NCBI RefSeq assembly: GCF_004402785.1
Contig: NZ_SOFP01000075.1
Coordinates: forward strand, 1 to 64,000
Length of the DNA stretch: 64,000 nucleotides
Direction: 5' to 3'
DNA from: Cryobacterium algoritolerans
Lineage (GTDB): Bacteria; Actinomycetota; Actinomycetes; Actinomycetales; Microbacteriaceae
Both the position numbers and the translations under genes were made by a program. The notes beneath the pieces are model-generated. The model had not been told where the DNA came from. It saw only the letters and a program-made list of their open reading frames with translations, and searched no databases. How positions within the stretch are numbered: position 1 is the stretch's first letter; each line of letters opens with the position of its first letter. Below are positions 1 through 64,000 of this stretch, one piece after another.

Positions 1-564
1 CTGGGCCTCAGCGGCCACCTGGGCTGCCGCGGCGGCCGCGGCGGCTGCAGCGGCAGCGGCCGCGGCCTGCTCGGCGGCGACACGGTCGGCTTCCGCCGTC
101 GAAGCCTGCACGGTCGCCGATTCGGCCTTCGTCAGATCGACCAGCTTAAAGATCCGCTCGGGGGCCAGCAGGGTGAAGTGGGTGAGTGACGCGACGGATG
201 TCGCGAGGTCAGTGGTATCCGCCTTCCCTTCGGCTGCGGCGATGACGACGACCGCTTCGTTCAGCGCGCCCTTGGCCTTCGACGCGGCATGGGCCGGCAC
301 GACATTGTCGTAGGCGACCAGCTGGTCAGGGTGAACACCGGTGCTCTCGGCGAGGACGGTGGTGGCGGTGATGCGTACATCCTGTGCTGCTGCGACGGAT
401 TGCGCGACGAATCCGGTTCCGACGATGGCGGTGACGAGGAGGAACGCGCCGGCAACGAGGATACGCTTCCGATCCTGGCGGCGAGGCGTGTCCCGATGGC
501 GAGTGTGACCTTTACCGAGGGTACGGGAAGGCGGGAAGGACGACGTTTTTTTAATCCGTGGCAT
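1..564 (-). CDS. Secreted Ala-rich protein, N-terminal part (runs off window)
   Basis: The frame stays open from an ATG at 564 to the window edge, giving 188 codons with no stop, so the C-terminus lies outside. The product has a basic N-terminus, a hydrophobic signal/anchor segment at about residues 36-58, a helical domain and then a long alanine-rich coiled stretch. From about residue 60 onward it closely resembles the protein encoded at 1554-2531, sharing the pattern TLLAPxR followed by VQASTAEADRVAAEQ, so the two are paralogues. By analogy the missing end may be a lytic-transglycosylase-like domain. It is probably exported and cell-wall associated. A role in wall turnover is inferred only from the paralogue. 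Confidence 0.75.
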   Translation of the reverse strand, partial: MPRIKKTSSFPPSRTLGKGHTRHRDTPRRQDRKRILVAGAFLLVTAIVGTGFVAQSVAAAQDVRITATTVLAESTGVHPDQLVAYDNVVPAHAASKAKGALNEAVVVIAAAEGKADTTDLATSVASLTHFTLLAPERIFKLVDLTKAESATVQASTAEADRVAAEQAAAAAAAAAAAAAAAQVAAEAQ

Positions 565-764
565 GACTTTCTCGGGTCGAATCGCTCGTGCACTGGCGCC
601 AACGGTTCTGGGTCGATGAGCCTTAGGCGGGGTTCCGCCCGGGCGAAGCTGCCAGAATGACCCCGCTTACTGGAAGAATCCTCATTTTCCACTGGCAAAG
701 TACTGGCAGGCGAGAGTGCCCGCCGGCCCTGTGGGCGACCCGGAGCTTCCGCCCTCGTGGTGCA

Positions 765-1577
765 ATGGTGGTGATGTCACCACGCACCGCACCTCCGCAC
801 CGCTTCGTCTATTCCGCCGACGGAATGCAGCTGGCGACCTACGAATTCGGCGATCCGACCGCCCCCACGGTGGTCGTTGTGCACGGTTTCGCGTCCAGCG
901 CCGTGGCGAACTGGCACCTGACCGGCTGGACGAGGGACCTGACCCGGGCCGGGCTGCACGTGATCGCGATCGACCAGCGTGGCCACGGCGCCAGCGAGAA
1001 GCCGCATTCCCCGGCCGCCTACACGATGGAGATTCTCGTCGCGGATCTGCAACGGGTTTTCGACGCGTACCTGCTCGATGAGGTGGACTGCGTGGGTTAT
1101 TCCCTCGGGGCACGGGTCGGCTGGCAGGCCGCCCGCGAGCTGGAGGGGCGCATCCGCCGGGCGGTGCTCGGTGGTATCCCCGACGGCGATCCGTTGCGGC
1201 GCTTCCGGGTCGCGGATGCCCGCGCCCACATCGAACACGGCACCGACGTCGACGACAGGCTCACCGGGGCTTACCTGAGTATGGCCCGCGCGTTGCCGGG
1301 CAACGACCTGAGGGCGCTGGTGGCCCTGGTCGAAGGGATGCGCGGCGGCTCCCAGCCCGGGGCGGAGAACGCGCCGAATCAACCCCTCCTGCTCGCGACC
1401 GGGAGCGAAGACCGCATCCTCGAGGCGTCGCGGGCACTCGCCCACGCCGCCCCGGATGCGACGTTCTTCGAGATCCCGGGTCGGAACCACTTCAATGCGC
1501 CGACCGCCCGGGCGTTCCGGCAGGCCGCGATCGGATTCCTCAGCGGTGGGGGGTCAGTACCAGCCCACGGACTGTGA
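765..1577 (+). CDS. Alpha/beta hydrolase
   Basis: The product has the alpha/beta hydrolase layout. An oxyanion-hole segment VVVHGFASS comes early, the nucleophile elbow GYSLG (Ser) lies near the middle, an acidic residue sits in GSEDRIL, and the catalytic His is in GRNHF near the C-terminus. No signal peptide is visible, so it is probably cytoplasmic. The substrate cannot be read from the sequence. The frame is open back to 657, but the upstream part is low-complexity arginine-rich, so ATG 765 (or ATG 774) is preferred; neither has a strong ribosome binding site. It ends 24 bp inside the convergent gene at 1554-2531. Confidence 0.8.
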   Translation: MVVMSPRTAPPHRFVYSADGMQLATYEFGDPTAPTVVVVHGFASSAVANWHLTGWTRDLTRAGLHVIAIDQRGHGASEKPHSPAAYTMEILVADLQRVFDAYLLDEVDCVGYSLGARVGWQAARELEGRIRRAVLGGIPDGDPLRRFRVADARAHIEHGTDVDDRLTGAYLSMARALPGNDLRALVALVEGMRGGSQPGAENAPNQPLLLATGSEDRILEASRALAHAAPDATFFEIPGRNHFNAPTARAFRQAAIGFLSGGGSVPAHGL

Positions 1578-2531
1578 CTTGTCCCAGGCGGCGCACGGAG
1601 TGCCGTAGCTGCCCGCGATGTAGCCCAGGCCCCAGGTGATCTGGGTCGCCGGGTTGGTCTGCCAGTCGGCGCCGGCCGTTGCCATTTTGCTGCCGGGCAG
1701 CGCCTGCGGAATACCCGCGGCACCGCTCGAGGCGTTGTACGAGTTCACATTCCAGCCGGATTCCTTGTTCCAGAGGCTGACGAGGCAGCCGAACTGGTCG
1801 GCGCCCCAGCCGTACTTGGACATCATCAGGTCCCTGGCGATCGCCTGGGCGCCGCTCGGGTCGGTCGGCGCGGACGGGCGGGAGGACGAACTGGTCGACG
1901 CCGCGGTGGCCTTCGCCGCCTCGGCAGCGGCAGCCTTCGCAGCTTCGGCAGCGGCGGCCGCGGCCTGCTCGGCGGCGACACGGTCGGCCTCCGCGGTGGT
2001 GGCCTGCACGGCGGCGGTCTTCGCCTTGGTTTCGTCGACGAGGTCGTAGACGCGGTCGGGGGCCAGCAGTGTGTAGCGACTGAGCGAGGCGACGGAGACC
2101 GTCAGCGCCGCGACATCCGACTTGCCCTGGGCCGCGGCGATCACGGTGTTGGCACCGTCGAGTGTGCCCTTGGCTGCCTGGGCTGCCTGGGCGTTGGCGA
2201 TGCCGGCGTAGGCGCCCAGCTGCTCGTGGTGGCGTCCGGTGCTCGCCGCGAGTTCCGCCGTGGCGTTGACGCGGTCGTTCGAGGCTGCCGACGCGGACTG
2301 GATTACAACGCCTGTTCCGATCGTCGCTCCGACGGCGATGATGGCTCCGACGAGGAGGAAGCGACTACGGCGGCGCTGCGCCGTCCGCGGACGGGTAGAC
2401 CCGGTGTCGGTGGTGCGGGTGGACACGGGGGAATCAAACGAGGAAGAAATAGACAATCCCTTGCGACACGAAACGCCCGGGCACGTGCGCGTCGTCAGGC
2501 AGGTGCGGAGCGGTTCTTGTTGGGCAGCCAC
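1554..2531 (-). CDS. Secreted lytic-transglycosylase-like protein
   Basis: The protein has 325 residues if the first start is used. A basic N-terminus and hydrophobic segment (about residues 56-82) form a signal or anchor. An Ala-rich linker follows, with the block AEADRVAAEQ and a Ser-rich stretch. The C-terminal ~95 residues form a transglycosylase-like domain: the WNKESGWN segment carries the likely catalytic Glu, followed by GAAGIPQALPGSKMA and WGLGYIAGSYG. Such actinobacterial proteins act on peptidoglycan outside the membrane. The first ~35 residues look less protein-like, so the true start may be internal. It is a paralogue of the protein at 1-564 and overlaps the convergent hydrolase by 24 bp. 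Confidence 0.8.
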   Translation of the reverse strand: MAAQQEPLRTCLTTRTCPGVSCRKGLSISSSFDSPVSTRTTDTGSTRPRTAQRRRSRFLLVGAIIAVGATIGTGVVIQSASAASNDRVNATAELAASTGRHHEQLGAYAGIANAQAAQAAKGTLDGANTVIAAAQGKSDVAALTVSVASLSRYTLLAPDRVYDLVDETKAKTAAVQATTAEADRVAAEQAAAAAAEAAKAAAAEAAKATAASTSSSSRPSAPTDPSGAQAIARDLMMSKYGWGADQFGCLVSLWNKESGWNVNSYNASSGAAGIPQALPGSKMATAGADWQTNPATQITWGLGYIAGSYGTPCAAWDKSQSVGWY

Positions 2532-2660
2532 GGGCAGGGGTGCGCGCGGGCGAAAGGACCAGTCTGCAATATGTTTCTGGACAAAACCTCACTTGTTGCT
2601 GGCAATGTCATGCCAACGCGCGCCCGCCGTGCTTCCGGCAAGTCGGGGTTCCCGGCAGGA

Positions 2661-3608
2661 TCAGACCGAAGCGGCCGGACCGACGAGCACGGAGCGACGG
2701 TCGAGGTGGATGCCCGCGACCATGCACCGCACGGAGCCGCCTGCGAGTTCGATGGTGGGCACGGCGAGCGGGACGATCTCGCAGCTGCGTTCGATCATCC
2801 GCCGCTGCGGGGCAGTGAGGCTGGCCAGTGCACGCTCGGAGAGCGCCAGCATCCGGCCGTTCCTGCCGTGGAGTTCGATGGCGTTGCCGGCGAAATTGCG
2901 GATCTGGTCCGGGCTCAGGTCGATCACCTCCCGGTCCAGGGCGGAGAGGCGCTCGACAACCTGGGCTCGCCGGGTGGGCGACGTGATCAGGTCCAGCCCC
3001 ACCAGGGCGAAGTCGGTGGCTATGCACATCATGACGTTGGTGTGGTAGATGGCGGTGCCGGTCTCGTCGACGGCGTCGAATGCCATCGGCTCGTAGCCGA
3101 AATTGGTGCAGAACCGTTCGAGTGCGATCGGATCCGCTCGTCTCGACCGGGCGACGTAGGCGATTCGGGCGCCGTGGTCGAGCACCATCGCCCCGGTGCC
3201 CTCGAGGAAGACGTCGTCGAGTTCCAACCCTGAGTAGTCGACGACGTCCTGCACCCGGTAGCTCTGTTTGAGCATCTCGACGATATCTCCGCGGCGTTCC
3301 GTGCGCCGGTTCGGCGTGTGCATCGGATACAGCGCCACGTGTCCCCCGGCGTGGGTCGAGATCCAGTTGTTGGGGAACACGCTGTCCGGCCGACCTGGGC
3401 CGTCGTCGTCGAAGAGGTGCACCGTGACGCCGCGGGCATCGAGCACGGCGGCAGCCTCCGACACCTCCGTGTAGGCCGCCGCGGCGACGGCGTCCGCGTC
3501 GTCCCCGAGGGCGCGGGTCTGGAAGACGTTGTCGAGAGCGGTCTCCGGGTTGGGGGTGAAGAACCGGGGCCTGATCAAGAGAACGGCCGACGGAGCCTGG
3601 ACCGACAT
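2661..3608 (-). CDS. ctlX: CtlX-like arginine deiminase/amidinotransferase family hydrolase
   Basis: This 315-residue protein belongs to the amidinotransferase (guanidino-group-modifying) superfamily. It shows the characteristic segments FPNNWIS with THAGG, DDVFLEGTG, and a C-terminal GGSVRCMVAGIHLDRR containing the expected Cys near the end. CtlX-type enzymes hydrolyse citrulline to ornithine. The downstream product would suit the gene directly upstream, an ornithine cyclodeaminase: its stop is separated from this ATG by only 4 bp, so they form an operon for arginine/citrulline breakdown to proline. ATG 3608 was chosen because the reading frame upstream of it is only a shadow of the neighbour. 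Dimethylarginine hydrolase activity is a possible alternative. Confidence 0.85.
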   Translation of the reverse strand: MSVQAPSAVLLIRPRFFTPNPETALDNVFQTRALGDDADAVAAAAYTEVSEAAAVLDARGVTVHLFDDDGPGRPDSVFPNNWISTHAGGHVALYPMHTPNRRTERRGDIVEMLKQSYRVQDVVDYSGLELDDVFLEGTGAMVLDHGARIAYVARSRRADPIALERFCTNFGYEPMAFDAVDETGTAIYHTNVMMCIATDFALVGLDLITSPTRRAQVVERLSALDREVIDLSPDQIRNFAGNAIELHGRNGRMLALSERALASLTAPQRRMIERSCEIVPLAVPTIELAGGSVRCMVAGIHLDRRSVLVGPAASV

Positions 3609-3612
3609 CGGC

Positions 3613-4644
3613 TCAGACGAGCGCAGGCGAGCCCGCGGTGACGAGGCCGAACAGGTCCTTGGGGTCGTCGGGGTCGGCCACGAGATCAATGTCGGTATAG
3701 AAGGAGGTGCGGTCGACGGCATCCTGCAGAAAGCGAAGCGCGGAGAAGTCCTCGATGGCGAAGCCGACCGAATCGAAAACGGTGATCTGGCGGTCGTCAC
3801 GACGCCCGACGGCCTGGCCGGCGAGCACCTGCCAGATCTCGGTGACCGGGAAGTTCGGATCCATCTGCTGGATCTCCCCCTCGATCCTGGTCTGCGCCGT
3901 GAACTCCACGAACACATCGCTACGGAGCAGGATGGCGGCGGCGAGCTCGGTCTTGCCCGGGCAGTCACCGCCGATCGCGTTGATGTGCACGCCGGGCTCC
4001 ACCATCTCATCGGTGAGCACGGTGGCGTTCGCCTTGTCCGCGGTGCAGGTGGTGATGATGTCGACGCCGGCCACGGCGTCCGCCGCGCTGGTGGCGACGA
4101 CGATCTCAAAACCGAGCGGGGCCAGGTTGCGCAGGAACTTGTCCAGCGCCGCCGGGTCGGTGTCCCAGACCCGGAGCCGGTTGAGACCGAGCACCCCGCG
4201 GAAGGCCAGGGCCTGGAACTCGGACTGGGTGCCGGTGCCGAGCATCGCCATGGTGTGGGAGGTCGGACGGGCCAGCGCCCTGGCGACCATGGCGCTGGTC
4301 GCGGCGGTGCGCAGCGCGGTGAGCACGGTCATCTCGGACAAGAAGGTGGGGTAGCCACTCTGCACGTCGGCGAGCACGCCGAAGGCCGTGACGGTCTGCA
4401 GGCCGCGCGACGGATTCGAGGGGTGGCCGTTGACGTATTTGAAGCCGTAGGTTTCGCCGTCGCTGGTGGGCATCAGCTCGATCACGCCGAGCGGGGAGTG
4501 GCTGGCGACTCTGGGCGCCTTGTCGAAGGAGGGCCAGCGACGGAAGTCACGCTCGATGTACTCCACCATGTCGGTGAGGATGCGCTCGACACCGGTCTCT
4601 GCGGCCCAGCGGTTGATGTTTCCCACGTCTACAAATCGCACCAT
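3613..4644 (-). CDS. ocd: Ornithine cyclodeaminase
   Basis: The 343-residue protein matches the ornithine cyclodeaminase/mu-crystallin family. It has a Rossmann-type MLGTGTQSEFQ nucleotide-binding loop, and the conserved ITTCTADK and INAIGGDCPGK segments; the last includes the catalytic Asp region. The enzyme converts ornithine to proline and ammonia using NAD. The start is placed at ATG 4644, which has AGGAG a few bases upstream; a longer frame to 4701 lacks family similarity. It lies first in an operon with ctlX and is divergent from an AsnC/Lrp regulator, which may control it through the palindrome at 4723-4743. Confidence 0.92.
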   Translation of the reverse strand: MVRFVDVGNINRWAAETGVERILTDMVEYIERDFRRWPSFDKAPRVASHSPLGVIELMPTSDGETYGFKYVNGHPSNPSRGLQTVTAFGVLADVQSGYPTFLSEMTVLTALRTAATSAMVARALARPTSHTMAMLGTGTQSEFQALAFRGVLGLNRLRVWDTDPAALDKFLRNLAPLGFEIVVATSAADAVAGVDIITTCTADKANATVLTDEMVEPGVHINAIGGDCPGKTELAAAILLRSDVFVEFTAQTRIEGEIQQMDPNFPVTEIWQVLAGQAVGRRDDRQITVFDSVGFAIEDFSALRFLQDAVDRTSFYTDIDLVADPDDPKDLFGLVTAGSPALV

Positions 4645-4722
4645 ATGCGGCTCCTCTCGATCAGGTTCCAACACTAGAAGGGATCGATGTGAGCCCACCA
4701 TTCGCTATGCGTGCCAATCCGA

Positions 4723-4743
4723 ACAGACATTCCGTCAGTCTGT
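4723..4743. promoter_or_regulatory. Palindrome between ocd and the AsnC/Lrp gene
   Basis: ACAGAC (4723-4728) is repeated inverted as GTCTGT (4738-4743) with a 9-bp spacer, in the 124-bp space between divergent ocd and the AsnC-family gene. Its position just upstream of the regulator gene makes it a candidate operator. Binding itself is inferred. Confidence 0.5.
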
Positions 4744-4768
4744 GCAGTTCAGGCGTACACTTTGCCTG

Positions 4769-5239
4769 ATGTTTCCTCTCGATGATCTCGACCGACGCCT
4801 CCTGGCCGTGCTACGCGTGAACGGGCGGGAACCCGTGGCCGGCCTGGCCCGTGGCCTCGGGGTGACCCGGTCGACGATCATCAGCCGGCTCAAACGACTG
4901 ACCGACTCAGGCACGATCGTCGGGTTCGGAGTCCGGATCCGCGAGGACCGCGACCCGAACGCGATCCGCGCGATCACACTGATCGAGGTGGAGGGCCGCG
5001 CAACCGACCGGGTGATCCATTCCCTGCGCGGTTTCCCCGAGGTGGAGGCCCTGCATTCCACGAACGGCGGCTGGGACCTGGTCGCAGAGCTCCGAACGGA
5101 CAGCCTGGCCGACTTCGATCGGCTGCTCGGGCAGGTGCGGTCGATCGAGGGCGTCGTGAACAGCGAGACCAGCCTCCTGCTCAGTTCGGTCGCGCACGAC
5201 GACCTCCCGACCACCCCGTCGCGCGCGCCGCGTCCCTGA
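4769..5239 (+). CDS. AsnC/Lrp-family transcriptional regulator
   Basis: The 156-residue product starts with an AsnC-type winged helix (LDDLDRRLLAVLRVNGREP, then LGVTRSTIISRLKRLTDSGTI) and continues with the RAM ligand-binding half (ITLIEVEGR, NGGWDLVAELR, VNSETSLLLS). Proteins of this family sense amino acids and often control the divergent gene. Here that gene is ornithine cyclodeaminase with ctlX, so ornithine, arginine or proline sensing is a reasonable inference. The ATG at 4769 was chosen because the family N-terminus begins there; a longer frame upstream has no similarity. Confidence 0.9.
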   Translation: MFPLDDLDRRLLAVLRVNGREPVAGLARGLGVTRSTIISRLKRLTDSGTIVGFGVRIREDRDPNAIRAITLIEVEGRATDRVIHSLRGFPEVEALHSTNGGWDLVAELRTDSLADFDRLLGQVRSIEGVVNSETSLLLSSVAHDDLPTTPSRAPRP

Positions 5240-5284
5240 CCCTGCACCCCCAGCCAACCCGAGGCCGGCCCGGCCTAAGCTGGA

Positions 5285-5977
5285 ATGAATATGCGACTCT
5301 TCCTGATCCGTCACGGCCAGACTCCCGGCAACGTTCTCGGGCAGTTGGACACCATCCACCCCGGGCCCGGCCTGACCGACCTCGGAAACCGGCAGGCTGC
5401 CGCGCTGCCGGGAGCCCTCCGCCACGAGCCGATTGACGCCATCTTTGCGTCGACCCTGGTACGCACCCAGATCACCGCCCGGCCGCTGGCCGTCGACCGC
5501 GGACTCGAGATCCAGGTCTCCGGCGGTCTGCACGAGATCGAGGCCGGTGCCCTCGAGGGTCGCAGCGACCGGGCGTCCATTCAGGCCTACCTCGAAACGG
5601 TCTTCGCCTGGGGTGCCGACGACCTCGGCGCCGTCATGCCGGGAGGCCCTGACGGGCACGCTTTCTTCGCCCGTTTCGACGCCGACATCGAAGCGGCAAC
5701 CACCGGCGCAGAGAGTGTTGCCGTCTTCAGCCACGGGGCGGCTATCCGGGTCTGGACCGCGGCCCGCGCCCGCAACGTGACCTCGGTCTTCGCCGGAACG
5801 ACCGAACTCGCCAACACGGGAATGGTCGAACTGACCGGTTCCGCAGACGAGGGCTGGACACTCGTCTCCTGGGCCGGGCTCCCGGCGGGCGGCTCACCGC
5901 TCCTCGATGACTCGGCCGATGACCCGATGGGGGAGGCGCTCGGCCAGGTCCTGGGCGGAACCGGCGCCGTTTCCTAG
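5285..5977 (+). CDS. Histidine phosphatase family protein
   Basis: A phosphoglycerate-mutase-like phosphatase of 230 residues. It has the RHG motif (LIRHGQTPGN) at the N-terminus, the second-half Arg in FASTLVRTQITA, the acidic HEIEAGALEG segment, and a second catalytic His in FSHGAAIR. The phospho-His mechanism is well established for the family; the substrate is not identifiable. It follows the AsnC-type gene by 45 bp in the same direction. Two ATGs, 5285 and 5291, are close together; the second would begin directly at MRLFLIRHG. Confidence 0.85.
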   Translation: MNMRLFLIRHGQTPGNVLGQLDTIHPGPGLTDLGNRQAAALPGALRHEPIDAIFASTLVRTQITARPLAVDRGLEIQVSGGLHEIEAGALEGRSDRASIQAYLETVFAWGADDLGAVMPGGPDGHAFFARFDADIEAATTGAESVAVFSHGAAIRVWTAARARNVTSVFAGTTELANTGMVELTGSADEGWTLVSWAGLPAGGSPLLDDSADDPMGEALGQVLGGTGAVS

Positions 5978-6052
5978 CCCGTCGCGGCGGCGCGGCTGAT
6001 AGGACGCCGGGTGCACCCCCGTGTTAGGGTCAGGCTCTAGCCAAGGAGTGCT

Positions 6053-6997
6053 GTGCTAATAGTTTCGTCTTCCCCTGTGAAAGCAGGCACCTCGCGTTTC
6101 CCGACCTCGCTCCTTAGGATCCTGGCACTGACAGCGTCGCTGGCCATCGCCGTTCTCGCCCTCACTTTCGGACCTGCCGGCGCCAACGCGTTCGCCGCGA
6201 CGCAGGACCTGACCCAGTGCAACGGCCTCCTGGGCGGCGGCGGCAAAGAACTCGATTGCAACGTCGATATCGTCAACAATTTGAACCTGAGGACCGGCGA
6301 GGAAACCTCGACGGTTACGACCAAAGTCTGTCAAGGGTCGCCCGCCGCCGCCATCTGCGGCAAGCAGGTGGCGTTGAACTATGCGCTGCTCACCAAGTCG
6401 GTCAACCAGTGCAATGGTTCTGTGAACGGCGGAGGCTCCATTCTGACCTGCCGGGTGACCGTGGTCAACAACATCACGGGTGCGCCCGCAAACTCGGGCA
6501 CAACGGGAGCTACGGTCAACCAGTGCGATTACGCCGGAACCGGTGGCGGCACCGCTCCGACCATCAACTGTGACCCCTTCCCCGCCTCCGTTTCAGGCGC
6601 GACGATCACGCAGTGCAACTATTCCGTGAACGGCGGAGGCGCCCCCGACCGGGTCAACTGCACCGTGCTTCCTTCCACCGCGAGCGCGCTGCTTCCCGTC
6701 TCGATCAACCAGTGCAATGACTCCGCCAATGGCGGCGGTTCCGTGGTCACCTGCTCGGCGTCGCTGACCAACAACATCACCACGGCCAGCGCAGGCACGA
6801 CCCCCACCCCGGTTGCGACCACCCCCGTGAAGAACGTCCTGCACGACTCGAAGACAGACGGGTTCGGCCTGGTCGCCGGCCAGGACGCAGGCAACCTCGG
6901 CGGAACGGCATTCCTGGGCGCCGGTGTCCTCATTCTGCTGGCCGCCGGCCTGCTGGCCGCGGCCGTCGCAACCCGCAAGGCTGACGCCCGTCGTTAG
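6053..6997 (+). CDS. Cys-repeat cell-surface protein
   Basis: The 314-residue product starts at GTG with AAGGAG just upstream. It carries a signal peptide (hydrophobic at about 20-45, cleavage near ANAFA) and a C-terminal transmembrane segment followed by a short basic tail (RKADARR). Between them lie five degenerate repeats of the form xQCNxSxNGGGSxxTCxxxxxNN, each with two Cys, which suggests disulfide-stabilised repeats outside the cell. The next gene is a sortase, and its frame begins inside the end of this one. The C-terminus resembles a sorting signal in layout, but no LPxTG or LAxTG motif is visible before the hydrophobic segment. Function is unknown. Confidence 0.8.
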   Translation: MLIVSSSPVKAGTSRFPTSLLRILALTASLAIAVLALTFGPAGANAFAATQDLTQCNGLLGGGGKELDCNVDIVNNLNLRTGEETSTVTTKVCQGSPAAAICGKQVALNYALLTKSVNQCNGSVNGGGSILTCRVTVVNNITGAPANSGTTGATVNQCDYAGTGGGTAPTINCDPFPASVSGATITQCNYSVNGGGAPDRVNCTVLPSTASALLPVSINQCNDSANGGGSVVTCSASLTNNITTASAGTTPTPVATTPVKNVLHDSKTDGFGLVAGQDAGNLGGTAFLGAGVLILLAAGLLAAAVATRKADARR

Positions 6998-7667
6998 AAC
7001 AAAACTGCTCGTCGGGGCCGCCGTCCTGCTCTGTCTGGTCGCCGGCGGACTGACTGCTCTGGCCGTCACCGGGCCGGATCCCAGCCCCCTGGCCGCCGTT
7101 CGGCGTACCCCTGCCGCGGCCCAGACTGTCGCGCCCTCCTCGCCGTCGCCGTCCGCGGCGCCGGAACCGACCGCGAACGCCGTCATCGCGGCCTCAGCAC
7201 CGCTGCGGCTCCGGATCCCGGCAATCTCACTCGATGGCGCAGTGTCGGAGTACAGCCAGCAGATGATCGACAAGCGTGGCGGATTCGATCCGCCCGCCCT
7301 GAGCACCATCGCCTGGGACACCACCATCCCGGGCGGACTGGCCGGAACCGACTCGACCAACACGGTCTACCTGTACGGGCATTCCTGGGTCGACGCAGCG
7401 GTCTTCAATGGCCTCAAGGAGATGAAAGCCGGGGATGTGGCGGCCGTCGACACCGCAAGCGGCACCCTCTGCTACGCGGCCCAGAAAACGCTCACCCTCG
7501 ACAAGGCGGAGTACAAGAGCAACGACGAGCTGACGAATGCGATACCGAACCGCCTGGTCCTGGTCAGCTGCTATCGACCCGTCGGCTACGATCCGAACTC
7601 CGCCACGGTGAAGAACATCATCGTGGTGCTGCAATTGGACCAGAACACCACCAACTCCGGCTGCTGA
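6924..7667 (+). CDS. Sortase (class E/F type)
   Basis: The protein has an N-terminal transmembrane helix (LLVGAAVLLCLVAGGLTALAV), a Pro/Ser/Ala-rich linker, and a sortase domain of about 150 residues. The catalytic His is in YLYGHSW, the catalytic Cys in LVLVSCYRP, and the nearby Arg follows the Cys by two residues. Sortases link surface proteins to the wall or to each other. The only in-frame start before the membrane helix is GTG 6924, which overlaps the previous gene by 74 bp, so the two are probably translationally coupled. The natural substrate is presumably the adjacent Cys-repeat protein, although that lacks a standard sorting motif. Confidence 0.85.
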   Translation: MSSFCWPPACWPRPSQPARLTPVVRTKLLVGAAVLLCLVAGGLTALAVTGPDPSPLAAVRRTPAAAQTVAPSSPSPSAAPEPTANAVIAASAPLRLRIPAISLDGAVSEYSQQMIDKRGGFDPPALSTIAWDTTIPGGLAGTDSTNTVYLYGHSWVDAAVFNGLKEMKAGDVAAVDTASGTLCYAAQKTLTLDKAEYKSNDELTNAIPNRLVLVSCYRPVGYDPNSATVKNIIVVLQLDQNTTNSGC

Positions 7668-7676
7668 GCGAACGCC

Positions 7677-7798
7677 CCTCACCTCACCTCACCTCACCTC
7701 ACCTCACCTCACCTCACCTCACCTCACCTCACCTCACCTCACCTCACCTCACCTCACCTCACCTCACCTCACCTCACCTCACCTCACCTCACCTCACC
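7677..7798. repeat. Perfect CCTCA pentamer array, 24 copies
   Basis: Twenty-four uninterrupted copies of CCTCA lie between the sortase stop and the convergent yjbR-like gene. The last copies overlap the 3' end of that gene and supply its stop codon. Because the unit is five bases long and reads TGAGG on the minus strand, it places TGA in all three minus-strand frames. It is a candidate for slippage and length variation. Confidence 0.97.
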
Positions 7799-8139
7799 GG
7801 GGCCCGCGGAACCTTCGGCCGCACGAGCGCATGGCTGTCGCTGAGCAGCTGTTCCACCAGCGCGTCCTCGACCTGCCCATCCAGTACGATCGTGATCCAG
7901 TGCCTCTTGTTCAGGTGGTAGCCCGGCGTGATCTGCCCGGGGAATTCCTCCCGCAGCGCACGGCTCTCCTCCGGATCGCATTTGAGCGACACGGTCAGCG
8001 GCTCCCCCGCCAGGGCGGTGAGAGCGAAGATCTTGCCGTTACCCTGGGTCTTGAACACGCTCGTCACTTCGCCGAACGGGAACGTCTCCACCGCCTGGGG
8101 CAAGCTCAGGCAGAAGTCGGCGAGGGCATCCGGGGTCAT
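7789..8139 (-). CDS. MmcQ/YjbR family protein
   Basis: The 116-residue product matches the MmcQ/YjbR family, small proteins with a CyaY-like DNA-binding fold. Typical segments are FCLSLPQAVETFPFGEVTSVFK, read in two halves, KIFALTAL, SLKCDPE and PGYHLNKRHWITI. The stop codon lies inside the CCTCA pentamer array, so the final residues (PVR) come from repeat sequence and could change with repeat length. It follows the luciferase-like oxidoreductase gene by 9 bp on the same strand and is probably cotranscribed with it. Its cellular role is not known. Confidence 0.85.
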   Translation of the reverse strand: MTPDALADFCLSLPQAVETFPFGEVTSVFKTQGNGKIFALTALAGEPLTVSLKCDPEESRALREEFPGQITPGYHLNKRHWITIVLDGQVEDALVEQLLSDSHALVRPKVPRAPVR

Positions 8140-8148
8140 GGGTCGAGA

Positions 8149-9147
8149 CTAGACCGTCACCGGATTCATCGCTCCGGCCGTCAGGGCGACCGAGCGCAGC
8201 CGGGCGGCGATGTCGCGGGAGGCGTGCGCGATGATCAGCTCGTCGGCCTGGGTTGCCGCGGCGAAGTCCTCAAGGAACTCGCGCACGACACCGGGCGTGC
8301 CGATGGCGGAGTACCGCATCATGTTCGCGATCTGGCGACCCTCGTTGGTCGTGAGGAAGGCATCGATCTGCGCGTCGGTGTACACGGGTGCGACAGGCCC
8401 GCGGGCGATCATGCCCCGCACCCTGGCGCGCCGGGTCGTCTCGAATTGAAGCATCGCATCCGCCTGGTCGTCGGCGGCGATCACGTTGACGCCAACGATC
8501 ACGTACGGGGCGGCGAGCTGTTGCGACGGGACGAAGTCGCGACGGTAGGTGGCGATGGCGTCGAAGAGGGAGTCGGGCGCGAAGTGCGAAGCGAACGCGT
8601 AGGGCAGGCCGAGCCTGGCCGCGAGCTGGGCTCCGAACAGGGACGATCCGAGGATGTAGAGGGGCACGTCGGTGCCGGCACCCGGCACTGCCCGCACGCC
8701 GGGGACGACGGAGTCGCCCCGCAGGTAGGCCTGCAACTCCACCACGTCCTGCGGGAACTGGTCGGATGCCCGCGGGTCACGGCGCATCGCCCGTGCAGTG
8801 GTCTGGTCGCTGCCGGGCGCGCGGCCGAGGCCCAGGTCGATCCGGCCGGGGTAGAGCTCCGCCAGGGTGCCGAACTGCTCAGCGATGGTGAGCGGCGAAT
8901 GATTGGGCAGCATGACGCCGCCGGCGCCGAGCCGGATGGTCGAGGTGTGCCCGGCGACGTGGCCGATCAGGATGCCCGTTGCCGATGATGCGATCGTCGG
9001 CATGTTGTGGTGCTCGGCGTACCAGACCCGGGTGTAGCCGTGCGTCTCGGCGGACTGGGCGAGCGCAACGCTGGCCGCGAAACTCTCCCCCGCGGTCTGC
9101 CCGGGGGCGATGGGGGCGAGGTCGAGGATGGAAAGCGGAATCGTCAT
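8149..9147 (-). CDS. LLM-class flavin-dependent oxidoreductase
   Basis: The 332-residue protein is a luciferase-like monooxygenase of the single-component group. It starts with [12 protein letters not shown], contains [13 protein letters not shown], the glycine-rich [20 protein letters not shown], and [12 protein letters not shown]. These are hallmark segments of FMN/F420-type oxidoreductases of the MsnO8-like subfamily. The substrate is unknown. The start at ATG 9147 was selected because homology begins there; the frame runs to 9237 without family features. A yjbR-like gene follows within 9 bp. Confidence 0.9.
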
Positions 9148-9244
9148 GCTTGGGGCAACGGTAACCGCCCCCGAATCGTTACCCGGCGGCCGGAAATCCG
9201 TTGCAGAGCCGGGGACAGCGACCGGGGACCGGACCACCGCACGG

Positions 9245-9715
9245 TCAGGCGGACCTGCGCAGCCTGCCGACGCGCGGCAGGAAGCGGCCCACCCGCGCGC
9301 CGTAGCCTGCGTAGTCCGGATGCTCGGCCAGGAGCATCCGTTCCTCCCAGCGAGCCTTCCCCGCCAGCAGTAGCACCAGGGCCAGCCAGGCGGCGATGTG
9401 CCAGACTGATCGGCCGAACAACGCGAGTCCCAACCCGCCGGTCATCAGCCCGGTGTAAATCGGGCTGCGCACGAGGCCGTATATGCCGGTGGTGACCAGC
9501 GGCGCGTGCTCCCGCGGGATCGGGCTCGCCGTCAGCGCCGGCCCCAGACCCGCGACGCCGAGCACCGCGAGGAGGGCGCCGAGCGCGCCGAGCGCGATCA
9601 CCGCGGCCAGGACGGCGGCGCTGACGGGCCACAGATACCCGTGCGGGAGGATGGCGAGGGCGGCGAGCAGCACGAACTGGGCGGAGACCAGGCCGAACGC
9701 GAGCGCACGTTTCAT
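9245..9715 (-). CDS. Isoprenylcysteine methyltransferase-like membrane protein
   Basis: The 156-residue membrane protein has about four hydrophobic segments and the conserved C-terminal block of the ICMT/phospholipid methyltransferase family: [16 protein letters not shown], then [25 protein letters not shown]. Such enzymes transfer methyl groups from S-adenosylmethionine to lipid-like or membrane acceptors; the acceptor in this subfamily is unknown. The gene lies 97 bp upstream of the LLM oxidoreductase on the same strand. Confidence 0.8.
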
Positions 9716-9848
9716 GGCTCGAGGTTACGCCCGTGCGAGTGCTAAACGGTGCTGGATAGTGACGACCGGGTGGGGCCGCCCTTGACCACCAGGGCGAACC
9801 GTCACACACTGACACCGCCGGCACCGGATGAGAGGGAAGGACGGCCCG

Positions 9849-10274
9849 ATGGAGCACGAGAGTTCGTTCCTGGTCGTGGTCGGCGTCGACGGCTCCCCCG
9901 AATCGGTTACGGCCCTGCGCTGGGCCGTCGACGAGGCGCGAGTCCGCCATGGCCGGGTGCGACTGATCACCTCCTGGTCGTATCCGCCGCGCACCATCGA
10001 CATCGACGGCGGATTCATCGACGACCGGTCCGAGCGCGGCGCTGAGCGGATGCAGGCCAGTGCGCTGGCCGCGGTCCCCTCCGAGGGCGTGGACGTCACC
10101 GGCCACGTGGTCCAGGGACCGCCGGCATCCGTTCTGCTCGACGCCGCCGCCCCCGCCGACCTGCTCATCGTCGGATCGCGCGGGCTCGGCGGTTTCAGCG
10201 GCCTGCTACTCGGCTCGGTCTCCAGCCAGCTCGTCCACCACGCCTCCTGCCCGGTGCTCGTTATCCGGTCCTAG
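9849..10274 (+). CDS. Universal stress protein (UspA family)
   Basis: One Usp domain of about 140 residues. It begins with LVVVGVDGSPESVTALRWAVDEA and ends with the nucleotide-binding signature GSRGLGGFSGLLLGSVS, which places it in the ATP-binding class. It has the usual final block HHASCPVLVIR. The start ATG 9849 has GGAAGGA upstream at suitable distance; the ATG at 9828 is less well placed. Such proteins respond to starvation or redox stress. No obvious functional partner is next to it. Confidence 0.88.
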   Translation: MEHESSFLVVVGVDGSPESVTALRWAVDEARVRHGRVRLITSWSYPPRTIDIDGGFIDDRSERGAERMQASALAAVPSEGVDVTGHVVQGPPASVLLDAAAPADLLIVGSRGLGGFSGLLLGSVSSQLVHHASCPVLVIRS

Positions 10275-10305
10275 TCGCCCGCCGTCGGACCTGCCCACCG
10301 CCCGA

Positions 10306-10632
10306 TCAGGCTGGCGAACCGCCGGCGATCTCGTAGGACCACAGCTCACTGCTGACTCCGACGGGACGCGCGGCGGGCTCGCCCTCCTTGGCCGCCTCGT
10401 TGCGGTGTCCGTGGCCGAAGGCCGGCGAGTTCAGCCACGCCTGAAACGACTCGTCGTCGGCCCAGCGGGTGACGACGAGCCAGGTCTTGCGGTCGTCGGT
10501 GGGCTTCAGCAGTTCGAAGCCCTCGAAGCCGGGGCGGTCGTCGACGGCTCCGGCCCGTGCGGCGAACCGGCGGGCCAACTCGTCACCACCGTCGTCGGGA
10601 ACCGTGATCGCGTTGATTTTGATGATCGACAT
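10306..10632 (-). CDS. Heme-degrading monooxygenase, MhuD/IsdG type
   Basis: The 108-residue protein belongs to the ABM (antibiotic biosynthesis monooxygenase) fold. It resembles mycobacterial MhuD closely by memory: MSIIKINAITVP with Asn at residue 7, RPGFEGFELLKP, WLVVTRWADDESFQAWLNSPAF with Trp at 66, and a His at 74 that aligns within one residue of the heme-ligating His of MhuD. These are the residues used for heme binding and cleavage, so heme breakdown to release iron is likely. It is convergent with the universal stress gene. No heme uptake gene is adjacent. Confidence 0.8.
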   Translation of the reverse strand: MSIIKINAITVPDDGGDELARRFAARAGAVDDRPGFEGFELLKPTDDRKTWLVVTRWADDESFQAWLNSPAFGHGHRNEAAKEGEPAARPVGVSSELWSYEIAGGSPA

Positions 10633-10739
10633 CGGGGCTTCTTCCTATCGGGACTGCAGAGACTCATCCATGCTGGCACGACCGGCTGTGCCGAAGCTGC
10701 GACGCCAACCGGGTCCCGCCAGGTTGAGAGAATGAACGC

Positions 10740-11243
10740 ATGAGTGACGCCGCCGAATTCGTGGACGCGACCCTGCGGCACGAGGGTGATCCCGACCGGG
10801 CGAACGTCGAGAAGGCCCGGCTGCGAAGCGAACTGCGGTTCTACGGCGCATCCGTCGGCGCGGTGCGAGGCACGATCCGCGACACCCTCCGCCGCTACCC
10901 GGGACTCAGCCACGACGAGATCACCGCGCTGAGTTCGGAACTGTGGGCGGCGCCGGTGTTCGAACGCCGTCTCGCGGCGATCGTGCTGCTGCAATCGAGG
11001 GTGCGAATGCTGCGCAACTCGGATCTGACCCGGATCGAAGGCTTCGTGCGCGCCGCGCGCCTGCCGGTCCTGGTCGACCTGCTCGCCATCGGCGTGGTCG
11101 GACCGCTACTCGGGCGGCTGGACCCGCCCGACCGGGCCCGGGCGGAGATCGTACGGGGCCGCTGGGCAACGGACGGTGACGCGGGGCTTCGCCGCGCCGC
11201 CCTACTGGCCCGCGAGGCGGCAGCGAGCGAACGCGCAGACTGA
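10740..11243 (+). CDS. AlkD-like DNA alkylation repair protein, shortened
   Basis: The 167-residue product matches the N-terminal two-thirds of AlkD-family DNA glycosylases, which are built of HEAT-like helical repeats. Recognisable segments are RFYGASVGAVRGTIRDTLRR, LSSELWAAPVFERRLAAIVLLQ, and a late LRRAALLA. Family members usually have about 220-240 residues; here the last helices are missing and the frame ends cleanly, so activity is uncertain. No continuation in another frame was seen downstream. It may be a truncated relict or a smaller subfamily. Confidence 0.6.
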   Translation: MSDAAEFVDATLRHEGDPDRANVEKARLRSELRFYGASVGAVRGTIRDTLRRYPGLSHDEITALSSELWAAPVFERRLAAIVLLQSRVRMLRNSDLTRIEGFVRAARLPVLVDLLAIGVVGPLLGRLDPPDRARAEIVRGRWATDGDAGLRRAALLAREAAASERAD

Positions 11244-11302
11244 GGCGCCTACCCCGGGTCACCCCTTCTCTGAGTGCCTCCCTGTGCGGTGCCCAGGCGC
11301 CG

Positions 11303-12991
11303 TCAGAGCAGCGGCAGAACGTGCGCACGCACCTCTTTACGCAGGATCTTGCCCAGCATCGACCGAGGCATGTCCTCGATCTGCACGATCCTCCGCGGGA
11401 TCTTGTACGCCGCGAGGTGCTCGCGGCAGTGGGCACGCTGCGCATCCTCGTCAAGCCTGGCCCCTGGCTTGAGTTCCACGGCCGCGACGACCATCTCCCC
11501 ACCTCGCTCGAGCGGCTTGCCGAAGACGGCTGCATCGACGACATCCGCGTGCAGGCGGAGCACCGCCTCGACCTCGGAGGGTGAGACGTTGAAACCGCCG
11601 GTGATGACGAGTTCCTTGGCCCGGTCTACGATCGTGGTGAAGCCGTCTTCGTCCACGGTCACGATGTCGCCTGTGCGCAGCCAACCGCCCGGCAGCAGGG
11701 TCTTTGCGGTCTCTTCCGGATTGTTCCAGTAGCCCTGGAACACCTGCGGGCCCTGCAGCAGCAGCTCCCCCGGCTGGCCGTGCGGCACCTCCACCGTCGG
11801 GTCGTCCAGGTCGACGACCCTCATCCGGGTCGACGGGAAGGGCACGCCGATCGTGCCGGGGCGGCGGCTGGGGTGGAACGGATTGCCGAGCGCCACCGGG
11901 GAGGACTCGGTCATGCCGTACCCCTCCACGAGCAGACCACCCGACACCGACTCCCACAGCTCGACAACATGCTCAGGCAGGTTCATCGCGCCCGAGATGC
12001 AGTACTTGCAGGAGCGCAGCGAAATCCCCCGCTCCTTAGCGGCGAGCGCGGTGCGCTCATAGATCGGCGGCACCGCGCAATACACGGTCGCGGGGGACTT
12101 CTTCATGGCGTCAAGGATCAGATCGGGGTCGAACTTGGGGAACAGCACGAGCAGGCCCTGCTTGCGAATGCCGTAGGTCAGGTACAGCGTCATGCCGAAG
12201 GCGTGGAACATCGGCAGGATCGCGTAGAAGATCTCCCGACGGTACTCGGCCCCGTGCATCCAGGCCTCCCCCTGCAGGGCGTTCGCGTACAGGTTGAAGT
12301 GGGTGAGCTTGGCGCCTTTCGGCCGCCCCGTGGTGCCCGAGGTGTACTGGATAGCGGCGAGCTCGTCGACCGAGGGGCGCGGATGCTCCGGGTCGAGGTG
12401 GCCGTGGGCGAGCAGGTCCTTCCAGGGCGTCGTTCCCGGCGCAGCGCCGGTGAGCGCCTCGCGGGACTCCCGCAGGCTCTTGACCGGCAGATAGAGGGCG
12501 AGCCGTTTGACCGCGGGGAACGCGCTGAGCAGGTTGACCGAGACCACATGGTCGATTTCGATGTCGGCCGGGAAGGCGCGAACGGATGCCGCCACCTTGT
12601 CCCAGGCGATCACGACGCGAGCCTGGTGGTCTTCGAACTGGTGCCGGAGTTCCCGGGAGGTGTAGAGCGGGTTGTGTTCGACGACGACGGCACCCAGGCG
12701 CAGGACCGCGTAAAAGGCAACGACGTGCTGGGGGCAGTTGGGCAGGATGAGGGCAACCCGGTCCCCTGCCCGCACCCCGAGCTGCCGCAAACCCTCCGCG
12801 GCACGGTCGACCTGATCTCCGAGCTCGGTGTAGCTCGTGCGGCGGCCGAAGAACTCGAGCGCCGGATGATCGCCGGCCTCCGCCACCGAGTGCTCCAACA
12901 TCGCCACGAGCGATTCCGTGGGCAACTCGATCTCGGCCGGGACGCCGGGCTGGTAGTTCTTCACCCAGGGCTGCTGCTCAGTGTTCGCCAT
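11303..12991 (-). CDS. fadD: Long-chain fatty-acid CoA ligase
   Basis: The 562-residue protein is an ANL-superfamily adenylating enzyme. It has the P-loop-like YTSGTTGRPKGA, the VEGYGMTESSP motif, the WLRTGDI Asp that binds ribose, and the C-terminal catalytic Lys region MLGKILRKEVR. It activates fatty acids as acyl-AMP and then acyl-CoA in the cytoplasm. Start at ATG 12991 (MANTEQQPW) was chosen because the family N-terminus begins there; the frame upstream of it is unrelated. It is divergent from the DEAD-box helicase gene, 85 bp apart. Confidence 0.93.
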   Translation of the reverse strand: MANTEQQPWVKNYQPGVPAEIELPTESLVAMLEHSVAEAGDHPALEFFGRRTSYTELGDQVDRAAEGLRQLGVRAGDRVALILPNCPQHVVAFYAVLRLGAVVVEHNPLYTSRELRHQFEDHQARVVIAWDKVAASVRAFPADIEIDHVVSVNLLSAFPAVKRLALYLPVKSLRESREALTGAAPGTTPWKDLLAHGHLDPEHPRPSVDELAAIQYTSGTTGRPKGAKLTHFNLYANALQGEAWMHGAEYRREIFYAILPMFHAFGMTLYLTYGIRKQGLLVLFPKFDPDLILDAMKKSPATVYCAVPPIYERTALAAKERGISLRSCKYCISGAMNLPEHVVELWESVSGGLLVEGYGMTESSPVALGNPFHPSRRPGTIGVPFPSTRMRVVDLDDPTVEVPHGQPGELLLQGPQVFQGYWNNPEETAKTLLPGGWLRTGDIVTVDEDGFTTIVDRAKELVITGGFNVSPSEVEAVLRLHADVVDAAVFGKPLERGGEMVVAAVELKPGARLDEDAQRAHCREHLAAYKIPRRIVQIEDMPRSMLGKILRKEVRAHVLPLL

Positions 12992-13076
12992 GGACCCATC
13001 GTTCACTATGCACCCGGATCGCGCGAATTCGAGCGGAGGAACCGGTCGCCCACCGGGACGCGATACCGTTGGTAGT

Positions 13077-14873
13077 ATGACGCCCCTTGATACCACCCCG
13101 CCGCGTGAGGCAGACACTGCCCCCGTAGCGAAGACTTTTTCCGACCTCGGGCTCAATGATGCAATGCTCAAGGCACTCAAAGACGTCGGATATGAAACCC
13201 CCTCGGCCATCCAGGCCGCCACCATCCCCCCGCTCCTCGCCGGCCGCGACGTCGTCGGCCTCGCCCAGACCGGAACCGGCAAGACGGCCGCTTTCGCGCT
13301 GCCGATCCTGTCCCGCCTCGACCTGGCCCAGAAGACGCCGCAGGCACTCGTTCTCTCCCCGACCCGAGAGCTCGCCCTGCAGGTGTGCGAGGCGTTCGAG
13401 AAGTACGCGGCCCACATGCGCGGTGTGCACGTGCTCCCCGTCTACGGCGGACAGGGTTATGGCGTCCAGCTTTCCGCGCTGCGCCGCGGGGTGCACATCG
13501 TCGTCGGCACGCCCGGCCGCATCATGGACCACCTCGAAAAGGGCACCCTCGACCTGTCCCAGCTGAAGTACCTGGTGCTCGACGAGGCCGACGAGATGCT
13601 CAAGATGGGCTTCGCCGAGGACGTCGAGACCATCCTCGCGGACACCCCCGACGACAAGCAGGTGGCCCTGTTCTCGGCTACCATGCCGGCGCAGATCAGG
13701 CGGATCTCGAAGAAGTACCTGAACGACCCCGAAGAGGTCACGATCAAGAACAAGACCACGACCTCCGCGAACACGACCCAGCGCTACCTGATGGTGTCCT
13801 ACCCGCAGAAGGTCGACGCGCTCACCCGCATCCTCGAGGTGGAGAACTTCGAGGGCATGATCGTGTTCACGCGGACCAAGAACGAGACCGAGCTGCTCGC
13901 CGAGAAGCTGCGTGCGCGCGGCTATTCCGCCGCGGCAATCAACGGGGACGTGGCCCAGGTTCAGCGCGAGCGCACGGTCAACCAGCTCAAGTCGGGCAAG
14001 CTCGACATCCTGGTGGCGACGGATGTCGCGGCGCGCGGCCTCGACGTGGATCGAATCAGCCACGTCGTCAACTACGACATCCCGATCGACACCGAGTCCT
14101 ACGTGCACCGGATCGGCCGCACCGGCCGCGCCGGGCGCAGCGGCGCCGCGATCAGCTTTGTGACTCCGCGGGAACGCCACCTGCTCAACGCGATCGAGCG
14201 GGCGACCCGCCAGCCGCTGACCCAGATGCAGCTGCCGAGCTTCGAGGACGTCAATGTCACCCGTCTGGCGCGTTTCGACGACGCCATCACCGAGGCCCTC
14301 GGCCAGGCCGACCGAATCAGCGCCTTCCGGGACATCGTCGGTCACTACGTCGCCCACCACGACGTGCCGGAGGCCGACGTCGCCGCCGCCCTCGCGGTGG
14401 TCGCCCAGGGTGAAACGCCACTGCTACTCACCCCAGAGGACGCCCGCGCGCAGCGGCCCGAACGCGCCGATCGCGGTGACCGTGCCGAGCGAGCCCGCGC
14501 CGACCAGTCTCGCGGCGACCGCGGAGACCGCGGCGATCGGGCCGAGCGGCCGGAGCGGCGCCCCCGCGACAACAACCGGGCGATGGCGTCCTACCGGATC
14601 GAGGTTGGCAAGCGCCACAAGGTGGAACCGCGGCAGATCGTGGGAGCACTTGCCAACGAGGGTGGGCTGAGCCGGGAGGACTTCGGCCACATTCAGATCA
14701 ACCCCGAGTACTCGCTCGTCGAACTGCCGGCCGACCTGCCCGGCGACCTTCTCGGCCGGCTGGCGAACACGCGGATCAGCGGCAAGCTGATCGAGATCCA
14801 CGCCGACAACGGCGGTCCGGTGCGACGCGAGGACCGCGCGGACCGGCCGCCGCGCAAACCGCGCCGCGACTGA
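13077..14873 (+). CDS. DEAD-box RNA helicase (DeaD/CsdA type)
   Basis: The 598-residue helicase has all core motifs in order: Q motif (FSDLGL...YETPSAIQ), AQTGTGKT, PTRELA, DEAD, SAT, IVFTRTKNETE, RGLDVD and HRIGRTGR. A charged Arg/Asp repeat linker (about residues 460-500) is followed by a C-terminal DbpA-type RNA-binding domain (YRIEVGKRHKVEPRQIVGAL). Such helicases unwind structured RNA in ribosome assembly and cold adaptation. ATG 13077 is taken as start; no clear Shine-Dalgarno precedes it, so the start could be leaderless or slightly upstream. A strong hairpin follows the gene. Confidence 0.93.
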   Translation: MTPLDTTPPREADTAPVAKTFSDLGLNDAMLKALKDVGYETPSAIQAATIPPLLAGRDVVGLAQTGTGKTAAFALPILSRLDLAQKTPQALVLSPTRELALQVCEAFEKYAAHMRGVHVLPVYGGQGYGVQLSALRRGVHIVVGTPGRIMDHLEKGTLDLSQLKYLVLDEADEMLKMGFAEDVETILADTPDDKQVALFSATMPAQIRRISKKYLNDPEEVTIKNKTTTSANTTQRYLMVSYPQKVDALTRILEVENFEGMIVFTRTKNETELLAEKLRARGYSAAAINGDVAQVQRERTVNQLKSGKLDILVATDVAARGLDVDRISHVVNYDIPIDTESYVHRIGRTGRAGRSGAAISFVTPRERHLLNAIERATRQPLTQMQLPSFEDVNVTRLARFDDAITEALGQADRISAFRDIVGHYVAHHDVPEADVAAALAVVAQGETPLLLTPEDARAQRPERADRGDRAERARADQSRGDRGDRGDRAERPERRPRDNNRAMASYRIEVGKRHKVEPRQIVGALANEGGLSREDFGHIQINPEYSLVELPADLPGDLLGRLANTRISGKLIEIHADNGGPVRREDRADRPPRKPRRD

Positions 14874-14892
14874 CTCCACCAGCGGGTTAATG

Positions 14893-14928
14893 CGGCGGAC
14901 GCGTCACCTTCGGGTGAAACGTCCGCCG
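14893..14928. terminator. Bidirectional terminator between helicase and TetR gene
   Basis: The arms CGGCGGACG (14893-14901) and CGTCCGCCG (14920-14928) pair perfectly, with an inner TCACC/GGTGA stem closed by a TTCG tetraloop. It sits between convergent genes and probably ends both transcripts; no long T run follows. Confidence 0.8.
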
Positions 14929-14950
14929 TTCCGGCCGGCCGGGGCGACGT

Positions 14951-15547
14951 CTAGTCTGGCGGGGCGATGGATGCGGCGATCGCCTTCGCACTACGTTCCA
15001 GGATCGCCACAATCTCCGCAGACGGCATCTCGGTGTTGAGCGCGCTCTCGACCAGGATTTCCTCGACGAAGGCGACCCAGGAGCGCATGGCGATGCGCAG
15101 CAGGTCGGAATCCGTGAAACCGAGTTCGAGGAGGACGTCGATGACCCGCTGCGCCTGCAGGGCACGAGCCTGGTCCACGACGTCCCGTACCTCCGTGTCA
15201 CCGCTCGCGACGCCGCGAACGAGGGAGTAAAACGTTCCCCGGTGATCGCGCACGAAGCGCACGATCCGCTCAAGGGTGTCCCGTAGACGGTCGTCGGGCG
15301 GGAGGTCGGCGGACGGCTTCGTCGCCCGGAGCATGCTGTCCCTGGCGGTGCGCACGACCTCGCGGTGCAGCCCCTTTTTCGAGACGAAATAGTGGAAGAG
15401 CAACCCGCGCGACACGCCAGCCTCGGCGGACAGGTACTCCATCGTCAGCGATTCCAGGGGGTGGTCGGCCAGCGACGCCACACCGATCGACACGAGCTGG
15501 GCGCGCCGCTGTTCGGGGTTGAGCCGGGTGCGCCGATCCGCTTGCAT
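14951..15547 (-). CDS. TetR-family transcriptional regulator
   Basis: The 198-residue protein begins with a TetR helix-turn-helix (PEQRRAQLVSIGVASL, then MEYLSAEAGVSRGLLFHYF, VSKKGLHREVVRTARDSML) followed by an all-helical ligand domain. The DNA-recognition helix includes GVSRGLLFHYF, typical of the family. It is divergent from the DUF6230/DUF6114 cassette with about 200 bp between, a common arrangement for those genes, so it is the likely local repressor. The ligand is unknown. Confidence 0.9.
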   Translation of the reverse strand: MQADRRTRLNPEQRRAQLVSIGVASLADHPLESLTMEYLSAEAGVSRGLLFHYFVSKKGLHREVVRTARDSMLRATKPSADLPPDDRLRDTLERIVRFVRDHRGTFYSLVRGVASGDTEVRDVVDQARALQAQRVIDVLLELGFTDSDLLRIAMRSWVAFVEEILVESALNTEMPSAEIVAILERSAKAIAASIAPPD

Positions 15548-15749
15548 GAGTCGAGCCTACCGGCCCGGGTGGTCGGTGCCACGGCCGCGCGAGCACGTGC
15601 CGCCGTGCCGACCTCCGCCCGCCTTCCCACGCCGCGCGAAAGCAATTAGCCCCATTCGCGTGACAGATCGCCCTGATCCAGGCAACTCTTATTAGCATCC
15701 TCGTCAATAAGGACGAGTCGGCCACCCTGGCCTGGATCAAGGAGGATCT

Positions 15750-16346
15750 ATGACCATTCCCCAGCTCACCGGCTCGTATCCCGGCCGGATCGTCCTAGCC
15801 GCGGTGCCTGTGGCCGTGGCGTCCACGCTGCTGCTGGCGGGGGTCGCCCAGGGCGCGGTGCCCGTGTCATTCGCGGTGTCCGGCAGCCAGCTCCAGATCA
15901 GCGCCTCGCAGCTCGACGGCACCGGCTTCTCGCAGTACGCCGGCGTCACCGACGACACGGCCGGCGACCCGCATCAGGTCGCCATCGCCAACATCACCTC
16001 CGCGAGCCTGGCCGACCTGTGCCAGTCCGTGGTGACCGACACCCCGCTCGGCAAGGTCGGCATGCTCATTACGGCGGGCGGCGGCGGCAAGCCGGCGACC
16101 GCGCCCGACCTGCAGATCGGCATGACCGACCTCAAGGGAGACTCGACCTTCGGCAACATCCGCATCGGCGTGGACGCGTCGACGGTCAATACCGCGCCCA
16201 AGGGCACGGCGGGCGATTTCGCCCAGGATGCCGACACCATCAAGATCGCGGGCCTGCAACAGACCGCGTGGAGCACTCAGGCCTCGGTGTTCACCCTCAC
16301 CGGCATGCACCTTGAACTCACGGACGGGTCCACAGGATGCTTCTGA
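15750..16346 (+). CDS. DUF6230 family exported protein
   Basis: The 198-residue protein starts at an ATG with a strong AGGAGG. A hydrophobic segment (about residues 13-36) acts as signal or anchor. The remainder is a beta-rich domain with segments VSFAVSGSQLQISASQLDGTGF, GMLITAGGGGKPATAPDLQIGMTDL (both read as patterns) and a C-terminal Cys. It resembles DUF6230 proteins of Streptomyces and relatives, sometimes labelled cholesterol esterases without evidence. It overlaps the DUF6114 gene by 10 bp, so they are cotranslated. It likely acts at the outer face of the membrane; function is unknown. Confidence 0.75.
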   Translation: MTIPQLTGSYPGRIVLAAVPVAVASTLLLAGVAQGAVPVSFAVSGSQLQISASQLDGTGFSQYAGVTDDTAGDPHQVAIANITSASLADLCQSVVTDTPLGKVGMLITAGGGGKPATAPDLQIGMTDLKGDSTFGNIRIGVDASTVNTAPKGTAGDFAQDADTIKIAGLQQTAWSTQASVFTLTGMHLELTDGSTGCF

Positions 16347-16834
16347 CCAGGACTGGCCGCTCTGACTCTGATGTGGCCGAGCGCGTGACGACCTCGCCGC
16401 GGGCGGCGTTCCGAGCGTGGCGCCGCGGCAGGCCGTTCGCGGGAAGCGTGCTCACCTCGCTGGCGGGTGTGGAGATGTTCTTTTCCGGCCAGCTCGACGT
16501 GGGCAAGATCCACGTGCAGGTCGGAATCGAGGGCCTGCAGGCGACGATCATCCCGCTGCTCGTGCTGCTCGGCATCCTCGCTGCGACGATGCCGGTGCAC
16601 CGCGTCTTCTACGGCGTGATCGCGCTGTCGGTATCGGTCTACTCCCTGATCGGCGTCAACCTCGGCGGGTTCTTCATCGGCATGCTCCTCGGTGCGATCG
16701 GCGGAGTGCTGACGGTGGTGTGGCTGCCGAAGCCGGTCGCACCGCTCCAGCCAGGCGCCGATTCGGTGGTGGCCGGCGACGACGCCGACCACCCGTCGGC
16801 AGAGTCGCGCCCGCTCGTGCGGCGCCGACGGTGA
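16337..16834 (+). CDS. DUF6114 family membrane protein
   Basis: The 165-residue protein contains about four transmembrane helices (GSVLTSLAGVEMFF, IIPLLVLLGILAATM, VFYGVIALSVSVYSLIGV, FFIGMLLGAIGGVLTVVW) with a basic start and polar tail. This is the pattern of DUF6114 proteins, which are found next to DUF6230 genes in Actinobacteria. It overlaps the preceding gene by 10 bp, and its stop overlaps the GTG of the next gene as GTGA. The tight coupling of the three genes suggests one complex in the cell envelope. Confidence 0.75.
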   Translation: MLLTRTGRSDSDVAERVTTSPRAAFRAWRRGRPFAGSVLTSLAGVEMFFSGQLDVGKIHVQVGIEGLQATIIPLLVLLGILAATMPVHRVFYGVIALSVSVYSLIGVNLGGFFIGMLLGAIGGVLTVVWLPKPVAPLQPGADSVVAGDDADHPSAESRPLVRRRR

Positions 16835-17518
16835 CCGCCGGAATGGGCCGCGCCCGCGCACCCGGCAGCGGACTGCTCACCATCGTCTTCGTCGTGTCGT
16901 TGTTCGGGATCGGAGCGGCGCGCTCCCCCGCGTCGCCCGGCTTCTGCCACCTGACGCTGATGGGATGCAGCTCGCCCGCTCCCTCGCCGCAGCCCACGCG
17001 CGTGCCGGAGCCGAGTCCGACCGGCGACCTCCCCGGTGGCTTCGGTGCGGTTCCCGGCACGCCCCCGCCCGGCCCCGACGGCCCCGACGGCCGTGGACGA
17101 TGCCGGCGCCCCCACGTTCACGCTGCCGGCCGCCCAGCTCGGCGGATCGGCGATCTCGTTCTCCGGGATCACCGCCGTGACCATCGTGACGGTTCCCCTC
17201 GCCAACGGCAGCCGAACCCCGGTTCTCAAGCTCGAGGCCGATGACATCGTCATCGACGACTTCCTTCTCGACGTGCGCACGGCGACCGGCCCGTCCCTGG
17301 TGACGAATTCCGGGCGGATGGAACTGCGCGGCAACGTGAGGGTCTACCTCGATTCCGTCGCCGGAACCCTGCTTGACGGTACGGCGTTCACGCTCGGTGC
17401 GGAGACCCCTCCCCCGGGCGACGAGCTGCCACCGTCGCTGCTGAAAGTCCATCTCGGGCTCGTCGGAGTGAGCGCGAATTCGATCACACTGGCGCTGTCC
17501 CACCAGGCAATGCATTGA
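16831..17518 (+). CDS. Exported protein, third gene of DUF6230/DUF6114 cassette, apparent frameshift
   Basis: Frame 1 opens at GTG 16831 (overlapping the previous stop) and encodes a signal-peptide-like start (LLTIVFVVSLFGIGAA), two Cys (FCHLTLMGCSS) and a Pro-rich linker. The compositionally convincing C-terminal domain (FTLPAAQLGGSAISFSGI, LEADDIVIDDFLLDV, LVGVSANSITLALSHQ) lies in frame 2. The two must be joined near 17080-17100 in a repeated CCCCGACGG tract. This is either a real frameshift mutation, a read error or slippage. The domain resembles the adjacent DUF6230 protein in its beta-rich style, so it may be a diverged copy. Function is unknown. Confidence 0.6.
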
Positions 17519-17593
17519 TCCGTACCCGACTGCCGCGGCGGTGGCACCCTCAGACACTGTTTTCGACGTGGTGGCACTGCCGGGACCGGGGGA

Positions 17594-18307
17594 CTATTCC
17601 GCTCGCCACGGAAGCCGGCGGCCCCTGATCAACAGCCAGAAGATCAGCGCCACCTCGCCTACGAAGAGGAACTGGCCGAAGACGGCGGTGAAGCCGGGAA
17701 CGAGCACGGTTCCGACCGCGTCTGCCAGGTAGCCGAGGCCCGCAACAGCGAGCAGGATGCCGAAGATCCGCGCCATGAACCCGGATCGGTAGGCCAGGTA
17801 GCCGACCAGGAGCAGATGAATGCCGAAGACGCCGAGTCCGGTCACCCAGATGGCGGTGAACGCTTCGATCGAGCGAAGGGACGCGACGGGGTGATCGAGG
17901 AGCGTGTACGCGTTCACCAGCTGGCCGATGGCTACCATGAAGACGCCCGCGAAGACCACCCGCGCCCACGCCGCCACGGCCGAGAGGACCGGACTCACCG
18001 ACCGAAACAGCGCGTACAGTGCGCCGGCGACGATGAGGTCGAGGATCGTCACGACGAACAGGCTGCCGATGCCGGCGAGGAACAGCGACCCCGATTCGGA
18101 GATGTCCTGGGCGGTTTTCACCGCGTTCCCCGGCGTGACGAGTGGCACGATGGCGCCGAAGTTGCCGAGGCCGGCCAGCACGGCCATCAGTGCCAGGGCG
18201 GTCCCTGCGACCAGGCTTGCCGTGCGGGGCGGCCAAGTCGTGAAATTCAGTCTGGCCGGACGCCGTTCCCCGACGGTCTCGTTGGCGGTCTGCCGGACTG
18301 CGGTCAT
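17594..18307 (-). CDS. DUF4386 family membrane protein
   Basis: The 237-residue protein has about six to seven transmembrane helices and the features of DUF4386 proteins: an N-terminal RTASLVAGTALALMAVLA-like helix, LVTPGNAVKTAQDISES in the first loop, and LVGYLAYRSGFMARIFGILLAVAGLGYLADA near the C-terminus. Members are often located in stress- or antibiotic-responsive clusters but have no known biochemical role. Its upstream region holds an AT-rich promoter with two copies of CGTYGTAAGCTT, unusual in this GC-rich window. Confidence 0.78.
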   Translation of the reverse strand: MTAVRQTANETVGERRPARLNFTTWPPRTASLVAGTALALMAVLAGLGNFGAIVPLVTPGNAVKTAQDISESGSLFLAGIGSLFVVTILDLIVAGALYALFRSVSPVLSAVAAWARVVFAGVFMVAIGQLVNAYTLLDHPVASLRSIEAFTAIWVTGLGVFGIHLLLVGYLAYRSGFMARIFGILLAVAGLGYLADAVGTVLVPGFTAVFGQFLFVGEVALIFWLLIRGRRLPWRAE

Positions 18308-18320
18308 CAGAACTTCCTTT

Positions 18321-18367
18321 CGTCGTAAGCTTATAATGTAAGTAATATATCGATACGTTGTAAGCTT
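18321..18367. promoter_or_regulatory. AT-rich promoter with direct repeats upstream of the DUF4386 gene
   Basis: CGTCGTAAGCTT (18321-18332) and CGTTGTAAGCTT (18356-18367) are near-identical 12-mers whose starts are 35 bp apart, flanking a 23-bp AT-rich core. They lie immediately upstream of the minus-strand DUF4386 gene start (18307). The spacing and location suggest a promoter with a regulator-binding pair. Confidence 0.5.
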
Positions 18368-18568
18368 GTCAATGAAAGACCCGGCTCGCCAGTTCCTCGT
18401 GGTTCCGCACCGACCAGCCCGTCGGGTGGCTCACCGCCTGCCTTTTCGCGATCCAGCGCGGTGCGGCCTCCGAGGTCCGGCTGTTCTCGCCCTGGTCTCC
18501 GAGCCGGGCAAGCGGATGCCGCCCGCCTTGCTACAGCGGGGAGGCGACTTCAGCGTCAGAATGGGCGC

Positions 18569-18889
18569 ATGAGAGCCGAGATCCTGTACATCGCCGATTG
18601 CCCGAACTCGGCTGCCGCCGGGGTTGTGCTCCGGGACGCGCTGGATGAGACCGGGCACTCCAATGTCGTGATCGAGTTCCGACTGCTGACCTCGAGCGAG
18701 CAGGCCGCGGAGGTTCCGTTTGCCGGATCACCCACGATCCTGCTGGACGGGGTCGACGCGTTCCCGCCGAGTGCGCGAGTCACGGATCTGGCCTGCCGGG
18801 TCTACCGAAGCGGTCAGGGACCGGCCGGAGTTCCCTCGGCGGTCGATCTCGCCGACGTAATCCGCGAACGATCGGACACCGCGCCCTGA
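18569..18889 (+). CDS. Thioredoxin-fold small protein
   Basis: The 106-residue product has a thioredoxin-like beginning (EILYIADCPNSAAA) with a single Cys where CxxC would be, then VIEFRLLTSSEQAAEVPFAGSPTILLDG, which contains the cis-Pro segment SPTI of the fold, and a Cys in LACRVYR. Proteins of this type appear near mercury or metal genes as alkylmercury lyase-like relatives. With one Cys in the active site, a classical disulfide reductase mechanism is unlikely. No metal genes are immediately adjacent. The start ATG 18569 begins the recognisable domain. Confidence 0.65.
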   Translation: MRAEILYIADCPNSAAAGVVLRDALDETGHSNVVIEFRLLTSSEQAAEVPFAGSPTILLDGVDAFPPSARVTDLACRVYRSGQGPAGVPSAVDLADVIRERSDTAP

Positions 18890-19069
18890 CGTGTGTCGTC
18901 TGCAGTCCCGCGCCGATCCGGCTCGACCGGCTCGGCGCGTCGTCTGCCGGCCGGGCGGCGCTGTTCCGCCCGCATGCAGACCACGTTCATTCCCCCGTCA
19001 CCTCACGGACACCTGGGGCGGCTTGTCTGGTCTGCGGGTTGGGCACCGGCCCCCCATATGGAGGACACG

Positions 19070-20650
19070 ATGAAGTACACGAAAATCGGCGTGACCACGG
19101 CGGTGGGCCTGGGACTGGGCCTGGCCGTTCTCACCGCAGCCACACTTCCCGCGGCCGCAACCCCGGATTCGGGCACTGCCGGTGTGGCAGCGAACTCGGC
19201 CTTCGGCATCCAGAACAATGTTCTCGCCGCCGGGCTCGAGCAGAGCCCCGTGGCCTACGGCCAGCTGCCGCTGGCCAACCCGCACGGCGGGATCTCGCAC
19301 TACGGGTACAACACCGCCAACGGCGGTCCGCTGACCCAGGATGCGAAAGAGGCCTTCAAGACCGAGCCGGACAAGAACGTCTACCTCACCCTCGGCGGAA
19401 AGCACTTCCTGTTCCAGGGCCACGAGGGCGGACCGCAGGGATACGTCACCCGGGTCAACCTTGACGAAAAGGACCTCACCAAGAGGGTGACCCTGATTGC
19501 GGATACCCGGTCCGACGGAGCCGCGGTTCCCACCTTCGACGGCATCACCTGGGACCCGTTCACGCACCAGCTCCTCCTGGCCGCCGAGGCCGCGGCACCG
19601 AAGGGTGGCGTCTTCGGCGTCACGCTCGACGACAACGGCGACCCGGTCGACGGCAAGATCGTCCCCCTGTCGGCGCTGGGTTCCGGCGGCTATGAGGGCA
19701 TCCAGAACGACTCGGCCGGGAACGTCTGGCTGGTGGAGGACATCGGCGGAGCCAAGAAGTCTGGCGGCAAGGTGCCCAACAGCTACGTCTACCGGTTCAC
19801 CCCGGCGAAGGCCGGCGACCTGTCCACCGGCACCCTGCAGGCCCTGCAGGTGAGCCGCACCGACGGCTCCCCTGTCACGGCCAAGCAGCTTGCCGACAAC
19901 CCGTCCGACCAGTTCGTCACCGACCTGCACAGCTACGGCGCGTCGTTCAACACGAAGTGGGTCACGGTCACCCCCGGCGCCGACAACGGTGCAACCGCCG
20001 CCGCCGCGGCCGCCGATGCCACCCCGTTCAAGCGCCCCGAGAACGGTGTCTTCCGCCCGGGTACCTCGTTCGGTGAGTTCTACTTCACCGAGACCGGTGA
20101 CACCGACAAGAACAGCACCCTCCCCGGCGCATTTGGCGGCGTCTTCCGCTTGAGCCAGTCGTCCCCGACGGCACAGACCGGCACATTGTCCCCCGCGTTC
20201 CTCGGCGACCTGGAGCACACGGGACTGGACAACATCCAATTCGCCACCAAGGACAAGCTTCTCGTGGTCGAGGATGCCGGCGACTCGCTCCACGCCCAGC
20301 GCGACGCCCTCGACTCGGGCTACCTGCTGGACCTCGCCAAGAGCGGCAAGACGGGTCCGGAAGCGGTGCGCTGGCTGGCTGAGGGCCGTGACGCATCCGC
20401 GACCTACGACCACACCACCAGCCCCGGCTACAACGACGGTGACAACGAGATCACCGGCATCCACGTGTCCAACGGTGACCCGACGGCCGCCGGAATTCTC
20501 GGCACCCAGCTCCCGCAGATGATGACCGGCGAATGGCGCACGTTCTGGACCCAGCAGCACGGCGACAATGTGACCTGGGAACTGCACAGCGCGGCCGCCG
20601 CCGACTCGCACGGCGAAGACCGGCACGACGGCAAGAACGACCGGGACTAG
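19070..20650 (+). CDS. PhoX/DUF839-like secreted protein
   Basis: The 526-residue protein has a signal peptide (hydrophobic residues about 9-28, cleavage near PAAA) and resembles the PhoX/DUF839 family. Recognisable parts are GYNTANGGPLTQDAK, FDGITWDPFTHQLLLAAE, GYEGIQNDSAGNVWLVED, GVFRPGTSFGEFYFTETGDT and GLDNIQFATKDKLLVVED, all in beta-propeller-like order. PhoX enzymes are Ca/Fe-dependent extracytoplasmic phosphatases; the exact metal ligands were not verified. ATG 19070 is preferred because GGAGG lies five bases upstream, although an ATG 12 bp earlier is in frame. A good terminator hairpin follows. Confidence 0.75.
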   Translation: MKYTKIGVTTAVGLGLGLAVLTAATLPAAATPDSGTAGVAANSAFGIQNNVLAAGLEQSPVAYGQLPLANPHGGISHYGYNTANGGPLTQDAKEAFKTEPDKNVYLTLGGKHFLFQGHEGGPQGYVTRVNLDEKDLTKRVTLIADTRSDGAAVPTFDGITWDPFTHQLLLAAEAAAPKGGVFGVTLDDNGDPVDGKIVPLSALGSGGYEGIQNDSAGNVWLVEDIGGAKKSGGKVPNSYVYRFTPAKAGDLSTGTLQALQVSRTDGSPVTAKQLADNPSDQFVTDLHSYGASFNTKWVTVTPGADNGATAAAAAADATPFKRPENGVFRPGTSFGEFYFTETGDTDKNSTLPGAFGGVFRLSQSSPTAQTGTLSPAFLGDLEHTGLDNIQFATKDKLLVVEDAGDSLHAQRDALDSGYLLDLAKSGKTGPEAVRWLAEGRDASATYDHTTSPGYNDGDNEITGIHVSNGDPTAAGILGTQLPQMMTGEWRTFWTQQHGDNVTWELHSAAAADSHGEDRHDGKNDRD

Positions 20651-20682
20651 GCACCCACCCAGCCCGTTCCGCACCGAACGGA

Positions 20683-20717
20683 CGATGCCCCGGTTGCCGC
20701 CAGCGACCGGGGCATCG
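20683..20717. terminator. Terminator hairpin after the PhoX-like gene
   Basis: CGATGCCCCGGT (20683-20694) and ACCGGGGCATCG (20706-20717) form a perfect 12-bp stem with an 11-base loop, 32 bp after the PhoX-like stop and before the convergent ClC remnant. No T run follows. Confidence 0.8.
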
Positions 20718-20752
20718 CTCTGTCCGGGGCGTCGCCCCGGCCGGAACTCCGG

Positions 20753-21657
20753 TCAGTCCACTTCGACGTTCCGCCGGCGACCGAGAAGATACGCCACCAG
20801 GACGGCGCCGGAGGTGGCTAGCAGCATCGGGATGACCAGCGACGGTCCCTCGTGCGTGAACTCGAGCACCAGGACGAGTGCCGTCAGCGGTGCGCGCATG
20901 GCTGCCGCGAGGAACCTGGCGGCGGCGATGAACGCGAATGCCGCCGGCGGAATCCCCGGCCAGACGAGATCCCACAGGCCTCCGGTCACGGCGCGGAACG
21001 CGAGGGAGGGCGTCAGCGTACCTCCGGCAGCGCCGCTGCCGATGGTCGCGATGGTCACCGCGACCTTCCCCGCAAGCAGGAGCGCGACTAATCCGATTGG
21101 CACGGTGGCATCAAACGCGATCTGGCGCAGGGAGCGCCCGTTGCCCAGGATTGCCGGCAGAGCGACGGAGACGAGACCAACCGCAGCGAACACCGGGGGC
21201 ATGCCGATCAGGATTCCCCGGCCACGGGGCCGCCGGTCCTCGGCCATATGGGCCAGGCGCACGAAGCCGACGGCCGCGATCCCGAGCACCGGACCGGCGA
21301 GGACGGACCAGACGAGGAGGGACGGGGTCGAAGTGAGGTGCGGCACTGCGTAGAGAAGGGGCGGTGGGAACGACGAGCCTCGCGACGAGCGTCGCGATCG
21401 CGGAGGTCGCGAGGGCAGGCAGGACGGTGGCGAGGCTCAGCTCGGCGAGCAGAATTTCCACCGTGAACACCGCACCCCCGAGCGGCACGTTGTAGACGGC
21501 GGCGAGGCCGGCGCCGGCGCCGCAGGCCACAAGGATGGGCCCGGAGCAGCACGGTGACCGCGAGACCGCTGATGCCCGCCCCCAGGCCGACGAGCGCGGT
21601 GACGACGACCAGCCGCACGACCCACGACGGAGTGACCGATTTCCACGCGAGTCTCAC
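20753..21657 (-). pseudogene. ClC-type chloride channel/antiporter, degenerate
   Basis: Three minus-strand frames together give a broken ClC protein. The start (GTG about 21657) encodes a first helix (VVRLVVVTALVGLGAGISGLAV). A second frame continues with ILVACGAGAGLAAVYNVPLGG and VEILLAELSLATVLPALATSA. A third frame (21346 down to 20753) supplies the C-terminal helices including IGSGAAGGTLTPSLA. About 110 residues are missing between the first two pieces, including the GKEGP selectivity-filter segment, and an extra base changes frame near 21345. The gene cannot encode a working channel unless the assembly is wrong. Confidence 0.8.
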
Positions 21658-21874
21658 TCGTCGATCGTAACCGCGGGCACTGAGACCGCCTTGGCGCGCG
21701 CCGTCCACGGCTGCCGGTCGCTGAGAGCATTCACAGCGACCGGCGTCCGCTGCGTGGATTGCGCCAGGGGCGTCGCGGGACGCGTAGGCTCTGGTCTGTC
21801 CCATGCGCCGGGCGTCTCCCGCACGATCACGATCCCGAATCGTCGGGGGCCGCGCACGAGCCCACAATCGAAAG

Positions 21875-22762
21875 GTGAACGCGTTGGTTCACTCGAGCAT
21901 TCCGAGCCCGTCCATCAGCTACTTCGACATCGGTCCCCTGCGCGTCCACATCTACGCGCTGTGCATCCTGACCGGCATTGTCCTGGCGACCTGGCTGTCG
22001 TCGAAACGACTGAGCTCGCGTGGGGGCAGACCGGGCATGGTCCTGGACATCGCCATCTGGACCGTCCCTATTGGTATCGTCGGTGGCCGTTTGTATCACG
22101 TCGTGACGCATCCGACCGACTACTTCTTCCCCGGCGCCGACCTGTGGAAGGTGCTTTTCGTCTGGGAGGGCGGCCTGGCGATCTTCGGCTCGATCCTCTT
22201 CGGCAGCATCGGGGCGTACATCGGATGTCGCCGGGCTGGCATCCGGTTCTTCTCCTTCGCCGATGCGCTCGCTCCTGGTCTCCTCCTCGCCCAGGCCTTC
22301 GGCCGGTTCGGCAACTACTTCAACCACGAGTTGTACGGCGGCCCGACGACGCTCCCCTGGGGACTTGAGATCGAACAGACCAATGCCGCGTTCCCCGCGG
22401 GCCTGCCGGCTGGAACCCTCTTCCAGCCCTTGTTCCTCTACGAGATGATCTGGAACACACTCGGCGTACTTGTGCTCCTCTTCGTGCTCGAGCGCCGGTT
22501 CACCATGCGCTGGGGCAAGGCACTCGGCTTCTACCTGCTCTGGTACGGCGCGGGCCGCGCGTTCCTCGAATCGTGGCGTCTTGATCCGACGGAGTTCTAC
22601 TTCCTCGGTCTCAAAATCAACACTGACATCGCACTCGTGGCCGCTGTGGCCGGAATCGTGCTCATCATCATCCAGACGAGGCGTCACCCCGGCCCGGAAA
22701 CGTCGATCTACCTGAAGCCGCAGGATTCCGTCGTCGCGAGCGCTCCGGCGTCGGAGGCCTGA
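21875..22762 (+). CDS. lgt: Prolipoprotein diacylglyceryl transferase
   Basis: The 295-residue polytopic membrane enzyme transfers diacylglycerol from phosphatidylglycerol to the Cys of lipoprotein precursors. The Lgt signature GRFGNYFNHELYGGPT is intact, as are IPSPSISYFDIGPLRVHIYAL at the start, VGGRLYHVVTH, and YEMIWNTLGVLVLL. The start is probably GTG 21875, with TTG 21884 possible. The end overlaps the minus-strand copC-like frame by 95 bp. It is an essential housekeeping gene in many Actinobacteria and appears whole. Confidence 0.93.
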   Translation: MNALVHSSIPSPSISYFDIGPLRVHIYALCILTGIVLATWLSSKRLSSRGGRPGMVLDIAIWTVPIGIVGGRLYHVVTHPTDYFFPGADLWKVLFVWEGGLAIFGSILFGSIGAYIGCRRAGIRFFSFADALAPGLLLAQAFGRFGNYFNHELYGGPTTLPWGLEIEQTNAAFPAGLPAGTLFQPLFLYEMIWNTLGVLVLLFVLERRFTMRWGKALGFYLLWYGAGRAFLESWRLDPTEFYFLGLKINTDIALVAAVAGIVLIIIQTRRHPGPETSIYLKPQDSVVASAPASEA

Positions 22763-23279
22763 GCGCCAAACTCGCCGCCGCGCTGAGGAGCGTGCGCAGC
22801 TCTGCCAGAATCGGTGCACGGCCGGAGACGACGACCTTCTCATCCACGACGAGGACGAGGGTGCTCATGACGCCGTGGCCGGCGACCGCGGCGTCGGCGA
22901 CCGAAGTCGGGGTGGGAGCCGCGGTCGAGGTCGGCCGGGCGTAGGCCGCCGACGCCCGCGTGCCGACCGCGAAGGTGAGCGACCAGGAGACGGGGTGCCC
23001 GTCGACCGAGACGACCCGCCAGCGCACCTGGTAGTCGCCATCGGGCATCCCTTTCTTGAGCGTCTGGGTGGCTTCGGTCCCGTCGAGCAGAACGGTTCCG
23101 TCTGCCCAGTCCTTGCCCGTGCTGTCGGCAACGACAACGATGGCGCCGAGGCTGAGAACGTCCTCGGTGAAGACGGGGCTGACCTCCGTCGGCACCGTGG
23201 AACTCACTACGACGACGAGTGCGAGAGCGGCAGCCGCAAGGGCGCCGACTACCCAGCGGGAGCATTTCGGGTCGGACAT
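22668..23279 (-). pseudogene. CopC-domain copper resistance protein, degenerate
   Basis: A 203-codon frame has a signal/hydrophobic start (VVGALAAAALALVVVVSS) and the C-terminal half of a CopC domain: DVLSLGAIVVVADSTGKDW, MPDGDYQVRWRVVSVDGHPVSWSLTFAVG. The beginning of the domain, where the mature N-terminal His that binds Cu(II) should sit, is deleted: the text jumps from the signal segment into PTEVSPVF. The usual C-terminal transmembrane helix is also replaced by unrelated sequence read through the antisense of lgt. It is best seen as a decayed periplasmic copper-binding protein gene. Confidence 0.65.
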
Positions 23280-23539
23280 GGTCTGGCCTCCGGGTCTATG
23301 GTGCGAGCGGCTCGCACACGGTCATGTGGGTTTGGAGCGTCGTCGGTGCGATCCCGCCGGGCGCTTCGACGCGTCAGACAGGTCGACGGGTCGACGGGTC
23401 GACCATTCCGACTGACCGACGGATGTGAAGCCCGGAACCGCGCGGATGCGACGTCTACGACTGTCGCGGCGGCACGGGAACGGGGGTGCTGCGAATGTGG
23501 CTCAGAATGCGGTTCGGCCGACCGGCGGTCCACGGCGGG

Positions 23540-24117
23540 TCAGGCAAGACCGAAGGACCGCGAACGGAGAGGGTACACATCGACTGCGACCACCGAACCC
23601 TGCACTGCGCGAACGACGACCGGCACGAGGTCACCGCCCCAGCGAAGCACCCCCGCGAGTCCGGATGCCGTGAGGTCGACGAGGAACCAGACCGCCTTCT
23701 CACCGCGGTGAAGGGCGGCGATCGTCAGGACCGCAGCGATGCCGTGGGCTGCCCACATCCAGATGTCACGGCCCGAAGACGCGGCCGCAGACATCCCCAT
23801 GGAGTCGACCGTGGCCCCGATTCTCGGGGAGATCGACACGAAGCCGTGATGGCCGGATGAGGTCAGGATCGGTGCCGCGGCACCGGAGCCAGCCAGAACA
23901 CGACGTGGAGGACAATCTGGCTGAAGGCCACGGAGACCGACGACCGCAGCAGAGAGAGGGCCTTTCCCGCCCATGCGACAGTGACCATGCCGGAAAACGC
24001 CAGCGCGAGCGCAATTCTCACCGGTCGCGGCGCCGCGCCACCGGCCACGACGTGGGAGAGGGCCGCGACGAACACCGCGAATGTCGCCGTGAGCCAGCCA
24101 CGAACGAACCTGCCCGA
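23540..24117 (-). pseudogene. Membrane protein remnant, frameshifted
   Basis: Two frames give one membrane protein. The upstream frame, up to about 23870, encodes hydrophobic helices (WLTATFAVFVAALSHVVAGG, IALALAFSGMVTVAWAGKALSLL, FSQIVLHVVFWLAP). The downstream frame continues with RDIWMWAAHGIAAVLTIAALH, AVWFLVDLTASGLAGVL and VVVRAVQGSVVAVD, ending at 23540. The frames change near 23870. No good start codon precedes the first helix. The arrangement next to copC suggests a copper-associated membrane protein, but the family is not recognised with certainty. Confidence 0.5.
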
Positions 24118-24207
24118 GCGTGACGACAGGTGATCTCCCGAACAACGCTTCTTCTCCGCATGGAGAATTACTATTCCGACAACCCTATCGAGTAGACCTG
24201 CCAGTGG

Positions 24208-24714
24208 CTATGAGCCGGACGAGGTCGGGAAGAGCGGCCGACAGGTCCTGCAGACCTCTCCGTCTTCACCTTCCGCGGAACGATCCCACTGGGCGAGGGC
24301 ACGGTACTCGCTCGCCAGCCGTTCGAGCAGCGCCCAGGACAGCAGGGCGATCGCGGCGACCGCGACGACCGGGCGCCCGAATCCGTCCAGCAGAGGCACC
24401 ACCGTGCGCAGATCCGTCGACAGGTAGAGCGAGATCACACCGAGCATCGGCCAGCGCAGGTCGCACATGGTCGCTTCCGCGCCGATCGGGGCATCGAAGT
24501 AGCTGGCGACGACCAGGCCGACCAGCCCAGCGCCCGGGACGACGAGGAGGTAGCCCCACCACGTACCCGGGAACGTGATGGCTCCGCCTGCGTACCCGAC
24601 GGTGCCCGAGGCGACCACGAGCGCGACGACGACCCCGACGGCGACGCCGGCCGAGATCATCCGTCGTTTGACGGGCCAGGTTCGCAATTCGCTGAGGGTG
24701 CCCGCGATGTTCAT
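24208..24714 (-). CDS. Conserved membrane protein with C-terminal CxxC
   Basis: The 168-residue protein has about four transmembrane helices (MISAGVAVGVVVALVVASGTVGYAG, WWGYLLVVPGAGLVGLVVA, MLGVISLYLS, VVAVAAIALLSWALLERL), read as patterns, and a polar C-terminus with CRTC. Its ATG overlaps the stop of the upstream membrane gene as ATGA, so both are translated together. The pair is divergent from a CsoR/CstR-type repressor with the 16-bp palindrome between, so it is likely controlled by that regulator. The role is not established; the redox-type CxxC pairs suggest thiol or sulfur chemistry at the membrane. Confidence 0.7.
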   Translation of the reverse strand: MNIAGTLSELRTWPVKRRMISAGVAVGVVVALVVASGTVGYAGGAITFPGTWWGYLLVVPGAGLVGLVVASYFDAPIGAEATMCDLRWPMLGVISLYLSTDLRTVVPLLDGFGRPVVAVAAIALLSWALLERLASEYRALAQWDRSAEGEDGEVCRTCRPLFPTSSGS

Positions 24715-25268
24715 GGCAAGACTGATTCCGTGGTCGACTCGACCACTGTGAGGGCGCACGAACTCTCCCGGCTGAGGCGGGCGTGTAACGCCCAGCCGAG
24801 AAGAATGATTGATGCCCCTGCAAGGTACGGCTGCACCGGTCCGAAGAGCTGTAGCGCCCCACTGGCGCCGAGGGCCAGGAGCACGATCTTGTTGCAGACG
24901 GGGCAGCCCACGGCGAAGAATGTGATCATCCAGCCGGCGAGGCCGAGACGGCCCTCCGAGCGGCTGGGCGCCGCCCCCTCCGGGTAGGCCACGTAGGTGG
25001 CGAACACGAGTCCGGAGAGAATGGCGCTCACCGCGAGAACCGGCCAGGACCAGTTCGTCGGGGCAACCGCGCGGGCGAACAACGGCGTGTCGATCAGGTC
25101 GGTGGGAATCGCGATCACCAGGTAGGTACCGACCGCGGTGGCCAGGGCGATCCACCAGCGCCGAGCGGGCCATCGTCGAAGCGACCCACCCGCGATCGCG
25201 AGGGATCCTGCCAGCCGTGAGGCCGGCGGCCGCCCCGGATCGACTGCGGACGTTCGTTCACGCTGCAT
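24711..25268 (-). CDS. Conserved membrane protein with CPVC motif
   Basis: The 185-residue protein has about four transmembrane helices. A GCPVCNK motif lies within the third, giving a CxxC pair in or near the membrane. ATG 25268 is preferred because AGAGG precedes it at good spacing; ATG 25283 is also in frame. Its end overlaps the next gene as ATGA. It lies directly downstream of the 16-bp palindrome at 25333-25348 that also faces the csoR-like gene, so it is probably derepressed together with it. A thiol-carrying membrane role is plausible but unproven. Confidence 0.7.
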   Translation of the reverse strand: MQRERTSAVDPGRPPASRLAGSLAIAGGSLRRWPARRWWIALATAVGTYLVIAIPTDLIDTPLFARAVAPTNWSWPVLAVSAILSGLVFATYVAYPEGAAPSRSEGRLGLAGWMITFFAVGCPVCNKIVLLALGASGALQLFGPVQPYLAGASIILLGWALHARLSRESSCALTVVESTTESVLP

Positions 25269-25332
25269 CGCTGGCCTCTTCATAAGGCGGAGGTGAAATC
25301 CGGAAAGGACGAATACCCAAGGAGGTATTTTT

Positions 25333-25348
25333 ATACCGTACGGGGTAT
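25333..25348. promoter_or_regulatory. CsoR/CstR-type operator, copy 1
   Basis: The palindrome ATACC-N6-GGTAT lies between the divergent membrane pair (start 25268) and the repressor gene (start 25419). The same motif occurs at 28630, 28723 and 32885. It resembles known CsoR/CstR operators, which are GC-rich inside with AT-rich ends. It fits autoregulation and control of the membrane genes. Confidence 0.75.
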
Positions 25349-25418
25349 TCTGTTGAGGGTCAAACTCGATCGGGCACCCCTCCCGTCGACACCTCACACC
25401 AGCACGGGAACACACGAA

Positions 25419-25772
25419 ATGATCTCCTCACCAGACTCTGCGCCGCACCTCACTGCGCCCTCGGCGTCCCCCGGCGACGAGCCGACCGCCACTGCAGCCG
25501 CATCGACGAAGCTCGACGACCTGCGCAAGACCGTCAACCGGCTCAAGCGCGCCCAGGGACAGTTGGCCGCAGTGATCGCCGCCGTCGAATCCGGAGCAGA
25601 CTGCCGGGCCGTCGTCACGCAGCTGGCGGCGGTCTCCAGCGCGATCGACCGCGCCGGCTTCACGATCATCTCCACCGCCATGAAGGAATGTCTCACCGAG
25701 ACCGGTACGGACGGAGCCAAGAAGCCCCTTCGGGTCGAGGAACTCGAGAAACTGTTCCTCGCCCTCTCCTAG
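25419..25772 (+). CDS. CsoR/CstR-family repressor, probably persulfide-sensing
   Basis: The 117-residue protein is the all-helical DUF156/CsoR fold: LDDLRKTVNRLKRAQGQLAAV, SGADCRAVVTQLAAVSSAIDRAGF, TAMKECL. The two Cys are 29 residues apart, as in CsoR C36/C65 and in CstR. The residue aligned with CsoR His61 is Ala, so a complete Cu(I) site is absent. That arrangement points to a CstR-like sensor that responds to reactive sulfur through the Cys pair. The neighbours (TauE, rhodanese, CstB-like, thioredoxin) agree. An N-terminal Ser/Pro-rich extension precedes the domain. Confidence 0.85.
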   Translation: MISSPDSAPHLTAPSASPGDEPTATAAASTKLDDLRKTVNRLKRAQGQLAAVIAAVESGADCRAVVTQLAAVSSAIDRAGFTIISTAMKECLTETGTDGAKKPLRVEELEKLFLALS

Positions 25773-25794
25773 GCCGGCGCTGGAGTCTGACCGG

Positions 25795-26559
25795 TCAGCC
25801 GACCAACGCCTGAACGGCCACATAGACCGCGACGCCCTCCACCAGCACGGCGAAGCCCCGCTTGAGGACCGTGTCGGACAGACCACGTCCGAACCGGCCC
25901 GCAATCAGGGACGCCGTCATGGCAGCCCCGGCAAAGGCACCCGTGACGGCCCAGTCAATCTGTACGTCGCTAAGGTGCGCGGTGAACCCGGCGATGGAAT
26001 TGATGACGATTATGACCAGCGAGGTCCCCACCGTCACGCCCATCGGCAGGCCGAGGACCAGCGTGAGCGCCGGAACGATGAGGAATCCCCCACCGACGCC
26101 GAGCAGCCCGGTGAGAAATCCGACCACCGCACCGGTGGCCAGCGCCCTGGGCAGGCAGCTGCGCCAGTTGACGCCTCCACCGGGGAGCGCGCAGGGACCA
26201 CCCACCGACCTGGTCGGAAGAAACATCCTCACGCCGGCGATGACCATGATCAGGGCGAAGACCCCGAGAAGCAGGCGCGGGTCGAGCATCCGGTTCACCA
26301 CGGTGCCCAGATACGCCGTGGCCACGCCGGCGGCGCCGACGAGCAGGGCGAGGCGCCAGTTCACGCCGCGGCGGAGGCGGGGAAGCACCGCAACGGCCGA
26401 GGCCGCTCCCACCACGATCAGGGAGGTCGGGATCGCCTCGGACAGCGGCAGGCCCACGCCGTAGACGAGGGCGGGGACGGCGAGAATCGACCCACCCCCG
26501 CCGACCAGGCCCAGCAGCGCCCCGATGATCAGGCCGAGGACGAGGGCCGTGACGATCAC
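25795..26559 (-). CDS. TauE/SafE family sulfite exporter
   Basis: The 254-residue protein has about eight transmembrane helices arranged as two similar halves, each opening with a glycine-rich helix (ALLGLVGGGGSILAVPALVY; TGLLGVGGGFLIVPALTLVLG). This is the standard TauE/SafE pattern, a family that exports sulfite or other organosulfur anions. The GTG start (26559) overlaps the rhodanese stop as GTGA, so they are coupled. In a CstR-type gene set, TauE removes sulfite made by persulfide dioxygenase. Confidence 0.88.
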   Translation of the reverse strand: MIVTALVLGLIIGALLGLVGGGGSILAVPALVYGVGLPLSEAIPTSLIVVGAASAVAVLPRLRRGVNWRLALLVGAAGVATAYLGTVVNRMLDPRLLLGVFALIMVIAGVRMFLPTRSVGGPCALPGGGVNWRSCLPRALATGAVVGFLTGLLGVGGGFLIVPALTLVLGLPMGVTVGTSLVIIVINSIAGFTAHLSDVQIDWAVTGAFAGAAMTASLIAGRFGRGLSDTVLKRGFAVLVEGVAVYVAVQALVG

Positions 26560-26867
26560 GGCGCCGGGGGCAGAACCATGGAGAGCCCCTCGGCCGCCCA
26601 CTCGAGCATGCCGCCCGTCATCGTGTGCGCGTCGAACCCGCCCTCGGCCAGGTGCTCCGCGGCTGCGGCGCTGCGTCGCCCACTGCGACAGACGACGATG
26701 ACGGGCCGAGTCGAATCGAGCGCCGCGTGGCTGTCCGGAATCAGTGCCAAGGGGATGTGGCGAGCCCCGGGGATCATTCCGTCGCCCAGCTCTTCGGTTT
26801 CTCGAACGTCGACGATCTGGGGCTCGTCCGCTCGGGTGGAGACCTGCCGTGGGGTGAGTTCCGTCAT
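26556..26867 (-). CDS. Single-domain rhodanese
   Basis: The 103-residue protein is one rhodanese domain: IVDVRETEELGDGMIPGARHIPL, then the active-site loop VVCRSGRRSAAAAEHL with catalytic Cys, and the closing GGMLEWAAEGL. Such small rhodaneses carry persulfide sulfur to acceptors. It is translationally coupled to the downstream TauE gene. No ATACC-N6-GGTAT site is visible directly upstream, so it may be transcribed from the 27.2-28.6 kb region or from its own promoter. Confidence 0.92.
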   Translation of the reverse strand: MTELTPRQVSTRADEPQIVDVRETEELGDGMIPGARHIPLALIPDSHAALDSTRPVIVVCRSGRRSAAAAEHLAEGGFDAHTMTGGMLEWAAEGLSMVLPPAP

Positions 26868-27217
26868 GAGTGCCTTTCTGAAGAGGGAGAAGTGCGGTGT
26901 TCACAGCCGAGAACCCCGGAGAGCCAGGCCAGAGCACAGAGGCCGATCAAGATCGCCCCGGGGAGTTGAGGTCGGGCGCCCCGACGACGTCGAGGGCTCC
27001 CCCGCCGACGCCGAGGTCGGAGAGCATGGACATCAGGCCGTGCTGACGGCCTGGCCGAGCATCACCGGGGTGTTATCCGCCCGATCGGGCCAGATCCGGC
27101 AGGATGAAGACGAGCAGCGCCCCGGCCGAGTCGATGGAGGGCGCTCACGGTCGCACCCGGCCGAGAACGCTTCGCTTCTCGGCCGGATGGCCTGCGGTTC
27201 GGAGCACCGGCACTGGT
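26868..27217. other. 350-bp gap with degenerate membrane-protein-like fragments
   Basis: No intact gene is seen. On the minus strand, short hydrophobic stretches occur in different frames (LLVFILPDLARSGG ending at a stop; GAILIGLCALAWLSGVLG), which look like remains of a small membrane protein gene between the CstB-like and rhodanese genes. The family is not recognised. A strong hairpin lies at 27157-27186. Confidence 0.4.
27157..27186. terminator. Terminator hairpin after CstB-like gene
   Basis: CCGGCCGAGAA (27157-27167) and TTCTCGGCCGG (27176-27186) pair perfectly over 11 bp with an 8-base loop, 31 bp beyond the stop of the minus-strand metallo-beta-lactamase/rhodanese gene. Confidence 0.75.
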
Positions 27218-28579
27218 TTAGACCGCTTGCTTTGCCATTGGCACCCCGGCGACCTGTGCATCGCCGAAGGCTGCGTCGACGTGCACGACGCTCCGGCCGG
27301 CGCGCTGCAGGAGGCTGGCGGCAACCCCGGCACGGTACCCGGATCCGCAGTGGACCCAGATCGTGCCTGCCGGGATTTCATCCATCCGGGCGAGGATCTC
27401 GTGCAGGGGCACGTTCACCGCGCCGAGCAGGCGCGAGTCGGCGAACTCGTCCGTGCGTCGGGTGTCCAGGAGCACGTCGTCAACAGAGCGATCGCGCACG
27501 AGTTCCGCCCAGCCGACGCGGGGGTACGAGGCGACAGGGGCATCCGGGGCCAGTGCGTGCGGCTCGGTCCCGATGGCGGCATCCGGCGAGTCGATGCCGA
27601 TCCGGGACAGGTCACGGATCGCATCTTCGACGTCGGCGTGCGCGCCGACGAGGGTGAGCTTCTCGTTCCAGGGCAGCACCCAGCCGAGGTAGGTGGTGAA
27701 GTTGGAACCGTTGCCGTATTCGAAGCTCACCGAACCCTGTAGGTGGTTGCTGGAGAACGCGACCCTGTTGCGCAGGTCGACGACCCATTCACCGTCGGCC
27801 AGTCGGCGAGTCAGTTCCGCACCGTCCAGCGACTCGGGCACCTGGAGGTTCACCGGACCGGGACCCTGGGTGTTGGCCGGCGCCATGTGCGCGTAGTACG
27901 ACGGGTAAGCGCTGAGGTTGGCGATCAGGTCGGCGACGAAGTGATCCTCATCGGCGTCGGTCAGGGCGTGGTTCGCCGAGACCTGCTCGCCGATCGTGGA
28001 TGCGCCGGCTCCGGTGGCAGGACCGCTGGAACAGAATGAACCGAAACCGTGCGTCGGGTAGAGCGCGGCGTCGTGCTCGGCCTGGTGCACGAGCTTACGC
28101 ACCGACGCGTACTGGTCGTGGGTGAGCCCGACCGTATCCGTGGCGGCGACCAGGTCGGTGCGGCCGACGGATCCGAACAACAGGCTGCCGCCGGAGAACA
28201 CGGCCTCCGTGGTGCCGTCGCTGACGATATAGGAGACATGGGTGTGCGTGTGCCCCGGGGTGGCGACAACGGTGACACTGAGGGTGCCGACCTGGATGAC
28301 CTGGCCGTCCGCTATGGGCTCCCGGTCGAACTTCACGGGGTCGGCGGCGTTGACCAGGTACTTCGCGCCGTGTGCCCTGGCAAGCTCGTAACCCCCGGTC
28401 ACATAGTCATTGTGCAGATGGGTCTCTGCGACGTGGGTGATCGAGACCCCGGCTTCACGGGCGGCGGCATCCAGCCGGTCGGTGTCGCGCTGCGGGTCGA
28501 TGATCAGTGCAACGGCGCCGTCATGCACCAGATAGCTGCGGTCTCCCAGCTGCGGGGTTTCGATAACGATGATGTCCAT
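27218..28579 (-). CDS. CstB-like MBL-fold persulfide dioxygenase with two rhodanese domains
   Basis: The 453-residue protein has an ETHE1/CstB-type metallo-beta-lactamase domain (residues about 1-245) with AETHLHNDYVTGG, the TPGHTHTHVSY His segment and YPTHGFGSFC. Two rhodanese domains follow. The first (VVDLRNRVAFSSNHLQGS) lacks a Cys and looks inactive; the second carries VHCGSGYRAG with the catalytic Cys. CstB proteins turn persulfide into thiosulfate or sulfite using Fe(II) and oxygen. GGAGG precedes ATG 28579. A 16-bp operator lies 51 bp upstream, facing the divergent thioredoxin gene, consistent with CstR-type control. Confidence 0.9.
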   Translation of the reverse strand: MDIIVIETPQLGDRSYLVHDGAVALIIDPQRDTDRLDAAAREAGVSITHVAETHLHNDYVTGGYELARAHGAKYLVNAADPVKFDREPIADGQVIQVGTLSVTVVATPGHTHTHVSYIVSDGTTEAVFSGGSLLFGSVGRTDLVAATDTVGLTHDQYASVRKLVHQAEHDAALYPTHGFGSFCSSGPATGAGASTIGEQVSANHALTDADEDHFVADLIANLSAYPSYYAHMAPANTQGPGPVNLQVPESLDGAELTRRLADGEWVVDLRNRVAFSSNHLQGSVSFEYGNGSNFTTYLGWVLPWNEKLTLVGAHADVEDAIRDLSRIGIDSPDAAIGTEPHALAPDAPVASYPRVGWAELVRDRSVDDVLLDTRRTDEFADSRLLGAVNVPLHEILARMDEIPAGTIWVHCGSGYRAGVAASLLQRAGRSVVHVDAAFGDAQVAGVPMAKQAV

Positions 28580-28629
28580 GGTTCGAAGTCCTCCAGGTCT
28601 CAATGCGGATCGGTTCTACCACTGATAAT

Positions 28630-28645
28630 ATACCCCCCTGGGTAT
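28630..28645. promoter_or_regulatory. CsoR/CstR-type operator, copy 2
   Basis: An ATACC-N6-GGTAT palindrome lies 50 bp upstream of the minus-strand CstB-like start (28579). It sits in the divergent region with the thioredoxin gene, 78 bp from copy 3, so each direction has its own site. Confidence 0.8.
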
Positions 28646-28722
28646 CAATCGACAAATCGGAGCGTGGCACCCGGCGCTCCCCATCCATGTGCCGACAGAT
28701 CCCCCAGAGGGTGGTTGCACTA

Positions 28723-28738
28723 ATACCCCCTAGGGTAT
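28723..28738. promoter_or_regulatory. CsoR/CstR-type operator, copy 3
   Basis: An ATACC-N6-GGTAT palindrome is centred 20 bp before the thioredoxin ATG at 28750. Bound repressor at this position would block transcription of trx and the following MFS gene. Confidence 0.8.
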
Positions 28739-28749
28739 ATTCTGGGTGC

Positions 28750-29118
28750 ATGGCTACCACTGACATCACCGAAAAGACGTTCGACGAGACCATCACCGAC
28801 AACAGCATCGTTCTCGTGGATTTCTGGGCCGGCTGGTGCGGCCCGTGCCGCATGTTCGCGCCGACCTTTACCGCGGCCTCGGAGAAGCACCCGGAGATCG
28901 TATTCGCCAAGGTCGACACCGAGGCCGAACAGGGCCTGGCCGCTGCGGCCGGCATCCGTTCCATCCCGACTCTGATGGCGTTCCGAGACAAGATCCTCGT
29001 ATTCTCCCAGCCCGGAGCGCTCAACGCGTCGTCCCTGGACGAGGTGATCACTGCAGTGCAGAACCTCGACATGGCGGCCGTGCACGCCGGCGTCGCCGCC
29101 CGGCAAGCGTCCGCCTGA
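28750..29118 (+). CDS. Thioredoxin
   Basis: A standard thioredoxin of 122 residues with the active site FWAGWCGPCRMFAP, the VDTEAEQGLAAAAGIRSIPTLMAF block containing the cis-Pro, and a short Ala-rich tail beyond the usual end. It probably reduces protein persulfides or supplies electrons in the sulfur module, since it lies behind an ATACC-N6-GGTAT site and is divergent from the CstB-like gene. The tail (VHAGVAARQASA) is atypical. An MFS gene follows after 23 bp. Confidence 0.93.
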   Translation: MATTDITEKTFDETITDNSIVLVDFWAGWCGPCRMFAPTFTAASEKHPEIVFAKVDTEAEQGLAAAAGIRSIPTLMAFRDKILVFSQPGALNASSLDEVITAVQNLDMAAVHAGVAARQASA

Positions 29119-29141
29119 CCACTGGTCCGTCACGCAGCCCC

Positions 29142-30449
29142 GTGAGCCTCCCGGCCATCCCCAGGCCCCGCGCTGACCGCGCATCCCTGCCGGTTGCGCT
29201 GGGCCTGAAGCAGAATCTGGCCCAGTTTCTGCTGCTCGTTGCCGTCAATGCGTTTGTCGGTGGCACGCTCGGCCAGGAGCGCACCGTGCTACCGCTCCTG
29301 GCGGACAAGGTCTTCCACCTGGACCTCTATACGAGCGCCCTGACCTACATCGTCGCCTTTGGCCTGGCCAAGGCAGGCACGAACTATTTCGCGGGGATTC
29401 TCTCCGACCGCCACGGTCGCAGACCCGTGCTCATCGCCGGCTGGTTGATCGCCATTCCCGTGCCGCTGCTGCTGATCTTCGCGCCCTCCTGGGGTTGGAT
29501 CGTGGCGGCCAACGTCGTGCTGGGGATCAGCCAGGGCCTGACCTGGTCCACCACGGTGATGATGAAAATGGACCTCGTGGGTCCGGAACGCCGCGGACTC
29601 GCGATGGGATTCAACGAGGCCGCCGGCTACCTAGGCGTCGCCGGCGCGGCACTGGCCACCGGCTTCATTGCCGCCACCTCCGGGCTTCGACCCGGCCCGT
29701 TCCTGCTCGGCGCCGCCTTCATCGCCGTCGGCCTCGGACTCTCCGTCCTCTTCGTTCGTGAGACGCACCACTACGCCAAGGTCGAGGCGGCCACCCACGT
29801 GCCCGTGCACGCCAACGCCGGCTCCGCTCTCAGTAACCGTCAGGTTTTCACCCTCACCAGCTTCCGGGACAGGTCGCTGTCCTCGGTGAGTCAGGCGGGC
29901 CTGGTCAATAACCTCAATGACGGCCTGGCCTGGGGCCTGTTCCCGATCCTCTTCGCGGCGGCCGGCCTGAGCATCGAACGAGTCGGCATCCTCGCCGCGG
30001 TCTACCCTGCGGTCTGGGGTGCCGGCCAGCTCATCACGGGCGCACTCTCCGACCGGATCGGCCGCAAGTGGCTGATCGTCGGTGGGATGCTGGTGCAGGC
30101 GGTGGCACTGGGCTTGGTCGGTGTCGGCCACGGTTTCGACACCTGGCTGGCCGCCGCGGTGATGCTCGGGGCCGGAACCGCCATGGTCTATCCGACCCTG
30201 CTGGCCGCCATCGGCGACGTCGCCCACCCCGAATGGCGCGCTCGGTCCGTGGGAATCTACCGTCTGTGGCGTGACGGTGGGTTCGCAATCGGCGCTCTGC
30301 TTTCCGGCCTACTCGCCGACGCGTTCGGCATTCCGAGCGCGATCCTGGTCGTGGCAGCACTGACCGCAGCATCCGGCGCAGTGGTGGCCGTGCGCATGCG
30401 AGGAACCGACTACGTTGACGCTCATCCAGCACCGGGACACCCGGGATGA
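29142..30449 (+). CDS. MFS transporter in the sulfur module
   Basis: The 435-residue protein has about twelve transmembrane helices and MFS loop motifs: GILSDRHGRRPVLIAGW between helices 2 and 3 and GALSDRIGRKWLIVGG in the second half. It starts at GTG 29142 shortly after the thioredoxin gene, so it is probably cotranscribed under operator copy 3. The substrate cannot be predicted; sulfur compounds, or drug/metabolite efflux as in related proteins, are both possible. It looks whole, unlike its right-hand neighbours. Confidence 0.85.
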   Translation: MSLPAIPRPRADRASLPVALGLKQNLAQFLLLVAVNAFVGGTLGQERTVLPLLADKVFHLDLYTSALTYIVAFGLAKAGTNYFAGILSDRHGRRPVLIAGWLIAIPVPLLLIFAPSWGWIVAANVVLGISQGLTWSTTVMMKMDLVGPERRGLAMGFNEAAGYLGVAGAALATGFIAATSGLRPGPFLLGAAFIAVGLGLSVLFVRETHHYAKVEAATHVPVHANAGSALSNRQVFTLTSFRDRSLSSVSQAGLVNNLNDGLAWGLFPILFAAAGLSIERVGILAAVYPAVWGAGQLITGALSDRIGRKWLIVGGMLVQAVALGLVGVGHGFDTWLAAAVMLGAGTAMVYPTLLAAIGDVAHPEWRARSVGIYRLWRDGGFAIGALLSGLLADAFGIPSAILVVAALTAASGAVVAVRMRGTDYVDAHPAPGHPG

Positions 30450-30504
30450 GCCGATGAGCGTGCACACCGTCCTGCCCGATGCTGATCATTCGCCCCCGCC
30501 GTTC

Positions 30505-31127
30505 CTAGCCCGCGGGAGCGGCGGTGCCGGTGGCGGGCAACCGGATGGTGATCGTAGTTCCCTCGCCCGGCGCCGACGTCACCTCGATGGTCCCGCCGTG
30601 GCTGCGCACGATTTCGCGCACCAGGGCCAGGCCGATCCCTGAACCAACCGCGTCACCAGCCAACTCGCGCCGAGCGCCACGACGAGCGCGACGGCAGCCG
30701 CCACGGCGATCCAGGACCAGGCAACGTCGACCACCCGGGTTCCGGCCATGACGGCTCCGTGACCCATTCCCTCACCCATTCCCTCGCCGTTGGGGCTTCC
30801 GCCACCGTTGCCACTGGTTTGGATCGTCGTGCCGTCGGCGTACAGGACGGCGAGTCTGGCCGATGCGGCGGCGGCGATCGCAATGGCCCGACTCAGATCC
30901 GCCCGGTCCCAACCACCGCCCTGCCGGAAGGCGTCGGCCGCAGCGTTAACAGCAGCGCCCGCGAACTCTTCGCGGTCGGCCTGCTGGGCCACCTGCACTC
31001 CCCGATCGACACCGATCAGGGCGGCTCCGCTGAGCACGAGCACCGACGAGACGGCGAGCAGCACAAAGGCGAACAGGAGCCGACGTTCGATTGGGCCCAG
31101 TCCCAGTTCCAGTCCGGCAGGGGTCAT
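30505..31127 (-). pseudogene. Sensor histidine kinase remnant
   Basis: The N-terminal part (ATG 31127) has a membrane helix (LLFAFVLLAVSSVLVLSGAAL), an extracytoplasmic region with a Gly/Met-rich loop (GMGEGMGHG), and a second helix ([24 protein letters not shown]). It then jumps, out of frame, straight into the last part of a HATPase domain ([33 protein letters not shown]), ending at 30505. HAMP, the phospho-acceptor His box and the N box are all missing, so it cannot be a kinase. Its ATG overlaps the response-regulator remnant stop, as in normal kinase-regulator pairs. Confidence 0.8.
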
Positions 31128-31433
31128 GGCGTCTCGTCCTGGCGCAGCCCGAGCCGGTAGCCGACCCCGAGCACGGTCTCCACCCCGTCGGCTCCCGAGG
31201 CATCGAGCTTGCGCCGGAGGTTTTTGATGTGGAAGTCGATGGTGCGCTCGTAGCCCGCATATTCGTAGCCGCGAACCCGGTTGACGAGTTCGTAGCGCGA
31301 GTCCACCCGCCCCGGCGCGGCTGCGACCGCGGCCAGGAGCCCCACTCGGTCGGGGTCAGGCCGAGCAGGGTCCCATCCAGCCAGGCCTTGTGGGAGCCGT
31401 CGGTCCCAGAATCGATGCTGGAATCGAGAGGTC
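31124..31433 (-). pseudogene. OmpR-type response regulator remnant
   Basis: Only the C-terminal winged-helix domain survives. WLDGTLLGLTPTEW is in one frame, then after a shift LLAAVAAAPGRV, ELVNRVRGYEYAGYERTIDFH, HIKNLRRKLDASGADG and VLGVGYRLG. The receiver domain is lost, and the left end meets the start of the SQR remnant. It overlaps the kinase remnant by ATGA at 31124-31127, showing that this was once a two-component operon. Confidence 0.8.
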
Positions 31434-31437
31434 TGAC

Positions 31438-32310
31438 CTGGCACGAGTCGTCATTCTGGGGGCCGGGTTTTCCGGCCACACCGCAGCGCTGTTCCTCACG
31501 CGGCGCCTGGGCAGGAGCCACGACGTCGTCGTGGTGTCACCCAACTCAAACTGGAACTGGATCCCCTCTAACATCTGGGTCGGCGTGGGCAAGATGAGTC
31601 CCGCGAAAGTGGTCTTCCCGCTTGCCCCGATCTACCGGCGCAAGAAGATCGATTTCCGCCAGGCCAGGGCGGTCGCCCTGCGCCCGGAGGGTGACGCCGA
31701 CAACGCCCGGGGGCCGTGGACGTGGTCTACACCGACCCGACGCGAGCCTCGCCGACCGAACGCATCCGTTACGACTACTTGATCAACGCCACCGGCCCCA
31801 AGCTGAACTTCGCCGCAACCCCCGGGCTCGGTCCGGATTCCGGCCACACCGTCTCGGTCTGCACGCCCAACCATGCCGTTGAAGCAGCCAGGCACCTGGC
31901 CAACGAGCACGAGCTGGGCGATTTCGGCGGCGGCGGAATGACCTTCAGCCAGGCCGGCCGCCGGATCACGAGCGAAGCCTGGATGGAATCGCTCTTCCGC
32001 AAAAGGAAGATTAAGGCGATCACCCAGGCCGCGGTGACCGAGATCGAACCCAGACTGATCCACTACCGGCACAACAGCGGACTGGCCGAACACCTACCAG
32101 AACCCGAGCTACCCCAACGTGTTCGGTATCGGGATCGCGTTCACCGACATGATCCTGAACGTTGCGACCGAACCGACCCACACCGCGTCGATGGGCGAAA
32201 TGGCGGCCGCCTGCATCGCCTCTACGGGCAAGGGAATGCGCTCCGGCACCGCGGCGGCCATGTCGATGTCGCCGATCGTGTCCGGCCTCCCGCCACCCGG
32301 ACACGGCAGG
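31438..32310 (+). pseudogene. Sulfide:quinone oxidoreductase remnant
   Basis: Fragments of an FAD-dependent SQR appear in order. The dinucleotide-binding start (VVILGAGFSGHTAALFLTRRLG) and NWNWIPSNIWVGVG are in frame 1. RYDYLINATGPKLNF, HTVSVCTPNHAVEAARHL and ELGDFGGGGMTFSQAG are in another frame. YQNPSYPNVFGIGIAFTD and MGEMAAACIASTGKGMRSG are back in frame 1. The stretch with the catalytic Cys (normally between AARHL and ELGDFG) and a later block are deleted, and the normal C-terminus is lost. No good start codon precedes VVILGAG. It shows that the sulfur module once included sulfide oxidation. Confidence 0.82.
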
Positions 32311-32363
32311 GCGGTATCCGGGTGCAGGCGGGCCGAGCGGCCCGCGACTGCGCCCTGGGCACG

Positions 32364-32822
32364 CTACAGATACCGGGCGGTCAGGCGCTCCACGGCGTCC
32401 ACACCGCCGGCGAGGTATCCGGCCCAACTAACGCCTGCGCGACCGGGCCCCTCACCCTGGGACCTCCAGCGATCGCGGATGTCGAGCAGCATCCCACGGG
32501 CAGCCGCGTCACCATCGGGGGCGGGTGGGAGGCGACGGATGGCCCGGCGCACCTCGGCCAGGACCGCGGCCTCTCCCTCGTAGTACTTCGCCGCTGGAAC
32601 CGCGCCGGGTCCCCGGGACAACGAGCACAGCGACTGTCCGCCGGTGGCGGCGGCCAGGCGCTCGAGCGCTTCGTTCTGGCGAGCCGCAATGCCCGCGGCT
32701 AGCGCCCCGAGGCCACCGCCCTCGCCGGAGGCTAGTTGCAGGTGCAACGCTGCGCGGGCGGGACATCGGCCATGACGCTGGCGACGTGTTCGCCACATCC
32801 GGCCCAGGTGATCTTGCCGCAA
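32364..32822 (-). CDS. Hypothetical protein
   Basis: The frame opens at a TTG (32822), but sequence with protein-like character begins near 32735: residues such as ARQNEALERLAAATGG, AAKYYEGEAAVLAEVRRAIRRL, GMLLDIRDRWRSQGEG and a terminal AGGVDAVERLTARYL. No family was recognised. It starts inside the small Cys-rich gene at 32732-32848 in a different frame and lies downstream of operator copy 4, so it could belong to the same transcript. It may be a decayed gene; the coding status is uncertain. Confidence 0.35.
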   Translation of the reverse strand: MRQDHLGRMWRTRRQRHGRCPARAALHLQLASGEGGGLGALAAGIAARQNEALERLAAATGGQSLCSLSRGPGAVPAAKYYEGEAAVLAEVRRAIRRLPPAPDGDAAARGMLLDIRDRWRSQGEGPGRAGVSWAGYLAGGVDAVERLTARYL

Positions 32823-32848
32823 CGGTTACAACGGACTGCACTGCACAT
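32732..32848 (-). CDS. Small Cys-rich protein (38 residues) behind operator copy 4
   Basis: A short gene starts at ATG 32848 with AAGGAG six bases upstream and ends at TAG 32732. The product contains CNRCGK, WAGCGEHV and a C-terminal CTC, giving several Cys and a His suited to metal or persulfide binding. Similar small proteins (xCGKxTWAGCGxHV pattern) are widespread in Actinobacteria. The ATACC-N6-GGTAT palindrome at 32885-32900 lies 37 bp upstream, so this is probably a member of the sulfur regulon. Its size kept it below ordinary gene-calling limits. Confidence 0.75.
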   Translation of the reverse strand: MCSAVRCNRCGKITWAGCGEHVASVMADVPPAQRCTCN

Positions 32849-32859
32849 GGGTCGCTCCT

Positions 32860-33543
32860 TCATTCGTCCGACGGAAATATCAGGATACCCCCCAGGGTAT
32901 AAAAAGTACAGCTCAGGAGATGCCTCGGAATGAGTCCACGACGAACGTGAGGGGGTGGCTTGTGAATTCGTCGAATATCCGACGCTAAGGTTCTGTGGCT
33001 GTGAATCGCATCGGTAGATGGCGTGGTTTTCGCAGCGTTGATTGGCGCGACCGGTGTCCGGTTGACCGACAACGCCTCACCCCGAGCGGTGCCGGCAGGT
33101 TTGGGCCACAGCACCACAGAATCGGGAGCGTCCCGCACCAACAACCCCGTGAACCGCTCGCCGATCGCACCGGCCGAGACGGCGAAAGCGCGCAACCAAC
33201 CGCGGACCGTTGAGGCAGGCCTGCCGCAGCCCGCGGCGATCTTCCGGTGGCCCCACCCCAGCACGGTCTTCGCCTCGACGGCTGCCGCGATCACTTCGGC
33301 CGCATCGGCCCGGCGGGCGGCCAACCGAACCTCCAAAAGCGCATCCGTGCCCCGGCAGGCCGTGCACCGGGACCGGCGCGGCCGGAGCCTGCGGCCCGCC
33401 CAATCTGTGCCGAGGCCGTCGCGGATGACGCGGTCCCTGGCCCACCCCCAGGGGCGCAACCGACCACCACAATCTAGGCAGACCACGCGCCCGGCCAGGA
33501 GGTTCAACTCGACAACAACAGGATCATGACTTGCCGTGAGCAT
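32860..33543 (-). pseudogene. DUF6431-like zinc-ribbon/HTH protein of a mobile element, C-terminus replaced
   Basis: A 227-codon frame starts with a zinc-ribbon (VVCLDCGGRLRPWG, then SRCTACRGT) and a helix-turn-helix (VLGWGHRKIAAGCGRPASTVRGWLRAF). This is the pattern of DUF6431-type proteins that accompany actinobacterial transposases. After about residue 145 the text is unlike the family and runs through the operator and promoter of the small Cys-rich gene. The protein therefore probably lost its true C-terminus where the element joined older DNA. No matching transposase gene is adjacent. Confidence 0.55.
32885..32900. promoter_or_regulatory. CsoR/CstR-type operator, copy 4
   Basis: The palindrome ATACC-N6-GGTAT lies 37 bp upstream of the small Cys-rich gene and also falls inside the C-terminal end of the frame at 32860-33543. 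It marks a surviving regulated promoter at the edge of the decayed segment. Confidence 0.75.
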
Positions 33544-33564
33544 CAGCGCGGCCTTTACGCGTCA

Positions 33565-33608
33565 GAATGGCCCGGCGTGATCCGCAAAGATCGCACGCCG
33601 GGCCATTC
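33565..33608. repeat. Perfect 15-bp inverted repeat
   Basis: GAATGGCCCGGCGTG (33565-33579) and CACGCCGGGCCATTC (33594-33608) are perfect inverted copies with a 14-base spacer, just upstream of the DUF6431-like start. It could be a terminator hairpin of DNA to the right, or the end of a mobile element. Confidence 0.85.
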
Positions 33609-33944
33609 GTCTATCCGGACATCGTCAGCCTGACGCCGCCGACGGCCGGAAACCAAATCCGAGCGCGCTAAAACCCATCGTCACCGTGGACGACGCCTAC
33701 ATCGTCACTCCGGGAGACGTACAACAGCCAGATTGGCTCGCACAGGCGCTCGGAGTGTTACGGGGCGTCGCTGTTGATGGCCGATCGGGTTTCAGGAATG
33801 GAGAAGATGGCATGGTATCCACCAACGTCGACGCCGCCACAAGGTCCTCGAACGTTCCGCATAGGGTTCGATATCGGGCGCTGACCCTGGTCTTGACGCT
33901 GAGAAGTCAAGGGTCGTATAAGAATCCTCGGGAGGTGCCTGCAG
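33609..33944. other. Intergenic accessory DNA, no convincing gene
   Basis: A short plus-strand frame (33686 onward) reads DDAYIVTPGDVQQPDWLAQALGVL at its start and then loses protein character; no family was recognised. The stretch is less GC-rich than its surroundings. It follows the 15-bp inverted repeat and precedes the MNT-HEPN pair. Confidence 0.4.
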
Positions 33945-34352
33945 TTAGGAGGCGAGGGCGGCTTCCATCTCGTCTACCAACCGGCTTGCGTATTCTAGGT
34001 GCTCGCTCGCCCTGGCCTCGGTGATGTGGCTCGCCCCATGGGAGGTGAGGGTCTTAGCTTCCAAGAGTCGACCCAAGTCCCGTGCCGCGGTTCTCTTTTC
34101 AGGGAGCGCTTGGGTTCGGAGGCCGATGGCCTGTTTGTGATCCTGACCGCTGGACCGGTATCCGAGTTTGGATCCGCAAATAGCATCGGCCGCGGCGATG
34201 CCGGCGTTGACGGCATTCAGCCCAGTCGTAGTGTTCGACGCCATCGGTCCCCCAGGCTCGAATCGAGCTTGAGCAGTGAGGAGAGAATCGCGGGCATGTT
34301 CGGCACGGATTCGCACCTCCGCCGCCGTCATCTGTTTGAGCCGCGCGTTCAC
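33945..34352 (-). CDS. HEPN-domain protein (toxin of MNT-HEPN pair)
   Basis: The 135-residue, mostly helical protein has the HEPN arrangement AAADAICGSKLGYRSSGQDH, where an Arg and a His five residues apart form the Rx4-6H RNase-type motif. It follows the nucleotidyltransferase gene with an ATGA overlap (34349-34352), the usual order for MNT-HEPN systems. In characterised pairs the HEPN protein is a toxin RNase and the MNT partner neutralises it by AMPylation. This family form, with the SSGQDH segment, is common in Actinobacteria. Toxicity here is inferred. Confidence 0.8.
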   Translation of the reverse strand: MNARLKQMTAAEVRIRAEHARDSLLTAQARFEPGGPMASNTTTGLNAVNAGIAAADAICGSKLGYRSSGQDHKQAIGLRTQALPEKRTAARDLGRLLEAKTLTSHGASHITEARASEHLEYASRLVDEMEAALAS

Positions 34353-34963
34353 AGCGCCTTTCTCATTCCCAGGGCGCTGTTTCCGTAGACAACGATCCCC
34401 TCCGACGCCCAGCTATCGACGATCGGGTCTCCGTCTTCCTTCTGCCTGGTCAGGGCCGATTCGGTTAGGTCATAGATCTGGGCATCATTGCCGGTCCACA
34501 GCTGCACGTTGTCCCGGAGCCCGGTGACGAATTCGTCCCGGTCATCGAGTGCGACCTCGTCGGGAAAGACGACGAGCAGGTCGACGTCGCTCGTCCTGGT
34601 GGAATCACCTCGTGCCACGGAGCCGTAGAGGGCAACCGTGACGCCCTCAGGTGCGCTCGCATCTGCGAGTGCTGCTACGCGCCTGTTTAATTCCTGGCGT
34701 GCGTTCATCGCGATCTCAACAGCAGGCCAGAGGACGTGCGACCGGTTGGCAGAAAACATAGTTGCATGGGGCGCTGGGACCGAAATGACCAGACCAATGT
34801 CGACGAGCCGGAGAAGAGACAATCGGACGTTAGCCGGTGTTCCAGTCTCCGCCAGACGGGCGATCTGTCGACCAGTGAGCTCTGAACCGGCCCTGGCAAC
34901 GACGCGCAAGGCGACAGCGTCGAGGCCATTCATGAACGAGGCGAGTGGAGCAGATAAATCCAA
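34349..34963 (-). CDS. MNT-domain nucleotidyltransferase with N-terminal winged helix (antitoxin)
   Basis: The 204-residue protein begins with a winged-helix-like region (AVALRVVARAGSELTGRQIARL, VRLSLLRLVDIGLV), which may bind DNA. A minimal nucleotidyltransferase fold follows, with GSVARGDSTRTSDVDLLVVF, i.e. the GSxxRG and DxD metal-binding motifs. It overlaps the HEPN gene by four bases. The domain combination suggests it both autoregulates the operon and modifies the HEPN toxin. It is probably part of a mobile or defensive islet beside the IS element. Confidence 0.82.
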   Translation of the reverse strand: MDLSAPLASFMNGLDAVALRVVARAGSELTGRQIARLAETGTPANVRLSLLRLVDIGLVISVPAPHATMFSANRSHVLWPAVEIAMNARQELNRRVAALADASAPEGVTVALYGSVARGDSTRTSDVDLLVVFPDEVALDDRDEFVTGLRDNVQLWTGNDAQIYDLTESALTRQKEDGDPIVDSWASEGIVVYGNSALGMRKAL

Positions 34964-35134
34964 GAACAGCTCCCCTCAATGTTTGTATTGCTCTTCGATT
35001 CGGCTTCCGGGCGCGATCTGGAGATCCGGGGCCGAAACTGGCGTTCATGAAATCAATCGAGTTCTGCCGACTCGGACGTTTCGTCCCCCTGCGGACAGGT
35101 GTGTAGGGAAAGCATCACTGACGGGGAGACGCAC

Positions 35135-35545
35135 ATGGATGACGAAGATCTGTTCGGCCGGTTGGCGAATTCAGCACCTACGGTCGCACCGCGAGGCGAT
35201 CGGCTTCGTGCGGCCATCGATGAGGTCGTCACAAAAAGCCGACCCCACCGCCGCCCCAGAAAGCGACTGTTCGTTGCGGGAGTCCTCGGCGGTGACCCGA
35301 TCGCCATTCTGGTCCTGCCCGTCGTGAACGCCGCAACCAACTGCTGGCGGGGAGACTCGTGCAGTTGCTCAAGACCCTCTTCGATCGCCTCGGGCCTGGG
35401 TCTGGGTCGCCGGGTCCGTTTCGCCGTCGGAGAATTCCCGGAGTGGACGCCGGGATCGGCTTCGCCGCGGCCTGCATCGTTGCCGCTGATATGTAGGGGT
35501 TTTGTCAAGGGGGCATGTTTGAGCGGCGCCCGGGATGATTGGTAG
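35135..35545 (+). pseudogene. Fragment of a small transmembrane regulatory protein
   Basis: After ATG 35135 about 60 residues look natural: MDDEDLFGRLANSAP, RLRAAIDEVVTKS, RKRLFVAGVLGG, resembling N-termini of proteins encoded next to ECF sigma factors. Past about 35330 the frame becomes Ser/Arg/Gly-rich and non-protein-like and runs into the large hairpin at 35546-35599. It is probably a truncated gene at the edge of the mobile segment. No sigma factor gene is adjacent. Confidence 0.35.
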
Positions 35546-35599
35546 TCGTGTTCTGACGGGGACGCGGGCCTAGTTTCCCGCTTCCCCGTCAGAACACGA
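35546..35599. repeat. Long imperfect hairpin near IS left side
   Basis: TCGTGTTCTGACGGGGA (35546-35562) pairs with 35583-35599, and GCGGG (35564-35568) pairs with CCCGC (35577-35581) around an 8-base loop, leaving one mismatch. It may be a terminator, a miniature element or an insertion target. It is 84 bp outside the IS1111-type subterminal repeat. Confidence 0.85.
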
Positions 35600-35696
35600 G
35601 AGGCTGAGTCTCGGGTGCTGCGGGAGGCTGGTCGCCGGGGACCGGAGTGGTCGAGTTTGTCTGTTCGACACACGGTCAGACTGATATACGCGGGTT

Positions 35697-35854
35697 GGAT
35701 ACCGCAGGGCGAAGTGTTCGGCAGGAGTGAAGCCGCAGGTCTAGAAATCGGGCGTCGCCCGACCGACTGGTCAGGTTGCTCATAGCGGCAAAGCGGGTCA
35801 CTCCATCGTGTTCGTCGTCACTTCGGTCCGGGGCGATCAGCGGTCTGAGGGGAC
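35697..35854 (-). ncRNA. Candidate bridge RNA region of the IS1111-type element
   Basis: This 158-bp noncoding stretch is downstream of the transposase stop and inside the subterminal repeat. IS110 elements encode a structured guide (bridge) RNA; in IS1111-type members it lies at the 3' side of the transposase. The position fits; I could not fold the sequence or identify target- and donor-binding loops. Confidence 0.35.
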
Positions 35855-36943
35855 TTATCCGTCCATGACGGCGAGGGACCAGCACCAGCCGGCGAGTTCC
35901 CGGGCGACGCCGACGTTCGCGATGGCGGGCCACTTCGTCCTCGCGGTGAACGAGACCCATTGGTGATGCAACCGCTCGTTGCCGGCCTGACCGCGGAGCC
36001 GCGCCGGGGCGGGTGCTTCCTCCCACCAGGCCTGCAGCACGGACCGAGCCGACGGCAAGTAGTCGCGACGGTGCTGCCAAGCGGCCTCAACGAGGAGCCG
36101 GCGCGCATGCGAGTTGCCGGTCTTGGTGATCCCGCCGAGTTGCCGGGATTGGCCTGAGGAGTACTCGGACGGCACCAGGCCAAGGAACGCGCCGATTGTG
36201 TTGCCGGTGAAGCGCTGCCAGTCCGTGATCTCCACCGCGAGGGCGAACCCGGTCAACGCCGAGATGCCCCGCAGGCAGCCGAGCCGGTTCACCATCGGAG
36301 TGAATGGTGAATCCGCGGCCATCGCGGTGATCGCCTCACCGAGACGGTCGCGCCGGTCGAGAGTCTGGATCACGGCTTCGTAGTTCGCATCGAACGCGGT
36401 CGTGAACGCGAGGTCACCGGTCCGGTGGGAACTCAGCCAAAGGTCGTGTTTCTGCGTCCACGCGGCCCCATCGTCATAGACGAACCCGTGCCGGAGCAAC
36501 AGTTTCGAGAGTCGGTGCCGGGCACTCATCAGGTCTTGTCGGGTATCCTCCCGGGAGCGGACGAGATCACGGGCGGTTTCTTCCTCGACCGAGGGAACTT
36601 TCACCGCCGTTATCTCATCCAGATGTATCAACCGCATCAGATGGAACGCGTCCCGGGCATCGGTCTTGACCCGGTCACCGCTGGGACGCTGCAACTTCGA
36701 CGGCGCCGCCACCACACACTCCGTGCCAGCGGCGAGCAGCAGGCGGTAGAGACCGAACCCGGTCGGGCCGGCCTCATACGTTGCGATCTGCGGACCCGGC
36801 AACAACCGGGTCCACACGACGACCTCGGCCAGGTCATACCCGAATCGATGCCGGGTGACTTCGCCGGTATCGACGTCCAACGCGCTGCCGACGATAGTTC
36901 GTGCGTGCACATCCAGACCAACGAAACTACGATATTGAGTCAA
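35855..36943 (-). CDS. IS110-family transposase
   Basis: The 362-residue protein has the two-domain IS110 layout. An N-terminal RuvC-like DEDD domain shows FVGLDVHARTI (first Asp), ATYEAGPTGFGLYRLL (Glu) and KTDARDAFHLM (Asp pair). The C-terminal transposase_20 domain shows LRGISALTGFALAVEI, FTGNTIGAFLGLVPSEYSSG, ITKTGNSHARRLLVEAAW, with the Ser of the active site near GLVPSEYSS or GNSHARR. The start is probably TTG 36943 (LTQYRSFVGLDVH); an ATG at 37000 lies in the right terminal region. It appears intact and may still be active. Confidence 0.92.
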   Translation of the reverse strand: MTQYRSFVGLDVHARTIVGSALDVDTGEVTRHRFGYDLAEVVVWTRLLPGPQIATYEAGPTGFGLYRLLLAAGTECVVAAPSKLQRPSGDRVKTDARDAFHLMRLIHLDEITAVKVPSVEEETARDLVRSREDTRQDLMSARHRLSKLLLRHGFVYDDGAAWTQKHDLWLSSHRTGDLAFTTAFDANYEAVIQTLDRRDRLGEAITAMAADSPFTPMVNRLGCLRGISALTGFALAVEITDWQRFTGNTIGAFLGLVPSEYSSGQSRQLGGITKTGNSHARRLLVEAAWQHRRDYLPSARSVLQAWWEEAPAPARLRGQAGNERLHHQWVSFTARTKWPAIANVGVARELAGWCWSLAVMDG

Positions 36944-37046
36944 CTGGGGCCTCCAAAATTCAGCTGTGGACAGGCCAACCCTCCAAGGTCGGTAACCCAC
37001 GTATATCTGAACGGAGACCCCAGCCTCAAGAGCCGGACACCCTCAT

Positions 37047-37260
37047 ATCGTCTAGCGTCAGCCGCGTGTACCTCCGCAACCACTGGGCAACGGATGCGCT
37101 GGCATCCGTCTCGCTGTCCCTGCTGATCCTGGGCTGTGTGGTCGCCTTTGACACCGGGCGCGCGTCGCCTGGCCCGGAAACGGCTGACCCCTCAGTTGAG
37201 CCGGGCGCTGTCCAGCCGACGGGCCCGGCAGACCAAGACGCGGTTGCCGGGCCCGAACGT
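37047..37260 (+). pseudogene. PAP2-family phosphatase C-terminal fragment
   Basis: Beginning shortly after the IS right end, the frame reads SSSVSRVYLRNHWATDALAS followed by a hydrophobic helix (VSLSLLILGCVVAF). SRVYLxxHWxTD is the third PAP2 phosphatase motif with the catalytic His. The rest of the enzyme is not present on the left side of the IS. The gene was evidently cut here, with upstream parts lost; the tail runs into the convergent aldehyde dehydrogenase. Confidence 0.55.
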
Positions 37261-38630
37261 CACTTGAGGATGCGGATGAGCTTCTTGTTGGCGAATTCCG
37301 CGATGCCGAAGCGCCCCAGTTCTCGGCCGAACCCGGACCGTTTGACTCCACCGAAGGGAAGCTCCGGGCTGTCCAGGAGCGACCCGTTGATGAAGACCAT
37401 GCCGGCGTCGATCAGGTCGGCCACCCGCAGGGCCTGCTCCGGGTCCGTCGTGAACAGGTAGGACCCGAGGCCGTAGGGGATGTCGTTGGCCACCTCCACC
37501 GCCTCCGCCTCGTTCTGCACGCGGTAGATCGCGGCGACAGGGCCAAAGAACTCCTCCCGGTAGGCGTCGCTCTGCGCGGAGACGCCGGTGAGAACCGTGG
37601 GCGAGAAGAAGGCGCCCGTGCGGCTCCCCCTGGCGTGAACGGTTGCACCCTGGGCCTCGGCGCGCTGGAGTTGCTCCTCCAGGGCCTCGGCGGCGCCGAG
37701 GGAGGAGAGCGGGCCCAGCGTGGTCTCGGGCGACGTGGGGTCGGCCGGAACGTTGCCGGTGATCTTCGCCGTGAAGCTCTCCACGAAGGCGTCGTACAGG
37801 TCGTCGATCACGATGAATCGCTTGGCGGCGTTGCAGGACTGGCCCGAGTTGTCCAGGCGCGCGGCGACGGCCGCGTCGACGGCCTCCTCGAGGTTGTCGG
37901 CGCTCAGCACGATGAACGGGTCGGATCCACCCAGTTCGAGCACCACCTTCTTGAGGTTGCGGCCAGCGACCTCGGCGACGGCCGCGCCTGCGCCCTCCGA
38001 ACCGGTCAGGGAAACACCACAGACGCGGGGATCCGCGAGGATGTCGGCGATCTGCGCGTTGGACGCGTAAAGATTGCGATACGCGCCCGCCGGGAAGCCG
38101 GCATCCGCGAAAATCTCCTCGATGGCGGCGGCGGATTCGGGGCACTGCGAGGCGTGCTTGAGCAGGATCGTGTTGCCGAGCACCAGGTTCGGACCGGCGA
38201 AGCGGGCAACCTGATAGTACGGGAAGTTCCACGGCATGACGCCGAGAAGCACCCCCAGGGAGGCGTTGCGGATGAACGCCGAGCCCTCGCCGCCGAGGAG
38301 CTCGATCGGTTCATCTGCGAGGAACGCCTCACCGTGGGTGGCGTAGTACGAGTAGATGTCCGCCGAGAAATCAACCTCGCCGAGAGCCTGCTCGACTGGC
38401 TTGCCCATTTCGCGCACGATGAGTTCGGCCAGGTGCTCCCGGCGCTCGGTGTGCAGGTCCGCGACCCGCTGCATGAGGGCCGCGCGCTCGCCAACCGACG
38501 TGCCGCGGGAGAACTCGCTGTGGGCACGATCCGCAGCCTCAATGGCGGCGATCACCTCAGCATCGGTTGCGAGGGTGAAGCTCGATTCGCTGGCTCCGGT
38601 AGCCGGGTTCGTGACTGCGTATTTGTTCAT
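37260..38630 (-). CDS. NAD(P)-dependent aldehyde dehydrogenase, succinate-semialdehyde type
   Basis: The 456-residue enzyme has the ALDH features in order: VMPWNFPYYQVARF, the VSLTGSEGAG cofactor loop, VLELGGSDPFIVL with the catalytic Glu, DNSGQSCNAAKRF with the catalytic Cys, and PYGLGSYLFTTD, ELPFGGVKRSGFGRELG at the end. This pattern is nearest to succinate-semialdehyde dehydrogenase (GabD). GGAGAG precedes ATG 38630. It is preceded by a large intergenic gap and a DHA2 exporter gene, so no pathway partner is visible. Confidence 0.88.
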   Translation of the reverse strand: MNKYAVTNPATGASESSFTLATDAEVIAAIEAADRAHSEFSRGTSVGERAALMQRVADLHTERREHLAELIVREMGKPVEQALGEVDFSADIYSYYATHGEAFLADEPIELLGGEGSAFIRNASLGVLLGVMPWNFPYYQVARFAGPNLVLGNTILLKHASQCPESAAAIEEIFADAGFPAGAYRNLYASNAQIADILADPRVCGVSLTGSEGAGAAVAEVAGRNLKKVVLELGGSDPFIVLSADNLEEAVDAAVAARLDNSGQSCNAAKRFIVIDDLYDAFVESFTAKITGNVPADPTSPETTLGPLSSLGAAEALEEQLQRAEAQGATVHARGSRTGAFFSPTVLTGVSAQSDAYREEFFGPVAAIYRVQNEAEAVEVANDIPYGLGSYLFTTDPEQALRVADLIDAGMVFINGSLLDSPELPFGGVKRSGFGRELGRFGIAEFANKKLIRILK

Positions 38631-38959
38631 TGTCTCTCCAGGTGTCGTCGTTAACGCCAATCGAAAAATGCAACCATCCTGCCGGGGCAGGGCCACTCGC
38701 GTGTGGTTACAGTCTGCCGTAGTCAGGGCGGGCCCGGTGCGGGATGCGGTTTCGAAGCGCCGAGCAGACGCTGCTCATCAGCGGCGTCTTCCCGTCCGTG
38801 AACGGGATGAACAACGCAGACCCGTCCTCGGGGAGGTGAGGGTCCAATGCGCCAGCACCTCCCATGGGCCGACCGCGCCGCGGTGGCGCCGTTTACACCC
38901 TGGCCGTCAACCTCCTGGCCGTCAACCTCCTGGCCGACCGCGCCTGACACGGCCCCCGG
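38631..38959. other. 329-bp intergenic region
   Basis: No convincing gene lies here. It contains a short direct repeat of CTGGCCGTCAACCTC (two full copies and a partial third near 38900-38935). Nothing else was seen beyond the probable promoter of the aldehyde dehydrogenase gene. Confidence 0.6.
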
Positions 38960-40456
38960 TCAGGCCGGGCGGTGCCACCCTCGGCCGGGCCGCCCGCCGA
39001 CGGATGCCGGACTGTTCTTGAAATCTGACTCGGCCAGCGCCTCGGTATCCGCTTTGTGCGTCTGCACATCGGCAACGCTGGGCAGGAGGAAGGTTCCCAT
39101 CGCCGCCAGGCTGAGCGCGACGAGCGGCACCCACAGCCCGCCGAGGAAGGCGAGCCGCAGGTTCTGCGCTGTGTAGGCGGTTCCCGCGATCCCGAAGAAG
39201 ATGACCCCGACCACCGCGATACCGATCGCGGAACCGACCTGCTGGAAGGTTCCGAACACCCCGGATGCCGCACCCGCGTTGGCGACGGAGGTCTTGGCGA
39301 GCGCGACATCGGTCAGCGGCACGACCAGCAGTGCGAGGCCGAACCCGGCCAGGGCCATGGGCAGGATCATGTCGGAGCCGCTCAGCGCATCGGCCTGCCC
39401 GGTCACGATCGCGGCGATCCAGGAGAGGCCGGCGATCTGGGCCAACGCGCCGCCGAGGATGAGGGTGCGGCCGAGCCTCGGGCTGAGGGGCACGGCTAGC
39501 CCGCTGCCCGCCAGCGCGCCGATGCTGAAGGGCAGGGTCGCCAGGGCTGCGTCGATCGCGGAATATCGGAGTCCGATCTGCAGGTAGAGCACGAGGATGA
39601 GGAAGAAACCACCGATCGAGGCGCCGAAGGAGAAGTTGGTGAACACGCCGGCCGAGTAGCCGCGGCTCGAGAAGAGCGAGAGCGGCACGAGGGCCGATCC
39701 TCCGCGTTTGCCGAGGGAGCGCTGGTAGAGAACGAAGACGACCAGCACGACGGGAGCGGCGGCCAGCATGAGCCAGATCCACACGGGCCAGCCTTCCTGA
39801 CGACCTTCGATCAGGGCGAAGACCGCGAGAAAGAGCGCGGCGGAGACGAGAACGACCCCGGGCACGTCCAGGCGAACCCGTTCGGTCGAACGCGACTCGG
39901 GAATCACGACGGCCGCCGCGATGAACAGCAGCACCCCCACCGGGAGGTTGATCAGGAACACCGTGCGCCAGCCCAGGTCGAAGGCATTGTGGGTGACCAG
40001 GATGCCGCCGAGGAGCGGCCCGGCCACCGCTGCGAGCCCGGAAATGCCCCCGAGGGCCCCGAACACGCCAGCGCGCTCTTTCGGCGCGAACAGCACCTGG
40101 ATGATCGACAGTACCTGCGGGGTCATCAGGGCCGCGAACAGGCCCTGGACCAGACGCGACCCGACGAGCGTGTCGCCGCTGGAGGCCGCTGCGCAGGACG
40201 CCGAGGCCAGGGTGAAGCCCGCGACACCGACCAGGAACATCCGTTTGCGCCCGAGGATGTCGCCGAGCCGCCCGCCGGTGATCAGAACAACCGCGAAGGC
40301 GAGGACGTACCCCGACACGATCCACTCCAGCTGGGCGGGCGTGGCGTCCAGATCCGCCTGGATGGACGGCAGGGCGACGTTGACGATCGTCGTGTCCAAC
40401 AGGTCCATGAACGCGGCGAACAACAGCACGACAACGGCGATTCCACGGGCCCGCAT
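38960..40456 (-). CDS. DHA2-family MFS drug exporter
   Basis: The 498-residue protein has about fourteen transmembrane helices and DHA2 motifs: LDTTIVNVALPSIQADL in helix 1, GRLGDILGRKRMFLVGV (motif A), GSRLVQGLFAALMTPQVLS, and GPLLGGILVTH (motif C, antiporter). Such proton-driven exporters remove drugs or metabolites. GAGGGAG precedes ATG 40456. The frame upstream of that ATG is unrelated. A small unrelated gene lies 121 bp upstream on the same strand; no regulator is adjacent. Confidence 0.9.
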   Translation of the reverse strand: MRARGIAVVVLLFAAFMDLLDTTIVNVALPSIQADLDATPAQLEWIVSGYVLAFAVVLITGGRLGDILGRKRMFLVGVAGFTLASASCAAASSGDTLVGSRLVQGLFAALMTPQVLSIIQVLFAPKERAGVFGALGGISGLAAVAGPLLGGILVTHNAFDLGWRTVFLINLPVGVLLFIAAAVVIPESRSTERVRLDVPGVVLVSAALFLAVFALIEGRQEGWPVWIWLMLAAAPVVLVVFVLYQRSLGKRGGSALVPLSLFSSRGYSAGVFTNFSFGASIGGFFLILVLYLQIGLRYSAIDAALATLPFSIGALAGSGLAVPLSPRLGRTLILGGALAQIAGLSWIAAIVTGQADALSGSDMILPMALAGFGLALLVVPLTDVALAKTSVANAGAASGVFGTFQQVGSAIGIAVVGVIFFGIAGTAYTAQNLRLAFLGGLWVPLVALSLAAMGTFLLPSVADVQTHKADTEALAESDFKNSPASVGGRPGRGWHRPA

Positions 40457-40577
40457 AGGAACTCCCTCGGTGCGTCGACACGTGACCCTGACCGGGCGAA
40501 CACCGTGCATGCTCGTATGTCTCGCACAGACTACAGTGGCAACCCGACCGGGAGGGACCCCCAGGTGCCGGGCCAGT

Positions 40578-40886
40578 TCAGGCGTCGAGGTAGGAGGCCA
40601 GATTGGCGGGAATCCCCAGCACCAACGCGTAGGCGTCGTGCGAAAGCAGGAGACCCCTCGGATGCCGGGACACCTGCCAGCCGTGCAGGTCGAGGCCGCG
40701 CGTGAGAGTCTCAAGCCACGCTTCCTCACGCTCCGTGGCATTGCGCGGTTCGCGGTCCGCGCCCAGGATCACGCGGTACGCCACCTCATCGACCGAGAGG
40801 CCGGACAGCTCCTCGAGGCGATGGTCTAGATCGAGGGCGACGGGAGCGAGGTACAGATCGGCCAGGTCGTGCGGACGTGCGCTCAC
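40578..40886 (-). CDS. Hypothetical protein, 102 residues
   Basis: The gene starts at GTG 40886 with AGGAGG at ideal spacing, which supports real translation. The product is acidic and soluble; segments include LEELSGLSVDEVAYRVIL, EREEAWLETLTRGLDLHGW and HDAYALVLGIPANLASYLDA. No family, signal peptide or membrane segment was recognised. It is upstream of the DHA2 exporter and may share its transcript. Confidence 0.7.
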   Translation of the reverse strand: MSARPHDLADLYLAPVALDLDHRLEELSGLSVDEVAYRVILGADREPRNATEREEAWLETLTRGLDLHGWQVSRHPRGLLLSHDAYALVLGIPANLASYLDA

Positions 40887-41141
40887 AACCGCCTCCTTCA
40901 GTTGACCCCAACATAGCCGTGCCTTCTCCCGAACGAAAGCAACTCCAAGTCAAGGCGGGCCGACCGGCGGCGATCCGCCGCGCGGAGGACCTCGGCCTGC
41001 TCTAGCTCCGACCGGCCTGCTCGAACGCGGGCCTGGACCGGGACTCTCTCGGTCAAGGGTGACATCATCAATGAGGACAGCGCCGTCGCCCCGAAGCATC
41101 TCCACGTTCCACTGCACGGACATCGACAGGAAAGCCGCCGC

Positions 41142-41996
41142 GTGACCCACCCAACAGAACCAGCCGACATCCGCCTCATCGTCTCGGACATGGACGGCAC
41201 CCTCCTCGACGACAACGGCCGCGTTCCCGACGCATTCTGGCCCCTCCTCGACGAACTCGCGCAGGCCGGAGTCATGTTCGTTCCCGCAAGCGGTCGCCAG
41301 TATCAGACCCTCCACGAGGTCTTCGGCGAGCACGAAGGCCTGGTCTACATCGCGGAGAACGGAGCAAACGTGGTGAAGGACGGCGCCAGCATCGTTCAGG
41401 AACCCGTTGATCCATCGATCATCTTGCCCATCGTGGACTGGGTGCGCACCACCGCGGCCGCCGGTGCAGACCTGGGCATCATCGTCTGCGGCGTCCGCTC
41501 CGCCTACATCGAGCGCTCCGATCCCGACTTCGTCAGCCACGTTTCCCGCTACTACGCTGCGCTCGAAGTCGTCGCGGATGTCCACGCCGCCGCCCTCGAT
41601 GACGTGGTCCTCAAACTCGCGATCTACGACGTCGGCTCGGCCGAGACACGAACCGGGCCGGCGCTGCGCGGGCTCAACCTCGCTGCGGACGTTGTGGTCT
41701 CGGGCGAGAACTATGTCGACGTGATGAGCCGGGGAGCGAACAAGGGCCGGGCGCTGGTGCGGCTCCAGCAGCAGCTGGGGATCAGCAGGGCGCAGACGAT
41801 GGCCTTCGGCGACTATCTCAACGACGCCGAGATGCTCGATGCGGCCGAGCATTCCTACGCGGTCGCCAACGCGCACCCGAGCATCCGGGCGCGCGCCCGG
41901 AATATCGCCCCATCGAACTCGGAGGCGGGCGTGATCAGCAGCATCCTTGCCGCTTTGCCGCACCTGCAGGACGGGCGGGTGACGAGCCTCCCCTAG
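41142..41996 (+). CDS. Cof-type HAD-IIB phosphatase
   Basis: The 284-residue protein has HAD motif I in VSDMDGTLLDD, motif II in VPASGRQ, the motif III Lys in SRGANKGRALVRL and motif IV in AFGDYLNDAEML. The cap domain between residues about 85 and 190 is the IIB type. Such enzymes dephosphorylate sugar phosphates, FMN or pyridoxal phosphate; the substrate is open. It begins with GTG. A UvrA-like gene follows after 121 bp on the same strand. Confidence 0.88.
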   Translation: MTHPTEPADIRLIVSDMDGTLLDDNGRVPDAFWPLLDELAQAGVMFVPASGRQYQTLHEVFGEHEGLVYIAENGANVVKDGASIVQEPVDPSIILPIVDWVRTTAAAGADLGIIVCGVRSAYIERSDPDFVSHVSRYYAALEVVADVHAAALDDVVLKLAIYDVGSAETRTGPALRGLNLAADVVVSGENYVDVMSRGANKGRALVRLQQQLGISRAQTMAFGDYLNDAEMLDAAEHSYAVANAHPSIRARARNIAPSNSEAGVISSILAALPHLQDGRVTSLP

Positions 41997-42117
41997 CCGG
42001 CCGAGCTCCAAACCACCAGTCGTAGGCTCGAAGCTGGTTAGATCGAGCCAGAGGATGCCGACGCGCACCAAGAAGTCGGCCCGGTGCTACACGCCCAGCG
42101 CTACAGATGGAGACACG

Positions 42118-44505
<2,388 letters not shown>

Positions 44506-44564
44506 CCGACGGGAACCACCGCTCCAAGCCTTACGGAGTGCGATATGAGGCGCGTGGCCGGTCC

Positions 44565-45896
44565 CTAGATGCCAACCGGGCTGGCGGAAACGGAGGAGTT
44601 CCTTGCGTCTGCTTGTCCGGCCTCGGCGATTGCGCGTTTCTTCACCAGAACCGCGAAGTATCCCGCTGCAACCGCACCGACCAAGCCGATGCCGGCCGTG
44701 ATGAGGAAGTAGAGGTTATTGGCGCCGGCTACGTCGTCGCCGTAGGCGGTGTATATCGCGGCGCTGATCTGAGGCAGGACGATGTCGGGAAGGTACCCGA
44801 CGAGCGAGATGAGCCCGATCGCGATGCCCGTCGCCGCCACAGGAACACGGCAGTCTTCCAGCAGCGACCAGTAGACACCGCGGATGACGTAGACGAACAG
44901 GCCGACAAGGACGACCAGTACGTAGACCAGACCGATGGCAATACCACCCGGCATGAGCGCCAACCCGATCAGCCCGACGGCCGCGGCCAGCATGGCGGCC
45001 GACAACACCCGAGACTTTCCGAGCTTGTCGGCGAGGTATCCACCACCGAATCCACCGATGGGCCGCATCCACATCACGACGACGGTGACGACTCCGGCGG
45101 CAACCGGGGTAACCGAGTGGTTCGTCGTAAGGTATCCGGAGAAGTAGTAGTACGCCCAGAAGAGGGTGTACCCGCAGAACAGTGCGAACATCAAGACCCA
45201 CACTTCACGGATCTTGAGGATGCGGCGAACGGCGGCGAACGTCGACTCGACCGGCTCGGCGTGGGTCTCCTCGGCTTTCATCTTCTCGTCGCTGGAAAGC
45301 ACGAAGAAGAGCATAACGGCGAGCACGATGAGCACAGCGCAGTACATGTACACGACCGCCTGGAATCCTGCCGTGGTGTCGGTGATGTTCGACCCGCCGT
45401 TGCCGACAAACGCAGCGAAGATCCCGACCGCCACGGTGGCCAGGGCCGCCTCAACCACTCCGCGCCCGCCATCGAGGGCGCCGAAGAATCTGCCTTCCTC
45501 GTTTTTCTCGGCGAGCAGGTTGACTGCCTTCAGGAGCGCACTCCAGAAGGTGAAGACGGAGGCGAAGCCCCAGACGAGGAAGACGTAGACCAAAGTAGCC
45601 TTGTCCGGGATCTGGGCGTAGAACAATCCCGTGACCGCTGTGAGCGCCAAGGAAAAGGTGATCATGTACTTCGTCGGGAACTTGTCGGCCAGCCATCCGC
45701 TGGGGAGGTAGCCGATGACGAAGATGATGCCGAGCATCGAGTACAGATTTGCCAACTCGGCGTTCGACATGTCGAAGACCTGCAGAATTGTCGCCTCAAA
45801 GTTCTGACGCAGGTACACCAACGGGTAGATGGAACCTCCCGCCAGAATCAGCAGGACGAGTTGGAAGATCTTCTTTGAGTGGCCGGTCTTAGACAT
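44565..45896 (-). CDS. MFS transporter of the GlpP-associated operon
   Basis: The 443-residue protein has about twelve helices and resembles sugar-phosphate/anion permeases of the MFS: LPSGWLADKFPTKYMITFSL after helix 2, FWSALLKAVNLLAEKNEEGRFFG, and GGFGGGYLADKLGKSRVLS in the second half. It overlaps the FGGY kinase gene by 8 bp and is last in the operon, so it probably imports the polyol or sugar that the kinase and dehydrogenases process. The long frame upstream of ATG 45896 is a shadow of the kinase. Confidence 0.88.
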   Translation of the reverse strand: MSKTGHSKKIFQLVLLILAGGSIYPLVYLRQNFEATILQVFDMSNAELANLYSMLGIIFVIGYLPSGWLADKFPTKYMITFSLALTAVTGLFYAQIPDKATLVYVFLVWGFASVFTFWSALLKAVNLLAEKNEEGRFFGALDGGRGVVEAALATVAVGIFAAFVGNGGSNITDTTAGFQAVVYMYCAVLIVLAVMLFFVLSSDEKMKAEETHAEPVESTFAAVRRILKIREVWVLMFALFCGYTLFWAYYYFSGYLTTNHSVTPVAAGVVTVVVMWMRPIGGFGGGYLADKLGKSRVLSAAMLAAAVGLIGLALMPGGIAIGLVYVLVVLVGLFVYVIRGVYWSLLEDCRVPVAATGIAIGLISLVGYLPDIVLPQISAAIYTAYGDDVAGANNLYFLITAGIGLVGAVAAGYFAVLVKKRAIAEAGQADARNSSVSASPVGI

Positions 45897-47358
45897 GTGC
45901 GATTGCCCCTTTGCGATCGAGAAGGATACCGTGCGTGCGTTGGAGGATGACGTCGGTCTGCGCCGTGATGTCGACGGAGACCGCGCGGAGTTGGGTGTAA
46001 AGGTCGATGTTTTCGACGTTCGGCTCGAAGGCGTCCTCGCGATGTACCATCCTGCTGGAGGCGTCATCGAAGGTCGGGTACACGCCGCAAGCCACGGCGA
46101 CGCAGATGGCTGCGCCGAGGCCGGCGGCGTTGCGCACCTTGTTGCGCACCACAGGAATGCCGAAGACATCGGCGAAGATCTGCATGCACAGGTCGCTGTA
46201 GGAACCGCCGCCGGAGACGACGAGCGTTTCGATGCTGATGTCGCGCTCCTCCTCCATGTTCACCATGTTCTGCTTCATGGTGAAGGCGATGCCTTCAAGG
46301 ATCGCGCGGTACATGTGGGCGTAGCCGTGGCGCTCATCGAAGCCGAGGAACATCCCCTTCTTGTACGGCTTGGTGGGCGGCGCGAGCCAGTCGAGGACGC
46401 ACAGCAGGCCGTCACTGCCCGCAGGAACGTCAGACGCGACAGCGTTGAGGAAGTCGTCTCCGGTCATCCCGGCGGCGGCTGCTCCGTCAGTGATTTCCCG
46501 CCCGAGCAGGTTGCGGAGCCAGGAAACGGTCCACATTCCGCGACGGATGCCGCCACACTCGTAGATGTACCGGTGCGGTTCTGACGCGAAATTCGAGAAA
46601 TAGGACTTCGGCTCGGCAACGAATTCCTTTCCGACGATCATGCCCGCGATGTAGGTTCCGAGCGATACGAGACCCGTCGTTTCGTCGCGGAGGCCCGCCC
46701 CGAGTGCTTCGGCGGCCTTGTCGTTTGCGGTGTGCACCACGGGAAGGCCCTGTGGGATTCCGGTGCTGGCCGCAAAGTCTTCGTTCACGTAGCCGCCGAC
46801 ATCGCCCGGCATCTGCAGCCGATACAACATGCTTCGGCCGACGTTGTACGAGTCGAAAGTCTCCTGGTCGCTGAACCAGTCCCACGTGCCGACATCCATC
46901 GGCCATGGACCGATGTAGTTGGCGACGGTGTCGGTGAGCTCGCCCGTGATCCGTCCCATCAGGTAGCCCGATGTCGTTGTCACGTAGACGACGTCGTCGT
47001 TAGTCTGCTCGTAGGGTCTGGAGAGGCGTTCGTCCATCCAGCTCTGCACTGGCTCGACGAGAGTGCCGTCCGCGCGGGTGAGGGCGCGGCAACACCGGAT
47101 GCTGCACAGGCCCACGCCGATGATGTCTGCCGGATCGCCCTGGAATGCCTGCATTGCGCGCGACGCGGCGGCAACGATGGAGTCGTAGAGGTCGTCGTCT
47201 GGATGCTCGACAACGCCCGGTTCGGGTGTGTAGAGCGGCTTCAGGGCCTGGCTGGCCTCGCACACGACTCGTCCTTCGGTATCGAAGATGACAACCTTCG
47301 AACTCTGCGAGCCACCGTCGATCCCAAGAATGTACTTCTTCGTCATTGTGAGATTCAT
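45889..47358 (-). CDS. FGGY-family carbohydrate kinase
   Basis: The 489-residue kinase begins with YILGIDGGSQSSKVVIFD (phosphate loop 1), contains IIGVGLCSIRCC, GLVSLGTYIAG and the C-terminal LVVSGGGSYSDLCMQIFADVFGIPV, with GLGAAICVAVA. These define the FGGY group (xylulose, glycerol, erythritol kinases). The sugar specificity cannot be read. It overlaps the downstream transporter and follows the SDR gene by 16 bp. ATG 47358 is used; an in-frame ATG at 47346 is equally possible. Confidence 0.9.
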   Translation of the reverse strand: MNLTMTKKYILGIDGGSQSSKVVIFDTEGRVVCEASQALKPLYTPEPGVVEHPDDDLYDSIVAAASRAMQAFQGDPADIIGVGLCSIRCCRALTRADGTLVEPVQSWMDERLSRPYEQTNDDVVYVTTTSGYLMGRITGELTDTVANYIGPWPMDVGTWDWFSDQETFDSYNVGRSMLYRLQMPGDVGGYVNEDFAASTGIPQGLPVVHTANDKAAEALGAGLRDETTGLVSLGTYIAGMIVGKEFVAEPKSYFSNFASEPHRYIYECGGIRRGMWTVSWLRNLLGREITDGAAAAGMTGDDFLNAVASDVPAGSDGLLCVLDWLAPPTKPYKKGMFLGFDERHGYAHMYRAILEGIAFTMKQNMVNMEEERDISIETLVVSGGGSYSDLCMQIFADVFGIPVVRNKVRNAAGLGAAICVAVACGVYPTFDDASSRMVHREDAFEPNVENIDLYTQLRAVSVDITAQTDVILQRTHGILLDRKGAIAHV

Positions 47359-47374
47359 ATTGATTTGCCGGCGC

Positions 47375-48163
47375 CTAGCGCACCAGGTATCCCCCGTCGA
47401 CGCTGAGGATGTGCCCGTTCACGTAGTCGGAAGCGCGGCTCGCGAGGAACACCGTCGCCCCCATCAGGTCCTGCGTCTGGCCCCAACGGTTGGCCGGGAT
47501 ATGGTCGAGGACGCGCTGGTTGGTGTCGGCGTTCGCCCGGGTTGCGGACGTGAGTTCGGTGGCGTAGTAGCCCGGGGCGATTCCATTCACCTGGATTCCG
47601 AACTGCGCCAGCTCGTCGCAGTACGCTTTGGTGAATCCGGCGATGCCGTGTTTGGTGGCGGCGTACGCGGGTGACCACTGGCCACCGAGGAAGGTGAACA
47701 CCGAGCAGATGTTGATGATCTTGCCACTGCCCTGCGGGATCATGTGCTTGGCGCATTCGTGTGACATCTCGAAGGCCGCGGTGAGGTTGAGAGCGACCAT
47801 CGGGTCCCACTGCTTGCGCGTGTACTTTGTGACATCCGGCTCGTTGATGCTGCGGCCGGCGCAGTTCACGAGGATGTCGATGCTGCCGAATTCCCGGACG
47901 CAGGCTTCAACAACTTTTTTCGGGTTTCCCTCCGCTGTGATGTCGGCCATGAGATAGGCGTATTTTGAGCCTGTCGCCTCGACCATCACCTCGGTTTTTC
48001 CGTCGTCGGGCATGATACTGACCGCGAACACGTTCGCACCTGCTTTCGCCAGGGCGAGCGTGAACGCCTGCCCGAGCCCGGTGTTGCCGCCGGTGACGAT
48101 GGCGGTCTTGCCCTTGATTGAGAAGAAGTCCATCTGGAAGTCCGAGATGTTGACGTCAGTCAT
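47375..48163 (-). CDS. SDR-family oxidoreductase
   Basis: The 262-residue short-chain dehydrogenase has the NAD-binding TGGNTGLGQAF, the structural NCAGRS, the catalytic Ser/Tyr/Lys in ICSVFTFLGGQWSPAYAATK, and APGYYATELT. It resembles KduD-type 2-deoxy-gluconate or polyol dehydrogenases. It lies between the FAD oxidase and kinase genes and likely oxidises the imported polyol or a derived keto acid. Start ATG 48163 was chosen as the family N-terminus; a frame upstream to 48220 is basic and unlikely. Confidence 0.9.
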   Translation of the reverse strand: MTDVNISDFQMDFFSIKGKTAIVTGGNTGLGQAFTLALAKAGANVFAVSIMPDDGKTEVMVEATGSKYAYLMADITAEGNPKKVVEACVREFGSIDILVNCAGRSINEPDVTKYTRKQWDPMVALNLTAAFEMSHECAKHMIPQGSGKIINICSVFTFLGGQWSPAYAATKHGIAGFTKAYCDELAQFGIQVNGIAPGYYATELTSATRANADTNQRVLDHIPANRWGQTQDLMGATVFLASRASDYVNGHILSVDGGYLVR

Positions 48164-48263
48164 GCGTTTTCTCTGTTTCTTTTTCTGTGGGGTTGTGCGC
48201 GGTTGCGCTAGCGGGCACACAGTCTTTGTATACCTGCTCGCGAAGCCGCGCCGGAATGGGTGG

Positions 48264-49709
48264 CTACTTCTTGAGCGGGAAGATGGTTCCGCGGTTCATG
48301 ATTCCGTTCGGGTCGAAAGCGGCCTTGAGGGTTTCGAGCATGTACAGCGACGAGCCATATTCCTCGGCCAGGAAGTGCGTGCGGTGCTTTCCGACGCCGT
48401 GGTGGTGGCACATCGACCCGCCCAGCTTGAGGGTTTCCTCGACGATGATGTTCTGGATCGGGTCGTGGTAGGTGGAGCGTTCCTCGGTGGGATCAACGTC
48501 GATCTTGTAGTAGTAGACGAAGTACATATTGGTTCCGTTGAGGTAGCTGTGGCTGGAGTGGCCACCGAGCAGGCTGAACTCCGCCGAGATCTCATTCCGG
48601 ATGCGAGCAAGCGCGTTCGTATAAATGTCGTGGATGACGCTCCAATTGCCTGAGATCTCGGTGGTGAAGCCGTTGATCAGGGTTTCGCGAATCTCAACTC
48701 GTTCTTCCTCGATCTTCGAGACATCCCAGTTGAGGTTGTCGAACCAGTCCTCAATGAGTTTGTCCTCCACTCGATCGGCCGAGCCGAAAGTGGAAACGAT
48801 CTCTTCGATCGCGGCTCCCGTTGCGTCAGCGATCGGCTTGGGTCCTTCGGCCACAAAGATGAGTACACAGCGGCCATCGGAGAAGTGCCTGAAGTGGTAG
48901 AGGCCATCTTCTTTGTCGTAGAGGCGTGCAACGGACGGTCGGTAGCCCTGGGTGATGACCTCCCGGAGAATCTCCAGGCCGGTCTTCATGTCGTTCAAGA
49001 GATAGCCGTAGAACTTGTTGTTCTCGGGGTAGTAGCGGAAGATCTTTACGGTCACTTCGGTGATGAAGTTGAGGGCACCCTCATTACCGATCACAAGGTG
49101 GCGGATGTCTGGTCCGGCCGCGCGCCGTGGCACGTTTTTGATGCGGCAGATTTCGCCGTTCGGGAAGACCGTTTCGACGCCGACGAGCATGTCTTCGATG
49201 CCACCGTAGAGAGTGGAGAACTGGCCGATGGAGCGGGTTGCGACCAGCCCGCCGTATTGCGCCAGGGGCTTGGACTGCGGCGAGTGTCCGGTGGTGTAGC
49301 CGATCTCGCGAAGCTCATTTTCGAGGTCCTCGAGGCAGACGCCGCACTGCACGGTAGCCAGCATATTGGCGATGTCAATGTTGAGAATCTGATTCATGCC
49401 CGATCCGTCAACGACGATCGAGTCTTCGACAACCGTTTCGAGGCCACCCTCGGTTGCAGAGCCACCGGTTTTCGGCACGACGTTGATGCCGTTCTCGTTC
49501 GCGAATTTCAGCACCCGTGCCACCTCCTGCGGGGTGCCGGGCTTCACGACGGCCGCGGGCAGCGGCAATGCGTAGATGCCGAAGATGTTCTCGACCTTGT
49601 AGTACCGATCAGCGCTGTTGTCCTTCAACGTCTGCTCGTCGGTGATCACCCGCTCACTACCGAGGATCTCCACATAGGCACTAACAATCTGTTCACGGGT
49701 AAGGCGCAT
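48264..49709 (-). CDS. FAD-linked oxidase (AGPS/GlcD-like)
   Basis: The 481-residue protein has a PCMH FAD-binding domain (VVKPGTPQEVARVLKFANE, VPKTGGSATEGG, GYTTGHSPQSKPLAQYGGLVATRSIGQFSTLYGG read as parts, LVIGNEGALNFITEV) and a C-terminal domain ending with GGSMCHHHGVGKHRTHFL, the conserved His cluster of alkyl-glycerone-phosphate synthase-like oxidases. It may oxidise a hydroxyl of a polyol phosphate or 2-hydroxy acid. It is the first gene of the operon; the leader upstream contains a terminator that could be under GlpP-type antitermination. Confidence 0.88.
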   Translation of the reverse strand: MRLTREQIVSAYVEILGSERVITDEQTLKDNSADRYYKVENIFGIYALPLPAAVVKPGTPQEVARVLKFANENGINVVPKTGGSATEGGLETVVEDSIVVDGSGMNQILNIDIANMLATVQCGVCLEDLENELREIGYTTGHSPQSKPLAQYGGLVATRSIGQFSTLYGGIEDMLVGVETVFPNGEICRIKNVPRRAAGPDIRHLVIGNEGALNFITEVTVKIFRYYPENNKFYGYLLNDMKTGLEILREVITQGYRPSVARLYDKEDGLYHFRHFSDGRCVLIFVAEGPKPIADATGAAIEEIVSTFGSADRVEDKLIEDWFDNLNWDVSKIEEERVEIRETLINGFTTEISGNWSVIHDIYTNALARIRNEISAEFSLLGGHSSHSYLNGTNMYFVYYYKIDVDPTEERSTYHDPIQNIIVEETLKLGGSMCHHHGVGKHRTHFLAEEYGSSLYMLETLKAAFDPNGIMNRGTIFPLKK

Positions 49710-49790
49710 TATTCGACTGATTCCGTTCGTTCTAGGTTGTCTTGTTTTCCGGTGTTGGGCATGCGATCCACCTCTTCGTGGATTAACGAC

Positions 49791-49836
49791 AAAAAAGAGA
49801 ACAGCGATCCCCTCACAAAGGGGGTCGCTGTTCTCT
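49791..49836 (-). terminator. Intrinsic terminator in the leader of the FAD-oxidase operon
   Basis: The arms at 49797-49813 and 49819-49836 (AGAGAACAGCGA type, inverted) form a long stem with one mismatch. On the minus strand the hairpin is followed directly by TTTTTT (49796-49791), a classical intrinsic terminator, 81 nt before the first gene of the operon. Its location in a leader next to an antiterminator gene suggests regulated read-through. Confidence 0.88.
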
Positions 49837-49987
49837 AAGTTTTAAGCAACAGTCCCGGGCCGAGCCCGGAACAAGTATGAAGTTGTACGTTGTTTCGAAC
49901 ACTAACACGCCCGCTCGTCTCCTGAACACCCAGGTCTCGAATGGAGCCAGTGAAACCGCTCCAGAATCGCCGGGTAGAGTTCAGCGC

Positions 49988-50563
49988 ATGGCTGACGAAT
50001 CGTCCCCGACCAGCGACGTCATGTCGCTTCACCCCGTAATAGCGAGTATCAAGGATGACGACGGGTTGAGGGCGGTCTTGGGTGCACCCTGCCCCGTTGT
50101 TTTCGTTCTTTTCGGATCGGTGATGACGATTCAGGGCATCGTGGCGACCCTGAAACGGGCAGGAAAAATAGTCTTCGTGGATGTCGATCTGCTTGATGGC
50201 TTCTCCAGCAAACCAATTACAGTCGATTTCCTGAAGGCACACACACAGGCCGACGGAGTCCTAAGTTCAAAATCCATCATGGTGCGGGCGGCAAAGTCAG
50301 CTGGCCTGATGGCCGTTCATCGACTGTTCCTCGTCGATTCGTTCAGCTACAGCAACGTATCCAAGCAGGTAAAGATTTCGGAACCGGACGCCATCATGAT
50401 CCTGCCGGGATGCATGCCCCGGGTCATCTCCTGGGTCCGAGACGACACCGACCTCCCGCTGATCGCCGGAGGATTGGTCTGTGACAAGGAAGATGTGATG
50501 GCCGCCCTAAGTGCAGGCGCCAGCGCAATCGCCTCATCGAATCGCGATGTGTGGCTGATGTAG
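49988..50563 (+). CDS. GlpP-family RNA-binding antiterminator
   Basis: The 191-residue protein matches the GlpP (glycerol-3-phosphate responsive antiterminator) family, a TIM-barrel-like fold: HPVIASIKDDDGLRAVL, VVFVLFGSVMTIQGIV, IVFVDVDLLDGFSS, DGVLSSKSIMVRAAKSAGL, VHRLFLVDSFSY, ILPGCMPRVI, LPLIAGGLVCDKEDVM and ALSAGASAIASSN. In Bacillus GlpP reads a leader terminator of glpD. Here the gene is divergent from an operon with a leader terminator, so control of that operon by antitermination is likely, with a polyol phosphate as the inferred signal. ATG 49988 is the best start. Confidence 0.9.
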   Translation: MADESSPTSDVMSLHPVIASIKDDDGLRAVLGAPCPVVFVLFGSVMTIQGIVATLKRAGKIVFVDVDLLDGFSSKPITVDFLKAHTQADGVLSSKSIMVRAAKSAGLMAVHRLFLVDSFSYSNVSKQVKISEPDAIMILPGCMPRVISWVRDDTDLPLIAGGLVCDKEDVMAALSAGASAIASSNRDVWLM

Positions 50564-50617
50564 CAGACGAAACTGCGACCCACCACTTCACGAACAAATG
50601 ATATATGATTCAAAAAG

Positions 50618-50646
50618 CGATAATCGAACTGCGCGTTCCATTATCG
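50618..50646. promoter_or_regulatory. 29-bp palindrome upstream of the monooxygenase gene
   Basis: CGATAATCGAAC (50618-50629) and GTTCCATTATCG (50635-50646) are inverted with 11 of 12 positions matching and a 5-base centre. It lies about 60-90 bp before the GTG of the monooxygenase gene, in AT-rich promoter-like DNA. A regulator of the IclR, GntR or MarR type is expected; no regulator gene is adjacent. Confidence 0.65.
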
Positions 50647-50704
50647 AATCCACAGTGACGTCCGATTCGCCCACGATTCACCCACACAGAGAAGTGAGGA
50701 ACCC

Positions 50705-52588
50705 GTGCAGTTTCACCACCACGGATACGTGTCCACAGACCCGCGCATCCAGGACGCCGCCGGCGTCGGCATCGACCGCCCCGACGAACTCCCCGAGAAC
50801 GTCGACGTGCTCATCGTCGGCACCGGCCCCGCCGGGATGATCACCGCAGCCCAGCTCTCACAGTTCCCCGGCATCACGACTCGCATCGTCGAGCGCCGCG
50901 GCGAACGCCTGGCGATCGGCCAGGCCGACGGAATCCAGGCCCGAAGCGTCGAGACGTTCCAGGCCTTCGGCTTTGCGGAGCGCATCATCGCGGAGGCCTA
51001 CCGGATCACCGAGATGGCCTTCTGGAAGCCGGACCCCGCCGATCCGACGCGCATCATCCGCACCGCTCGCGCGGTGGACGACCCCACCGGCATCAGCGAG
51101 TTCCCACACCTCATCGTCAACCAGGCGCGCGTGCTGGACTACTTCGCCGAGTTCATGGCCAACGCGCCCACGCGAATGAAGGCGGACTTCGGCTTCGATT
51201 TCCGCAGCCTGGAGAGCACCGACCAGGGCGAATTCCCCGTCACCGTGACACTCGTGCACACGACCGGGGAACGGGCGGGCCAGGAACGCATCGTCCACGC
51301 CAAGTACGTGGTCGGCGCCGACGGGGCGCGGAGCGCCGTGCGCGAGTCGATCGGCTGCACGCTGGCCGGAGACCAGGCATTCCACGCCTGGGGAGTCATG
51401 GACGTTCTCGCGGTCACCGACTTCCCGGACATCCGCACGAAGTGCGCCATCCAGTCCGGCTCGGGCGGGAACATCCTGCACATCCCCCGGGAGGGCGGCT
51501 ACCTGTTCCGCATGTACGTCGACCTTGGCGAGGTGGCGCCCGACGACAATGGGGCCGTGCGCAAGACGACGATCGAGGAGATCATCGCGAAGGCGAACGA
51601 AATCCTGCACCCCTACACGCTGGACGTGAAAAACGTGGCCTGGCACAGCGTGTACGAGGTGGCCCATCGCCTGACCGACCGATTCGACGACGTTCCCCCC
51701 CACGAGATCGGCACCCGCACTCCGCGTGTCTTCATCACCGGTGACGCCTGCCACACGCACAGCGCGAAGGCGGGCCAGGGCATGAACGTGTCGATGCAGG
51801 ACGGCTTCAACCTCGGCTGGAAGCTCGCGTATGTGCTCGACGGCCGCAGCCCCGAGACGCTGCTCGGCACCTACTCCGCCGAGCGCCAGGTTATCGCCAA
51901 GAACCTCATCGACTTCGACAAGGAGTGGTCGACCCTGATGGCGACGAAGCCGGAGGACCTCGACGTCCCGCTGGAGGACTTCTACACCCGCACTGCCGAG
52001 TTCCCGGCCGGATTCATGACCCAATACCCGCCGTCGATGCTGGTCGGCGAGGCAACCCACCAGAACCTCGCCACCGGGTTCCCCGTGGGTAAGCGTTTCA
52101 TGTCCGCCCCGGTGGTTCGGGTCGCCGACGCCAACCCGGTGCAGCTGGGACACCACCACCGCGCCGACGGACGGTGGCGCGTGTACGCGTTTGCGGATGC
52201 CGCGGCATCCGGAGAGCCCTCGGCGCTCGCGGACTGGGCGCACTGGCTTCAGACCTCACCCGCTTCACCGCTTCGCGTGCACACTTCCGCAGGCAGCGAC
52301 ATCGACAGCATCTTCGACGTCAAGGTCGTCTACCAGCAGTCCCACGCGGGTGTGGACCTCGGCCGTGTCCCCGACGCATTCCTGCCGAAGACGGGCCCTT
52401 TCGAGCTGATCGACTACGAGAAGCTGTATGCCGCCGACCCAGACCACGACATCTTCGAACTCCGGGGGATCAACCGGGGCGGTGCCGTTGTGGTGGTGCG
52501 CCCGGACCAGTACGTGGCCAACGTGCTTCCTCTGACCGCGACCGTGGAGCTGGCCGCGTTCTTCCGGCAGATGCTGTCTGTTCGGTAG
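50705..52588 (+). CDS. FAD-dependent aromatic-ring monooxygenase (phenol/3-hydroxybenzoate type)
   Basis: The 627-residue flavoprotein has the Rossmann GTGPAGMITA, an ADP-binding Glu at the end of its first strand, YVVGADGARSAVRESIG (DG motif), and FITGDACHTHSAKAGQGMNVSMQDGFNLGWKLAYVL (GD motif, read as parts). The C-terminal thioredoxin-like domain (residues about 450-620) is typical of phenol 2-monooxygenase and 3-hydroxybenzoate 4-monooxygenase. It therefore likely hydroxylates a phenolic compound. It starts at GTG with GAGG upstream. No ring-cleavage gene is adjacent. Confidence 0.88.
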   Translation: MQFHHHGYVSTDPRIQDAAGVGIDRPDELPENVDVLIVGTGPAGMITAAQLSQFPGITTRIVERRGERLAIGQADGIQARSVETFQAFGFAERIIAEAYRITEMAFWKPDPADPTRIIRTARAVDDPTGISEFPHLIVNQARVLDYFAEFMANAPTRMKADFGFDFRSLESTDQGEFPVTVTLVHTTGERAGQERIVHAKYVVGADGARSAVRESIGCTLAGDQAFHAWGVMDVLAVTDFPDIRTKCAIQSGSGGNILHIPREGGYLFRMYVDLGEVAPDDNGAVRKTTIEEIIAKANEILHPYTLDVKNVAWHSVYEVAHRLTDRFDDVPPHEIGTRTPRVFITGDACHTHSAKAGQGMNVSMQDGFNLGWKLAYVLDGRSPETLLGTYSAERQVIAKNLIDFDKEWSTLMATKPEDLDVPLEDFYTRTAEFPAGFMTQYPPSMLVGEATHQNLATGFPVGKRFMSAPVVRVADANPVQLGHHHRADGRWRVYAFADAAASGEPSALADWAHWLQTSPASPLRVHTSAGSDIDSIFDVKVVYQQSHAGVDLGRVPDAFLPKTGPFELIDYEKLYAADPDHDIFELRGINRGGAVVVVRPDQYVANVLPLTATVELAAFFRQMLSVR

Positions 52589-52620
52589 CCGCCCTGCCCA
52601 CACCCGGTGTGGAAGTGCGG

Positions 52621-54288
52621 CTAGGCCGTGACGACGCGATCGCGACCGGCTCGCTTGGCCTCGTAGAGCGCGGCGTCGGCGGCGGCGATCGCGCCGCGGG
52701 TGGGGGCCGCGCGGCCTACACCGACCGAGACCGTGACCGTCAGCCTGGGAGCGACCTGCCCCCACGGGGCGTTGCGCACGGCCTCATGCAGTCGGGCTGC
52801 GACGCCGTTGGCCGCTGCCCCCTCGCCGAAGACGAGGATGACGAACTCGTCGCCGCCGTAGCGCACGGGAATGTCGTCGGACCGGCAGTGAGTGCGCAGG
52901 ATGACGGCGATCCGCCGCAACACCTCGTCACCGACGGCGTGCGAGAAGCGATCGTTGACCTGCTTGAATTCGTCGACGTCGACGAACACGGCAGAGAGAT
53001 CAGCCCCCGCGCGGTCGACCGTGCTGGTCATCATGTGTCGGTTGCCGAGACCCGTGAGCGGGTCGAGCAACGCTGCCTCGCCCATTCGGCTCGTCTCCGC
53101 GGTCAGCGCGCGCACCTGGTTGCGCGTCTGCAGCGCCGTGAATCGACCGTCGCGTTCGACCCACACCCGCTCGAGCGCCTCCCGTGCGAGACGCTTCCAC
53201 AGGTCGATGGCCGGATGCTCGCCGTGTTCGGCCACATCGAGGTCGGCCAGGGACTCCACCGCGGCGGCCGCCCAGATTTCCCGCCTCGCGCGGTCGGCAG
53301 CCGCCAACGCCGCGCACAGCTGCCGGCGAGCCTCGGCGAAGTCACCGGACTCCGTCGCCGCCTGGCCGAGGACGAGGCGAGCGAGGTGAGTCTCGACAAG
53401 GTCCTCGCGGAGCCGGAACCGCTGGGTGGCGGCGTTGACCCGCGCCGCCGCAAGGGCCGTATAGCCGAGTCGGCTGAGCGCATAGGCCTCGATGACTTCC
53501 GCTCGAGCCGACATCTCGGGATCGTCCGCCAGCTCAGCAGTTCTTCGCATCCGCAGCGCCTGGTCGGCGCACCTGACCAGATGCGGCCCGGCCTCATCGG
53601 CGCGCCCCACAACGAGGAGCGTCGTACCCCAAAAGGCGCTCAGCAGCGCCCGCTCCTGAACCACCAGGAGATCGATGTTCCAATCCTCGCCGAGCCGGAT
53701 CCCGCTCATCAGCTCGTCAGCCTGTTCGAAGAGGAACACCGCGCGCAGGGCCAGCGCGACCGCGGTGCTCGCCGAGAGATGGCTGTAGCTGCCGGGCGGC
53801 GCGATCGCGACGAGCCACGTCCCCTCGGCCAGCGCGTCCATCGCCCGGCTGACCTCCTTGACCTGGATGGAGGACTGGGCAAGAAGCGCAAGGGCCTTGG
53901 CACGCCACAACGGGTCCGGGTCATCATCCAGCTCGCTGAGTAGGTCCATGGCCACCGTCACACCCTCGTGGTCCCGGCCGAGCTCCTGCAGGGCGACGCC
54001 CTCGATGTAACACAGGAACCGGGTGGTGGCCCTGTCGCCGGCGCTTCTGGTCACCGGCGCCCAGGCGCGGCACGCGCGCACGGCACGGTCTGAGTATCCC
54101 GACAGGTAGAGCCGGTGGGCGCGATCGGCGAGGTAGTCGAAGGGCCCGAACTCGCTCATCCGCTCGAGCGTCGTGCCCGTGTCGTCGATGCCGGAGTCGT
54201 CCAGGCCGCCGAGATCCCGGGCGTCGGTGACCTCGTCATCCACAACCCCGGCATCCGCGCTGATCGCCTCACTGGGCCTGAGCATCAC
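52621..54288 (-). CDS. TPR-like protein with C-terminal GGDEF diguanylate cyclase
   Basis: The 555-residue protein has a large helical, TPR-like N-terminal region (residues about 45-375, with repeats such as ALALLAQSSIQVKEVSRAMDAL and AEVIEAYALSRLGYTALAAARV), a short coiled segment, and a GGDEF domain: DPLTGLGNRHMM, FVDVDEFKQVNDRFSHAVGDEVL, RYGGDEFVIL. The catalytic GGDEF is intact, so it should make c-di-GMP. There are no membrane helices. An RxxD inhibitory site before GGDEF was not evident. Input signals are unknown. Confidence 0.9.
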   Translation of the reverse strand: MMLRPSEAISADAGVVDDEVTDARDLGGLDDSGIDDTGTTLERMSEFGPFDYLADRAHRLYLSGYSDRAVRACRAWAPVTRSAGDRATTRFLCYIEGVALQELGRDHEGVTVAMDLLSELDDDPDPLWRAKALALLAQSSIQVKEVSRAMDALAEGTWLVAIAPPGSYSHLSASTAVALALRAVFLFEQADELMSGIRLGEDWNIDLLVVQERALLSAFWGTTLLVVGRADEAGPHLVRCADQALRMRRTAELADDPEMSARAEVIEAYALSRLGYTALAAARVNAATQRFRLREDLVETHLARLVLGQAATESGDFAEARRQLCAALAAADRARREIWAAAAVESLADLDVAEHGEHPAIDLWKRLAREALERVWVERDGRFTALQTRNQVRALTAETSRMGEAALLDPLTGLGNRHMMTSTVDRAGADLSAVFVDVDEFKQVNDRFSHAVGDEVLRRIAVILRTHCRSDDIPVRYGGDEFVILVFGEGAAANGVAARLHEAVRNAPWGQVAPRLTVTVSVGVGRAAPTRGAIAAADAALYEAKRAGRDRVVTA

Positions 54289-54485
54289 CGTGCGAGCACA
54301 TCGTTCATCGAGACCCCCAAGGCAAAACCAGTTGGGTGGAATCTATCTCACCCGCGGCTGGATTGCGCCTCGCCATGCCGCAGCGATTCGCGGTGCCAGG
54401 ACTCCCCCAGAGTGTACCCATCAGAGCAGTTCTGAACCACTGGATGCACGCTGTGAATCCAGTCATCCGCCACTCTGCTGCCGCC

Positions 54486-54893
54486 TCAAATAGCCCTCAT
54501 CTGGTTGTTCCTGGGGGTGTGGGTGAGCTCGGCGAGACCGAGCGCCTCGAGCAGCGGCGGCAGGTACATGCCGAATCGACCACGGTACCCGTTGCGTGTC
54601 CCGTACCAGCCACCCACGGGGTTGCCCTCGGATCGGCCCCAGGCCTCGACCGTGCCATCCGTCACCGGCTTCTGCTCATCGGCCGCGCCAAGGGGCACCC
54701 ATCTGCCCTGTTCGGCGAGCCAGGCGTGTAGGTCCTCGATCGATCGGGCGAGGTATGTCAAGGTGGTCGATCCCACCTGGCACACGAGCGACTCCGGGGC
54801 GGCAGTGTCGTCACGATACATCGTGAACGACGACGTGCCCGGTGGCGTGGTGAGCACCCACGGGTGTTCCTTGGTGCCGGTTCCAGTGGCCAT
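54486..54893 (-). CDS. DUF6855-like conserved protein
   Basis: The 135-residue protein has conserved segments KEHPWVLTTPPGTSSFTMYRD, STTLTYLARSIEDLHAWL, GAADEQKP, VEAWGRSEGNPVGGWYG, GRFGMYLPPLLEALGLAEL and NNQMRA. By memory these match a conserved actinobacterial family, which I believe is DUF6855. No catalytic motif or membrane segment is evident. It is monocistronic between a cyclase gene and an HNH remnant. Function unknown. Confidence 0.75.
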   Translation of the reverse strand: MATGTGTKEHPWVLTTPPGTSSFTMYRDDTAAPESLVCQVGSTTLTYLARSIEDLHAWLAEQGRWVPLGAADEQKPVTDGTVEAWGRSEGNPVGGWYGTRNGYRGRFGMYLPPLLEALGLAELTHTPRNNQMRAI

Positions 54894-55016
54894 CGTCCAT
54901 CCCTTCGTTCTGGTGTCAGGCTACCCACGGGGCGACCCTGCGTCACCCCTGGACGCCCCGGATGAGAACGAATCAGCGATATCGACCGCGATCAGGATTG
55001 CACCGCGGAACGCTTG

Positions 55017-55943
55017 TTACCCGGCGGCGCCCCGGCGACCGGGTTCGGAGTCGAATCGCAGCGGTGACCCGAGTTTCAGGGCGGACTTGCTGGCCAGCCG
55101 GATCGGTGTCTGGGACGGGTCGATGGTCGGCAGCGGAATAAGGGAGTAGTCGCTGCCGGTGCGCACTATTCTCCAGCGCTCATTGTTCACCCTCAGGTCG
55201 TCAGGCGCGCAGAGCAGGATACCGTCGGCGAGATTGGTCAAGCCGCCGTCGACCGCCCAGCCATCGAGGTGGTGCGCTTCGCTCCAACACGGTCTCGGTG
55301 GGCGCCGGGTCGATGGCTCCCTCGATGAGACCACCGCCCAGGAGCACCAGACCCAGATGCGGCTTCGCAGTCCCGGCCTGAACTGTTGCGCCGGCCTGGG
55401 CTGCGGTGCCGGCCTGGACGACGATCTTGACGCTGGCGCGGGTGCGGCCGAAAATGGTGCCGAGTCCCATCAGGCTTGTCATACACCCGCAAGTACTGCC
55501 GGGCCCGCATCGCATCAGCACGAGACGCAATGCCCACCACATCGATCCTGTCCCGCGCCTGCCTGGCGGCGACGGGCGTCCTCGGCCACAGTGGCCAACG
55601 TGCCCGCCTCGATCAGGCGGCGAGCATCCGTTCGCGTGCCGGCAAGCCCACCACCCAGATGCTGCACGAACTCCTCAGAATTACAGAACCCTTGCCTCCT
55701 CGCCAGACCCTCCCCACCACGCTCCCAACCGGAACGACGATCAATATTCGCCGCCGACAAAGCAGCAACAATCGTCACCGAGCGAAGAAACACGGAAATA
55801 ACGGTATGAGCACGCTCCGACTCCTCATCAGAGAGCCCCGCGAAAACACTCGCGGACACCGGCGACCGGGCCAAACACCCGGCCACTTCCTCGATAACAG
55901 CCTCAACGCTCGTCACACACAGAGTGCCACAAGCCACCGACAT
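55017..55943 (-). pseudogene. DUF222-HNH endonuclease, degenerate
   Basis: Three frames give pieces of one gene. The N-terminal DUF222 helices come first (SVEAVIEEVAGCL, GFCNSEEFVQHLGGGLAGTRTDARRLIEAG). A middle part follows in another frame (ASVKIVVQAGT, LIEGAIDPAPTETVL), and then the HNH end (SEAHHLDGWAVDGGLTNLADGILLC, RVNNERWRIVRTGSDYSLIP). Intact members have about 450-550 residues; here about 300 codons remain with frame changes and a missing centre. These genes are common and frequently broken in Actinobacteria. Confidence 0.8.
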
Positions 55944-56126
55944 TAGAACAAAAATACGAACGACCAGAGAAATGTCGTCGGTAATATTTGCCCGACCACG
56001 GGACTACCGGCCGAACGAGGTCTCCTGGACGAGGCCGCCGTCACGGGCATGACTGCGGCAAACGCGATCTGTGCGCCGCGAATGAACTCAAGAGAGAGGA
56101 TGAGAAATTGTGCCGTCCCTGATTCG

Positions 56127-56549
56127 CTACTCGGCGGGCGGGCGCCGGCGCTGCCGTTTGGTTGCCGACCGCTGTTGCTTTGCGGCGAGGTGACGCCGGC
56201 CAGAGCCTCGGGTGGGTTTGGTCGGGCGACGGGGCGGCGCGTCGGGAGCAAGACCCGCTGCCACGAGGTCGGCAAGCTTGGCCAGGGCGAGTTCGCGATT
56301 GCGAAGCTGGGAGCGCCGCTCGGAGGCGGTCACGGTGAACACCCCGCCGATGAGGCGCCGTCCGAGACGGGTGAGGAGCAGCATCCGCTGCTCGTCGGCG
56401 AGAACCGCCGACTCGGCGACGTTCCAGAAGAGCTCGACGCGGCTGTCCGAGGTGTTCACATGCTGACCACCCGGGCCGGACGACCGCGAGAATCGCCAGC
56501 CGAGTTCCGACGCGGGAATCGTGAGCGCGGGTGAGACCTCCAGATCCAT
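56127..56549 (-). CDS. arfB: Alternative ribosome-rescue factor ArfB (YaeJ/ICT1 type)
   Basis: The 140-residue protein has the class I release-factor-like GGQ segment (RSSGPGGQHVNTSDSRVEL) near the N-terminus, a helical region (QRMLLLTRLGRRL), and a basic C-terminal tail (GRRHLAAKQQRSATKRQRRR) that enters the mRNA channel of stalled ribosomes. Peptidyl-tRNA hydrolysis on stalled ribosomes is well established for the family. The tail here ends RRRPPAE. Confidence 0.92.
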   Translation of the reverse strand: MDLEVSPALTIPASELGWRFSRSSGPGGQHVNTSDSRVELFWNVAESAVLADEQRMLLLTRLGRRLIGGVFTVTASERRSQLRNRELALAKLADLVAAGLAPDAPPRRPTKPTRGSGRRHLAAKQQRSATKRQRRRPPAE

Positions 56550-56680
56550 GACCCCAGCGTGGCACGAACCGAGACCGGTTGATGCCTCTCATGCGACGAA
56601 CGTGTCATCGGCTACCCTCTGCGGTCACGTCGGAGCGGCGGGAGATCACCTGGGATCCGTACCCTCCGAGGGGGCTGCCC

Positions 56681-57619
56681 TCAGGCGGGCGGGACGGAGA
56701 TCTCACCCCGCAGTGGAAGCCTGCGCACGCTCTCGAATCGGCGCGGTCTCCCGTCCACGGGATCGGTGAACCGCACCTCGCTCGCCAGGAGTTGGAGGGG
56801 GCGGGCGAAATCGTCCAGCGCCACCTCCTCCACGACGGGGTACAGCGGGTCACCGAGGATCGGTATCCCGAGGCCGAGCATGTGCATCCGCAGTTGATGG
56901 GTTCGTCCGGTCTGCGGCGTCAGCCGATAGACGGCCGTGTCGTCGAGGACTTCGTCAATCTCTATCAGCGAGACGGCGTTGACCGGGGCATCGGCCACGA
57001 CCTCGGCCTGCCACTGGCCGCGAGGTTTGATCAGGTGATTGCGGACGGTGACCGGGAAATCAAGTCTCGGCCGAAACGGGGCCAGGGCCCGGTAGGTCTT
57101 GCCGACCTCCCCGCGTTGGAACATCGACTGATACGCCCCACGCCAGCGCCGTTCCGTCGCCAGGAGGAGAATCCCCGAGGTCACGCGGTCCAGCCGGTGC
57201 AACGGCGAGAGCTCGGGCAGTCCCAACTCTGCGCGCAGACGCACGACCACACTCTGCAGCACGTGACGGCCGCGCGGGATCGTCGACAGGAAAGGCGGCT
57301 TGTCGACCACGACGATCCGCTCATCGTGGTGAATCACGGGGATCTGCCCGGGCACAACGGTCTCGTCCGGGCGATCGCGGTGAAACCAGACGAAGGTGCA
57401 GGGCAGGTAGGGGGCGCTGCCGACGACGGGGATGCCTGTCTCAGAGACGAAGCGTCCCCGGGCCAGGAATCCCGTCACGTCAACGAACTCGGACAACCGC
57501 TCGTGCAGCCAGGCCCCCATGGTCGGCCAGGGATCAGGCCGGGAGCGGTCAGGATCCGGAGTGCGCACCCACGCGGCGTCGAGCCCATGACGTTGCGGCA
57601 GGGGTGAACGCGGGGGCAT
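56681..57619 (-). CDS. RluA-family 23S rRNA pseudouridine synthase
   Basis: The 312-residue enzyme has the catalytic HRLDRVTSGILLLA with its Asp, preceded by VVDKPPFLSTIPRG and followed by YRLTPQTGRTHQLRMHM and LGDPLYP. These are the RluA family motifs I-III. An N-terminal region of about 90 residues (VRTPDPDRSRPDP, GSAPYLPCTFVWFHRD) precedes the core and differs from the S4 domain of RluC/D. It modifies rRNA or tRNA uridines; the target base is unknown. Start ATG 57619. Confidence 0.88.
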   Translation of the reverse strand: MPPRSPLPQRHGLDAAWVRTPDPDRSRPDPWPTMGAWLHERLSEFVDVTGFLARGRFVSETGIPVVGSAPYLPCTFVWFHRDRPDETVVPGQIPVIHHDERIVVVDKPPFLSTIPRGRHVLQSVVVRLRAELGLPELSPLHRLDRVTSGILLLATERRWRGAYQSMFQRGEVGKTYRALAPFRPRLDFPVTVRNHLIKPRGQWQAEVVADAPVNAVSLIEIDEVLDDTAVYRLTPQTGRTHQLRMHMLGLGIPILGDPLYPVVEEVALDDFARPLQLLASEVRFTDPVDGRPRRFESVRRLPLRGEISVPPA

Positions 57620-57672
57620 CACCCGATCGTACGTCGCGGCGTGCGATGAGCCGCTATCGAACCGGCTGGTGC

Positions 57673-58356
57673 TCAGTGCACCTGGCCGCAGGAGAGGTCG
57701 ACGCCGGCGGCGGCCCACTCCCCACCCTGCAAGGTCACGCTGACCACGCCGCAATTCGGGATGCTTGCGCCGAGCCGGTACTCGGGCACGATGCTCCGGA
57801 GCAGATTCCCGAGCACACTTCCATGGGTCACAACGAGCACGTCCCCCGCATCTTGTTGCGTTGCGCACTCTGCAGCGGCGATCACGATCTCGAGCGCGGC
57901 CGTGACGCGGGCGTTCACGTCGGCCCCGGTTTCGGCGCGGCCGATCGGGTCGAGACGGTTGATGCTGTCGATGACACCGTCGAAGCCGTGAGCGGTCAGC
58001 GCCGGCCAATCGGCCGGACCCGGGGCATATTGGCGGCCGTGCTCGGCGAATACCGGGGTCCAGAGATCGGCATTGGGCTGCCCCTCCCAGCTACCGAAGT
58101 GCCATTCGCGCAGCTCTTTCAGGGGCGTCGGGTCGAGGTGCGGATGCCCGGCGAGCGCCGCCGCCATCGTCGTGCGGGTGCGGGTGAGATCGCTCACGAA
58201 GGCCGCGGCGAGCGGCACGTCGCGCATCCGCTCGCCGAGTGCCGCCGCCTGGCGTTCTCCGCGTTCCGTCAGTGGCGAGTCGCACCAGCCCTGCAGCTGC
58301 CGGTTGACGTTGAAGAGGGTTTCCGCGTGCCGGACGAAGTGGATCTGCCCGCTCAT
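57673..58356 (-). CDS. Histidine phosphatase family protein
   Basis: A 227-residue phosphoglycerate-mutase-like protein. The RHA variant of RHG is in FVRHAETLFNVN, the second Arg in FVSDLTRTRTTM, the acidic pair in LREWHFGSWEGQP, and the second catalytic His in VVTHGSVLGNLL. The layout suggests a phosphatase rather than a mutase. The start at ATG 58356 overlaps the stop of a 33-codon frame upstream (ATGA). It is 53 bp upstream of the pseudouridine synthase gene on the same strand. Confidence 0.87.
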   Translation of the reverse strand: MSGQIHFVRHAETLFNVNRQLQGWCDSPLTERGERQAAALGERMRDVPLAAAFVSDLTRTRTTMAAALAGHPHLDPTPLKELREWHFGSWEGQPNADLWTPVFAEHGRQYAPGPADWPALTAHGFDGVIDSINRLDPIGRAETGADVNARVTAALEIVIAAAECATQQDAGDVLVVTHGSVLGNLLRSIVPEYRLGASIPNCGVVSVTLQGGEWAAAGVDLSCGQVH

Positions 58357-58454
58357 GCTGCGTCGATGTCCGAGGCCCACAGTGCGGTCCTGTCGGCGGC
58401 GGGCCGCGCGAGCCGGCCGATCGCGGATGGAATGGAGGTGGTGCGGTGATTCAT
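58353..58454 (-). CDS. Possible 33-residue leader ORF upstream of the phosphatase
   Basis: A short frame begins at ATG 58454 and ends with TGA overlapping the ATG of the phosphatase gene (ATGA at 58353-58356), the geometry of translational coupling. The product has no recognisable features and the Shine-Dalgarno (AAAGG) is weak. It may be a regulatory leader ORF or chance. Confidence 0.3.
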   Translation of the reverse strand: MNHRTTSIPSAIGRLARPAADRTALWASDIDAA

Positions 58455-58655
58455 GGTGGTGGTGCCTTTCAGTTGCTAGGGGCATTCCAGGCGCGCCGCG
58501 CGGATGCTTCGCTCGGGTCAATCGCGGCGGGGGCTCACTCCAGTATCGTCGCTGGCCCGTGTCGCCCGTAAATCAGGCCGAAGCGGACCGCGCAGCGCAG
58601 CCGCGTCTCACCGCGATCCCGCCACGGTGCTCGGTCCAGCCTCCGGGCGGGGTGC

Positions 58656-59426
58656 CTAGAACAGGGGCCAGGGCACCGCGGGCATCTCCCCGTGCGGGGC
58701 CGGGAACCTGCCTTCTGTGCGCAACCGGTCACAGCGTGCGGCCAATGCGGCGATCTCGGGGGCACTGAGCAATCCGGCGAGTGCGTCGCCGAGCTCACCG
58801 TCCAGCTGCTCGCTGACCCGTCCGACCCCATCACGCTCCTCCGCGGTGAGTTGCTCGCCCAGCCACCCCCAGAGCACTGTGCGCAGCTTGTGCTCGACGT
58901 GGAAGGTGAGTCCGTGGTCGACGCCGTGACGGTGTCCGTTTTTCATCGGGAGGATGTGAGCGCCTTTGCGATCGGCGTTGTTCACGACGATGTCGAACAC
59001 GGCCATCCGGCGCAGCGCGGCGGAGTCCTCATGGATGAGTGTGACGTGGTGATCGTGCTCGTCTCTGCCGTCGAGCACAGGGCGCCACCCCTCGGCGGGC
59101 ACGGCTTCCGTTGCGACCAGGTCGACGGCATCCTGTTCTGGGTCAGCCTCCTGCCACAGTTGCACCATCCCCCTGCCCATCGGGCCGTCGCAGAGCCAGG
59201 TGCGGGGCACGATGTCCCAGCCGAAGACCTCCGAGACCAGGAACGCCGCCCTTTCCCGGCTGGCGAGATTGCCGTCGGGGAAATCCCACAGCGGATGCTC
59301 CCCGGTGATGGGCTTGTAGACGACCGTGACACCGTCGATGCTGCCGAGGAAGGTCGCGTTCGAGGCCGTCGTGATCCGTCCCGTGAGCTCGAGCTCACCG
59401 TCGCCGGGATCGGCAGCGGGCAACAT
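58656..59426 (-). CDS. SCO1664-family protein (PI3K/PI4K-like fold)
   Basis: The 256-residue protein resembles the SCO1664 family. Landmarks are GSIDGVTVVYKPITGEHPLWDFPDGNLASRE (kinase-like Lys loop, read as parts), AFLVSEVFGWDIVPRTWL, VFDIVVNNADRKGAHIL (HxDRxxxN-like catalytic loop variant with Asn/Asp), and GVDHGLTFHVEHKLRTVLW with a DxG-like DHG. These suggest a phosphatidylinositol-kinase-like fold. It overlaps DUF3090 by one base (TGATG) and forms the third gene of a conserved actinobacterial operon with a phosphatase. Its substrate is unknown. Confidence 0.85.
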   Translation of the reverse strand: MLPAADPGDGELELTGRITTASNATFLGSIDGVTVVYKPITGEHPLWDFPDGNLASRERAAFLVSEVFGWDIVPRTWLCDGPMGRGMVQLWQEADPEQDAVDLVATEAVPAEGWRPVLDGRDEHDHHVTLIHEDSAALRRMAVFDIVVNNADRKGAHILPMKNGHRHGVDHGLTFHVEHKLRTVLWGWLGEQLTAEERDGVGRVSEQLDGELGDALAGLLSAPEIAALAARCDRLRTEGRFPAPHGEMPAVPWPLF

Positions 59427-59977
59427 CAGGGGCTGCCGGGGAGCGTACAGGTGTGCCCGTTCGCGTCGATGGGGTCGCCGCAGAGCGGACACATCGGCCG
59501 GCCGGCCCCCACCACCTCTCGCGTGCGTTTCGCGAATGCGCGGGCGGTGCCGACCGGCATCCGCACCAGAAGCACCTCCGGCGCGACCAGTGCGTCCGGA
59601 TCGAGCGCGTCGCCTTCTTCATCGTCCACGATCGGGAATGCCTCGATCACGATCTGCACCGTAGACGGGTCCCAACCGAGGCTCAATGCGCCGGTTCGGA
59701 ATTCCTCCGCGACGGGCTGCTCCAGCGGGTCATTGTCCACGAGCTCGACGGGAGTGCTGGTGGGAATGCTGAACGGGTTGCCCTCGTGATGCATCAGCTG
59801 GTCGAGCATCTCGTCGATCTTCTCGGCGAGCAGCGCGGATTGTTGCTTCTCCAGGGCGACGCTGACAATCTGCGCCCCGGCTCGCACCTGCAGGTAGAAG
59901 GTGCGGCCCCCGGGGAGACCGACGGTGCCGACGACGACCCGATCCGGCCAGTCAAACGCGTGGACAATAGTGGGCAT
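59426..59977 (-). CDS. DUF3090 family protein
   Basis: The 183-residue protein has the DUF3090 layout: DWPDRVVVGTVGLPGGRTFYLQ, VSVALEKQQSALLAEKIDEML, FRTGALSLGWD, and RAFAKRTREVV. It ends with two Cys pairs (MCPLCGDPIDANGHTC), probably a small zinc ribbon. It lies between the MSMEG_4193-type phosphatase (9 bp upstream) and SCO1664 (1-bp overlap). This gene trio is conserved across Actinobacteria with no known function. Confidence 0.9.
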   Translation of the reverse strand: MPTIVHAFDWPDRVVVGTVGLPGGRTFYLQVRAGAQIVSVALEKQQSALLAEKIDEMLDQLMHHEGNPFSIPTSTPVELVDNDPLEQPVAEEFRTGALSLGWDPSTVQIVIEAFPIVDDEEGDALDPDALVAPEVLLVRMPVGTARAFAKRTREVVGAGRPMCPLCGDPIDANGHTCTLPGSP

Positions 59978-59986
59978 GCGGATATT

Positions 59987-60691
59987 TTAGGCGCCGGATG
60001 TGTGCGTCGCCTGACCGGCCCCGCCGCCGACCGGCGCGTCGGCCGGAGGGGCCCCGGCGCCGAGCCAGGAGAGGTCGCCGGCGTCGGTGTTGGTGGCGTA
60101 GACGCTCGGCCGGCTCGCGCCGTAGCGCACGATCGAGACCGAAGCGGGACCGACGTTGATGCGCTGGAACAGGTCAAGGTGCATGCCGAGCGCGTCGGCC
60201 AGGATTGACTTGATAATATCGCCGTGGCTCACCGCCACCCACACGGCACCGGGTCCGTGCTGCGCCTCGAAGGCCGCATCGAGGCGCCGGATCGCGGCTA
60301 CCGACCTGGCTTGCATCGCCGGCATCGACTCGCCGCCCGGGAACATGACGGCCGACGGTTGCGACTGCACAACCGACCACAGATCTTCCTTGGCGAGGTC
60401 GCCGAGTGCTCGGCCCTGCCACTGCCCGTAGTCGCACTCGGTGATCCCCTCCTCCACCGGCGTCGCAGGTGAACCGCTCTGGCGGTCGAGGATCAATTGC
60501 GCCGTCTGCAGGCAGCGCTCCAGGGGGCTCGAGACCACTCCGACCAGCGGCACCACGGCCAGTCGTCTGCCCGTGAGCGTCGCCTGGTCACGCCCGATCT
60601 GGTCGAGGACGACCCCGCCGGCACGTCCGGCCAGCACGCCGTCGGCATTCGCGGTGGTGCGGCCATGCCGCACGAGAAGAACAGTGGCCAT
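59987..60691 (-). CDS. MSMEG_4193-family histidine phosphatase
   Basis: The 234-residue protein has LLVRHGRTTANADGVLAGR, SSPLERCLQTAQLIL, the acidic CDYGQWQGRAL and VSHGDIIKSILADALG with the second catalytic His. This is the MSMEG_4193-type phosphomutase-like group, which is found first in an operon with DUF3090 and SCO1664. The Gly/Ala-rich C-terminal tail is typical of low-complexity ends. A phosphoryl substrate linked to the kinase-like SCO1664 partner is a plausible inference. Confidence 0.88.
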   Translation of the reverse strand: MATVLLVRHGRTTANADGVLAGRAGGVVLDQIGRDQATLTGRRLAVVPLVGVVSSPLERCLQTAQLILDRQSGSPATPVEEGITECDYGQWQGRALGDLAKEDLWSVVQSQPSAVMFPGGESMPAMQARSVAAIRRLDAAFEAQHGPGAVWVAVSHGDIIKSILADALGMHLDLFQRINVGPASVSIVRYGASRPSVYATNTDAGDLSWLGAGAPPADAPVGGGAGQATHTSGA

Positions 60692-60914
60692 GGGTACAGC
60701 CTAGGCACCCCACCAGGGGCGCACCGTCCCGGTGCCTGCTGTCCGTTGCCCCCAGGACCTGACGATCTTCTCGTGCGGAGAAGAATCGCAATAGTTCTGC
60801 GCCGAAGTCTGAAGAAAACCTGCCGCACCTGCCGCAGTCTTCATGTAGCAGCCGATATTGGGCCGCCGAAACAGCCGTCCAGGCCCCGCACAATTCAACG
60901 TCGAAGGAATGCAC

Positions 60915-62531
60915 ATGACCATCTATCAGAACGATATCGAGGCCATCGAAGCACTGAAGCAGGGCGTCGGTCACAGCTGGGATGCCATCGACCCAGAGTC
61001 CGTCGCTCGCATGCGTGCACAGAACCGGTTCAAGACCGGCCTCGAGATTGCCCAGTACACCGCAGACATCATGCGCAAGGACATGGCGGAGTACGACGCC
61101 GATTCTTCTGTCTACACCCAGTCGCTCGGCGTCTGGCACGGCTTCATCGGCCAGCAGAAGATGATTTCGATCAAGAAGCACCTGAAGACGACGAACAAGC
61201 GCTACCTGTACCTGTCCGGCTGGATGGTCGCCGCGCTGCGGAGCGAGTTCGGTCCGCTGCCCGACCAGTCCATGCACGAGAAGACGGCCGTTCCCGCGCT
61301 GGTCGAGGAGCTCTACACGTTCCTCCGCCAGGCAGACGCCCGCGAGCTGGACCTGCTTTTCACCGCACTCGACGACGCACGCACCCTCGGCGACGACGCC
61401 CGGATCGCCGCCATCCAGGACCAGATCGACAACTACGAGACCCACGTCGTACCGATCATCGCGGACATCGACGCCGGCTTCGGCAACCCCGAGGCGACCT
61501 ACCTTCTCGCCAAGAAGATGATCGAGGCCGGCGCCTGCGCCATCCAGATCGAGAACCAGGTCTCGGACGAGAAGCAGTGCGGCCATCAGGACGGCAAGGT
61601 CACCGTGCCCCACGAGGACTTCATCGCGAAGATCAACGCCGTGCGCTACGCGTTCCTCGAGCTCGGCATCGACAACGGCATCATCGTCTCCCGCACCGAC
61701 TCGCTCGGCGCCGGCCTGACGCAGAAGCTCGCCGTGACGTACCAGCCCGGAGACCTGGGCGACCAGTACAACTCCTTCCTCGACGTCGACGAGATCACCG
61801 AGGCCGACCTCGGCAACGGTGACGTCGTGATCAAGCGCGATGGCAAGCTGCTGCGCCCGAAGCGCCTGGCCAGCAACCTGTTCCAGTTCCGTCAGGGAAC
61901 CGGCGAGGCCCGCTGCGTGCTCGACAGCATCACCTCGTTGCAGAACGGCGCTGACCTGCTCTGGATCGAGACCGAGAAGCCGCACGTCGCCCAGATCGCC
62001 GGAATGATGAACGAGGTGCGCAAGGTCATCCCGAACGCCAAGCTGGTCTACAACAACAGCCCGTCGTTCAACTGGACCCTCAACTTCCGTCAGCAGGCGT
62101 ACGACAACCTGCTCGCGGAAGGCAAGGACGTGTCGGCGTACGACCGCGCCAAGCTCATGAGCGTCGTCTACGACGAGACCGAGCTCGCCCAGATTGCCGA
62201 CGAGAGCATCCGCACCTTCCAGCGTGACGGCTCAGCCGAGGCCGGCATCTTCCACCACCTCATCACCCTGCCGACCTATCACACGGCCGCGCTCTCCACC
62301 GACGATCTGGCCAAGGGCTACTTCGCCGACCAGGGAATGCTCGCCTACGTGAAGGGCGTCCAGCGTCGCGAGATCCGCGAGGGAATCGCAACGGTCAAGC
62401 ACCAGAACATGTCCGGGTCCGACATCGGCGACAACCACAAGGAGTACTTCGCCGGCGAGGCCGCACTGAAGGCCGGCGGCAAGAACAACACGATGAACCA
62501 GTTCGAGGAACCGGCAGTCAGCAGCCGTTGA
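60915..62531 (+). CDS. aceA: Isocitrate lyase
   Basis: The 538-residue enzyme is the long form (as in Pseudomonas and many Actinobacteria). Signature segments are IADIDAGFGNPEATYLL, IQIENQVSDEKQCGHQDGKV with the catalytic Cys (variant KQCGH of KKCGH), IVSRTDSLGAG, and NNSPSFNWTLNF. It splits isocitrate to glyoxylate and succinate in the glyoxylate shunt for growth on acetate or fatty acids. GAAGGA precedes ATG 60915 at six bases. A 12-bp terminator follows. No malate synthase gene lies in the window. Confidence 0.96.
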   Translation: MTIYQNDIEAIEALKQGVGHSWDAIDPESVARMRAQNRFKTGLEIAQYTADIMRKDMAEYDADSSVYTQSLGVWHGFIGQQKMISIKKHLKTTNKRYLYLSGWMVAALRSEFGPLPDQSMHEKTAVPALVEELYTFLRQADARELDLLFTALDDARTLGDDARIAAIQDQIDNYETHVVPIIADIDAGFGNPEATYLLAKKMIEAGACAIQIENQVSDEKQCGHQDGKVTVPHEDFIAKINAVRYAFLELGIDNGIIVSRTDSLGAGLTQKLAVTYQPGDLGDQYNSFLDVDEITEADLGNGDVVIKRDGKLLRPKRLASNLFQFRQGTGEARCVLDSITSLQNGADLLWIETEKPHVAQIAGMMNEVRKVIPNAKLVYNNSPSFNWTLNFRQQAYDNLLAEGKDVSAYDRAKLMSVVYDETELAQIADESIRTFQRDGSAEAGIFHHLITLPTYHTAALSTDDLAKGYFADQGMLAYVKGVQRREIREGIATVKHQNMSGSDIGDNHKEYFAGEAALKAGGKNNTMNQFEEPAVSSR

Positions 62532-62559
62532 TGAGACGTTCCCGCTGACTGGCAACGGA

Positions 62560-62587
62560 GAAGCCCCGGTCGGAGGACCGGGGCTTC
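62560..62587. terminator. Terminator after isocitrate lyase
   Basis: GAAGCCCCGGTC (62560-62571) and GACCGGGGCTTC (62576-62587) form a perfect 12-bp stem with a GGAG loop, followed by TTCGG. It is 28 bp after the aceA stop. Confidence 0.88.
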
Positions 62588-62596
62588 TTCGGCGCG

Positions 62597-64000
62597 TTGG
62601 CGCCGGACCCACCCAAGCAGCTCCCTCGCCAGGCGCGCGCCGGGCAGCAGGTCAAGGAAGGCGGCGCAGAACCTGAACGCTGGGCAAACGGCGGCGGATC
62701 CTGTTGGACCTTCGACGGCGACCGGGTGCTGATGAACTATGAGCACTGTTCTGAGGTCCGCGTTGACCTTCTCCGGGCGGGCCGTGGGTCGTGCCTGGCC
62801 GACCTGGCGACTGAAGTGCGGCTGGTGACCGCGGCGACACCGGCGAGCGAGATCGACCGGGAATTCCGCGCGGACCGGCAGCTCCGCTCCTTCGTGGTTC
62901 AAAACGCCGGCACCTTCTCGTTGCCCTCGCGTGAGCATGTCGAGTCCACGTTGACCGGTCGGCTCGGCTACGGGCTCCACGCCCGGGGGTTACCGGAGAA
63001 CCACCGCGACCGCGACGTGCTCGTGCTGACCGCCCAGGGCCCCCGCGTGGCATCAGTGTCCCAGATCTTTGAACGGCTTTCAGCGGACTTCCGGCACGCA
63101 GCACTGCACGACTCCATGACCGGGCTGCCGAACCGCCGGCAGTTGGAGGAACGGGGCGTCGTATTCATCCAGAGCGACCCCGATCTGGCCGGCGTCGCCG
63201 TACTTTAGAGCGACCTGGATGGCTTCAAGGCCGTCAACGACACCGTCGGCCATCAGATTGGGGACGAGGTCCTGATCGGGTTCGCCGACCGGCTGCGTCA
63301 CATCGTGCGCCCTGGGGATGTCCTGGCCCGGCTCGGCGGGGACGAGTTCGCGGTGCTGCCGGCCAATGTGCACGAGGCGCAGGCACTGGCCATCGCCAAC
63401 CGGGTGGTTCTCAGCGCGTCCGTCCCCTTCGTCTGCGACGGGCAGCTCCTGCGCGTCTCCGCGTCAGTGGGGATCGTCATGGCCGGCGAAGTCGCCGTCG
63501 CGCGGGGGTTGAGCGGGCTGGACGTGTTGCTCCGCCAGGCCGACGGCGCGATGATCAGGGCCAAACAAGCGGGAAAACGCCAGGTTTCACGCCGGAACGG
63601 GCACGGTGGGGCCGCGCCGATCGCCCGCAACGCGCGCATTCATCGCCGGCTGACGGATGCGTTCGAAACCCGGGTGCTCGCGCTGCAGCTCGCTGCCCGA
63701 ACCATTGTTCCCGATGTCCGAACTGCGCTTGGGGAGCACGGCATCCCCGCCGGCCCGCTCCAGGTTGAGATCACCGAGGGCGCCGCGATCAGCGACCTTC
63801 GCCGAGCCATCGGACAACTCCGTGAGCAGCGGGAGATGGGCATCAGCATCAGCATCGCCCTCGACGACTACGGCACCGGATACTCCTCCTTGTCGATGTT
63901 GCGCGACCTTCCGCTGAACATCGTCAAGATCGGCAAGATCTTCATCGACGGCATCGATGCGTCTCCCGCCGCGGCCGACCTCGCGCTCAACAGTGGGAGG
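62597..64000 (+). pseudogene. GGDEF-EAL protein with amber stop and EAL deletion (runs off window)
   Basis: A frame open from about 62597 encodes an N-terminal domain of unknown type (LVTAATPASEID, FVVQNAGTFSLPSREHV) and the start of a GGDEF domain (HDSMTGLPNRRQLEER). It is cut by TAG at 63206-63208. The same frame then continues without any stop to the window end: SDLDGFKAVNDTVGHQIGDEVL, RLGGDEFAVL, then the C-terminal part of an EAL domain (ALQLAARTIVPDVRTAL, LQVEITEGAAISDLR, LDDYGTGYSSLSML). The first half of the EAL domain with the EAL motif is missing. The protein cannot be a normal phosphodiesterase. Confidence 0.8.

Follow-up and report, generated by a model that had tools for sequence, protein, structure and literature searches.

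The cst operon of Staphylococcus aureus comprises CstR, CstA, CstB, SQR and TauE, and neither a microprotein nor a thioredoxin is known to be part of it. A CstR-type sensor and a CstB-like protein with metallo-beta-lactamase (MBL) and rhodanese domains occur both there and in the 64,000-nt stretch of Cryobacterium algoritolerans DNA analysed here (the window), whereas no intact SQR was recognised in the part of the window that was read (24.0-33.6 kb), where an SQR-like gene lies in pieces. In Streptomyces coelicolor, the sulfane-sulfur repressor ScCsoR gel-shifts ATACCn6GGTAT and is released by polysulfide, as described in the text of PMC7533328 on this regulator. The same 16-bp operator, a two-Cys CsoR-like repressor and (predicted for the window) autoregulation were common to that circuit (SCO0618-SCO0621) and to the present one, together with a PDO-rhodanese fusion, TauE and a rhodanese, as far as the circuit is laid out in PMC7533328. 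Compared with that description, this genome has in addition a thioredoxin-MFS pair, a membrane protein pair, two microprotein genes, a second CstR-type gene, a YgaP-like gene at a one-mismatch site and a rhodanese-domain gene of the CoA-disulfide-reductase type. Since the same operator was gel-shifted for ScCsoR, operator and regulator are of a known kind. Another cysteine-reactive CsoR-family repressor, TTHA1953 of Thermus thermophilus, controls sulfur-oxidation genes through a different operator, TACNNTACNNNNGTANNGTA, and its Sox system is set against CstR organisms in the relevant part of PMC10318464. The window very probably carries the central part of a reactive-sulfur regulon of CstR type (ScCsoR-like), to which the Cys-rich microproteins also belong.

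The original prediction described four copies of ATACC-N6-GGTAT, at 25333, 28630, 28723 and 32885, as a local regulon. All four were exact, and a fifth, overlooked copy was found at 25313-25328, giving five exact copies in the window against 0.03 expected (mean of 100 dinucleotide shuffles; largest count 1). In the whole genome (3,715,409 bases, 87 contigs) only seven exact copies occurred, namely these five, C57:83269 and C33:14167, while the reversed pattern had no match in the same 3,715,409 bases. All seven adjoined sulfur or thiol genes, a CstR-type gene or a Cys-rich microprotein gene, and because the same site precedes related genes on two further contigs, the regulon is not local. Frequent matches far from sulfur genes, named beforehand as evidence against the prediction, did not appear in the genome scan, in which the seven exact and two one-mismatch sites were inspected. 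One of the latter was close to a response regulator and a cupredoxin-like gene, and copper control may therefore overlap to some extent. A YgaP-like gene adjoins a one-mismatch site in this genome.

The copies were also scored with a weight matrix trained on 99 sites from other genomes, and only the five known places in the window exceeded 8 bits. The predicted name of identical-class sites needs a qualification: those at 28630, 28723 and 32885 reached 20.8-26.3 bits, whereas 25313 and 25333 have one degraded half-site each and scored 16.2-20.1 bits. These two palindromes (no strand is assigned to any of the five) lie 20 bp apart inside one divergent promoter region. The one at 25313..25328 (ATACCCAAGGAGGTAT) has the weaker right half-site and is 29 nt from the memA ATG, and the one at 25333..25348 (ATACCGTACGGGGTAT) has the weaker left half-site and is 70 nt from the cstR ATG. 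The operator at 28630..28645 precedes the CstB-like gene by 50 nt, and its TAT arm overlaps a minus-strand -10-like hexamer (TTGTCG-17-TATATT). The operator at 28723..28738 precedes the thioredoxin ATG by 11 nt, with GGGTATATT likewise overlapping a -10-like hexamer, and the one at 32885..32900 precedes the microprotein ATG by 36 nt. In 85 aligned upstream regions, the palindrome was followed by A (62%), any base and T (72%), which yields TATAnT.

The repressor (25419..25772, plus strand, 117 aa) belongs to PF02583/DUF156 (E 1.6e-20, 73.7 bits against a cut-off of 22.8). Copper CsoR proteins are defined by Cys-His-Cys copper ligands. The window protein retained both cysteines, Cys62 and Cys91, and had Ala87 at the His position of the metal sensors, as seen in the alignment with InrS, which has His there. 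The pattern C...(A/G/S/T)...C was present in 81/81 aligned homologs and His in 0/81, the set being tblastn matches at E <= 1e-8 in the loci analysed, with the own sequence included. A third paralog in this genome (C83:85812) carries an LNDHLNHC motif and has copA/copZ-like genes beside it, as named by eye. The repressor is further linked to operators that precede persulfide-handling genes. These features support the assignment of the window repressor as a probable CstR-like, persulfide-sensing member of the CsoR family, and by analogy with its relatives it putatively binds the operators and is released by per- or polysulfide.

Across 100 genomes of the same family, ATACCC-N4-GGGTAT, a stricter form of the operator, was present in 44/47 CstR-positive genomes, three having no exact copy, and in 0/53 CstR-negative genomes, although 47 of these 53 carry another PF02583 gene, of whatever type. 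In these genomes the operator goes with genes of the CstR type and not with the PF02583 family as a whole, and together with the repressor's residues and the ScCsoR operator this supported the CstR-type sulfur regulon that had been predicted.

Of the genes at the sites, each of which was expected to belong to sulfur or thiol chemistry, the membrane pair is the weaker case. The CstB-like protein (27218..28579, minus strand) has an N-terminal MBL followed by a rhodanese domain across its full length, with near full-length matches to PDB 3tp9 (E 6.8e-58) and 3r2u (E 5.2e-40), the latter of which we take to be S. aureus CstB, and is thus a candidate persulfide dioxygenase-rhodanese. On the same strand lie a rhodanese (26556..26867; PF00581, 4.3e-17) and a TauE/SafE sulfite-exporter family protein (25795..26571; PF01925, 7.9e-45) whose start codon is uncertain. 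The thioredoxin (28750..29118, plus strand, WCGPC) is followed by an MFS transporter (29142..30449, plus strand). On another contig, a gene of the CoA-disulfide-reductase type was seen that also encodes a rhodanese domain. MemA (24711..25283, minus strand) is a predicted multi-helix membrane protein with a CPVC motif, no Pfam family and no significant fold match for its predicted model, and memB (24208..24714, minus strand) encodes a distant paralog with a C-terminal CRTC motif. The memA query matched 4/100 family genomes, its own included, and at the loci analysed outside this genome the operator stood upstream of 0/5 memA-like and 1/4 memB-like genes. In this comparison some genes are represented by more than one locus, the memB entry L180 is in fact a memA gene, and two thioredoxin entries under 52% identity were left out. 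The memA, memB and TauE sequences used as search references start one or more codons ahead of the probable start. The pair is therefore a weaker regulon member, with little conserved association.

The microprotein at the last site (32732..32848, minus strand) has 38 aa with C2, C7, C10, C18, H21, C35 and C37, and is one of two such genes in this genome. Among the 100 family genomes, 42 had both microprotein and CstR, 49 neither, 4 the microprotein only and 5 CstR only. An exact operator was located <=200 nt upstream in 89/184 distinct microprotein genes, the other 95 having none, and the gap to the gene was 20-59 nt in 80 of these 89. Of 80 named microprotein loci, 39 had their own site, 49 had CstR within 5 kb and 70 had either, whereas copper-type CsoR was the best match in none. 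Beyond the family the association weakened, with an exact site upstream of the gene in 4/27 phylum-search loci, and no match was found in the nine genomes (7-10 Mb) listed of one family, presumed to be Streptomycetaceae. Co-occurrence with CstR and upstream operators strongly supported the microprotein as a recurrent member of the CstR regulon, in agreement with the original prediction.

Members of this microprotein family have about 38-62 residues and the consensus MC-x4-C-x2-C-x4-W-x-GCG-x-H...C, and many end in a GFFxRLFGR-like tail. C7-x2-C10, C18-x2-H21 and C35 were present in 76/76 aligned members, most of them collected by an expression that demanded Cys at 2, 7, 10 and 18 and left H21 and C35 free. 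The predicted model shows a CxxC hairpin, then GCGxH and a helix. No significant relative was found in the PDB by sequence or by fold of the model, and a PHROGs search gave nothing convincing. The proteins fit no Pfam or NCBIfam family: any one Pfam model matched at most 3/76 members (best DUF5651, E 5e-4), and any one NCBIfam model at most 2/76 (lowest E 0.011). Eukaryotic (plant and fungal) proteins of apparently similar pattern exist. Domain fusions were considered as a hint to function in four viral and 10 additional G-genome loci, in which 12 stretches matched the motif. Some of these lie in long frames free of stops, but by eye each reads as an M/V-start microprotein preceded by arbitrary in-frame sequence, and fusions were rejected on that reading. 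Core peptides of the microprotein occur in no paper of the library searched, and among the papers listed in topic searches no title or start of abstract describes it, although a published account may exist.

The sites could instead be of the CsoR/RicR type, with the microprotein as a metallothionein-like copper buffer. RicR controls MymT, a Cys-rich metallothionein, which speaks for copper, and so does the one-mismatch site near the cupredoxin-like gene. The 16-bp site also resembles those of Geobacillus thermodenitrificans CsoR and Mycobacterium tuberculosis RicR, as presented in PMC7533328. However, the 12-kb stretch surrounding this genome's copper-type csoR and its copZ/copA-like genes (names by eye) contains no exact site, none of the CstR-negative genomes has the operator despite their other PF02583 genes, and the best match at the 80 loci was CstR in 49 and copper-type CsoR in none. 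On these three grounds a copper sensor was rejected for the seven exact sites, and copper control as a whole is very improbable.

The regulon may also be real with the microprotein as a metal (zinc) site, or as a zinc-releasing redox protein that re-buffers zinc after sulfane-sulfur attack on Zn-thiolates, and not as a sulfur carrier. The invariant Cys and His residues and the modelled hairpin, GCGxH and helix are consistent with zinc, but the model is without a fold match, and the neighbours identified are sulfur-transfer and thiol-reducing genes, zinc genes lying outside that search. We consider this reading possible, though somewhat less probable than its opposite. Rather unlikely is a division of labour in which two CstR-type repressors each serve their own subset of sites, the window being one of two partly separate regulons. 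The genome does hold two CstR-type genes, each close to its own site or sites, so that a single repressor for all sites, as had been predicted, is unproven, and both sites at the window cstR score weakest of the five. Against this, all operators share a similar core, and three to seven same-consensus sites occur in each of several genomes that have only one CstR-type match (e.g. G020, G030, G059, G067 and G074).

Under the favoured reading, a CstR-type reactive-sulfur regulon, reduced repressor would occupy the ATACCC-N4-GGGTAT operators in the resting cell, and because the right arm is part of the -10 box, RNA polymerase would be excluded, as inferred from relatives. Sulfane sulfur would then modify the two cysteines and, as in those relatives, the repressor would leave the DNA. 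CstB for persulfide oxidation, rhodanese for sulfur transfer and TauE for sulfite export would be expressed, along with thioredoxin and the CoA-disulfide-reductase-type gene for thiol reduction and the Cys-rich microproteins. The microprotein itself may be a small Zn-knuckle-like thiol protein; perhaps it accepts or buffers sulfane sulfur, with thioredoxin or CoA-disulfide reductase recycling it. A more specific proposal, which we put forward tentatively and with some doubt, is that the family is a dedicated actinobacterial sulfane-sulfur carrier or buffer, switched by CstR, holding persulfide on Cys, in many members kept near the membrane by the tail, and unloaded by thioredoxin or CoA-disulfide reductase from the same regulon.

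The switch is known, and the new part is the microprotein as its regular target, apparently missed so far, for which the shortness of the gene and its escape from gene calling are a plausible reason. Linking this unnamed family of actinobacterial microproteins to one expected stimulus, sulfane sulfur, makes its function directly testable, and the operator offers a clean handle to map reactive-sulfur regulons in unannotated genomes. One short palindrome appears to switch the reactive-sulfur defence genes of this actinobacterium, and one gene under its control encodes a tiny Cys-rich protein, often unannotated, which in related bacteria tends to occur together with that sulfur sensor.

A pattern search of the window found ATACC-N6-GGTAT at five places (25313, 25333, 28630, 28723 and 32885), against a mean of 0.03 expected from 100 dinucleotide shuffles. 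The original prediction had read four such palindromes as a local CstR-type sulfur regulon, probably under one repressor; all four copies are genuine, and a fifth, at 25313, had been overlooked. A weight-matrix scan of the kind it had proposed was run on the window and gave only these five sites above 8 bits, 25313 and 25333 being the weaker ones. The matrix was built from 99 sites of other genomes, all fitting the predicted pattern, and very different sites are thus beyond its reach. The whole genome (87 contigs, 3,715,409 bases) contained seven exact sites in total and no match to the reversed control pattern. On other contigs, an operator at C57:83269 lies 5' of a gene whose product ends in a rhodanese domain and which, from the domains found by domain search, we take to be of CoA-disulfide-reductase type; a rhodanese-like frame, recognized by eye, comes next, and then a second CstR-type gene. 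Another, at C33:14167, lies 5' of the Cys-rich microprotein gene's second copy. Allowing one mismatch in the stricter form ATACCC-N4-GGGTAT added two places, C65:11117 (L223), 5' of a YgaP-like transmembrane protein gene (PF11127) that is a possible further regulon member, and C83:102356 (L224), possibly a copper-type site, which by eye has a cupredoxin-like gene and one for a response regulator close by.

The operator is the same 16-bp operator as that of ScCsoR of S. coelicolor, defined by gel shift (PMC7533328), and the regulon is of this known ScCsoR/CstR kind. The same paper reports that ScCsoR is released by polysulfide via Cys37, with Cys66 needed too, and that its site is similar to those of copper sensors; the motif by itself is therefore not decisive, and the genome comparison decides. 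Of 100 genomes from this family, representing 84 genera, 47 had a CstR-type gene (query match at E <= 1e-10), and exact ATACCC-N4-GGGTAT was present in 44, all within these 47; the CstR-positive genomes lacking it were G049, G055 and G063. None of the 53 CstR-free genomes had the exact stricter form, and 47 of the 53 carried another PF02583 gene (Fisher p 3e-25 for co-occurrence over the 100 genomes, kinship being ignored by the test). Query matches in 30 family genomes split in two, with at least 43% or at most 31% identity to the window protein. This comparative evidence showed that the operator follows CstR-type sensors, and that operator and sensor belong together.

Compared with solved CsoR-family proteins, the window repressor (25419-25772; PF02583) keeps both cysteines and has Ala at the InrS His position. 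The pattern C...(A/G/S/T)...C was found in 81/81 aligned homologs and His in 0/81, although these tblastn matches (E <= 1e-8, in the loci examined, own included) are so close to the query that they would be expected to share its type anyway. As for its chemistry, the window repressor may use either Cys persulfidation, as ScCsoR does, or polysulfide bridges, which PMC7533328 states for S. aureus CstR. The genome has three PF02583 genes, namely the window gene, the second CstR type at C57:85295, and one of copper type that carries HLNHC and adjoins copZ/copA-like genes. A 12-kb region surrounding this copper-type gene had no exact site.

The microprotein gene (38 aa, minus strand, 32848 to 32732) has a 56-aa paralog on C33, and its family is present in 46/100 family genomes and 64/396 phylum genomes. 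In the family set, 42 genomes had both microprotein and CstR, 4 the microprotein only, 5 CstR only and 49 neither (odds ratio 103, Fisher p 7e-18, kinship again ignored). An exact site stood within 200 nt upstream of 41/67 distinct microprotein genes in the loci of the first family set (matches to the motif expression, with the window copy outside), against a background of 63/1767 200-bp stretches of the loci examined at that stage, the sites themselves being counted in; by type, it was 30/40 for the long C-terminal tail and 11/27 for the short. In the named genome collection, we took the best 80 loci by similarity among the matches listed, of which the closest were Cryobacterium (Microbacteriaceae) and which also covered Arthrobacter, Microbacterium, Corynebacterium, Mycobacterium, Nocardioides and other genera. 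An exact upstream site was found in 39 of these 80, versus 32/2849 stretches elsewhere in the same loci, and CstR lay within 5 kb in 49, while copper-type CsoR was the best match in none. Own site or CstR accounted for 70, own site or a sulfur gene for 75, and 31 of the 41 without an own site were co-directional with nearby cst-type genes. Pooled over all loci examined, 89/184 distinct microprotein genes had an exact site, 20-59 nt before the start codon in 80 of the 89. The phylum search, with an exact own site in only 4/27 loci, counts against the regulon reading and places direct operator control mainly in this family and its neighbours. Locus L163, a contig labelled an Acidobacteria MAG, equals G066:C17 of the window's family in length, carries the same microprotein and is probably from a mislabelled bin.

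The microprotein gene also occurs on 65 plasmid records, mostly of Rhodococcus, Clavibacter and Arthrobacter, with an annotated feature under it in 2/40 among the matches listed (the gene table is incomplete). On all three plasmids examined (L239-L241), an exact site precedes the gene, at distances of 35, 49 and 69 nt, and cst-type genes are in its vicinity. One carries a gene of YgaP type nearby and TauE, rhodanese and MBL-fold genes farther away; another has a FAD-dependent oxidoreductase, a rhodanese and a 'metal-sensitive transcriptional regulator'; the third has a regulator of that type and an MBL-fold hydrolase. Relatives were also seen in four IMG/VR contigs (L225-L228), with an exact operator upstream in L225, and in one unannotated phage record, MT835623.1.

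For thioredoxin homologs in the loci examined (>=52% identity, own excluded), 24/32 rows, or 19/27 distinct proteins, had an exact site no more than 450 nt upstream (14 of the proteins within 200 nt); these counts are biased by loci chosen for microprotein or CstR and include some sites that precede a microprotein gene 5' of thioredoxin. A row of long microprotein, thioredoxin and short microprotein recurs in L053, L195, L050, L064 and L039, in several of them pointing away from cstR across two operators. The membrane proteins memA and memB are paralogs; the memA query matched 4/100 family genomes, own included, and outside the own genome an upstream site was found for 0/5 memA-like and 1/4 memB-like genes. 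Six such genes lie within 5 kb of the microprotein in L119, L137, L143, L149 and L180 of the best 80 named loci, so that there is some linkage to these clusters. Pieces of a FAD oxidoreductase, which we take to be SQR-like, lie at 31390-32340 (Pyr_redox_2 fragments below cut-off, two frames); they may be what is left, within the cluster, of a decayed gene for sulfide oxidation. Next to them are remnants of a histidine kinase (ATPase fragment, 30505-30663) and of a response regulator (C-terminus, 31124-31444).

An alignment of 85 upstream regions (own genome included) has A (62%), n, T (72%) directly after the right arm, which makes TATAnT, a -10-like box, part of GGTATAnT; the median site-to-start distance was 37 nt. 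TTGTCG-17-TATATT overlaps the cstB site (promoter-like sites in this region were 2 versus 0.6 in shuffles, weak by itself), and upstream of thioredoxin we found TTGCAC...GGGTATATT, the site there being just 11 nt away from the ATG. On the simplest reading of this overlap, bound repressor would occlude RNA polymerase. The cstB gene (27218-28579, minus strand), rhodanese and tauE would form one transcript from the 28630 site; the gap between cstB and the rhodanese gene is about 350 nt.

Residues C2, C7, C10, W15, G17, C18, G19, H21 and C35 were invariant in 76/76 aligned microproteins, most of them collected by an expression requiring cysteines at 2, 7, 10 and 18 and an aromatic at 15. In the AlphaFold model (mean pLDDT 77, about 84 for residues 1-40), GCGxH and a short helix come after a CxxC hairpin; the model matched no solved fold, and no Pfam or NCBIfam family takes in the protein. 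That it shares its control with genes for persulfide oxidation, sulfur transfer and thiol reduction points to a protein of thiol or zinc-thiolate type, one that would meet sulfane sulfur directly. It may be a sulfur carrier or buffer that thioredoxin or CoA-disulfide reductase recycles, or it may re-buffer zinc. What the analysis adds is a clean genome-wide operator set, with comparative evidence of the operator following CstR-type sensors, and a microprotein, recurrent and mostly unannotated, that is a regular target of the regulon.
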